Positions 1-31,635 of a stretch of DNA of 31,635 bases are shown in pieces (position 1 is the stretch's first letter; each line of letters starts with the position of its first letter). Origin of the DNA: a virus. Under the pieces are notes generated by a model that saw nothing but the letters and a program-made list of their open reading frames with translations, did no database searches and was not told the origin of the DNA. The DNA lies in the IMG/VR virus record IMGVR_UViG_3300027365_000044, positions 1 through 31,635 of that record; one strand, 5' to 3'. The position numbers and the translations under genes were made by a program.

Positions 1-514
1 TACTTAGCAGCTGTACAAGAGTTGGGTCAATGCCTAAAGCACCAGCAAAGCGCCTGCGTTCAGGCATGGATAGATTCATTCTATTGAAAGCCGCGGTTAA
101 CTCATTCATTATCTGAGGCGCATCTTTTACACGTCCATTCATATCACGAACAGAGATACCTAGACGGGAAAAGTCTTCACTACCTTTCTGTGCCGCCTCA
201 CCTATCTTCTCAGACAGTGCATCTATACTGGAGTACATTGCATCAGCACTCGATCCAGAAACGGATGCAGCATAGCCAAGGGCCTGTATATCGCCCATTG
301 CTATACGTGTATTTCTGGATAGCTGAATTACCGGATCAATTGACTTAGTGACTCCGGTTGTCCATGACTGAACAGCGGCCAACGATGCAGTGATAGCAGT
401 TGCAAATGCTGCGAGGCCAACAGTCGCAATTCCGAGCTTGCCAGCATAATCACTTAAAGGTGAGCTTGACCCTTGAAAACTAAATCGTGTTACAAGCTCT
501 GTTACTTCTGCCAT
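1..514 (-). CDS. Tail tape measure protein, N-terminal part (runs off the window)
   Basis: The frame is open from an ATG at 514 to the window edge, giving the first 171 residues or so of a larger protein. The N-terminus (MAEVTELVTRFSF) leads into a hydrophobic, alanine-rich stretch at about residues 28-45. A helical region follows with the phrase LGIDPTLVQLL, which is typical of phage tape measure proteins. Proteins of this class set tail length and thread into the host during DNA injection. The position directly after the frameshifted chaperone gene, with a TAATG overlap (stop 514-516), is the classic place for this gene. The C-terminus is not visible, so total length and any enzymatic domain are unknown. 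Confidence 0.85.
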   Translation of the reverse strand, partial: MAEVTELVTRFSFQGSSSPLSDYAGKLGIATVGLAAFATAITASLAAVQSWTTGVTKSIDPVIQLSRNTRIAMGDIQALGYAASVSGSSADAMYSSIDALSEKIGEAAQKGSEDFSRLGISVRDMNGRVKDAPQIMNELTAAFNRMNLSMPERRRFAGALGIDPTLVQLLS

Positions 515-1091
515 TACTGCCTCGCCTGCTCAATTTCGTGGCGCTCAACCTGTGAGCATATTGACTCATATTCTAACGCATCTAAAAACTGTTTTGTGTC
601 CCAGCTTAACACCTCATCAAGTGAACCATAGCCGCGTTTACATAACATCATGGCAGCCATATCTTCGTCATCAACATTGGAGAATCTTATATACTCCTGA
701 TTGTTGCGGCTAACGGCGATATTTAGCTTGTAAGGCCGCCTTTCATAAAAGGGTAGCTAATCACCGGCAAAGCAATCATGATGAACTTAAAGTAATCTTC
801 TGGATGCTCTTCCCAGTGATCTGTTTTTTTACTCAACGATGAACCATTAACAGTGACGGAATTATTGATAATTGTTTCCACTTGCTCAAACTCTGGAGAC
901 TCAATAAACCACAAGTCCTCACGGGCAATATCATGTTGAACATGCGTTAAAAACGTGAATACCTTTCTACGCTCTTTGTGGCGCATCTTGTGGAACTCGT
1001 ATTTATTGCCGTTAATCTCAGCACTGCCATCATCGTAGCAGCGCTTGATTAGTTCCGATTGTTCTTTTTCAATTCCTTGTTTCTTTGTCAT
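514..1091 (-). CDS. Tail assembly chaperone, long form made by -1 frameshift (G-T type)
   Basis: The upstream 122-residue frame ends at 723. A second open frame without its own start signal overlaps it from 756 down to the stop at 514-516. The slippery heptamer C CCT TTT at 753-747 lies in the right phase. After slippage by -1, ribosomes read TAT GAA AGG onward, adding 77 residues to the first 115 for a protein of about 192. The extension contains EYIRFSNVDDEDMAAM and ends EIEQARQ. This mirrors lambda G/GT, in which the long form bridges the tape measure and tube subunits during assembly. The layout (tube, short form, extension, tape measure) fits exactly. The shift itself is predicted, not shown. 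Confidence 0.8.
723..1091 (-). CDS. Tail assembly chaperone, short form (G type)
   Basis: A 122-residue, charged, mostly helical protein, the normal termination product of the frameshift pair. The start ATG at 1091 overlaps the stop of the tube gene as TAATG, so translation is likely coupled. The protein holds no recognisable catalytic motif. Its place between tube and tape measure and its overlap with a second frame are what identify it. The short form is expected in excess over the long form and is absent from mature virions in well-studied phages. Confidence 0.75.
   Translation of the reverse strand: MTKKQGIEKEQSELIKRCYDDGSAEINGNKYEFHKMRHKERRKVFTFLTHVQHDIAREDLWFIESPEFEQVETIINNSVTVNGSSLSKKTDHWEEHPEDYFKFIMIALPVISYPFMKGGLTS
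747..753 (-). promoter_or_regulatory. Programmed -1 frameshift slippery site
   Basis: The minus strand reads CCCTTTT split as C CCT TTT in the frame of the short chaperone, which fits X XXY YYZ. Slippage gives CCC TTT and enters the 77-codon extension frame. The zero-frame stop is at 723-725, only seven codons after the site. Confidence 0.75.
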
Positions 1092-1516
1092 TATAGATTC
1101 CTGCGAACATTACGGAAACGGATTGTGTACTGACGACCAGCGTTCCCGTCTGTGTTGTTTTTGGTGTCAGTCGGTTGCGTGGTGATTGTTCCTGTTCCTA
1201 AAGTCCACGATTCTACCCCTGACACGCCATCTCTAACATAATCCTGCTTTACAGAGCCATTAATAACAACGATTCCGTCTGAGTTTATGACTTTCTGATA
1301 GAACCTATCAGCAGCACCCATTCTTTGAGTGTTTACTTGCAAATCGTAAACATCAGCATTGGTTCGCTTATTTATCGTTACGCCGCCACCATTACTGTCA
1401 ATCTGTGACGAGTGAGGGTTTACCGGAGTTAATACCATTACATCCCCAGCAATCAAGTCTGTCATGACTTCACCATTCTGAATCAATGTGGCTTCGTCAT
1501 TTTCAATTATAGCCAT
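1091..1516 (-). CDS. Probable tail tube protein (DUF3277-like)
   Basis: A 141-residue, beta-rich protein with alternating short strands (GDVMVLTP, GGGVTINKR, GIVVINGSV) and a basic end FRNVRRNL. Size and position right after the sheath-like gene match the small tube-forming protein paired with DUF3383 sheaths in contractile-tail phages. The tube is the channel that DNA passes through. The 3' end overlaps the chaperone start by one base. The family assignment rests on remembered resemblance plus gene order, so a generic structural label is the fallback. Confidence 0.65.
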   Translation of the reverse strand: MAIIENDEATLIQNGEVMTDLIAGDVMVLTPVNPHSSQIDSNGGGVTINKRTNADVYDLQVNTQRMGAADRFYQKVINSDGIVVINGSVKQDYVRDGVSGVESWTLGTGTITTQPTDTKNNTDGNAGRQYTIRFRNVRRNL

Positions 1517-1527
1517 TTCACAGCCCC

Positions 1528-3027
1528 TTATAGATTGAAGTTAATAATGATATCGGCTCTATGAATAGCGCCAGCGTTTTTAACCGCACCCTGCAATACA
1601 GGAGATATACGTGCTTCTCGTTCCGACTGAGGCTGCTCAGACAACGGTTGACCTAACCAGTAAAACCCATTTTCCTCAATATTGCGGTTAAACGTTTCTT
1701 GATCACCAAAGAAGTCAGGGCTGGTCCATGTGCCAGGAGCGAACACGCCAGCTTTAACAAATCCTCTTGTCGTCTTTTCGCACTGATCAATCAGCGTGTT
1801 TACACCAGGTCTTGTTTGCGCAATCTTAGTAGCCGTTCCACCAAGTACGTTAAATACATCAGTTTGAACTGCATCAACATAAGCAATTAAATTATATGGA
1901 TTGTCAGTGAAATCATTTGCACCACTGGTCAGAAGCTTTGGCACGTCTTTGAATGTGGTATAGATATCCAATCCAACGCGCTGCGCTTTGGTAATTTCTG
2001 TCTCACTGTATTCTTCTGCGGGAACTGATAACTCTTTCAAGTTCATGGTTAAAGCAGAATTCTCAGCACTGAAATTAACCACATGCATTCTAGCCATGTA
2101 TGAAGCGGCCATCTTACGGTTAGCCATCTTGCTATACATCATGCGGTATGTGTTATTACCGGCTAGTTTGATTTGCCATACAGGGTTGGTCACTGATACT
2201 TCAAGATTTGATGCGCTATTGAACACATCGTACATCATGACGTCATTAGCTTTAGACCATGCAGCAAGCGATATAGCCTCAGCATCGGTAGGTTTAGAGA
2301 TAAACATTGCACCTTTAAAGTTAACCAATGCTTTTAATGCAGTGATTGCTTCAAGTTTTGTTTCAGCAGTCAGTGTATCGGCAGCGGCACCTTGAATAAG
2401 CGCATTACCTGAACCCTCAGATAGTGATAGCAGGTTTCCGACAAACGTTCCACTAGCAGCCTCTACAGCATAAGTTAGTTCACTGGATGCACCAGTTGTA
2501 TCGCTTGTAATAACAATGCTTAACCCATCTTCTGACACTGAAGCAGTTGCGCCGGTCAACTTATCATCAATAATACCAGCAACATCGGTTAATGACGTAG
2601 CTACCCTAAAATCCATGCCGGTCAATGACTCAGTTGCGATATCCACACCAATATCAAATGAACCGTCTGATATTGTTTGCAGCTGGCTTAATACTGTTTC
2701 AGCAACCAATTGAGAGCCAGTTAATGAGGCTGCGCTTGCTGCAACCGTTTCTTCTGCTGCACGCCAGTAACCAATAACAAGAACACCAGCTGCGCCGATT
2801 GGGTTAGGGCGGGTATTGAAGAATGAAGTTGCAAAAGTATAAGTGTCGCTGTAAGTGCCAAAGTCGGCGGCCACGGCGCCGATATCTCGATAAATACCGT
2901 AACGGTTATTACTGTTTAACGTGCCAGGCTGCGACGTCATAATTGTGACAACGTTCATATTGTCACGGGCAATCGATCTACCCTGCGGCAATAAGGAAAC
3001 GTTTACTACGTTATTAAGTGATGCCAT
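1528..3027 (-). CDS. Probable contractile tail sheath protein (DUF3383 family)
   Basis: A 499-residue protein. The opening (NVVNVSLLPQG), the phrase NRYGIYRDIGAVAADFGT with FFNTRPNP, and the long middle region with ITSDTTGASS and GAMFISKP follow the DUF3383 pattern. The C-terminal part has the conserved-looking GVNTLIDQC and GVFAPGTW. In phages with this family the product forms the outer contractile sheath, which implies a myovirus particle. A Shine-Dalgarno GAGGT sits seven bases before the ATG at 3027. The sheath role is inferred from the family and the neighbouring tube, terminator and chaperone genes. Confidence 0.75.
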   Translation of the reverse strand: MASLNNVVNVSLLPQGRSIARDNMNVVTIMTSQPGTLNSNNRYGIYRDIGAVAADFGTYSDTYTFATSFFNTRPNPIGAAGVLVIGYWRAAEETVAASAASLTGSQLVAETVLSQLQTISDGSFDIGVDIATESLTGMDFRVATSLTDVAGIIDDKLTGATASVSEDGLSIVITSDTTGASSELTYAVEAASGTFVGNLLSLSEGSGNALIQGAAADTLTAETKLEAITALKALVNFKGAMFISKPTDAEAISLAAWSKANDVMMYDVFNSASNLEVSVTNPVWQIKLAGNNTYRMMYSKMANRKMAASYMARMHVVNFSAENSALTMNLKELSVPAEEYSETEITKAQRVGLDIYTTFKDVPKLLTSGANDFTDNPYNLIAYVDAVQTDVFNVLGGTATKIAQTRPGVNTLIDQCEKTTRGFVKAGVFAPGTWTSPDFFGDQETFNRNIEENGFYWLGQPLSEQPQSEREARISPVLQGAVKNAGAIHRADIIINFNL

Positions 3028-3037
3028 GTCAAAAACC

Positions 3038-3523
3038 TCAATTATTGACTAAAAATTCAAACTGCGCAGTATCAATGCGCAACGTTTCTACCGCAATGGC
3101 TTCGTTATATTCTACCATTAAAGATAACTGGATGCGCTCCCCGTATTGCTGACCAGTCAACTGCTTTACATCGGTCAGACTTGATACGTGATATACATTG
3201 AGTCCGTAACTCTTTCGTAAATCATAAGCCTTTTGGCTGCGCATCATCAATTCAAAATTTACAGCCCGTGAATAAGCGCCATCCGCATAAAAATCAATCA
3301 GGCAAGGCGCTCTCCATATTGTGCCGTAATTCATCTGCTCATTATCGCCGTCAAAGTCTTCAAGACTGCTAATCTTTTCTGATGGGCCTAACTGATCGAA
3401 TACAACGTATTCAGCTTCAAAATCTTTCTGCTCAAAATTGACTCGACCAACTTTAATTAGTGATTCAGGGTAATCTATCAAATCCCTAAAGAACAATCCC
3501 AGTCTTTTAGCTGCTGGCTTCAC
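3038..3523 (-). CDS. Putative tail terminator / neck protein
   Basis: A 161-residue protein between the head-completion genes and the sheath gene, where tail terminator proteins normally lie. It ends with a beta-rich segment (RIQLSLMVEYNEAIAVETLRID) of the kind seen in phage neck terminator proteins. These cap the finished tail and dock it to the connector. The start is GTG at 3523 and overlaps the upstream stop as GTGA, so coupled translation is likely. The function comes mainly from order and size. Confidence 0.5.
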   Translation of the reverse strand: MKPAAKRLGLFFRDLIDYPESLIKVGRVNFEQKDFEAEYVVFDQLGPSEKISSLEDFDGDNEQMNYGTIWRAPCLIDFYADGAYSRAVNFELMMRSQKAYDLRKSYGLNVYHVSSLTDVKQLTGQQYGERIQLSLMVEYNEAIAVETLRIDTAQFEFLVNN

Positions 3524-3864
3524 GGGGTAGCCACCAACAATGCGCGTTTGGTTTCTTCACCTATAACCTCACTAAATCCGTATAACTGCCAATTACCGTC
3601 AGTGATTATTTTGTAGTCTTTACCTTCGTATTCGATGTATTGCCCTAACTCTATCTGACTAACACTGTGAAAAGTAAGCGGTCTTAATGACCAGTCCAAT
3701 GATTCAGCGTTTAACTGCTCAGGAGTGGGTGGCTGAACAACAGCGCTTATAGGCTCAACTGTAACCTTCGTTACAGGCTCTAAGTCAACAGTGGTTTCAG
3801 TTACGGTCTTAAGAATAACAGGAACAGACCACTCAGCTAGCACATCAGACATATCAGGAATCAT
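3520..3864 (-). CDS. Structural protein of the head-tail connector region
   Basis: A 114-residue protein with a valine- and proline-rich first half and a beta-rich second half (YIEYEGKDYKIITDGNWQ). No family is recognised with confidence. It is translationally coupled on both sides (ATGA with the upstream gene, GTGA with the downstream gene) inside the connector cluster, so a role as neck or collar protein is likely. Positionally it corresponds to small head-tail joining proteins. Confidence 0.45.
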   Translation of the reverse strand: MIPDMSDVLAEWSVPVILKTVTETTVDLEPVTKVTVEPISAVVQPPTPEQLNAESLDWSLRPLTFHSVSQIELGQYIEYEGKDYKIITDGNWQLYGFSEVIGEETKRALLVATP

Positions 3865-4337
3865 TTCTTACTCTCCACAATATGCGTAATTGAATTTCTC
3901 AACGTGCCGGTATCAATAAGAACCTGACTACTAACTTTTGCTTTCTTTGTTTCAGCTGTAATATCGGGCCATGTTCCATAGCCTTTATTGGTGAAAGCAT
4001 CTTTGCTGATATTTACAGCGGTTATACCTATACGACCAAGCGCCACTTTTACAGGCATTCCGTTCTGTACTTTTTTAAACATAGCGTCAATCGTTTTTGC
4101 CAAATCCTTTCTTTTTACATTAAAAGGAACTCGCAGAAACGAACGAACAGGATTAGGGCCTAAGCCGTATTCATGAATAGCGCCGACACGGATGACCGTC
4201 ATTCCGTCACCATAAACCTTGCCGCCGACTTTCTCAGCAGGAAGGCCTACCTTGACTGAGCTTCTTATGGCTTCATTTATTTTTGCTGCATATTCCATTG
4301 CATACTTTTTCATATCGTCGGGGCTGCGAACACTCAT
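3861..4337 (-). CDS. HK97 gp10 / Mu gpG-like head-tail completion protein
   Basis: A 158-residue protein with the two signatures of this family: VGAIHEYGLGPNPVRSFLR at about residues 51-69 and LIDTGTLRNSITHIV near the C-terminus. Related proteins are tail-completion or connector components that help join tail to head. The start ATG at 4337 overlaps the stop of the DUF4054 gene. The glycine-rich loop before the first motif (KVGGKVYGDGMTVIRV) is normal for the family. Confidence 0.75.
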   Translation of the reverse strand: MSVRSPDDMKKYAMEYAAKINEAIRSSVKVGLPAEKVGGKVYGDGMTVIRVGAIHEYGLGPNPVRSFLRVPFNVKRKDLAKTIDAMFKKVQNGMPVKVALGRIGITAVNISKDAFTNKGYGTWPDITAETKKAKVSSQVLIDTGTLRNSITHIVESKK

Positions 4338-4684
4338 ACGAATATAGCCCCCTGACGTTTACGGGTTAACATTAAATATCTAAGACCATACTTAGTTGTT
4401 CTTAGCCAGTCATCACGCATGTTGCTAGATGCGAACCCTTGAGCGTAAGAAACTGAAACACTGCCGACCGATTTTGATTGAGTTGTTTGCACATTTGAGC
4501 TGCCCGAACTTGTTTCAATCGTCATCATGTGGGCAAGTAAGTTTAGAATAATTTCAATCCCGCAATCCTCATATACGCCACCATAGTAGCAAGGCCATAC
4601 ATCTTCCAAAATAGGGATATATGTATCTACTACTGAGGTAGAGAACTCAGGAAAGCGGGATTTGAAATCATCTATTAATGCCAT
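4334..4684 (-). CDS. DUF4054-family head-tail adaptor
   Basis: A 116-residue protein with the DUF4054 pattern: FKSRFPEFS at the N-terminus, ILNLLAHMMTIE in the middle, then KSVGSVSVSYAQGF and the closing WLRTTKYGLRYLMLTRKRQGAIFV. Members sit between major capsid and tail terminator genes and act as connector or adaptor proteins on the portal ring. The ATG at 4684 follows the previous stop by two bases. Confidence 0.75.
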   Translation of the reverse strand: MALIDDFKSRFPEFSTSVVDTYIPILEDVWPCYYGGVYEDCGIEIILNLLAHMMTIETSSGSSNVQTTQSKSVGSVSVSYAQGFASSNMRDDWLRTTKYGLRYLMLTRKRQGAIFV

Positions 4685-4686
4685 TG

Positions 4687-4962
4687 TTAAGCCTTGACGA
4701 AAAAGCCAAACTCAACTGCGCGACTGAATTTCTTTAATGACAATTCACTTGCGCCAGCATTAGTAGCTACTTTTTGACCAGGAGAAACCATCAAGCCGAA
4801 AGCTTCTTGCTTTACGTTTGTGTTGTTGATGTATTCTTCTGTGTCAGGCTCTTTATTAAGCTCAGCGTCGATCAGTTCTTCAATCTCAGCAATTGTGGCA
4901 TCCTTTGGCACTTCAATTCCTAACTCTTCTGCCTCTTTCGTTACTTCCTCTTTTTTAGCCAT
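4687..4962 (-). CDS. Small structural-region protein, unknown function
   Basis: A 91-residue protein beginning MAKKEEVTKEAEELGIEV. It has a short helical domain resembling a rho-termination or SAP-like fold (TIAEIEELIDAEL at about residues 24-36) and then a beta-rich tail ending EFGFFVKA. A longer reading from TTG at 4974 is possible, but the ATG at 4962 has GGAGGT (4967-4972) just before it and is preferred. It is the first gene after the capsid terminator. Small proteins of this kind downstream of capsid genes are often minor head proteins, but nothing here proves it. Confidence 0.6.
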   Translation of the reverse strand: MAKKEEVTKEAEELGIEVPKDATIAEIEELIDAELNKEPDTEEYINNTNVKQEAFGLMVSPGQKVATNAGASELSLKKFSRAVEFGFFVKA

Positions 4963-4970
4963 TACGACCT

Positions 4971-4998
4971 CCAAAATAAACCCTCCCCGAAGAGAGGG
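4971..4998 (-). terminator. Terminator-like hairpin with UUCG loop after the major capsid gene
   Basis: On the minus strand a 7-bp stem (CCCTCTC with GGGAGGG, one G-T pair) closes a TTCG loop and is followed by TTTATTTT. It lies between the capsid stop at 5007 and the next gene. A partial terminator here would give more capsid message than connector message. Confidence 0.65.
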
Positions 4999-5006
4999 TG
5001 AAATGA

Positions 5007-5996
5007 TTAAAGACCCGTTAAAGTACGCGCTGAGTCAGCCTCAATAACATCAAGACCGGCAACACCGAAGTATGATTCAACATAGTATTTAAAACCACGT
5101 TGATCAACACTTGAAATGTTAAGCGGTACAGGAATACGCATCTGCATTGCGCGACGGTTAGAAGAAAACGCCACTGTTTTAGATGCAGCTAATAGCCCAC
5201 CGTTAGCAACGGTATCAGCCTTTGTGGTCATCCCGAATGTAACAGTAGGGAAGTTGGCACGAAGAGCAGCCAATACAGTCATCTCACTACCCGCACTATT
5301 AATGATAACGGTAGACGCCGTATTGTAAACGCGAGAAGGCATAACAACGTGGTCTGCCATGTAAGTTTCTACATTTAAAACCTGAGCCCATTGTGCCGTA
5401 ATTAAACCGGCAATCTCGTCATATAATTCTTGACCGGTTAACGCGCTTGCAACAGCAGCAGCAGCAGCATTATCCCAACCGTAATTAAGCAAGCCTACTG
5501 ACTTCTGAGTGCCGTCAGTGCGCGTCTGCCCGAAGTAACCTAAGTCGTCAATCTTGCGATTGTATAATTCAGCATGCCCTTCAAAGAATCGTGATGGTAG
5601 GTTGATGTTTTCAAGCTCAGCTTGTTTCAATTCAACTTCTGACCAGTCTGATTCTGCTTCCATGGTAAACACAGGAATAGAATCTGATTCACCAGATAAG
5701 GTAATTTTGCCGTTGGTTCCAGTATTCGTGCCTGACTCACGGAAACCACCTTCAACAGCAAGCTTTAACTTGCGAATACTTGTAGCATAACCACCTTCGT
5801 TATTGACTGTGATGCCCTGATTTAAAAATGTAAGACCCGCATATTCCTGCGTGAAAATCTCGGCGCTTACATGCTCAAGATTACGCGCAAGGATAATACC
5901 GCCTGAATCCTTAAAGCTTTTCTTTGCATAACTAGCAGCATCTTCAAACGACTTAATACCGTAAAGAGACTGCACTCGTTTTAAATTCATACCCAT
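5007..5996 (-). CDS. Major capsid protein (DUF2184 family)
   Basis: A 329-residue protein with the DUF2184 pattern: an N-terminal helix region, EYAGLTFLNQGI, a mid-protein E-rich helix (WSEVELKQAELENINLPSRF), VGLLNY, and a C-terminal VPLNISSVDQRGFKYYVESYFGVAG. Family members are HK97-fold shell proteins. It lies directly after the protease/scaffold and decoration genes and before the connector genes, as expected. The Shine-Dalgarno is near perfect (TAAGGAGGT, 6003-6011) and a terminator follows, both fitting the most abundant virion protein. Confidence 0.85.
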   Translation of the reverse strand: MGMNLKRVQSLYGIKSFEDAASYAKKSFKDSGGIILARNLEHVSAEIFTQEYAGLTFLNQGITVNNEGGYATSIRKLKLAVEGGFRESGTNTGTNGKITLSGESDSIPVFTMEAESDWSEVELKQAELENINLPSRFFEGHAELYNRKIDDLGYFGQTRTDGTQKSVGLLNYGWDNAAAAAVASALTGQELYDEIAGLITAQWAQVLNVETYMADHVVMPSRVYNTASTVIINSAGSEMTVLAALRANFPTVTFGMTTKADTVANGGLLAASKTVAFSSNRRAMQMRIPVPLNISSVDQRGFKYYVESYFGVAGLDVIEADSARTLTGL

Positions 5997-6002
5997 GCTA
6001 AT

Positions 6003-6011
6003 TACCTCCTT
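6003..6011 (-). promoter_or_regulatory. Near-perfect ribosome binding site for the capsid gene
   Basis: The minus strand reads TAAGGAGGT, fully complementary to the 16S rRNA tail, six bases before the ATG at 5996. It overlaps the stop codon of the decoration gene and is the strongest such site noticed in the window. Confidence 0.8.
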
Positions 6012-6501
6012 ACAGGTACTTGTTAATGCGGACTAACCAAACTTTATCCGCTTTTTGTTCCCAGAAAACAACGTCCCCTGCTGAAACGATAGCAGGCGGA
6101 CCAGGGTTAACTGCGGCGTTTGTTGCTTTGCCAGCATCTGCTCCGGCTGCATTGATATAGTTAACCGCATCATACTTATATGGGTCTGCTGTATCTGTCA
6201 CTGTGACAGTGGCAAAACCAAATGTAATAACCTCGGCAACCTGGTCAATTTCTTGACCGCTTGTGCTATAGACACCTGTTCCGATCTCACCAGTTAATTT
6301 GCGACGAACGATACCGGCTACTTTTGGCGTAGCTGATGCGTCCATATTGTCGATACTGCCGCTATCATATTTAGCAAATCGACCTTCAACCAAGCCATCT
6401 TCAAAAACTTCAAACGCTTCAATCGCATGAGGTTTTGACGCAATCACCTCACCTGCTGGCAAGTCTAGGTTTTCACCTAATACTGTATTATCAAAAGCCA
6501 T
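6010..6501 (-). CDS. Head decoration / structural cement protein
   Basis: A 163-residue protein: PAGEVIASKPHAIEAFEVFE, GRFAKYDSGSIDNMD, then VAGIVRRKLTGEIGTGVYSTSG and ending KVWLVRINKYL. The pattern of a loaded value, a purity-like middle strand and closing beta strands fits the small cement proteins that lie between protease/scaffold and major capsid in phages of this type. It probably binds the outside of the shell. The ATG at 6501 overlaps the upstream stop as TAATG. Confidence 0.7.
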   Translation of the reverse strand: MAFDNTVLGENLDLPAGEVIASKPHAIEAFEVFEDGLVEGRFAKYDSGSIDNMDASATPKVAGIVRRKLTGEIGTGVYSTSGQEIDQVAEVITFGFATVTVTDTADPYKYDAVNYINAAGADAGKATNAAVNPGPPAIVSAGDVVFWEQKADKVWLVRINKYL

Positions 6502-7634
6502 TATTCTTCTCCCAATTCCGATTTAATTCTGCTGGTCAAACCATTGTCAAGCGCACTATCACCAAACTGCGAATAGTCAGAACCTGACTTGCGAAGCAGT
6601 TTAAATGCTACTGACAGCTCGTTATCTTCAAATGAATCTGTAGACTGGGTAGCGAGTGCATCACGCATGATTTGATTGGCTGTTTTACCTGAGAAGCTGT
6701 AGCTGTCATCAAGGAAGTTACGCGCCTTATTCACTACTTCTGAATAGCGTGCCGTTTCTTTCTTGACTTGTTTAGCTACTGCATCAGCAAAGTTGCGATC
6801 AGAGAATTTCGGTTTATCCTCTTCTGGCATATCTTCGTCTGTTGCTGCCATTTCTTGCTCACCCTCTTTCATGTCCTCATCTTCCATTTCAGACTCAGGT
6901 ACAGCGCCTTGCTCTTGTGCGTAGCTCATCATTTCTTGAAGTGCTGGCACTAAACTGGATAACTTTTCGACTGGGATTTTTCGGATAGCTTCTGGCAGTG
7001 CTGTGGCCATTTCCACGACCTGCTCAAGACTAACCTGACCATCCTCGTCTAAAAACGCTTTGTTAAGCTCTTTTTTAGCCATGTTTAACTCCGTGGTAGG
7101 TTTACGATCTAGGAAACTGCATAGCGGGCCACAACGACCAGCTTCAACAGCTGCCAAATGGTGAGGTATGATATTAATCTGCTCAAAATCATACCGTGAG
7201 TGCGGGATTAAATCCGCATTATATCCAAGCGATAGCTGCCGTTTATCTTTCAATAATAACGCGGCTGAATCACTTAGGGATAACTTGTTTTCAATGGCGA
7301 TACTTGTTTTAGTGAATTCGTCTTGTGCATCCACCATGCGAGCAGAATTAACCTTACTGCCAGTATCTGGTGGTGGAAGGTCAATTGACACATGCTCATC
7401 TGTTAAGGGGATGCCAACCATTAGCGGATGCGCGTTGGCTATAGTAGCAGGAGAACGGTAAACGCTGAATATCTTATCTGACGGCTCCATACCTAACTCA
7501 ATACCCAGATACTCAATAACGCCGTCACGAACACTGATAGCCGTTTTTTCTTCCGGCGAATAAATAGCGCGGTCTTCAAACTGACGATGTATTACATCAG
7601 CTTGTTTTTGGCTATCATCTAACTCTTTCGGCAT
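6501..7634 (-). CDS. Prohead protease fused to scaffold (DUF2213 family)
   Basis: A 377-residue protein. Residues 1-170 carry the DUF2213 protease signature: GIPLTDEHV (His81), RQLSLGYNAD (Ser135) and PHHLAAVEAGRCG (His158/159), a plausible His-Ser-His triad. Residues 180-377 are highly charged and helical, including an acidic methionine/glutamate-rich block at about 245-275, and look like an internal scaffold. Such fusions shape the procapsid and then digest themselves. A promoter-like sequence lies just upstream (7662-7690). The start at 7634 has only a weak ribosome site. Confidence 0.8.
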   Translation of the reverse strand: MPKELDDSQKQADVIHRQFEDRAIYSPEEKTAISVRDGVIEYLGIELGMEPSDKIFSVYRSPATIANAHPLMVGIPLTDEHVSIDLPPPDTGSKVNSARMVDAQDEFTKTSIAIENKLSLSDSAALLLKDKRQLSLGYNADLIPHSRYDFEQINIIPHHLAAVEAGRCGPLCSFLDRKPTTELNMAKKELNKAFLDEDGQVSLEQVVEMATALPEAIRKIPVEKLSSLVPALQEMMSYAQEQGAVPESEMEDEDMKEGEQEMAATDEDMPEEDKPKFSDRNFADAVAKQVKKETARYSEVVNKARNFLDDSYSFSGKTANQIMRDALATQSTDSFEDNELSVAFKLLRKSGSDYSQFGDSALDNGLTSRIKSELGEE

Positions 7635-7661
7635 TAGCGCGAATCCATAAAAGTTTTTATA

Positions 7662-7690
7662 ATCATACTAGCATCACATTGATAAGACAA
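7662..7690 (-). promoter_or_regulatory. Possible promoter before the head gene block
   Basis: TTGTCT (7685-7690) and TATGAT (7662-7667) are separated by 17 bases on the minus strand, in the 63-base gap before the protease gene. This is one of few gaps in an otherwise tightly packed structural operon. Confidence 0.45.
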
Positions 7691-7697
7691 CATCAGG

Positions 7698-8543
7698 CTA
7701 ATCATCAGGTAATATCATTCTGTATGTGCATCTGCAATTATATGAAGTCCCCGGTAGAAGTGTATCTCCGTTAGGAAACTTTAATCCTTTAGCCAAATCA
7801 AACTCTTTACCATCAGCCCAGTAATGGCTAGGATGCGCATTAGGGTATTTTCCGCCAGGGTTACCCCTTACCCGTTCATCCTGTGCCGTTACCCATACCG
7901 CTTTCTCTATTCCTAAGTTTTGCGCCCTTGCTTTACTGGTCAAGCTATTGAATGTAGCAATCTGAGTGCGCGCCACCATCTTAGCGTGATTCTTTCTTTT
8001 CTCGGTCATATCATCAAACTGAGACAATATCTCTTCAAGACCTGTTCCCTCAGCCATCATTCGTAGGGTTCCAGCTATCCATTGCTGTAGAGTTTCGTCA
8101 CGCAGTTTTTGTATCCATTGTGATGTTTCTGCTTGGTAGGCATTAATGGTAAATGTTAATCCTTCGGTAGCCTCAAGCTGCTTCTGGCTAATTCCTACTT
8201 TGCTTTCCACATTTTCATAGAACTGCTTTGCGTTTCTTTTGTCAGCCTGCCCGGTGTATTTTTTGCTTATCTTGCTTAATCTGTCATTGCTGAATCGGCG
8301 CAATAACTTTCTTTTTGCTTTATCAGCCAGCTTTAGGAATACGTTGGCAAAGTTTCCTGTTTGGGCGTCCGCAAACTTATCAATCGTTGACTTATTCAAC
8401 TCTAACAATACTTGATTGCGAAAACTCTTTGCCATCTGGTCAATCATATATTGATTAACTTCACCGAACTGCCTTTCCAGTGATTTGAGAGAGTCAGGCG
8501 CTTTTACCTGCGTGTTAGGTTTAGCTGTTATTTTGGTTGCCAT
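7698..8543 (-). CDS. Mu gpF-like minor head morphogenesis protein
   Basis: A 281-residue protein of the phage Mu F / SPP1 gp7 family. Residues 1-150 are helical and basic. The conserved block follows: KMVARTQIATFNSLTSKARA, WVTAQDERVRG, HPSHYWADGKEFDL and the closing cysteine motif YNCRCTYRM. Such proteins join the portal in the procapsid and may go in with DNA. The ATG at 8543 has AGGTG six bases upstream. An alternative GTG at 8552 lacks a site and is not preferred. The start lies 23 bases inside the portal gene. Confidence 0.8.
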   Translation of the reverse strand: MATKITAKPNTQVKAPDSLKSLERQFGEVNQYMIDQMAKSFRNQVLLELNKSTIDKFADAQTGNFANVFLKLADKAKRKLLRRFSNDRLSKISKKYTGQADKRNAKQFYENVESKVGISQKQLEATEGLTFTINAYQAETSQWIQKLRDETLQQWIAGTLRMMAEGTGLEEILSQFDDMTEKRKNHAKMVARTQIATFNSLTSKARAQNLGIEKAVWVTAQDERVRGNPGGKYPNAHPSHYWADGKEFDLAKGLKFPNGDTLLPGTSYNCRCTYRMILPDD

Positions 8544-9777
8544 TCTCAGCACCTAATAACTGTTCCATTGTTAGTGTCGGATCAATATCTTGGTCATCAT
8601 CGTTATCGCTGAAAAACTCATCGTATGAATCTTTCTCAATAACACCAGAGTTAACCAGATACTTGTTTGAGTCCTCACCCATGACGTAAAGCTTAGCCGC
8701 ATTTTCAATGGCTTTTGATTGAGACTCCATTTTGTCTTTACTGCTTTGTAGTAAATCATCTTTGAACCACACGCGGCCTCGACCATGCATAGCCATGACT
8801 TTGTTTATGTTATCGAGTAGGTAGTCAGACTGTAGATTTTCGATGGTCTGCTGCATAATCTGGCGCTCACCTTCTCCGGTAGCATTCAATCCTCTTGCAG
8901 CCTCACCAACAAGCCAAGACAATGGTATTCCGGTTACAAGCGCTAATCGTCTAAGCGTTACTAAGTCGGACTCAGCTATGTTTGTTAATGCTTGTGCGTG
9001 TACTTGTATCTCATCTTCAGCATCTACTATACCTGCGCCATATATAGAACGAAGGCTTTCAAGTTGAGTAAAGTAGGTGATTAATGTTGATTCCTGCTTA
9101 TCGGCAAGTTTTGATTTAAAATCCTTCACTTTATAAAAAAGTGTACTAGACTTTTCAAGCATTGCAGGCACGGCTCTTTGCACAACGCCATCAGATACCA
9201 GCTCATTTCTGATTAACTCGAACTCACTGATACCGCCATAGAAGTAATCAGGCGCATCCTGCTCTACAGGCTCGACATATTTAAAATCAACTACCCTTGA
9301 TGGATGGATGGGAAAACCGCGGACACTGTATCTAGTCGGCTTGAAGTAATTAACACTGTTCAAATTTAAATCTACGGATTGAACGAACACCATATCACCA
9401 GAGAAAACGTGATACCTGACCTTAGACCAGTCATTGATATTTCCAAGCGGCTGAGACAAATCCGCCCCTGGCTCATGAATGACAAACAGGGATCGTCCAA
9501 AACCTAATTGATATTTTGCTGCTTTTTTGATTAATTGCTGTAATTGTTTTTCGTAGAAGTCTCTATCACCTTCACTCTCAAACATCAACGTATCATTTAA
9601 AGCGATACCTATTTTCAATCTTACAATCTTGCTACCCATGCCGGTTCGCCAGATTTGCCTTAATTCATCCCAATCTATGCGCCCACTCTGCATTCTGTTA
9701 TTGAAGTGCGCGTTACGGCGATTTGCCAGCATATTGTTTAAATTGACAATGCCGTCTGAGAATATTTGTTTAATCAT
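8521..9777 (-). CDS. Portal protein (DUF1073 family)
   Basis: A 418-residue protein with the DUF1073 portal pattern: an N-terminal helix region, LGFGRSLFVIHEPGADLSQPLG, FPIHPSRVVDFKY, YGGISEFE, and the hallmark ARGLNATGEGE near residue 300. The portal forms the dodecameric ring at one capsid vertex through which terminase packs DNA. It sits between the large terminase and the minor head protein, the usual order. The C-terminus is acidic (DNDDDQDIDP). Confidence 0.85.
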   Translation of the reverse strand: MIKQIFSDGIVNLNNMLANRRNAHFNNRMQSGRIDWDELRQIWRTGMGSKIVRLKIGIALNDTLMFESEGDRDFYEKQLQQLIKKAAKYQLGFGRSLFVIHEPGADLSQPLGNINDWSKVRYHVFSGDMVFVQSVDLNLNSVNYFKPTRYSVRGFPIHPSRVVDFKYVEPVEQDAPDYFYGGISEFELIRNELVSDGVVQRAVPAMLEKSSTLFYKVKDFKSKLADKQESTLITYFTQLESLRSIYGAGIVDAEDEIQVHAQALTNIAESDLVTLRRLALVTGIPLSWLVGEAARGLNATGEGERQIMQQTIENLQSDYLLDNINKVMAMHGRGRVWFKDDLLQSSKDKMESQSKAIENAAKLYVMGEDSNKYLVNSGVIEKDSYDEFFSDNDDDQDIDPTLTMEQLLGAENGNQNNS

Positions 9778-9801
9778 GGCATGGGCCTATATTGATTAAT
9801 G

Positions 9802-11034
9802 TTATATAAGTTTTGAGTAATCAATGAATTCTTTCCTCATTATAGGCTCAACCGAATACCTCAATGAATCAATGAAATGATTGAAGTCATCAACCGGCTT
9901 ATTTGTTGGCTTTCCATCTTTATCTGTTGCCCAACTGTAGTTTTCAAACTCTGTTTTAAATTCTACTAAATGAGAGTTTACCACTATTTCATATTCAAGC
10001 AAAAAATCAATTCCCGCCCTGATTGAGTCCTGCCCCTTCATTGCCCCTTCTATTTTCACTTGCTTTGTTGCTATGTAATCAATTGATTTAGGCTCTGCAC
10101 TATCGGCTATAGTTACTGTTTTATGTGCAAGCATTTTCTTTATTTCGTCTGCTATCTGCTGGTTGCTCATTCCCTTTTCATAGAAACCATCGAACACAAG
10201 AATTTTTTTATTTTCTATATCTATATATGATTGATGAAATGCGGTTGGGTGATTGGTATAACCAAAGTCTAAACCCTGAACAACTATTAACCTTTTTAAC
10301 TCTTCCTGCCTTATTACTCTATAAGTCACATTGTTAAATATAAGGCCTTCTGCCGTACCCCAGTTGCCAAGCGCGTAAATATTGTAATACCTATAATTGG
10401 TCTTCTTCTTATTCTCCATAACCATTTTGTATTCATCATCGATGAATTGGTTATCTAGGTATGTTGTTTTTAATGTGAACACCCCACTTATGGGATTGTC
10501 AAAAAATATTTCCTTAACCCAATGCTGCTCACTTATAGGGTTAAATGTCAGAGTGATCTGTTTTAGACAGTTGTGATCACCGCGCAACCTTAAATCCAAT
10601 TGATCAAAATCTTCTTGAGTTAACTCTGTTGCCTCTTCACACCATATTGATGTGACACCCTCAATTGATTTAAGCTTTTCTACGTCATCAAGACCGCTGA
10701 ATATTATTTGTGATCCGTTTTCTTTGTAGGTTATTGTCTTGTCTGTAAGGTTTACATCAAACTCTTTAGATAGACCCCATTTGCTTATGATATTTCTTAT
10801 TAACTTGAATACAGAACGCTTTATTGTTCTATCAACCTTCCTAATTACTAGGAAGTTATGATTTACATCTGTTTCTTTTAGGATTCTATACAGGACTTTT
10901 CTTGCAACAATATGAGACTTGCCGGAACCAGCTCCACCCCATAGAACTTCATATCTTTTATCGTGCCTGAATATTGGAACAAATGCAGGGCACTTTTCTT
11001 TTACATGCTTACGAAATAGAGCAAGGTTTACCAT
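9802..11034 (-). CDS. terL: Terminase large subunit
   Basis: A 410-residue packaging ATPase and nuclease. Walker A is GGAGSGKS (33-40). Walker B is around TSIWCEEA with the catalytic glutamate at 133/134, and TFNP (163-166) is a likely coupling motif. The RNase H-like nuclease carries Asp256 (GLDFGYT), Asp311 (TIADSAE) and Asp382/383 with His386 (VDDFNH). The length and motifs fit the PBSX-like group. It starts 7 bases inside the small subunit gene. Confidence 0.92.
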
Positions 11035-11468
11035 TCATTAGTGCCGTCGTCCGTTACTATGCTCTGCTTGCTTTCTGTCTTATCTGCCAATCCAAGGTCT
11101 CTTGATATGATATTAGCATTCAAAAGGTCAGCAGCAGCGCCTTGGAACTTCTGATTATAGATAATACTTTCAACCCTGCTAGTGACCCCGATAAAATCAT
11201 CCCGCTTTCTGTATAAATCCCATGTGTCATCATCTATATCTAGGAATATACAAAGACCAGAAAGAGTCATTGCTCTCATTTTGGCAACTAGCTCTTGAGT
11301 AACTACACCCTGGTAAGCAAAAGCCTTAGACTCAAAAAGTGGGTTATCTTCTACCCATTGGAAATATTCACAGCAAGCATCCCATAATGATTCACTGTCA
11401 GAGAATATTTTATCTCTTCCGTGCTTTGTTCTTGCTTTCCAGAATTGATTACCTAAAGGTGCAGCCAC
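11028..11468 (-). CDS. terS: Terminase small subunit (P22 gp3 type)
   Basis: A 146-residue DNA-recognition subunit. [34 protein letters not shown] and [19 protein letters not shown] follow the P22 gp3-like family closely. It selects phage DNA for packaging, and by the family a headful mechanism is likely. The start is GTG at 11468, overlapping the upstream stop as TAGTG, with GGAG about ten bases before it. Confidence 0.85.
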
Positions 11469-11707
11469 TACTTTTCAACTCCAGCAACATTGTTTTTATT
11501 CGGCCAATTCTTATCACTTTTAATCTGAAAGAATGTGAATATTGAGAACCAGCCAATTAAAGCAAACAATAATCTTTCTGTAGCCCAGATGTTATGTTCA
11601 TCTACTCCGGTAACAATCCAGTCAATAGCCCATGAAAGCCATGCGATAGCAGGAATACCAAGTATCAATGCAAGTGTTCCGAATATGAATAGTGCTAATT
11701 TTCTCAT
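11468..11707 (-). CDS. Small membrane protein with two membrane segments
   Basis: A 79-residue protein starting [15 protein letters not shown]. Hydrophobic segments lie at about residues 4-32 and 45-62, followed by a charged tail ending NNVAGVEK. The frame is open further upstream to 11920, but that extension overlaps the 37-residue gene and reads like noncoding sequence. The ATG at 11707 is coupled to that gene by an ATGA overlap. The topology would suit a holin, yet the position before terminase and the absence of an adjacent endolysin leave the role open. Confidence 0.6.
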
Positions 11708-11817
11708 GACGCAACCTTCGATACGATATAAACACCATACCCCACTAATACCATCACAGCAATACCGATACACTGTGACAGAATAACGGCGCTTTCGTAG
11801 TCTAGTAGTTTTCTCAT
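11704..11817 (-). CDS. 37-residue single-pass membrane peptide
   Basis: The frame reads MRKLLDYESAVILSQCIGIA and continues through a valine/glycine-rich hydrophobic stretch to VSKVAS. An excellent Shine-Dalgarno (AAGGAGA) lies eight bases before the ATG, and the stop overlaps the next ATG as ATGA. One membrane segment covers about residues 10-33. Together with the following two-pass protein it could be a membrane pair acting in lysis or superinfection control. This is inference only. Confidence 0.6.
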   Translation of the reverse strand: MRKLLDYESAVILSQCIGIAVMVLVGYGVYIVSKVAS

Positions 11818-12249
11818 GATTGTTTCTCCTTGTTTGTTGTTTGTTGCAGACCTCCCAGCCTGCCGGAGCTTGTACCCTCTTAGATGCTTCCGAGGTTTGG
11901 GCTCTAGGTAGGATCGACATTCACGGCGCTACCTCGTTATTCCGTGAACATCAGGCCGATTAACCGCGCCACCCGGTATTAGTAGTGCGCTATAATAGCT
12001 TTTAACTAATCCATGCCATTTCATCCATGCACATTTGGCGTTACGCACTAGGATGATAACTAATTCCTCGCCTTACTTGATTTCTGGCTGCCGTCGGTCG
12101 CTGCTGGACTCGCGTCAATCATCATCATACTGCGCCCTCGTTCAAAACCTGAGCCCTCCGAAGAGGGCACAAGCCAACAAGGAAGTCATCGAGAGATGAC
12201 GGTTTGATGATAGTATTAATGCTTGTTTTTTGTCAATAGGTTTTATTTA
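11818..12249 (-). other. 430-base gap with hairpins and no convincing gene
   Basis: No reading frame here has a good start signal. One frame runs open from about 12040 to 11927 on the minus strand (VRNAKCAWMKWHGL and on) but lacks an ATG with a ribosome site. Three perfect hairpins are present: 12185-12200 (GTCATC/GATGAC, tetraloop), 12153-12168 (GCCCTC/GAGGGC, TTCG loop on minus) and 11920-11948 (TTCACGG/CCGTGAA, 15-base loop). It may be a terminator plus structured leader ahead of the packaging operon, or a decayed gene. Confidence 0.5.
12153..12168 (-). terminator. UUCG hairpin, possible weak terminator
   Basis: The minus strand reads GCCCTCTTCGGAGGGC, a perfect 6-bp stem with a TTCG loop. 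Only a short T run (TTTT, six bases later) follows, so termination would be weak. It would end messages from the genes at 12250-13063. Confidence 0.4.
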
Positions 12250-12579
12250 TTAACTAACCAGCCTGATAAACAACTTGCCATTTTTATATCTTGGTTTTTT
12301 ATCCCACACAGCGCCAAACTTATCAACCCATCCATACCATCCGAAACCACCTGCAGCATCAAAATGAGCAGAGTTTATATATGCATACCTACACAAGCTA
12401 AACTTAACGTCTTTAACTCCTGTAGAAGCAGAATACAAACCTCTGTCAATTGCTTTAACCGCTATCGCATGAACAATCTCGGGTGTTTTATTTATCTGCT
12501 TAGAGCATATGCGACCATAAAGCCGTCTAGCCCTTCTTAGTTTCTTGTTTGAGTATTCAAATAATTTCCTTGCTTGCAT
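12250..12579 (-). CDS. Hypothetical phage protein, 109 residues
   Basis: A basic protein: an arginine/lysine-rich start (NKKLRRARRLYGRICSKQ), a helical middle, and an aromatic glycine-rich section (DAAGGFGWYGWVDKFGAVW). AGGA lies seven bases before the ATG at 12579. The start overlaps the end of the previous gene by 43 bases. Not recognised. The basic N-terminus may bind nucleic acid, but no domain supports this. Confidence 0.6.
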   Translation of the reverse strand: MQARKLFEYSNKKLRRARRLYGRICSKQINKTPEIVHAIAVKAIDRGLYSASTGVKDVKFSLCRYAYINSAHFDAAGGFGWYGWVDKFGAVWDKKPRYKNGKLFIRLVS

Positions 12580-12845
12580 ATTTTATTCCTCGTTGTTTCA
12601 CCTAATCTCTTTGCCGCTCTTACAGAATACTCAGTGTTAGCACGAAAAATATTAGACATAGAAAATAATGCACTTTTAATAGCCTCTCGCCTCTTCTTCT
12701 CAACAGCCCCCATCAGCAGCACCTCAAAAAACTCAGGCTTCTTCTTGTGCCAGTTAATTAGATTCTGCTCTGATGTGTGGGCTAGTTTTGAAAGCTCGGC
12801 AAGGCTTTTAAGCCCTGCTTGTTTGCATTGTTGGGATGGGGTCAT
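12537..12845 (-). CDS. Small HTH-like phage protein
   Basis: A 102-residue protein opening TPSQQCKQAGLKSLAELSKLAHTSEQNLINWHKKKPEFFEV over two pieces, which reads as a helix-turn-helix of the kind that chooses a DNA site (residues about 12-38). The rest is basic and helical. ATG at 12845 follows AGGA and overlaps the upstream stop as TAATG. Proteins with this opening are common beside replication or terminase genes in gammaproteobacterial phages. A regulatory role is plausible but unproven. Confidence 0.65.
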   Translation of the reverse strand: MTPSQQCKQAGLKSLAELSKLAHTSEQNLINWHKKKPEFFEVLLMGAVEKKRREAIKSALFSMSNIFRANTEYSVRAAKRLGETTRNKICKQGNYLNTQTRN

Positions 12846-13063
12846 TATAAGTCCTGCTCCATCTCTTTAGTGATGACTAGGGCATCTTCCAAGTGAACGT
12901 TTTTTGCGTCATCTGTATTAACAGGATATCCGTCGCAATCAATAATTTTACGTTCGCCGTTGCAATCAGATACGCCCCATGTTTCACCGTCTAATTCAAA
13001 CCAGTAGATGGTTGTTGCGTCTTGGAAGTTATGGTCTTTACTAACGTAAGTTGCTTTGCTCAT
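12845..13063 (-). CDS. Hypothetical phage protein, 72 residues
   Basis: A small acidic protein with a beta-rich core (TIYWFELDGETWGVSDCNGE). The ATG at 13063 has GAGGAA nine bases before it. It is the first gene after the promoter at 13117-13145. No family recognised. The end is coupled to the next gene by TAATG. Confidence 0.65.
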   Translation of the reverse strand: MSKATYVSKDHNFQDATTIYWFELDGETWGVSDCNGERKIIDCDGYPVNTDDAKNVHLEDALVITKEMEQDL

Positions 13064-13116
13064 TTTTAGTTCCTCACTGGTGTTTATGTTGTGCGGTTTC
13101 CTTAACCGTTGGATAT

Positions 13117-13145
13117 ATAATACTAAAACATATTTAACATTGCAA
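13117..13145 (-). promoter_or_regulatory. Promoter for the genes leading to the packaging block
   Basis: On the minus strand TTGCAA (13140-13145), 17 bases, TATTAT (13117-13122), in the 100-base gap between the 54-residue gene and the 72-residue gene. The same hexamer type is used at the early control region, suggesting one promoter class. Confidence 0.6.
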
Positions 13146-13165
13146 GCATTTTATTAAACTATTTT

Positions 13166-13330
13166 TCAATTCCCAATAAAAACCGCATCATCCTTTCTGA
13201 CAAAATTGGTATGGCCCTGCGGCGTTCTGACTAAATACTCGTGCTTTTCCTCGCGTATGACTTTAAATCGCTTTCCTACATGGTCAACATACCAGGCTCT
13301 TAGGGTTGAGCATTTTTGGATTTCTATCAT
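13166..13330 (-). CDS. 54-residue protein after NinG
   Basis: The frame reads MIEIQKCSTLRAWYVDHVGK to a TGA at 13166. The middle (RFKVIREEKHEYLVRTPQGH) looks like a small SH3-like beta barrel. The ATG overlaps the NinG stop as ATGA, the coupling used throughout this operon, which supports it as real. Not recognised. By position it resembles small nin-region genes. Confidence 0.6.
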   Translation of the reverse strand: MIEIQKCSTLRAWYVDHVGKRFKVIREEKHEYLVRTPQGHTNFVRKDDAVFIGN

Positions 13331-13899
13331 CTAAACATTTTCCTGTATAACCTTATTTTTTTTCTGAATACCTTAATCATTCTTTGCAGGTATTCAATAT
13401 CAGGCTTTAGTTCTTTATTCATTGTCTCGACTAACTCGACCTTGTCGGAGCCTAAAATATCAATTAAACCTTTTCTGTACTCAACAATGTTACCTGATAA
13501 CTGTAGATTACACCTTTTGCATTGTTTCCAAATGTTAAGCGTATAGAATCTCAAATGTGGCGCACTTCCTCTACTTCGATAGTGACCTGCATCGAAATAG
13601 TTACTTAATCCATTACCAACCTCACCGCACGATAAACATGGTCTTTTTTGATCACGCAACCTGACATATTCATTAACAACCTTCTGTGCATCTTTAATCC
13701 AGTCAGAACGAGTTTTAAGGCGTTTTTTCGCTTCGGCAGTATATTTGCGTAACTCTTTTTCTTTTTTTGCCTCTCCGTTAATTCTGGTTAGGTTTATAGC
13801 GCACTTGTAAGAGCAAACCTTTTGCGTTGTCATCTTCGGTGTGAATTTTTGACCGCATGATGGGTTTTTGCATTTCTTTTGTTTAACCTCTGGCATCAT
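13327..13899 (-). CDS. ninG: NinG/Rap-type recombination endonuclease
   Basis: A 190-residue protein of the lambda NinG (Rap) family, a structure-specific nuclease that cleaves branched recombination intermediates. An N-terminal zinc knuckle has Cys10, Cys15, Cys29 and Cys33. A long basic helix follows. The conserved core has PCLSCGEVG (Cys88, Cys91), DAGHYRSRG (His106) and WKQCKRCN (Cys127, Cys130). The order loader, NinB-like, NinG copies the lambda nin region. Confidence 0.88.
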   Translation of the reverse strand: MMPEVKQKKCKNPSCGQKFTPKMTTQKVCSYKCAINLTRINGEAKKEKELRKYTAEAKKRLKTRSDWIKDAQKVVNEYVRLRDQKRPCLSCGEVGNGLSNYFDAGHYRSRGSAPHLRFYTLNIWKQCKRCNLQLSGNIVEYRKGLIDILGSDKVELVETMNKELKPDIEYLQRMIKVFRKKIRLYRKMFR

Positions 13900-14390
13900 C
13901 TAACCCAATCCAAATCATTGGGAGTCACCAAAGTTAATTGATAAACATCATCCGTTAAGAAGAATTTATCAATTGCATCAAGCCAGCGTGACATTGATTT
14001 TACGTTCATATCCTTTGTGCTTATCACTCTTTCCCAGAATTGAGATTGATATCTATGCCTTGCTAAGTCAGGAAGTATCTCGCACGTTTCTTTGTACTGG
14101 TCGAACACTAAGCGATAATCTTCATCTTGCTCAATAAGGATTGCCGGCATGTACTTATGCTTGAAAAACAGGTTCCATGCTTCTTTTGTTCTTCCCTTGC
14201 CTATTCCTGCTAACTGCTTTTCAGCCTGGGTGAACCATACCCAACGTAAACGGTGTTGCGCATCACTTCTACTTTCGTCCTCAGTTTTGATAGTAACGAC
14301 AAATTTCTCACCGGCGTTAAGCTGCGATATGTAGGCTATGCAGTTGGCGCGTATCTCTGAGTTTATCAAGTGGAATTGTTGATGTTTCAT
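13896..14390 (-). CDS. ninB: NinB/YbcN-like recombination protein
   Basis: A 164-residue protein starting MKHQQFHLINSEIRANC. The strand FVVTIKTEDESRSDAQHRLRW matches the region of NinB in which a beta strand leads to an RS-DAQ helix (RSLDQN in relatives). The C-terminus has RWLDAIDKFF. NinB-like proteins bind single-stranded DNA and can stand in for host RecFOR. The ATG at 14390 has AAGGAA five bases before it. A longer reading from 14417 lacks a site. Its place next to ninG supports the call. Confidence 0.65.
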   Translation of the reverse strand: MKHQQFHLINSEIRANCIAYISQLNAGEKFVVTIKTEDESRSDAQHRLRWVWFTQAEKQLAGIGKGRTKEAWNLFFKHKYMPAILIEQDEDYRLVFDQYKETCEILPDLARHRYQSQFWERVISTKDMNVKSMSRWLDAIDKFFLTDDVYQLTLVTPNDLDWVR

Positions 14391-14409
14391 ATTATTTCCT
14401 TGCCATTGA

Positions 14410-14907
14410 TTAAACACCGTACTTGTTTTTTATCTCTTCACGCCATCTGTGAGCTGCTTTTTTTCTGTTTTCCTTAAGCTCTGGTGACATTTCTATACCG
14501 ATAACTGATTTTCTTTGTTTGTATGCTTCGGTGTTTTGGCTTAATCCTTGACCATATCCGGTACATAACTTTAAGAACTTAGCCGGTGATGGCGGGTATT
14601 CTTCCGGCAAATTATCAAGTCCTTTTTCTATCTGCTCACCACTTAATCCGCTTAACTTCCTTCCCCACATATCAAAGCTTATTCTCAACCTGTCTGATGG
14701 TTCTTTTTTCCCGTCAACGATATTGAATCCACCGACCTGATTAACCCACATAGTCCCGTAATAGGATTGCATGGTTGCAAATATTCTTTGAAGCTGTTTT
14801 TTTTCTAGCCTATAAATTCTTGATTCCGTCGAACCAGTCGTCGTTGATTTCACCTGTTGTTTTTCTAGGTCTATGCCCTTGCTGATTATCTCCCCTGCCT
14901 TTTCCAT
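14410..14907 (-). CDS. P-like helicase loader
   Basis: A 165-residue protein. The core IFATMQSYYGTMWVNQVG, a tryptophan-containing middle, and GEQIEKGLDNLPEEYPPSPAKFLKLC follow the pattern of lambda P-type replication proteins, which bring host DnaB helicase to the origin. GGAGG lies five bases before the ATG at 14907, and the gene begins 98 bases inside the O-like gene, so the two are co-translated. Confidence 0.7.
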   Translation of the reverse strand: MEKAGEIISKGIDLEKQQVKSTTTGSTESRIYRLEKKQLQRIFATMQSYYGTMWVNQVGGFNIVDGKKEPSDRLRISFDMWGRKLSGLSGEQIEKGLDNLPEEYPPSPAKFLKLCTGYGQGLSQNTEAYKQRKSVIGIEMSPELKENRKKAAHRWREEIKNKYGV

Positions 14908-15574
14908 TATTGCCTCCTATATTTTCCAGCCATTTAACCTTAAATCCACCCCACCCCTCTTCAGCTGCTATAGCTACTGCATCGTTAAAGCTGATACCTG
15001 CTTTTTTAGCTTCTCTTTCAACACTGTTGAATGCTGTTTGAGTTGGAGCTAGTTTTTTTTCCTTTCTTGTTTTCAACCAATCTTTAGCTAACTGCTCATC
15101 AACACCCATACTCATCAACATAGCAAGCGGAGTATCTGTTTTATTATTATTCTTTACCTTCTTAAGTTCTTTACATTCTTGTCTGTGTACCGCCAGATGT
15201 CCGTCAGTTGTACCGTCAGGTGTACTATCTGTTGTACCGCTATCAATTAAACCTAGTTGAAAAGTATCGTAATTACATATACTTATAATGGTTGTCAGGT
15301 GTCCTTTCTGCTGTACTATCATTCCGTCATTTTCTAGGTTTTTTAAGAACCTTCTTACTTTTCCTCTCGACCACCTCCAATCCGTTGACAGCGTTAATTC
15401 TGAGCGTAATTGATCTCCCCTTTTGTACTTAATAACCTGAGATTTAATCATTGCGCTACCGTCTCTATGAGCAGCATTTAATATTAAATCTACCCACGCT
15501 TGACCATAGCTGAACTCACAATCCCAGACCCAATTATTACGTATAGACCTGTCTATTTTTATCCAGCCAGACAT
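14810..15574 (-). CDS. O-like replication initiator with internal origin
   Basis: A 254-residue protein. An N-terminal winged-helix region (WIKIDRSIRNNWVW, then LTLSTDWRWSRGKVRRFLKNLENDGMI at about 58-85) fits phage replication initiators. A low-complexity linker (about 110-130) is encoded by the iterons. The C-terminal domain has DEQLAKDWLKTRKEKK and ends in WGGFKVKWLEN, typical of initiator or loader-contacting domains. It follows the Cro-like gene by three bases. Confidence 0.75.
   Translation of the reverse strand: MSGWIKIDRSIRNNWVWDCEFSYGQAWVDLILNAAHRDGSAMIKSQVIKYKRGDQLRSELTLSTDWRWSRGKVRRFLKNLENDGMIVQQKGHLTTIISICNYDTFQLGLIDSGTTDSTPDGTTDGHLAVHRQECKELKKVKNNNKTDTPLAMLMSMGVDEQLAKDWLKTRKEKKLAPTQTAFNSVEREAKKAGISFNDAVAIAAEEGWGGFKVKWLENIGGNNGKGRGDNQQGHRPRKTTGEINDDWFDGIKNL
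15186..15244. repeat. Five 12-base iterons, candidate replication origin
   Basis: Direct repeats of the form TGTACCGTCAGG begin at 15186, 15198, 15209, 15221 and 15233 on the plus strand (one copy is 11 bases). They lie inside the O-like gene, and a very AT-rich tract (about 15136-15180) is on the P-gene side. Lambda has the same design: iterons within O next to an AT-rich unwinding region. Confidence 0.65.
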
Positions 15575-15577
15575 AAC

Positions 15578-15757
15578 TTATGCGCCGTAATATTTGTTTA
15601 AATCCTCAATAACTTTTAAGGGTATTGTTCTATCTAAACGTTTTACCCTTAATAGATTATGCCGACTTACTTCTGTCTCCCTTTCTAGTTTTGCTAGGTT
15701 TGCAGATGCAAGGAAATTCGCTAGCTCATCAATACTGTATCTTAACTTCGTTTCCAT
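15578..15757 (-). CDS. Cro-like DNA-binding regulator, 59 residues
   Basis: The frame reads METKLRYSIDELANFLASAN and continues with LAKLERETEVSRHNLLRVKR, a helix-turn-helix, ending NKYYGA. The size equals that of small Cro-type repressors. It is the first gene of the leftward operon, straight after the divergent promoters, and is followed three bases later by the O-like gene, as cro, cII and O are arranged in lambdoid phages. It probably binds the palindrome at 15800-15824. It could instead be an activator of CII type. Confidence 0.65.
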   Translation of the reverse strand: METKLRYSIDELANFLASANLAKLERETEVSRHNLLRVKRLDRTIPLKVIEDLNKYYGA

Positions 15758-15794
15758 TTATATTGCCTTTCTGTTAAAAAATCTTTAAACGGTA

Positions 15795-15824
15795 TTGCAA
15801 TAATATTACTTGTCGTTATATAAT
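15795..15824 (+). promoter_or_regulatory. Rightward early promoter
   Basis: TTGCAA (15795-15800), 18 bases, TATAAT (15819-15824). A perfect -10 box lies 41 bases before the first plus-strand gene at 15865. Confidence 0.6.
15800..15824. promoter_or_regulatory. Imperfect palindrome between the -10 boxes, likely operator
   Basis: Arms ATAATATTAC and GTTATATAAT match in 8 of 10 positions around a five-base centre (TTGTC). The dyad covers both -10 elements, so one protein could silence both early operons. Confidence 0.5.
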
Positions 15825-15828
15825 GCAA
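15800..15828 (-). promoter_or_regulatory. Leftward early promoter
   Basis: On the minus strand TTGCAT (15823-15828), 17 bases, TATTAT (15800-15805). It would drive the Cro-like, O-like, P-like and nin genes. It overlaps the rightward promoter face to face, so the two polymerases compete. Confidence 0.6.
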
Positions 15829-15864
15829 CTGTAATTTTTAATAAACAAGGAAAAGAGGTGGGTT

Positions 15865-16224
15865 ATGAATAACGGTGATATGCCAGCAATGGCGCAAACG
15901 AATAGTGAAAACATATGCAAGCAAACAGGAACTCCAATCCATATGCATATGGGCTTAACAAAGCGTGAGCATTTTGCAGGGCGTGCTATGCAGGGGATTC
16001 TTGCAAGTGATACTCAAGTAGTGGTAACTCAGGAAGCATGCGTAAAACTAGCCGTTGAACACGCTGACGCCCTTCTTGCTGAGCTAGAAAAACCTAAAGG
16101 CTTAACCGACCTAGAGAGAGAACTGCTTGAGGCTTTGGAAACGGCTAAGAAAATAACTGAGCGTCACGGAATATTGAACACCTTTATTGATGATGCGATT
16201 GCAAAAGCCAGAGACCAGTTATGA
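15865..16224 (+). CDS. First early rightward protein, unknown function
   Basis: A 119-residue protein with an N-terminal MTLRD-like phrase (GLTKREHFAGRAMQGIL at about 30-46) that is common in small phage proteins, then a helical C-terminal half. GAGGTG lies four bases before the ATG at 15865. As the first gene after the rightward promoter it is made immediately after infection. Function not known. Confidence 0.65.
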   Translation: MNNGDMPAMAQTNSENICKQTGTPIHMHMGLTKREHFAGRAMQGILASDTQVVVTQEACVKLAVEHADALLAELEKPKGLTDLERELLEALETAKKITERHGILNTFIDDAIAKARDQL

Positions 16225-16430
16225 ACACCTCAACCCTAGAAGTAGCTTTTGCCTTGACTCTCTTAATCGGTGTAGCAATTATGGATCAAAAACAATACGA
16301 CTATTTTAACGAACAACTAGGCTGTGAAAATTCTAAAAGTGCTTTGGCATTTGCTGAGATTTTCGGTAGTAAAAACAAACAGGAAGATAAAGATGACAGA
16401 GAAACAAGTAGTAACAACAGAGCAGAATAA
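16221..16430 (+). CDS. 69-residue protein with an N-terminal membrane segment
   Basis: Residues 6-21 (LEVAFALTLLIGVAIM) are hydrophobic. The rest is charged and ends RETSSNNRAE. The ATG overlaps the previous stop as ATGA, and the end overlaps the erf start by 38 bases. Not recognised. Confidence 0.45.
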   Translation: MNTSTLEVAFALTLLIGVAIMDQKQYDYFNEQLGCENSKSALAFAEIFGSKNKQEDKDDRETSSNNRAE

Positions 16431-17121
16431 ACAGGTTTCAGTTACACCTTCAACGGTCTTAATGCAGGCTTATGAAAAAGGTGCAAGCATTGAAAATTTA
16501 ACTCAATTGCTTGAATTGCAAGAAAGATTTGAGAAACGTGAAGCCGAGAAAGCATTTAACTTGTCATTGGCTGCATTTAAGGCTAACCCGCCAAAGATAT
16601 TAAAAGACATGCATGTTGGTTACAACACATCAAAAGGCAGGACAGAATACAATCATGCCTCACTTGCAAATGTCGTTTATACAATCAGTGAGGGGTTATC
16701 AAAATATGGCTTAAGCGCATCATGGGAGACTATGCAAGACTCAGGGTTAGTTAGGGTTACTTGTATACTTGGTCATGAGTTAGGGCACGAGAAAAGAACA
16801 ACCCTAAGTGCCTCACCTGATGATTCAGGCGGAAAAAATAATATTCAAGCTATCGGATCAACTGTTTCTTATTTGCAAAGATACACGCTTTTATCAATTA
16901 CTGGCCTAGCTACGCATGACCAAGATAATGATGCTGTATCTCCACCACCTAAACCAATAAGTGATGAGCAGGCAGCAAATATCAGGGCGCTAATTGATGA
17001 GGTTGAAGGCGATATTGATGCGTTGCTGAAATACTTAAAAGTTAATTCAATCGAAGATATACCAGCAGCGGCATATAAAAGCGTTATTGACACCATTGAA
17101 CGCAAGCGAGTTAAGAAATGA
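16393..17121 (+). CDS. erf: Erf-family single-strand annealing protein
   Basis: A 242-residue recombinase of the ERF family, which anneals complementary strands and circularises or recombines phage DNA. The signature is FKANPPKILKDM, YNHASLANVVYTISEGLSKYGLS and SPDDSGGKNNIQAIGSTVSYLQRYTL over about residues 60-190. The true start is the ATG at 16393 after AGGAAG. A longer frame from 16324 has no site. The C-terminal region is a small helical domain. It is paired with the exonuclease that follows, an ATGA overlap away. Confidence 0.88.
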   Translation: MTEKQVVTTEQNKQVSVTPSTVLMQAYEKGASIENLTQLLELQERFEKREAEKAFNLSLAAFKANPPKILKDMHVGYNTSKGRTEYNHASLANVVYTISEGLSKYGLSASWETMQDSGLVRVTCILGHELGHEKRTTLSASPDDSGGKNNIQAIGSTVSYLQRYTLLSITGLATHDQDNDAVSPPPKPISDEQAANIRALIDEVEGDIDALLKYLKVNSIEDIPAAAYKSVIDTIERKRVKK

Positions 17122-17720
17122 GAATCTTCACACTTGATGAATTTGAGCAGGGTAGCGAAGAGTGGCTAGCTGTTAGGGGTAAGATTCCAACGGCTTCACA
17201 ATTTCATGCAGTAATGGCAAAGGGGCAAGGGAAGACCAGAAGAACCTATATGCTAAAACTGATAGGCCAAAGAATAACAGGGCAGCCAGCAGAATCATTC
17301 TCTAACTATCACACTGATAGAGGTCATGAGCTTGAGCCTGAGGCTTGCTCAATGTATGAATTTCAGTCAGGCAATCAAGTTAATCATGTCGCTTTTATTC
17401 TTGGCGATAATGATGCCGGTTGCTCTCCTGATGGGTTGATTGGTGATGATGGGATGCTGGAGATTAAAACAAAGCTTCCACACTTACAGATAGAAACGTT
17501 GATTGCTGACGTATTACCAAGTGAGCATAAAGCGCAGGTTCAAGGTTCTCTTTGGGTATCTGGTAGAGAGTGGTGTGACTTTGTGAGTTACTGGCCTAAG
17601 TTGCCACCATTCATAAAAAGGGTTTACCGCGACGAAAAGTATATTGATGAGCTAGCCGAATCGGTCAAGTTATTTAACGAAGAAATGAACGAACTTGAAC
17701 AAAAAATAAGGAGCATGTAA
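17118..17720 (+). CDS. YqaJ/lambda Exo-family recombination exonuclease
   Basis: A 200-residue nuclease. GSEEWLAVRGKIPTAS (12-27) and the catalytic set Glu75 (LEPE), Asp105 (SPDG), Glu115 and Lys117 (EIK), and Gln140/Gln142 (AQVQGSLWV) are all present. This family resects 5' ends to give 3' single strands for the annealing protein. It is coupled to erf at the start and to the next gene by TAATG. Confidence 0.9.
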   Translation: MRIFTLDEFEQGSEEWLAVRGKIPTASQFHAVMAKGQGKTRRTYMLKLIGQRITGQPAESFSNYHTDRGHELEPEACSMYEFQSGNQVNHVAFILGDNDAGCSPDGLIGDDGMLEIKTKLPHLQIETLIADVLPSEHKAQVQGSLWVSGREWCDFVSYWPKLPPFIKRVYRDEKYIDELAESVKLFNEEMNELEQKIRSM

Positions 17721-17724
17721 TGAG
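17709..17724 (+). repeat. 16-base start-region repeat, copy 1
   Basis: AGGAGCATGTAATGAG, the ribosome site and start of the coiled-coil gene, recurs exactly at 18844-18859. Confidence 0.7.
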
Positions 17725-18724
17725 CGAAGTAACAGTAATTGAAATCGAACAAGAAAATGCATTAACAGTTTTTACTGCTGATCAAGGTCTTGACCCATAT
17801 CTAAAGAAAATTGAGGAGCAGGCGCGATCACTTGTGCCTGACGTAACAACAAAAAAAGGCCGTGATCAAATTGCATCTAATGCTTACAAGGTAAGACAGT
17901 CAAAATCAGCATTAGACAAAGTGGGCAAAGCTCTGGTTGATAAACTTAAAGAGCAGCCAAAGCTTGTTGATGCTGAGCGTAAAAGAATGCGTGAATTCTT
18001 AGACAAGCTCGCTGATGAGGTAAGAAAGCCTCTTGATGAGTTTGAGAAAAAAGAAGCTGATCGGGTTAAAGCATTGCAAGATCGCGTTTTCTTTTTCTCA
18101 TCCTGCGTTATTGATAACGGTGAGGAATCAGAAAAGATAAAAGCTGTTATTGAAACTATTGAGCTTGAAAAAGTAGATGAAACATATGATGAGTTTGAAG
18201 CAGAGGCTCACAGAGAAAAGGCTGCATGTCTTGAGCGTTTAAAACTATCTCTTGATAAACAGCTTAAATATGAAGCAGAGCAAGCAGAGCTTGAAAAACT
18301 AAGAAAAGAAGCTGCTGAACGTGAACAGAAAGAACGTGAAGAACGCATTGCACGAGAAGCGGAAGAGAGAGCTAGAAAACAAGCTGAAGAAGCAGCACAA
18401 AAAGAACGCCAAGACGCTATTAATCGTGAGAACGAATTGAAGCTTGCAGCTGAGCGTGCTGAGCGTGAAAAGCTGGAAGCAGAGGAACGTGCGCGCCAAT
18501 CAGCTATTGAAACCGAGCAAAGAATTAAGCGCGAAGAAGAAGAGCGTATTGCTAGAGAAGCTGCTGAGCAAAAGGCTAGAGAAGAAAACAAAAGACACAA
18601 GGCAAAAATTAACAATCAGATTCTAAAGCAGATTGTTAAGTCTGGCATAACCGAGGAGCAGGCAAAAAGCATTATCGCTATGATTGCCAAGGGTGAAGTT
18701 CCAAACGTAAGAATCAGTTATTAG
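17720..18724 (+). CDS. Long coiled-coil protein of the recombination cluster
   Basis: A 334-residue protein. Residues 1-180 are helical with LDPYLKKIEEQARSLVPDV and EFEKKEADRVKALQDR. Residues about 180-300 are an almost continuous charged coiled coil rich in Glu, Arg and Ala. The globular C-terminus is QIVKSGITEEQAKSIIAMIA ending PNVRISY. Proteins of this shape lie beside Erf/YqaJ pairs in many phages. The exact role is not known. The repetitive coiled coil produces long spurious reading frames on the opposite strand. Confidence 0.7.
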   Translation: MSEVTVIEIEQENALTVFTADQGLDPYLKKIEEQARSLVPDVTTKKGRDQIASNAYKVRQSKSALDKVGKALVDKLKEQPKLVDAERKRMREFLDKLADEVRKPLDEFEKKEADRVKALQDRVFFFSSCVIDNGEESEKIKAVIETIELEKVDETYDEFEAEAHREKAACLERLKLSLDKQLKYEAEQAELEKLRKEAAEREQKEREERIAREAEERARKQAEEAAQKERQDAINRENELKLAAERAEREKLEAEERARQSAIETEQRIKREEEERIAREAAEQKAREENKRHKAKINNQILKQIVKSGITEEQAKSIIAMIAKGEVPNVRISY

Positions 18725-18733
18725 GAGAAAGTT

Positions 18734-18828
18734 ATGTCAGTAAATAAGGTAATTCTCGTTGGTATAAATAAAAGCTATTTAGATTTGTATCTTTCAGGAT
18801 TAAGCATCCCTGAGGTATCAAATGCCAC
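18734..18828 (+). repeat. 95-base direct repeat, copy 1
   Basis: Matches 19089-19183, with all differences within the first 24 bases and about 73 bases identical after that. The copies are 355 bases apart and enclose the 74-residue gene. Confidence 0.85.
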
Positions 18829-18832
18829 ATAA
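18734..18832 (+). pseudogene. Truncated copy of the HNH endonuclease start
   Basis: A 32-codon frame reads [20 protein letters not shown] and stops after SNAT. From about the ninth codon to 18828 it is identical to the start of the HNH gene at 19089. The first ten residues follow SSB. It has its own ribosome site (AGGAGA). After the shared sequence ends, a TAA is reached at once, so this is a remnant, not a full gene. Confidence 0.8.
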
Positions 18833-18843
18833 AAATATTTATT

Positions 18844-18859
18844 AGGAGCATGTAATGAG
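18844..18859 (+). repeat. 16-base start-region repeat, copy 2
   Basis: Same AGGAGCATGTAATGAG as 17709-17724, here forming the ribosome site and start of the 74-residue gene at 18855. Confidence 0.7.
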
Positions 18860-19079
18860 TGAACAAATAGAACAACCCGAATTCTTCATGGTTTACAAAG
18901 ATGGCAGCGATAGAAATACGCCTATTTATCGTCACCCTAACTACAACCTGGCACTTGAACAAGCAAAGCGTCTAACGCGCATGCACGGTGCGAAATTCTA
19001 CGTTCTTTGCCAAGTTGCAACTGTAGAGCTTAACGACTTGAAAGTTTCTGAGTTAGAGATGAATCGGATTCCATTTTAG
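18855..19079 (+). CDS. Hypothetical protein between HNH repeats, 74 residues
   Basis: A small protein with a mixed alpha/beta pattern (EFFMVYKDGSDRNTPIYRH, ALEQAKRLTRMHGAKFYVL, VATVEL). AGGAGC lies seven bases before the ATG. It is flanked by the truncated and full copies of the HNH start, so it either was inserted between them or was trapped there by the duplication. The end, EMNRIPF, faintly recalls the SSB tail (DDDIPF), which is probably chance. Confidence 0.65.
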   Translation: MSEQIEQPEFFMVYKDGSDRNTPIYRHPNYNLALEQAKRLTRMHGAKFYVLCQVATVELNDLKVSELEMNRIPF

Positions 19080-19088
19080 GAGAGTTAA

Positions 19089-19183
19089 ATGAGTGTAAAT
19101 AAAGTAATTATCGTTGGTATAAATAAAAGCTATTTAGATTTGTATCTTTCAGGATTAAGCATCCCTGAGGTATCAAATGCCAC
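19089..19183 (+). repeat. 95-base direct repeat, copy 2
   Basis: First 95 bases of the HNH gene, matching 18734-18828. Confidence 0.85.
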
Positions 19184-19625
19184 TGGAATACATAGGTCAA
19201 CCATAAGACACCGCCTCTATCGTCTTGGCTTGGTTAGAAGTCGTGCAGATGGAGTTAGAGGTGCAGCTAAAAAAGGATTGCTTGGCTCTGGCATGAGAGG
19301 TGTAAAACGATCTTTTTCTGATGAGTGGAAGCAAAAAATATCTAAAGCAAAATTAGGTAAAGGTCGTGGATGGACTCTAAAACCAAGCGGTTATATAGAA
19401 ATAACGATGGGACCAAACAAACACCGGCATCAGCACACAGTAATTATGGAAAGACATATAGGGCGAAAGTTAAATTCTGACGAGGTTGTTCATCATATTG
19501 ACGGAAATAAGACCAACAATAGCATAGCTAACTTGCAACTAATGACCGCCTCTAAACATGCATCACATCACGCAAGGGAAAGACTTGAAACTAGAGAGAG
19601 GGATAGCCTAGGGAGGTTTAAATAA
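19089..19625 (+). CDS. HNH homing endonuclease with SSB-derived start
   Basis: A 178-residue protein. Residues 1-10 ([10 protein letters not shown]) copy the start of SSB ([10 protein letters not shown]). Residues 13-48 are a helix-turn-helix ([20 protein letters not shown]). Residues 80-92 are a basic KAKLGKGRG-like segment. The HNH_3 nuclease core follows: [26 protein letters not shown] (His135, His136, Asn140) and [12 protein letters not shown]. Free-standing HNH genes of this type spread by cutting uninvaded alleles. The next gene is ssb, one base on, and AGGAG precedes the ATG. Confidence 0.85.
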
Positions 19626-20086
19626 TGTCAGTTAATCGCGTAATTCTTGTTGGACGTTTGGGTGCGGATCCTGAGTCAAGGACATTTCCTAACGGAGGAA
19701 GTATTTGCAACCTGCGTATTGCAACTTCTGAGTCATGGAAGGATAAAAATACAGGTGAACGTCAGGAACGTACCGAGTGGCATCGTGTTCAGTTATTCGG
19801 AAAGATTGGAGAAGTCGCTCAGAAATATTTAAACAAGGGAAGTCAAGTATATCTTGAGGGAAGAATACAAACAAGGAAGTGGCAAAATCAGCAAGGTGAA
19901 GATCAGTACACTACTGAAATTATTGCTGATCAGCTTAGAATGCTTGGCAGTAAGAGTGACGCATCTGCTCCTACTAATTCATCCAGTCAGCAACAACAGC
20001 CGCAGCCTAATCAACCATCAAGTAGCAATAATGGTCCTGATTATAACGGCGGTGATGACTATTACGACGATGACATACCGTTCTGA
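19625..20086 (+). CDS. ssb: Single-stranded DNA-binding protein
   Basis: A 153-residue SSB. The OB-fold (residues 1-110) has [17 protein letters not shown], the [18 protein letters not shown] segment, [17 protein letters not shown] and [14 protein letters not shown] glutamine/asparagine-rich linker leads to the acidic tip DDDIPF that recruits partner proteins. AGGT lies seven bases before the ATG. It supports replication and the Erf/exonuclease pathway. Confidence 0.95.
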
Positions 20087-20319
20087 TGACAACTAACTAT
20101 GAAAAAGTAAAGGCGGCCTTAGATGGTCGCCTTTCTTATAATGATTTAACGACTTCTCAGCAATCAATGATAAGACTGCCTATCTATCATATTTCAGTTC
20201 GGGTTTTAAGCCTACCTAAAGAATATAGGTTGCAAGAAATTAACAATCAACCTGAATCTTTACAGAATTTAATAAAGCAGGAAATAATTAGAATCAATGA
20301 TATTAGGAATAAAAAATGA
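20086..20319 (+). CDS. Hypothetical protein after SSB, 77 residues
   Basis: A helical protein (VKAALDGRLSYNDLTTSQQSM, ESLQNLIKQEIIRINDIRNKK). The ATG overlaps the ssb stop as TGATG. Not recognised. The coupling to ssb suggests a DNA-metabolism link. Confidence 0.6.
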   Translation: MTTNYEKVKAALDGRLSYNDLTTSQQSMIRLPIYHISVRVLSLPKEYRLQEINNQPESLQNLIKQEIIRINDIRNKK

Positions 20320-20480
20320 AACTCTACACAATCAAATACATGCTAAACGGTCGCAAGCATGAGGTGGACCAAGCGGGTGAGGATATAAGTGATGCTAGGA
20401 CAAAGTTTCTTATGCGTTACCCAGAATCAAACTTGATTTCTATTCACACAAAAATTGTTGACGTGTCACAGAAATTGTAA
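20316..20480 (+). CDS. 54-residue hypothetical protein
   Basis: The frame reads MKLYTIKYMLNGRKHEVDQA and ends VDVSQKL. It is a compact alpha/beta pattern with SDARTKFLMRYPES as the central helix. The ATG overlaps the previous stop as ATGA. It resembles small phage proteins that follow ssb, without a known role. Confidence 0.65.
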   Translation: MKLYTIKYMLNGRKHEVDQAGEDISDARTKFLMRYPESNLISIHTKIVDVSQKL

Positions 20481-20514
20481 TAATCTGTTATTCAAACAAA
20501 ACAAGGAAATTAAA

Positions 20515-21513
20515 ATGAAAGTACTAGATCAAGCCTCAGGTAAAAACTACACAATATATAATGCTGATTGCGTTGAAGTTGCACAAAATTTGCCGGATAA
20601 CTCAATAGATTTTTCTATTTACAGCCCGCCTTTTGTGTCTCTTTATGTGTTTAGTAATAGCGAAAGAGACATGGGTAACGTGGCAAGCAACGAAGAATTT
20701 TTCGAAGGCTATAAACACCTTATAAAAGAAAAATTAAGAATCACAAAACCGGGCAGGCTATCCGCCGTTCACTGCATGAATCTACCAACAACAAAAGGGC
20801 GTGATGGATTCATCGGCATGTACGATTTTAGAGGAGATATAATCCGCGCCCACGTGGAGGCTGGCTGGATTTATCACTCTGAAGTTTGCATATGGAAAGA
20901 TCCAGTTGTTGCCATGCAAAGAACTAAAGCGTTAGGGTTACTTCATGCAACTGTAAAAAAAGACTCCAGCATGTCACGCCAGGGCATACCTGATCATATT
21001 GTTGTATTTAGAAAGCCGGGCGATAACAATGAGCCAATAACAGGCGAATTCCAATATTACGTTGGCGATATGGATGTAAACGAATACACAGCAAGGCAAT
21101 CTCCTGATTCAGAGTCGGGCAATAAGTTTGTAAAGTTCAATAGAACAGATGGACGGGTTGCTCAGAAGCGCGCAACAGGATCGAGCATTGATATATGGCA
21201 GCACTACGCTAGCCCAGTATGGTTTGACATCAATCAGACCAATACGCTGCAATATCGATCAGGTCGAGATACAAACGATGAGCGTCATATTTCACCCCTT
21301 CAATTAGATACGATTGAGCGATGCATGCAGCTTTGGAGCAATCCAAATGACGTCGTATTCAGCCCATTCACCGGTATTGGCAGCGAGGGTTATGTTAGCT
21401 TGCAAGCAGGCCGCAAGTTTGTCGGCGCTGAATTAAAAGAATCATATTTTAATCTGGCAAAACGCAATCTTGACGACGCTGAAAACCAACCAACACAAAT
21501 GGAGTTGTTTTAA
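20515..21513 (+). CDS. N4/N6 DNA methyltransferase (beta-class order)
   Basis: A 332-residue protein. Motif IV is SPPF (37-40) near the N-terminus, and the AdoMet-binding motif is FTGIGSEG (285-292) followed by FVGAELKESYF near the C-terminus. This is the beta-class order of the DNA_methylase N-4/N-6 family. SPPF is commoner in cytosine-N4 enzymes, but the target base is not certain. Start is the ATG at 20515 after AAGGAAA. A frame from 20455 has no site. It is coupled to the helicase gene. No restriction nuclease accompanies it, so protection of phage DNA from host restriction is the likely use. Confidence 0.85.
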   Translation: MKVLDQASGKNYTIYNADCVEVAQNLPDNSIDFSIYSPPFVSLYVFSNSERDMGNVASNEEFFEGYKHLIKEKLRITKPGRLSAVHCMNLPTTKGRDGFIGMYDFRGDIIRAHVEAGWIYHSEVCIWKDPVVAMQRTKALGLLHATVKKDSSMSRQGIPDHIVVFRKPGDNNEPITGEFQYYVGDMDVNEYTARQSPDSESGNKFVKFNRTDGRVAQKRATGSSIDIWQHYASPVWFDINQTNTLQYRSGRDTNDERHISPLQLDTIERCMQLWSNPNDVVFSPFTGIGSEGYVSLQAGRKFVGAELKESYFNLAKRNLDDAENQPTQMELF

Positions 21514-22880
21514 TGAGTTACGAGCAATTTCTAGAGAAAAAACAATTCCGGCAATTTACTGCAGGTTTTGATGTTGGCGAACTGAATAGCAACATGAAGC
21601 CGCATCAGGTTGCCATTGTTAGATGGGCACTAAAGCGAGGGCGAGCCGCTATTTTTGCTGACACTGGACTTGGTAAGACGCTGATGCAACTAGAGTGGGC
21701 AAATCAGATCAGCCATAAAACAGAAAAGCCGGTGTTACTATTGGCACCGCTTGCCGTTGGTAAGCAAACAGAAGAAGAGTGCGCGAAGTTTGGAGTAACT
21801 AGCAAAGCAAAATATATGCGCCAGTTTGATTTGACTCATCGTATAGTTATCACTAACTATGAAATGCTTGATAATTTTGATCCATCCGACTTTGCTGGAA
21901 TCGTACTAGATGAATCCAGTATATTAAAAGGCCAGTCAGGTGCTTATCGTAAAAAGATAACTGAATTTGCCAGCAATATTGAATACCGCTTGAGTTGCAC
22001 CGCCACCCCGAGTCCTAACGATTTTATGGAACTAGGAACGCAATGCGAGTTCTTAGGAATCATGAATCAGGTTGAAATGCTGGCCATGTTCTTCACGCAT
22101 GACGGCAGTGAAACTCAGAAGTGGAGACTAAAAGGCCATGCTCAATCAAAATTCTGGGAATGGCTTGCAACTTGGGCGGTGGTTATCAGCAACCCATCCG
22201 ATCTTGGTTTCGATGGGACCGAGTACGAATTGCCACCGCTGAATATTCACAAAGTGGTATTGCCAGCGGCGACCGACGGCGCTTTGTTTGCTGAGGTCGC
22301 TCAAGGCTTGTCAGCAGCAAGAGACGCCAAACGCCGAAGCATGGAATCCCGCGTGAAAGCCTGCGCCGATCTGGTTAATCAATACGATGAGCCATTTCTG
22401 GTATGGGGTGAACTCAACGCAGAAACTGACATGCTTGCTGATTTGATTGCCGACGCGGTACAGGTCAAGGGTGCGGATAAGCTGGAGACCAAAGAAGATC
22501 GCCTGATTGGGTTCAGTCACGGTGACTACAAGAAGCTAGTCAGCAAAGCGTCCATTTGCGGGCATGGAATGAACTGGCAGCACGCCTGCAAGATGGCATT
22601 TGTCGGTCCTACATACAGTTTTGAGCAGTTCTATCAAGCAGTCAGGCGAGAATGGCGATTCTTACAGTTTAACGCCGTTGATGTGTGGGTATTCATGACC
22701 GAAGAAGAAACCGGCATCCATGACGCCATGATGCGAAAAATGGAACAAGATAAACAGATGCGTAGCGAGATGATTAAGGTAATGGCTGATGCGATGAAAA
22801 AAGAAATAAACGGCGCAACTGCTATTAAGACAGATTACAAACCAACAAAGACAGCCGTATTACCATCGTTTTTACTATAA
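21513..22880 (+). CDS. SNF2-type helicase paired with the methyltransferase
   Basis: A 455-residue superfamily 2 ATPase. Motif I is ADTGLGKTL (49-57), motif II is the unusual DESS (133-136) instead of DEAH, and motif III is SCTATPSPND (161-170). In the second RecA domain, KASICGHGMNWQHA and QAVRREWRF correspond to motifs V and VI. The C-terminus is charged and helical. Translocases of this type are often encoded next to a phage methyltransferase. A joint role in DNA modification or replication restart is inferred, not known. Confidence 0.85.
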   Translation: MSYEQFLEKKQFRQFTAGFDVGELNSNMKPHQVAIVRWALKRGRAAIFADTGLGKTLMQLEWANQISHKTEKPVLLLAPLAVGKQTEEECAKFGVTSKAKYMRQFDLTHRIVITNYEMLDNFDPSDFAGIVLDESSILKGQSGAYRKKITEFASNIEYRLSCTATPSPNDFMELGTQCEFLGIMNQVEMLAMFFTHDGSETQKWRLKGHAQSKFWEWLATWAVVISNPSDLGFDGTEYELPPLNIHKVVLPAATDGALFAEVAQGLSAARDAKRRSMESRVKACADLVNQYDEPFLVWGELNAETDMLADLIADAVQVKGADKLETKEDRLIGFSHGDYKKLVSKASICGHGMNWQHACKMAFVGPTYSFEQFYQAVRREWRFLQFNAVDVWVFMTEEETGIHDAMMRKMEQDKQMRSEMIKVMADAMKKEINGATAIKTDYKPTKTAVLPSFLL

Positions 22881-22894
22881 ACAAGGAAAGCAGG

Positions 22895-23881
22895 ATGATT
22901 AAAATCGAACCAAAACACCAAGATCAGATTAACCAAGTATGCAAACTTGCTTCGCCAAGAGCATCAATTCAGGCTTTGGCTAATGTACTCATTGATGCAA
23001 GCGGCGAACAGACAAAAATAACAGCAGGTGATGGTAAAATCGAAATGAACTCAGTACTTGATTGTACCGTAAAAACTGGCGGAAAATTCACAGTTGACGC
23101 TCAAAAGTTTATGCAAGTATTGGGTGTTTGCGGGTATACCTGCGATATTACGATTAAAGATGGTTATATCCAGGTTAAATCAGGTAGCCGTAAATTTAAG
23201 CTGACAACTCTTGATCCGGAGTCATACCCAGCTTATGAACAGCAAGGCGATCAAATACCGATTGGAGCATCTCTCGCAGATATCAAAGCGGCATCAGTGT
23301 CTTGCGGCCAAGGAGATGCTAGGGCGTTTCTCAATGGTGTACATATAGGGGAAATCATTGCGGCATCTGATGGTCACCGTATCACTACTGCGTCAACTGA
23401 ACCGTTAACGCCAGGTATAATCATACCGGCAGAATCAATAAAGAAAGCGCCAAACGGCGATCCTGAAATTACTACTGATGGTCGAACCGTAACTATCAAG
23501 TATGAAAACGGCGAATTTAAATCTCGTCTAATTGATGCGAAATATCCAAGCTTTGACAAGGCAATTTTGCCATCAGTAAAGCATATTGAGGTTGACGCTG
23601 ATGAATTATCAGACGCAATAAAAGCGGCCATGATTACTAATGAACAAGTAAAAATTGAGTTTGATGGTAAAAATGGTCGCGTATCAGGAACAAGCAAAAA
23701 CAACGATGAAACAGATATCGGATTTAGTGCGTCAGGTGATGAAGTCGCCATGAGGTTTAACGCTAGATACCTGATAGACGCGCTTTCTTTTTATGCAGGA
23801 AACACTAGAATCGGATTTAATGATAATCAGTTAATAATTGAGGGCGCATTTACAAATGTTGTAATGTGTGTAAGGGATTGA
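22895..23881 (+). CDS. dnaN: DNA polymerase III beta sliding clamp homologue
   Basis: A 328-residue protein, shorter than bacterial clamps of about 366. Three repeats of the clamp fold can be followed: an N-terminal domain with LANVLIDASG, a middle with RAFLNGVHI and ASDGHRITT, and a C-terminal domain with FNARYLIDAL and VVMCVRD in place of the usual VVMPMRL. It would tether a polymerase to DNA. AAGGAAAG precedes the ATG. No DNA polymerase gene is in the window, so it must serve a host or outlying enzyme. Confidence 0.88.
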   Translation: MIKIEPKHQDQINQVCKLASPRASIQALANVLIDASGEQTKITAGDGKIEMNSVLDCTVKTGGKFTVDAQKFMQVLGVCGYTCDITIKDGYIQVKSGSRKFKLTTLDPESYPAYEQQGDQIPIGASLADIKAASVSCGQGDARAFLNGVHIGEIIAASDGHRITTASTEPLTPGIIIPAESIKKAPNGDPEITTDGRTVTIKYENGEFKSRLIDAKYPSFDKAILPSVKHIEVDADELSDAIKAAMITNEQVKIEFDGKNGRVSGTSKNNDETDIGFSASGDEVAMRFNARYLIDALSFYAGNTRIGFNDNQLIIEGAFTNVVMCVRD

Positions 23882-24147
23882 TGGCAGTTAGATTGGTTTC
23901 AGTGGCGCTCATTTTGTTCGCCACTGATTCTACCGCATTAACCTGCCAAGACTTTCGCACCTTGGCCTATCAACTACAACTAGACAGACAGAACGGCATT
24001 TACCACAAACAAGACCATTCAAAGATGATGCTGTCTGACATGTACAACGAAATATGGCAAAGACCAGCAAGGCAGGATAAGGAAAAGGCGGCAAGGAAGT
24101 TTGCAGATGATTGGTTTTATGCTTGTGAGAAAAAACTTTACAAATAA
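23881..24147 (+). CDS. Small exported protein (signal peptide)
   Basis: An 88-residue protein. MAVRLVSVALILFATDSTAL is a signal peptide with a likely cut near TAL-TC. The mature part (TCQDFRTLAYQLQLDRQN, ending FADDWFYACEKKLYK) has two cysteines that could pair in the periplasm. The ATG overlaps the clamp stop as TGATG. An upstream GTG start at 23866 is less likely. No family recognised. Exported small phage proteins sometimes affect superinfection. Confidence 0.6.
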   Translation: MAVRLVSVALILFATDSTALTCQDFRTLAYQLQLDRQNGIYHKQDHSKMMLSDMYNEIWQRPARQDKEKAARKFADDWFYACEKKLYK

Positions 24148-24149
24148 TA

Positions 24150-24184
24150 TTGCACATTCACAAAATATGTGAGACTATAATCTC
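24150..24184 (+). promoter_or_regulatory. Possible promoter with a dyad operator
   Basis: TATAAT (24176-24181) and TTGCAC (24150-24155) are 20 bases apart, longer than ideal. TCACA and TGTGA form a perfect dyad between them (24158-24172), and GAGA/TCTC flank the -10 box (24171-24184). AAGGAAACAAGGAA precedes the next gene. Confidence 0.4.
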
Positions 24185-24210
24185 AACAACAAGGAAACAA
24201 GGAATACATC

Positions 24211-24540
24211 ATGAACAAACACGACCCCGTTATATCTGACGAAATGAAACAGTTTCAAGCTGAGCGTAAAGCTGAGTCTCGTGAAGCCACAATTGGAATT
24301 ATGGCGCACCTAATTCTTAAGAACGACTTGGAGCTCAACGGGAAAACCTACGGCATAGACAGCCTAACAGAGCGATTAAACGAAACAGGAAGAGAAGAAG
24401 ACCTGAAACGGTTTAATCAGGCTTTATCAGAGCTTTGTGTCGGCTCTGCGTGGGAAGGTAAAGCAGAGCTTCAATTAATACTAGAAGTAGAAGCAGATGC
24501 ACTTGCGGTTAAGATTTATGATGAGGAGGTGGGGTTGTGA
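24211..24540 (+). CDS. Hypothetical protein, 109 residues
   Basis: A mainly helical, acidic protein (MNKHDPVISDEMKQFQAE, YGIDSLTERLNETGREE, ELQLILEVEADALAVKIYDE). It is first after the possible promoter at 24150. Not recognised. Confidence 0.6.
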   Translation: MNKHDPVISDEMKQFQAERKAESREATIGIMAHLILKNDLELNGKTYGIDSLTERLNETGREEDLKRFNQALSELCVGSAWEGKAELQLILEVEADALAVKIYDEEVGL

Positions 24541-24731
24541 AACCATACCTAACCGCAATATTATGTCTAGCCATTGTCGTCATATTCCTAACCAGAGAAG
24601 ACGAAGCAAAACTAGAACATGACGAATACTGCAATAACACAGCAATATGGAAACAGGATGAGGCTAACGGCGTTCTCGAAACTAAACGTAGCGGATGGCC
24701 AGCTTATAAAGAAGGGGTAGAGTGTGATTAG
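24537..24731 (+). CDS. 64-residue protein with N-terminal membrane anchor
   Basis: The start is GTG at 24537, overlapping the previous stop as GTGA. Residues 4-18 (YLTAILCLAIVVIFL) are a membrane segment. The rest has YCNNTAIWKQDEANG and GWPAYKEGVECD, a pattern common in small phage proteins of unknown role. Confidence 0.6.
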   Translation: MKPYLTAILCLAIVVIFLTREDEAKLEHDEYCNNTAIWKQDEANGVLETKRSGWPAYKEGVECD

Positions 24732-25179
24732 TAGAGAGATTAAATTTAGAGCTTGGCATAACGGTGGAAAATATCCAGAAGAGGCTTGCATGCTTTTTGT
24801 TGGTGATGACAAAGGCACAGTTCATCCGCTTGATTGCTGTAAGTATTTTATGGAAGGTCAGCCAGTAAAATTAATGCAATATACCGGCCTAAAAGATAAA
24901 AACGACGTTGAGATTTATGAGGGGGATATTTTATCTTATTGGGACGGGACTATGATCGCATGCAAAAAAGACGATGATGATGCAATGCACTATCCAAAAA
25001 CCTCACCTTACTACTTTAAGAAAAAAAATAACAAGTTATCCGAAGTTGTATTTGATGCTCCGTCATTTAAGATAAAAAACGGAAACCCTCTTTTATCATC
25101 TTATTTAGAATGTAAAGAAATCGAGGTTGTCGGCAACATCTACCAAAATCCTGAACTACTGGAAAAAATCAATGACTAA
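24724..25179 (+). CDS. YopX-family protein
   Basis: A 151-residue protein with the YopX pattern: REIKFRAW at the start, MQYTGLKDKNDVEIYEGDIL in the middle, FDAPSFKIKNGNPL, and the closing EVVGNIYQNPELL. The family is widespread in phages and its function is not settled. Start is GTG at 24724 with GAAGGGG upstream, and the start lies inside the previous gene. Confidence 0.85.
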   Translation: MISREIKFRAWHNGGKYPEEACMLFVGDDKGTVHPLDCCKYFMEGQPVKLMQYTGLKDKNDVEIYEGDILSYWDGTMIACKKDDDDAMHYPKTSPYYFKKKNNKLSEVVFDAPSFKIKNGNPLLSSYLECKEIEVVGNIYQNPELLEKIND

Positions 25180-25450
25180 ACGAACCAACATCCTGGCACC
25201 TTGGGAGCGTAAAAAAACAGAGTTTAACGAGATCCTTCGGCTGCTGGATATTAGAACATCGACGGAGTTAGCAGACAATCTCAAGGTGCATAGAAACACG
25301 GCTTTTAAATACATGGGTGGAAGTTACGATCACACTGTCATCTTAGCAATGAGAGGGCAGCTGCTGGAGAAAAGATTGCAAGAAGGTCAACCGGTCGAAC
25401 TTGCATTAGAGAAGTACAGAAACGGTGAAAAATACAGGAGCAGGAAATGA
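25172..25450 (+). CDS. Small HTH DNA-binding protein
   Basis: A 92-residue protein from the ATG at 25172, eight bases inside yopX. The helix-turn-helix lies at about residues 25-50 (TSTELADNLKVHRNTAFKYM), with a basic C-terminus (YRNGEKYRSRK). Late in an early operon it could be a regulator of later expression, as no other obvious late activator is seen. A frame from 25127 has no ribosome site. Confidence 0.65.
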   Translation: MTKRTNILAPWERKKTEFNEILRLLDIRTSTELADNLKVHRNTAFKYMGGSYDHTVILAMRGQLLEKRLQEGQPVELALEKYRNGEKYRSRK

Positions 25451-25467
25451 AATTACCAACATTCTAA
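25447..25467 (+). pseudogene. Six-codon remnant after the HTH gene
   Basis: An ATG coupled to the HTH stop (ATGA) and preceded by CAGGAA opens a frame that ends after MKLPTF. The start signal is real in form, but the gene body is gone and the structured region follows, which suggests replacement. Confidence 0.4.
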
Positions 25468-25472
25468 TCTCA

Positions 25473-25750
25473 GCAGGCATCAATGAGCAGCCTCAGTAAA
25501 TTTAATCACTGACTTAAATTGTAGAGGGCTGAGGTTGTTCATTAATGCAAAAAAGTCTATCAGGGAAACCGATGACAGACTGGCAGCGTTCATTCTCTGC
25601 CTCGCATTACTGGTTGGCAGACCAGTTTAAAAAACTGCCATGTATTTGAGTGGTATCTAGCCTACCAAGTGCACTAACGAGTAGCTGAGGAGTGTGGCAC
25701 AGGCTAATGAAGCGAGCTGGAAAATAGATATCACTCAAATGCATAAAGCA
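25473..25750 (+). ncRNA. Large structured region, candidate noncoding RNA
   Basis: No frame in this 280-base stretch looks coding. It folds into a series of helices. P1 is 25478-25496 with 25529-25547 (18 of 19 pairs, two G-U), containing an inner 7-bp stem. P2 is 25554-25581 with a GAAA tetraloop. P3 is 25582-25586 with 25597-25601 (GGCAG/CTGCC). P4 is 25609-25626 (ACTGGT/ACCAGT). P5 is 25640-25659 with 25725-25744 (20 of 20 pairs, two G-U), enclosing a 65-base branched domain. The G-U pairs exist only in plus-strand RNA. No known family was recognised. Confidence 0.6.
25640..25744 (+). repeat. Inverted repeat with 20-base arms
   Basis: Arms 25640-25659 and 25725-25744 pair at every position as RNA, including two G-U pairs. 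Within the 65-base interior, GCCT (25660-25663) can pair with AGGC (25701-25704) and GTGC (25669-25672) with GCAC (25697-25700). Confidence 0.85.
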
Positions 25751-25769
25751 GACTTAATGGGGAATGGAT

Positions 25770-25940
25770 ATGTGTGAATACAAAGCACCACAACATGTAA
25801 TGGATGAATGGCGTAGACAGTGTAATTGCTGCCAAGCATGCAGCGATGTTCCATGTGATGGCGTTATGTCTGGCGGTGCTTGCGACAACTTATGTGATTG
25901 TGATGATGAGATCGAAGAAGACCACAAGTGCTATTACTGA
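25770..25940 (+). CDS. 56-residue cysteine-rich protein (ten Cys)
   Basis: The frame reads MCEYKAPQHVMDEWRRQCNC and ends EEDHKCYY. Cysteines are at 2, 18, 20, 21, 24, 29, 38, 42, 44 and 54, with many acidic residues between. GGGGA precedes the ATG by about seven bases. Clustered cysteines suggest a metal-binding or disulfide-rich fold. There is no signal peptide, so metal binding in the cytoplasm is more likely. It is the first gene after the structured region. Confidence 0.6.
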   Translation: MCEYKAPQHVMDEWRRQCNCCQACSDVPCDGVMSGGACDNLCDCDDEIEEDHKCYY

Positions 25941-26001
25941 GGCGAAGATTCATGCGATTGCGACATGCTTTAGATAGCAGGCTTAATAACGGAGAAATGG
26001 G

Positions 26002-26226
26002 ATGAGTGTATGGAACCCAGATAAAAAAGATATTGAAATTGTGTGCGACGCTTTAATGAGCGATTTCGCTGCAACAGATACCGGCAATTCATTATCAAGA
26101 GGAGGCTGTCTTTACTGCATCCACTGTGGGGAATACGAGGTAAGCAACGGGGGCACTGGTTCAATTAAGCACGAAACGGACTGCCCCATCCTTGTCGCTC
26201 AAGACATTATGACGGGGTTTGATTAA
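26002..26226 (+). CDS. 74-residue protein with a zinc-finger-like motif
   Basis: MSVWNPDKKDIEIVCDALMS leads to CLYCIHCGEYEV, then H and C in KHETDCPIL, enough ligands for one zinc site. The end is VAQDIMTGFD. The leader before it resembles that of the cysteine-rich gene. No family recognised. Confidence 0.6.
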   Translation: MSVWNPDKKDIEIVCDALMSDFAATDTGNSLSRGGCLYCIHCGEYEVSNGGTGSIKHETDCPILVAQDIMTGFD

Positions 26227-26281
26227 TGACCACCATAGGCCGCTGCACAAGCAGTGTACTACTTAACAATGGGGAAATAGT

Positions 26282-26431
26282 GTGAGAACCAAATATAAGA
26301 TAAAACGATTTTTAAAACGAATAATGTGTGAGCATGAATGGGAGGAATTGCCATATATGTCTCTAAACAGCACTGACTTTAGGCCGTCATACCTTTGCCG
26401 TAAATGCGGTACGTATAAGAACCCAGAATGA
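26282..26431 (+). CDS. 49-residue basic protein with zinc-ribbon cysteines
   Basis: A GTG at 26282 with GGGGA nine bases before opens a frame reading MRTKYKIKRFLKRIMCEHEW, then YLCRKCGTYKNPE. CEH (16-18) and CRKC (39-42) could hold a zinc ion. The N-terminus is very basic. Small size and GTG start leave some doubt. Confidence 0.5.
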   Translation: MRTKYKIKRFLKRIMCEHEWEELPYMSLNSTDFRPSYLCRKCGTYKNPE

Positions 26432-26462
26432 AATACCATATCAGAGTTGAGGATTATGAGTG

Positions 26463-26672
26463 ATGGTATACATAGATTTACTTTTAGATAACGGTGAGCT
26501 GGTCAGGATTGAGTGCCCTACCAAGTTTTTTGACGCCTGCATGGATTCACTAGAACACACCATGAAGCGAAAAGATTGGTGGTCACCTGAACAGTTTGAT
26601 GGATGCAGAGCTGAATACCTGGGCTTATCAATGTCGCGTGTTGCTATGCATAAAGTGGTCGGCTTTCTTTAA
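26463..26672 (+). CDS. Hypothetical protein, 69 residues
   Basis: MVYIDLLLDNGELVRIECPT begins a small alpha/beta protein with WWSPEQFDGCRAEYLG in the middle. Start is the ATG at 26463. A GTG three bases earlier is also possible. GAGG lies eleven bases upstream. Not recognised. Confidence 0.6.
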   Translation: MVYIDLLLDNGELVRIECPTKFFDACMDSLEHTMKRKDWWSPEQFDGCRAEYLGLSMSRVAMHKVVGFL

Positions 26673-26718
26673 CGGGTACTTTCCAAAATGGAAACAACCA
26701 CTATAGATGGAGATTGAT

Positions 26719-26973
26719 ATGACAAAAATAAGAGTTGAAAGCTACGAGATTGATACGAAAGACATTGTAAAAATAACTGACGCAGGTTGGCGGCGAATTG
26801 GCTTTCATATTCACTTGGTCGGTGGCCGTGTACTAACCATCGACAGAGAAAAGCCCTATGACATGACTGGAGAAAGGGTTAGTGCGTTACGCGATCCCTA
26901 CCGAAGACTTAGAAAAGAAGTCGAGAAAAAATGGGCTGAAGACAAAAGCGAGATAGAGACTTTCTGTCTATAG
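26719..26973 (+). CDS. Hypothetical protein, 84 residues
   Basis: Start is the ATG at 26719, five bases after GGAG, not the upstream ATG at 26707. MTKIRVESYEIDTKDIVKIT and FHIHLVGGRVLTIDREKPY are beta strands, and the C-terminal third is a charged helix. Not recognised. Confidence 0.6.
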   Translation: MTKIRVESYEIDTKDIVKITDAGWRRIGFHIHLVGGRVLTIDREKPYDMTGERVSALRDPYRRLRKEVEKKWAEDKSEIETFCL

Positions 26974-26991
26974 ATGAATTGGAGGTGTGAG

Positions 26992-27237
26992 GTGATTAAT
27001 AAAAAATTATTTACAACTTACGACGTGACAACCCCGAAAGGGGTAGTTCAAACATTAAAAAATATATGGGTTTGGTGTGATGAAGGTAAAGCTGAAAAAG
27101 CAATACTTTATCGTAATTATTCAATCCAAGGGAATACAAACAAAGCCGTTGCAGAACGTATTACGCATTGTTTAAAACCCTTTCCAAATGCAAAAGTGGT
27201 TTTAATTGAAACGGCTTTTGTGCCTTTTGAGAGTTAA
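26992..27237 (+). CDS. Hypothetical protein, 81 residues
   Basis: GGAGG (26981-26985) lies six bases before a GTG at 26992, which is preferred over the ATG at 26974. The product has a beta-rich N-terminal half (KKLFTTYDVTTPKGVVQTL) and a helix NTNKAVAERITHCLK. Not recognised. Confidence 0.6.
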   Translation: MINKKLFTTYDVTTPKGVVQTLKNIWVWCDEGKAEKAILYRNYSIQGNTNKAVAERITHCLKPFPNAKVVLIETAFVPFES

Positions 27238-27241
27238 CAGC

Positions 27242-27544
27242 ATGACCAAACCAACAAAAGAACAGATTGAGTCCGTTATAAATAGACTCCCGTCAAATTT
27301 AGTGCCTAACAATTATAGCTGGGCATCCGCATTGACAGCTATTACTAGATTAAAAACTGAATATAACAACGCAATTATTAGAGTGGAAAACCTTGAGTCA
27401 GTTATAAGAGAAGTGCTAGAGGACAACCTTGATCTTACTGACGGAGACAATTGCACATTAATTAAACTTAAAAAATCAATCAACTTTGATGAAACTAGAC
27501 CTCTAAGCGAAGAACAAGTTCATTTTCAAAGATGGTGCGACTAG
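27242..27544 (+). CDS. Hypothetical helical protein, 100 residues
   Basis: Starts MTKPTKEQIESVINRLPSNL at 27242, four bases after the previous stop. A coiled-coil-like helix (AIIRVENLESVIREVLE) fills the middle. A frame from 27206 lies inside the previous gene and is not preferred. Not recognised. Confidence 0.55.
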   Translation: MTKPTKEQIESVINRLPSNLVPNNYSWASALTAITRLKTEYNNAIIRVENLESVIREVLEDNLDLTDGDNCTLIKLKKSINFDETRPLSEEQVHFQRWCD

Positions 27545-27567
27545 ATCTATTCAGTTATAGGAGAAGA

Positions 27568-27798
27568 ATGATGGGTGATAAATACGAAATGTTTGTAGCT
27601 GAAATGGAGTCGGCAAGAAACGAAGCTTGTGAAGCTTATTTCAAAGCAAGACCACAATTATTTGTAACGGCTGAAAAAGAAAAAATATTTGAGGCTGGAT
27701 TTGAAAGGGCTTATAAACAACAAGCCGAAACGATTGAGCTGCTTAAACATGGAATGAAAGGTGACTACGACCTATACCAATGGTTGATTGGGCTATAA
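27568..27798 (+). CDS. Hypothetical helical protein, 76 residues
   Basis: AGGAGA precedes two adjacent ATGs at 27568 and 27571. The product is helical and charged (EMFVAEMESARNEACEAYF, EAGFERAYKQQAETIELL). Not recognised. Confidence 0.6.
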   Translation: MMGDKYEMFVAEMESARNEACEAYFKARPQLFVTAEKEKIFEAGFERAYKQQAETIELLKHGMKGDYDLYQWLIGL

Positions 27799-27809
27799 GC
27801 AAAAAGCAC

Positions 27810-27950
27810 ATGATGGAAACGATTGAGCGGTTGAAGGCTGCATTAACTAATGTCAAAAACTGCCCTGAATCTGATTTAGCTGCATACGTTAAATCAGTTG
27901 ACGGCATCGTATGTGAAACATTAACAAAACTAGAGGCAGGTGAGTTATGA
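27810..27950 (+). CDS. 46-residue hypothetical protein
   Basis: MMETIERLKAALTNVKNCPE leads to a second helix DLAAYVKSVDGIVCETLTKL. An in-frame ATG at 27780 would add ten residues. Neither start has a good ribosome site. The stop overlaps the next ATG as ATGA, which supports it. Confidence 0.45.
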   Translation: MMETIERLKAALTNVKNCPESDLAAYVKSVDGIVCETLTKLEAGEL

Positions 27951-28300
27951 GTGAATTTACAGAAGAAGTGATAATTGACTCTTTGCGTAGACAATTAAAG
28001 ACAGCAATGGAACTGGCTGAGTCAGCAACAGAAAATGTGCTTGAGCTAGATCAACAAATAAAAGCATACAAAGCCAAACTCGGCCTAATCTCAATCGCTG
28101 CTGATGAAGGTAACCTGGCAAAGGTTAAAGAGCTTATACCGCCCTCTTGTGCTGATGTGGTTAGGGAGATGAGGGCTGAGGCTGTTGAGACGGTAGCTAA
28201 TGACCACCGACTAAGAGTATTGGATGGGCCGGACATTTACTCAGATGGGCTTATTGAATACGCCAACCAACTACGCAACCCAGAACAAGAGAAGGTGTGA
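27947..28300 (+). CDS. Hypothetical helical protein, 117 residues
   Basis: A helical protein with a coiled-coil start (DSLRRQLKTAMELAESATEN, LELDQQIKAYKAKL) and a C-terminal region PPSCADVVREMRAEAVE. Such proteins are common at the distal ends of phage early operons. Not recognised. Confidence 0.6.
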   Translation: MSEFTEEVIIDSLRRQLKTAMELAESATENVLELDQQIKAYKAKLGLISIAADEGNLAKVKELIPPSCADVVREMRAEAVETVANDHRLRVLDGPDIYSDGLIEYANQLRNPEQEKV

Positions 28301-28302
28301 TT

Positions 28303-28416
28303 ATGAAAAAATTTGACGAAATAGATATGTTAAACCCCGAACCAGTGTTTTTAGATTTAATTATTGAATGGTTTAAAGGTTTTGTAGCTTCAATTAAGTC
28401 GCTACATATATGGTGA
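28303..28416 (+). CDS. 37-residue hypothetical protein
   Basis: MKKFDEIDMLNPEPVFLDLI continues as an amphipathic helix (IEWFKGFVASIKSLHIW). AAGGTG lies seven bases before the ATG. Last gene of the plus-strand operon. Confidence 0.45.
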   Translation: MKKFDEIDMLNPEPVFLDLIIEWFKGFVASIKSLHIW

Positions 28417-28466
28417 TTCGTCTAACACCGGCTATGATTTTCTTTTTCAAGCGGTTCTCTCCAGGC

Positions 28467-28491
28467 AATAAAAAACCCGCCGAAGCGGGTT
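28467..28491 (-). terminator. Rho-independent terminator between convergent operons
   Basis: A 7-bp perfect stem (AACCCGC/GCGGGTT) with a TTCG loop on the minus strand is followed by a T run (TTTTTT). It ends the tailspike message. On the plus strand the T run is weak, so it may act on both strands unequally. Confidence 0.85.
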
Positions 28492-28511
28492 GTCTATTGA
28501 ATATAATTGAA

Positions 28512-31313
28512 TTACAACATCGGGGCGGGTTCACCATCGAGGCCAACGGACATATAAGCAAACATGACAGTTGATGAGTTGTAACCAGCGATGCCGACAT
28601 GCTCGCCAGATATGCGATTGCTTTCGTCAGTAAAATTTAGTTGATAGCTAGCAGGCTCGGTAGTTCCGTATTGCCAGACTTTAACGCTTACAGTACCAGA
28701 GGCTGTTTGTTTGACTCTAGTGTAGTACCAATTCTCATCCCACTCTAAAATGGTTGGGCCTCCTGATACAGCAGCATTAGACTCCATTGTGCCGTCAATA
28801 GCAGATCTTATTCTAATCTCTGTCGAACCAGGTCTAGCACCGCCATGAACCCAATCTGGAGGCGTGCTATCCTCGTACTCTTTTATTCTAGTAGCAGGTC
28901 TTGGTATTACAAATCTACTCGACACATCATATGTGTCGTTACCCTTTGTTAGCGTCAACACTTCTACATCGCCTGATGTCGTACCTATTTCATCAATAAT
29001 AAAAGCCACGTTTGATGGATTTGTCGTTATTTTTACTCGCCATAAATTGCCAGCCCCGCCCTCTGGCCTATCTCCCGACTCAATAAAGCTTGTGTACGCA
29101 GCTGAGTTGTTGGCTGCACGCAGGAATGAAGGCAATCCAGTTGCAGCTGATTCATCTGCGATATCATAGGTATACTGAGTTGCTTCGGGATCTACTCCGT
29201 CAGCAGCGCCAATGCTTGCTGTCTCCCCAACAAGGAGACCAAAAAAGTCATCAAAAACATAACGGCTTGGTGTTCCTGCATCTATCGCTGGACTGCCGCT
29301 TTTCGGACGATAATAATTGCCTTCATCTAACGGGGAATAGTTTATCGGTAGCGGTGTAGGTCTGTCTGGCATGTGTAATAAGTTGTTGAACTCATTAACA
29401 TTAGCAAACGGTGTGTTGTTAGCATCATCCGGCTCTTCTAATATAACGGTATCTACAGCCCCGTTTGCTGCTGATGTTAGATTTGCAATAGTGTTGTTGA
29501 TAAGATGAATATCGTTAGCATCTACATCTGTAAGCGTTGCATCAGTATATCTAGCTGCTCTCACGAATGATGAGAACGCGCCATAGGTATTCTGCACATC
29601 TGATTTAATGCCAAAATTATTTCGTATCAGAATATTAGTACTAGCAAGACCGATGAATGTTTTTGTGTTATCTGTTCCTACAAATTCGTTCTGTTCTATT
29701 ACTAATGGGTTTGTCGGATACTGTCTGATGCTAGTATTAGCGGGTTGCACAACTAACGTCTCCCACCCCCCCGTCATTTTATTCATCGTTATTAAGCCGC
29801 CGCCAAGAGACGTGCCGTCAGAGTTCCATCTGGTGCAAGACTGATGAACAGCACCATCAGAAGACCAGCCTGCATAATTCTCTAACTCATTTTTACAGAT
29901 AGTGACATTGTCAGGCACAGCCAATCGTATAGGCCCATGTCTAGCCCACTGTCTCAGCATGTAAAATAATTGATGGTCAATATCAATAGCTGATGTCAGG
30001 GTTAGTGAGTGAGTGCCGTTACTGCTGCTCGGTGATGCGTCAACACCCTCCGTAAACGTGAAGTCGGTCGTTATCGTGAGCGGTGTGAGTGTGTCATTAA
30101 TGGTGTCGTAATCAAAAACAGCTAAATTAGCCACATCACCAAAAATAGCCAATCTATCTAGCGTATACGTCAGTGTGACACCATCCCCATCAATTAGGTC
30201 AGTATATTGCAGCTTATTGCCGGGGCCTGATACAGCGAGAGGATTTTGCTTAATGCTGTTCCCGATGATCACTGAATTGTGCATAGCGCCGATTATCGGC
30301 AAATCATGCCAATCGGAAATATGGTTATCACAAATCAAAACTTGGTCAATAAGCTTATTGTTTCCAACGTCATCTTTCGGATATATCGCTATAGACGTAC
30401 CCGATATTTTATTCTTCCAAACAGTTAGGCTATTAGCGCCGATCATTTCAACAGGAATCAATCGTCTTGATTCTCCGATACCTGTTATAGGGTCGTAATT
30501 TCCTTGGAAATCTAATCCGAAAATAATTGACCCATCTGTCTCATAGGCCCTGTAATCCGACAAGAAAACATGGAATACACCTGACTCGTTGGGTTTTATA
30601 TTTGCTGTCACTATCGGATCTGCACCAGTTCCGAACGATGTGTATTGACACCCTTTTTTCATACGAAAGCTGGTATCAAAATTAACCTCGTGTGACTGGC
30701 CTTTAGCCAGCATCAATCTGGCATCATCACCTAACGACAGCATTGCAGACCTAGCAGCTGACCACGTTATAAATTTCTGCGACCCGGCAGGCGCATCAGA
30801 GAAAACGTTTGATGGGTCTAAACATACTGTTTTTGTACCTGCGTAGAATGTGTCTGCGTCTAATACGGTGAAAGTATGGACGGCGAACCCTAACGCGCCA
30901 CTAGCAAAGTGTTTACACATAGAAACGGCCGTAAACTCGTCGTCTACTGCATAAACATGCCCAGTGACCCACCCCGGTGATTGATTCGCATCATTACGGT
31001 TTAACTCAGAAGATATATTGTTAAACGTTGCGCCGGTATCACCGAAGTCTGTCCAGAATGAACACTCAAACTGCGGATTAGATATTCCGTAGAAAGTTGA
31101 GTCATCGAGAAGATTGATAACTACCCCCATAGGAGAAGGTCTATTATCAATGGATATTTTCATCTGCAAGTCAATGCGCGCTTTCTCATTAACAGCAATC
31201 GACTGCTCGCGGGCTACAATGAATGATGATGTTGCTATTAACTCTCCAACCCATGACGACCCAAGCTTTCTGCCCCCACCCAAAATCCAACGCTGACCGC
31301 CTAGAATATCCAT
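28512..31313 (-). CDS. Tailspike / receptor-binding protein with beta-helix
   Basis: A 933-residue protein. After a short head-binding start, residues about 180-690 are full of repeated short strands and asparagine ladders (ANSLTVWKNKISGTSIAIY, NSVIIGNSIKQNP, PLVIEQNEFVG, NILIRNNFGIK, DIHLINNTIAN) typical of a right-handed parallel beta-helix of the pectate-lyase type. GSPAIDAGTPS marks its end. The C-terminal 200 residues look like a jelly-roll or lectin-like domain (WYYTRVKQTASGTVSVKVW). It probably binds or cuts a surface polysaccharide. AAGGT precedes the ATG at 31313. Confidence 0.8.
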   Translation of the reverse strand: MDILGGQRWILGGGRKLGSSWVGELIATSSFIVAREQSIAVNEKARIDLQMKISIDNRPSPMGVVINLLDDSTFYGISNPQFECSFWTDFGDTGATFNNISSELNRNDANQSPGWVTGHVYAVDDEFTAVSMCKHFASGALGFAVHTFTVLDADTFYAGTKTVCLDPSNVFSDAPAGSQKFITWSAARSAMLSLGDDARLMLAKGQSHEVNFDTSFRMKKGCQYTSFGTGADPIVTANIKPNESGVFHVFLSDYRAYETDGSIIFGLDFQGNYDPITGIGESRRLIPVEMIGANSLTVWKNKISGTSIAIYPKDDVGNNKLIDQVLICDNHISDWHDLPIIGAMHNSVIIGNSIKQNPLAVSGPGNKLQYTDLIDGDGVTLTYTLDRLAIFGDVANLAVFDYDTINDTLTPLTITTDFTFTEGVDASPSSSNGTHSLTLTSAIDIDHQLFYMLRQWARHGPIRLAVPDNVTICKNELENYAGWSSDGAVHQSCTRWNSDGTSLGGGLITMNKMTGGWETLVVQPANTSIRQYPTNPLVIEQNEFVGTDNTKTFIGLASTNILIRNNFGIKSDVQNTYGAFSSFVRAARYTDATLTDVDANDIHLINNTIANLTSAANGAVDTVILEEPDDANNTPFANVNEFNNLLHMPDRPTPLPINYSPLDEGNYYRPKSGSPAIDAGTPSRYVFDDFFGLLVGETASIGAADGVDPEATQYTYDIADESAATGLPSFLRAANNSAAYTSFIESGDRPEGGAGNLWRVKITTNPSNVAFIIDEIGTTSGDVEVLTLTKGNDTYDVSSRFVIPRPATRIKEYEDSTPPDWVHGGARPGSTEIRIRSAIDGTMESNAAVSGGPTILEWDENWYYTRVKQTASGTVSVKVWQYGTTEPASYQLNFTDESNRISGEHVGIAGYNSSTVMFAYMSVGLDGEPAPML

Positions 31314-31321
31314 AGCTTACC

Positions 31322-31585
31322 TTATGCAGTTACGGCTGGTGAAAAGGTGATGTAAGCAGTTCCGCTCCCTGCTTTTACATAAGCCTTTACAGTTTCATCT
31401 TGTTTGTAAATTCCTGTTCCTGCTGCAAATGGGTGACCTTTAAAATCAGAAGCAGGAGTTGTTGCAGATTCTGCATATCTGGCAGAGAATCCGGCATTAC
31501 TCATTAATCCGCCAACCCCGTCGGCAGCAGTTATTTCTACCCAGCCATCAGCTGTATTTACTGGTAATTCTGCTGAAGTTGCCAT
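31322..31585 (-). CDS. Small beta-rich structural protein
   Basis: An 87-residue protein: ELPVNTADGWVEITAADGVG, PFAAGTGIYKQDETVKAYVK and GTAYITFSPAVTA. It looks like a small tail or head accessory domain. AGGTG precedes the ATG, and the start overlaps the upstream stop as TAATG. Its place before the tailspike suggests a tail role. Confidence 0.6.
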   Translation of the reverse strand: MATSAELPVNTADGWVEITAADGVGGLMSNAGFSARYAESATTPASDFKGHPFAAGTGIYKQDETVKAYVKAGSGTAYITFSPAVTA

Positions 31586-31635
31586 TATTCACCTGCCTTT
31601 TTGCATAAAACATTATTAATCATGGACTCCATACT
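31585..31635 (-). CDS. C-terminal end of an upstream gene (partial)
   Basis: The last 16 codons of a frame entering from the right edge end MINNVLCKKAGE with a TAA overlapping the next ATG. The coupling supports it as coding. Identity cannot be told. Confidence 0.5.
   Translation of the reverse strand, partial: SMESMINNVLCKKAGE

What the first reader, a model, noticed from the sequence alone, without database searches (positions are those of the whole stretch)
25473..25750. Gene-free, highly structured stretch: candidate new phage noncoding RNA
In a tightly packed operon, about 280 bases hold no plausible gene but at least five successive helices, one capped by a GAAA tetraloop. Both long helices (18 of 19 and 20 of 20 pairs) use G-U pairs that would be A-C mismatches on the opposite strand, so selection seems to act on plus-strand RNA. 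The stretch follows a six-codon gene remnant. I recognise no known RNA family.
Basis: partly seen in the sequence, partly recalled or inferred. Interest (0 to 1): 0.75.

Follow-up and report, generated by a model that had tools for sequence, protein, structure and literature searches.

The report
Conserved RNA stem-loop linker between phage genes
A gene-free stretch in a phage genome holds two long RNA stems that recur in related phages as part of a series of conserved joints between genes, while the genes on either side of the joints have been swapped for unrelated ones.

Summary
The gene-free, structured stretch is real. In RNA sense, two 20-bp stems, A (25477-25548) and E (25640-25744), are the best stems in the window, and the plus strand of 25473-25750 folds far better than shuffles (z -5.45). 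The helices between them (B-D) are marginal and not conserved. A degenerate search of IMG/VR found two related phages. L195 carries A and E; L196 carries A alone. Stems are conserved and loops are not. E differs between phages by three paired double changes, and its wobbles pair only on the coding-sense RNA (L195: -31.8 kcal/mol plus, -12.1 minus). So RNA-level selection is plausible, but from two E sequences.

The element does not look like a free-standing noncoding RNA. A starts at or within 11 bases of the upstream stop codon; E (or A) sits in the leader of the next gene. Both belong to about nine collinear junctions, 27-43 nt at about 90-100% identity, shared by these phages although most genes between them are unrelated. 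Best reading: a structured conserved intercistronic linker that lets genes be exchanged, its stems acting in cis on the mRNA, probably as RNase III-type processing hairpins (inferred). Closest known: lambdoid boundary sequences and T4 PeSLs; it lacks promoter and terminator.

The parts
25447..25467 (+). six-codon ORF MKLPTF* whose start overlaps the upstream stop (ATGA), with an AGGAG ribosome-binding site; its tail CTAAtCTCAGCAGG matches the end of a real gene in L196 (CTAAcCTCAGCAGG), so it is probably what is left of a replaced gene
   Evidence: sequence; alignment with L196
25476..25548 (+). stem-loop A: arms 25477-25496 / 25529-25548, 19 of 20 pairs, variable loop; first 28 and last 28 nt identical in three phages
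25552..25583 (.). hairpin B (GAAA loop on plus); more stable on the minus strand and followed there by T6; not conserved
   Evidence: sequence
25582..25626 (+). weak hairpins C (25582-25601) and D (25609-25626); not conserved in L195 or L196
25616..25639 (+). GGCAG...CTGCC hairpin just before E, present in L195 too; competes with D and with pairing of CTGC (25635-25638) to GCAG (25748-25751)
   Evidence: inference for the competition
25640..25744 (+). stem-loop E: arms 25640-25659 / 25725-25744, 20 of 20 pairs with two G-U, variable 65-nt loop; homologue in L195 with three double changes
25745..25772 (+). conserved leader of the next gene: GCAGACTTAATGGGGAATGGATATG, ribosome-binding site GGGGA 25759-25763, start codon 25764 or 25770
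   Evidence: 95% identical with L195 over 43 nt
25972..26005 (+). linker J3, shared by the three phages; encodes the tail ..RLNNGEMG* and the next gene's ribosome-binding site and start
26225..26272 (+). linker J4 (mini-hairpin CTGC-ACAA-GCAG, then CTTAACAATGGGG)
26429..26465 (+). linker J5
26675..26709 (+). linker J6; in L196 it encodes the last codons of a csrA gene, here a noncoding relic (VLSKMETTTID)
26968..26995 (+). linker J7 (shared with L196)
27242..27270 (+). linker J8 (MTKPTKEQI start, shared with L196; partly with L195)
27711..27739 (+). linker J9 (inside coding sequence, YKQQAETIE)
27919..27957 (+). linker J10, shared by the three phages
16324..17720 (+). ERF-type annealing protein and YqaJ exonuclease, a phage recombination system that could act at such short homologies (role inferred)
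   Evidence: Pfam PF04404 and PF09588

Best explanation
The stretch is a structured intercistronic linker of the phage's early operon. Two long stem-loops are made only as part of the polycistronic plus-strand mRNA. A lies just behind the stop codon of the upstream gene; E lies in the leader of the next gene. The stems matter and the loops do not. The likeliest cis role is as double-stranded processing or protection hairpins: host RNase III (or a similar nuclease) would cut the stems, separate the two messages, and leave a hairpin-protected 3' end and a defined leader with its ribosome-binding site. The stretch is one of about nine collinear conserved linkers at the borders of exchangeable genes. 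By homologous annealing at these linkers, phage recombinases (ERF/YqaJ here, RecT in L195) can swap the genes while the stop, hairpin and ribosome-binding-site signals stay in place. SHOWN: stems, coding-sense strand bias of E, paired changes in E, linker conservation and collinearity, mostly unrelated genes between linkers, recombinase genes. INFERRED: nuclease processing, and recombination as the cause of the pattern.
For: Two IMG/VR phages carry the element: L195 both A and E, L196 A only. First and last 28 nt of A are identical in all three, loops of different length; A folds at z -5.2 to -7.1 in all three. E in the window against L195: 97.5% of cells paired, three double changes, one A-U to G-U change, 0 double changes in slid controls. 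All five wobble positions are plus-sense; L195 E is -31.8 on plus and -12.1 on minus. In all three phages A begins at or within 11 nt of a stop codon and the element ends before the next gene's ribosome-binding site. Nine collinear junctions are about 90-100% identical over 27-43 nt, with most proteins between them unrelated at E <= 1e-3; core genes are only about 66-72% identical at DNA level. Junctions sit at gene starts more often than chance (0.6% and 0.2% of random placements). ERF, YqaJ and RecT found. Literature: Rad52-like phage recombinases drive mosaicism by relaxed homologous recombination (PMC3945230).
Against: Only three phages for A and two for E. With two sequences the shuffle control for covariation is not significant (57 of 500). 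The arms of A do not vary, so A gives no covariation evidence; their identity could reflect recent exchange rather than RNA function. A folds about equally well (by z) on the minus strand. No RNase III or transcript data exist. Other linkers (J4, J0) are not unusually structured, so structure is not general to the set.
Confidence: 0.5

Rival explanations
1. A discrete, trans-acting or protein-binding phage small RNA of 100-280 bases, released from or transcribed within the operon.
For: Most significant plus-strand fold of the window; gene-free; element recurs in relatives.
Against: No promoter and no plus-strand terminator. Loops and middle helices, where a seed or binding site would lie, are not conserved. 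L196 keeps only A. Both stems keep fixed positions at gene ends and starts.
Confidence: 0.12
2. DNA-level element: inverted repeats as recombination, replication or operator sites (cruciform or single-stranded hairpin), with RNA structure a by-product.
For: A folds about equally well (by z) on both strands, its arms are sequence-identical in three phages, and it lies in a series of conserved DNA junctions.
Against: E has wobbles only in plus sense, and in L195 it hardly folds on the minus strand (-12.1, z -1.2); a DNA palindrome would keep Watson-Crick pairs. No direct repeats flank A or E by eye, and no second copy was found.
Confidence: 0.18
3. Leader-type translational regulation: MKLPTF translation, or the choice of CTGC to pair with GGCAG upstream or GCAG next to the ribosome-binding site, switches access to the downstream start.
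For: GGCAG, CTGCC and GCAG are all kept in L195; MKLPTF has a good ribosome-binding site; the window fold pairs CTGC with GCAG.
Against: MKLPTF is not shared; in L195 and L196 full genes precede A. The downstream genes are unrelated, and the switch rests on four or five bases in two sequences.
Confidence: 0.1
4. Neutral leftovers of past gene replacements: junction sequences inherited or recently transferred together, with no present role for the stems.
For: J6 in the window is a noncoding relic of the end of csrA; the six-codon ORF looks like such a relic; junctions are similarly conserved whether structured or not.
Against: Compensated differences in E argue for upkeep of the stem; linkers are more conserved than the core genes.
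Confidence: 0.15

Closest known systems
PeSLs (promoter early stem-loops) of T4-type phages (Arbiol et al. 2010; Comeau et al. 2014; described second-hand in PMC4503421)
   Same: Stem-loop elements between genes in a shuffled region of a phage genome, proposed to mediate exchange of genes.
   Different: No promoter and no U-tract terminator here; single copy per genome rather than many; much longer stems (20 bp). The original papers were not held and could not be read.
Conserved boundary or linker sequences at module borders of lambdoid phages (referred to in PMC3029335 and PMC4546147)
   Same: Short conserved sequences at gene borders with unrelated genes between; homologous recombination proposed.
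   Different: Here about nine successive, distinct, collinear linkers border small early genes, and one of them carries two long RNA stems. PMC3029335 notes that boundary sequences cannot be found at most mosaic borders.
RNase III processing hairpins between early genes of phage T7 (own knowledge)
   Same: Long intercistronic double-stranded stems in a polycistronic early mRNA; loops not critical.
   Different: Cleavage not tested; no sequence relationship; two stems in one spacer.
Rfam families
   Same: Structured, gene-free.
   Different: No family reached its gathering score; the best weak match (a microRNA precursor model, E 0.014) is a generic hairpin.

Membership tests
PeSL of T4-type phages | stem-loop in an intergenic region between exchanged genes | tested here: met
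PeSL of T4-type phages | associated early promoter / terminator | tested here: not met
   No promoter or terminator in 25473-25770 by consensus scan; phage-specific promoters not covered
PeSL of T4-type phages | many copies per genome | tested here: not met
   One copy of A and E in the window; profile search finds one A per phage
Boundary (linker) sequences of mosaic phages | short conserved sequences at gene borders with unrelated genes between | tested here: met
Boundary (linker) sequences of mosaic phages | recombination actually occurs at them | not testable with these tools
   needs crosses; phage recombinases present
RNase III processing site | about two turns of double-stranded RNA in a transcript | tested here: met
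   20-bp stems A and E, predicted
RNase III processing site | cleavage by RNase III | not testable with these tools
   no expression data
Known Rfam RNA (riboswitch, ribozyme, small RNA) | covariance-model match at gathering score | tested here: not met
Hammerhead ribozyme (considered for E: CUAAUGA...GGAAAA at a three-way junction) | catalytic core CUGAUGA...GAAA | tested here: not met
   G5 and C3 absent by inspection; no Rfam match up to E 10; interior not conserved in L195
Retron ncRNA (considered for E: long inverted ends) | adjacent reverse transcriptase and msd hairpin | tested here: inconclusive
   No reverse transcriptase recognised among adjacent ORFs; not every window ORF was scanned, record may be incomplete; 65-nt interior is short
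MITE / insertion with terminal inverted repeats | direct target duplications or other copies | tested here: not met
   No second copy in the window; no direct repeats flanking A or E by eye

The most novel reading that the evidence does not exclude
A new class of phage RNA element: paired 20-bp intercistronic stems that travel as a standard joint in a 'plug-in' gene array, giving any exchanged gene an insulated, separately processed message. The phage region would be built of ordered, standardised linkers into which genes are swapped by the phage's own annealing recombinase.
Probability: 0.3. Interest if true: 0.65.

Novelty: new variant of a known kind. Interest (0 to 1): 0.5.

Why it matters
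How phage genomes swap single genes without breaking operon expression is an old question; boundary sequences have been proposed but are said not to be found at most mosaic borders (PMC3029335). Here three metagenomic phages show a run of about nine distinct linkers in the same order around mostly unrelated genes, and one linker carries two long RNA stems that appear to be kept as RNA. That gives a compact natural case in which recombination at linkers and insulation of exchanged messages by RNA hairpins can both be tested.

Tried and rejected
Coding gene: no family or tblastn match for the 34-codon ORF, which contains a 25-codon frame with a ribosome-binding site; coding score marginal.

Direct homology in phage, plasmid and prokaryote collections: none (in one search, 36 of 369 genomes at E <= 0.1 is the chance rate).

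First IMG/VR pattern (ATTTGAGTGGTATCTA): 13 hits, all chance, because the distal part of E varies.

Single-sequence covariance models found no homologue, and the E model missed even the true E of L195, so these negatives mean little.

Protein-anchored searches with neighbouring or core genes did not reach the element.

The search that worked was the A arm with R/Y at wobble positions; L197, found by the same pattern, has a single arm and is chance.

Hammerhead, retron, MITE and riboswitch were considered and dropped or left open (membership table).

Minus-strand transcript ending at hairpin B plus T6: no promoter found and B not conserved.

Full report
WHAT IS THERE. The window is a 31,635-base linear virus record. 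Its best match in phage records by the clamp gene is Alteromonas phage XX1924: methylase 74%, helicase 70% in best translated segments, DNA clamp 35%. Between the gene ending at 25450 and the gene starting at 25764/25770 lie about 300 bases with no recognisable gene. Two long stems stand out: A, 25477-25496 with 25529-25548, and E, 25640-25659 with 25725-25744. They are the top two RNA-sense stems of the window; in 20 Markov genomes the best stem scored 13-19 against 20 for E. The plus fold of 25473-25750 has z -5.45, the minus fold z -3.15. Taken apart, A has z about -5 on both strands, E -4.2 on plus and -2.6 on minus, B -2.5 on plus and -4.1 on minus; C+D are about -1.9, and the inside of E has none.

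FINDING RELATIVES. Direct searches of phages, plasmids, Gammaproteobacteria genomes and 80-170 relative loci found nothing. The arm of A written with R/Y at wobble positions found two IMG/VR contigs that carry it twice as an inverted pair: L195 (44.7 kb) and L196 (13.5 kb). The pattern required one 18-nt arm. The second arm, the extension of identity to 28 nt at each end of A, and the presence of E in L195 were not selected for.

WHAT IS CONSERVED. In all three phages the first and last 28 nt of A are identical, and the loop differs in sequence and length. L195 also has E, 24 nt after A, with the CTGCC before it and the 43-nt 3' arm plus leader up to the next start codon (95% identical). Window hairpins B, C and D have no counterpart. 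A shorter GGCAG...CTGCC hairpin next to E is in both. The two E stems differ at five pair positions: three double changes that keep pairing (A-U to G-C, U-A to G-U, A-U to U-G), one A-U to G-U, and one end pair lost. Wobbles at five positions are all plus-sense; the L195 stem folds at -31.8 on plus and -12.1 on minus. Slid controls show no double changes; the shuffle control with two sequences is not significant (57 of 500). This supports upkeep of E as RNA in coding sense, with the caution due to two sequences. A does not vary, so it cannot be tested by covariation.

CONTEXT: A SERIES OF LINKERS. Comparison of the whole contigs shows the element is one of a run of short, nearly identical, collinear junctions: 25972-26005, 26225-26272, 26429-26465, 26675-26709, 26968-26995, 27242-27270, 27711-27739, 27919-27957 and others, 27-43 nt and about 90-100% identical. 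Most proteins between them have no relationship at E <= 1e-3; the exceptions are the families at 27532, 27780 and 27947, plus two proteins, one of them CsrA, that only L195 and L196 share with each other. Core genes such as SSB are only about 66-68% identical at DNA level. The junctions hold the end of one gene, a ribosome-binding site and the next start more often than random placement would (0.6% and 0.2% of trials). Junction 26675-26709 is, in L196, the coding end of a csrA gene (Pfam PF02599); in the window it is a noncoding relic. The six-codon MKLPTF ORF ends in the same CTAA-CTCAGCAGG that ends a real gene in L196, so it too is probably a relic. In each phage A begins at or within 11 nt of a stop codon, and E (or A in L196) leads into the next ribosome-binding site.

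MECHANISM. Stems conserved, loops free, fixed position at gene end and gene start, coding-sense pairing, no promoter and no terminator: these point to a cis role in the polycistronic mRNA rather than a separate regulatory RNA, aptamer or ribozyme. Stems of about two helical turns between early genes are typical substrates of RNase III, as between T7 early genes (own knowledge); that step is inferred. The linker role is inferred from the pattern of conserved joints and replaced genes. Phage recombination genes are present (ERF and YqaJ here, RecT in L195), and Rad52-like phage recombinases are known to drive mosaicism by relaxed homologous recombination (PMC3945230). Whether 30-40 nt is enough in these phages is untested.

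RELATION TO KNOWN THINGS. Boundary sequences of mosaic phages are the nearest kind (PMC3029335, PMC4546147); T4 PeSLs are stem-loop cassettes between shuffled genes but carry promoters and terminators and occur at high density (second-hand, PMC4503421; the original papers were not held). No Rfam family fits. I rate it a new variant of a known kind.

LIMITS. Three metagenomic contigs, two for E; viral scans exhausted; no expression data; host unknown.

Noticed in passing
window 18734-18832 and 19089-19625: An HNH endonuclease ORF begins with the first codons of the SSB gene (MSVNK.I.VG), and a truncated copy of its 5' end lies about 350 bases upstream, as if the SSB start region had served as a joint for insertion.
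   Followed up: partly
L195 3605-3778 (-), L196 9647-9823 (-): These phages encode CsrA homologues (Pfam PF02599); the window phage has lost the gene but keeps the DNA of its last codons as linker 26675-26709.
   Followed up: partly
window 16063-16396 / L195 7883-8267: The recombinase genes share a conserved start region (MKILKVLWHLLRF, 72% DNA identity), but the window protein is ERF-type and the L195 protein RecT-type: a module swap inside a gene.
   Followed up: partly
window 25745-25772, 25977-26005, 26225-26285; L196 (contig orientation reversed) 2290-2330: Several leaders share CTTAAYAA followed by a G-rich ribosome-binding site, some preceded by a mini-hairpin with an ACAA loop (CTGC-ACAA-GCAG, GCC-ACAA-GGC).
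   Followed up: partly
window 22895-23881: Phage-encoded DNA polymerase sliding clamp (DnaN-like), 35% identical to one in Alteromonas phage XX1924.
   Followed up: no
window 25549-25583, minus strand: Hairpin B on the minus strand has a continuous 9-bp stem followed by six T, like a weak terminator, but no minus-strand gene or promoter is near.
   Followed up: partly
window 28455-28507: About 53 nt near the end of the tail-fibre gene match terminator regions of many HK022-like E. coli phages (81.5%).
   Followed up: no
L195 4356-4829 (-): The gene directly after element E in L195 belongs to the T4 gp30.3 family (PF08010, E 1.3e-50), unrelated to the 58-residue cysteine-rich protein in the same place in the window.
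   Followed up: no
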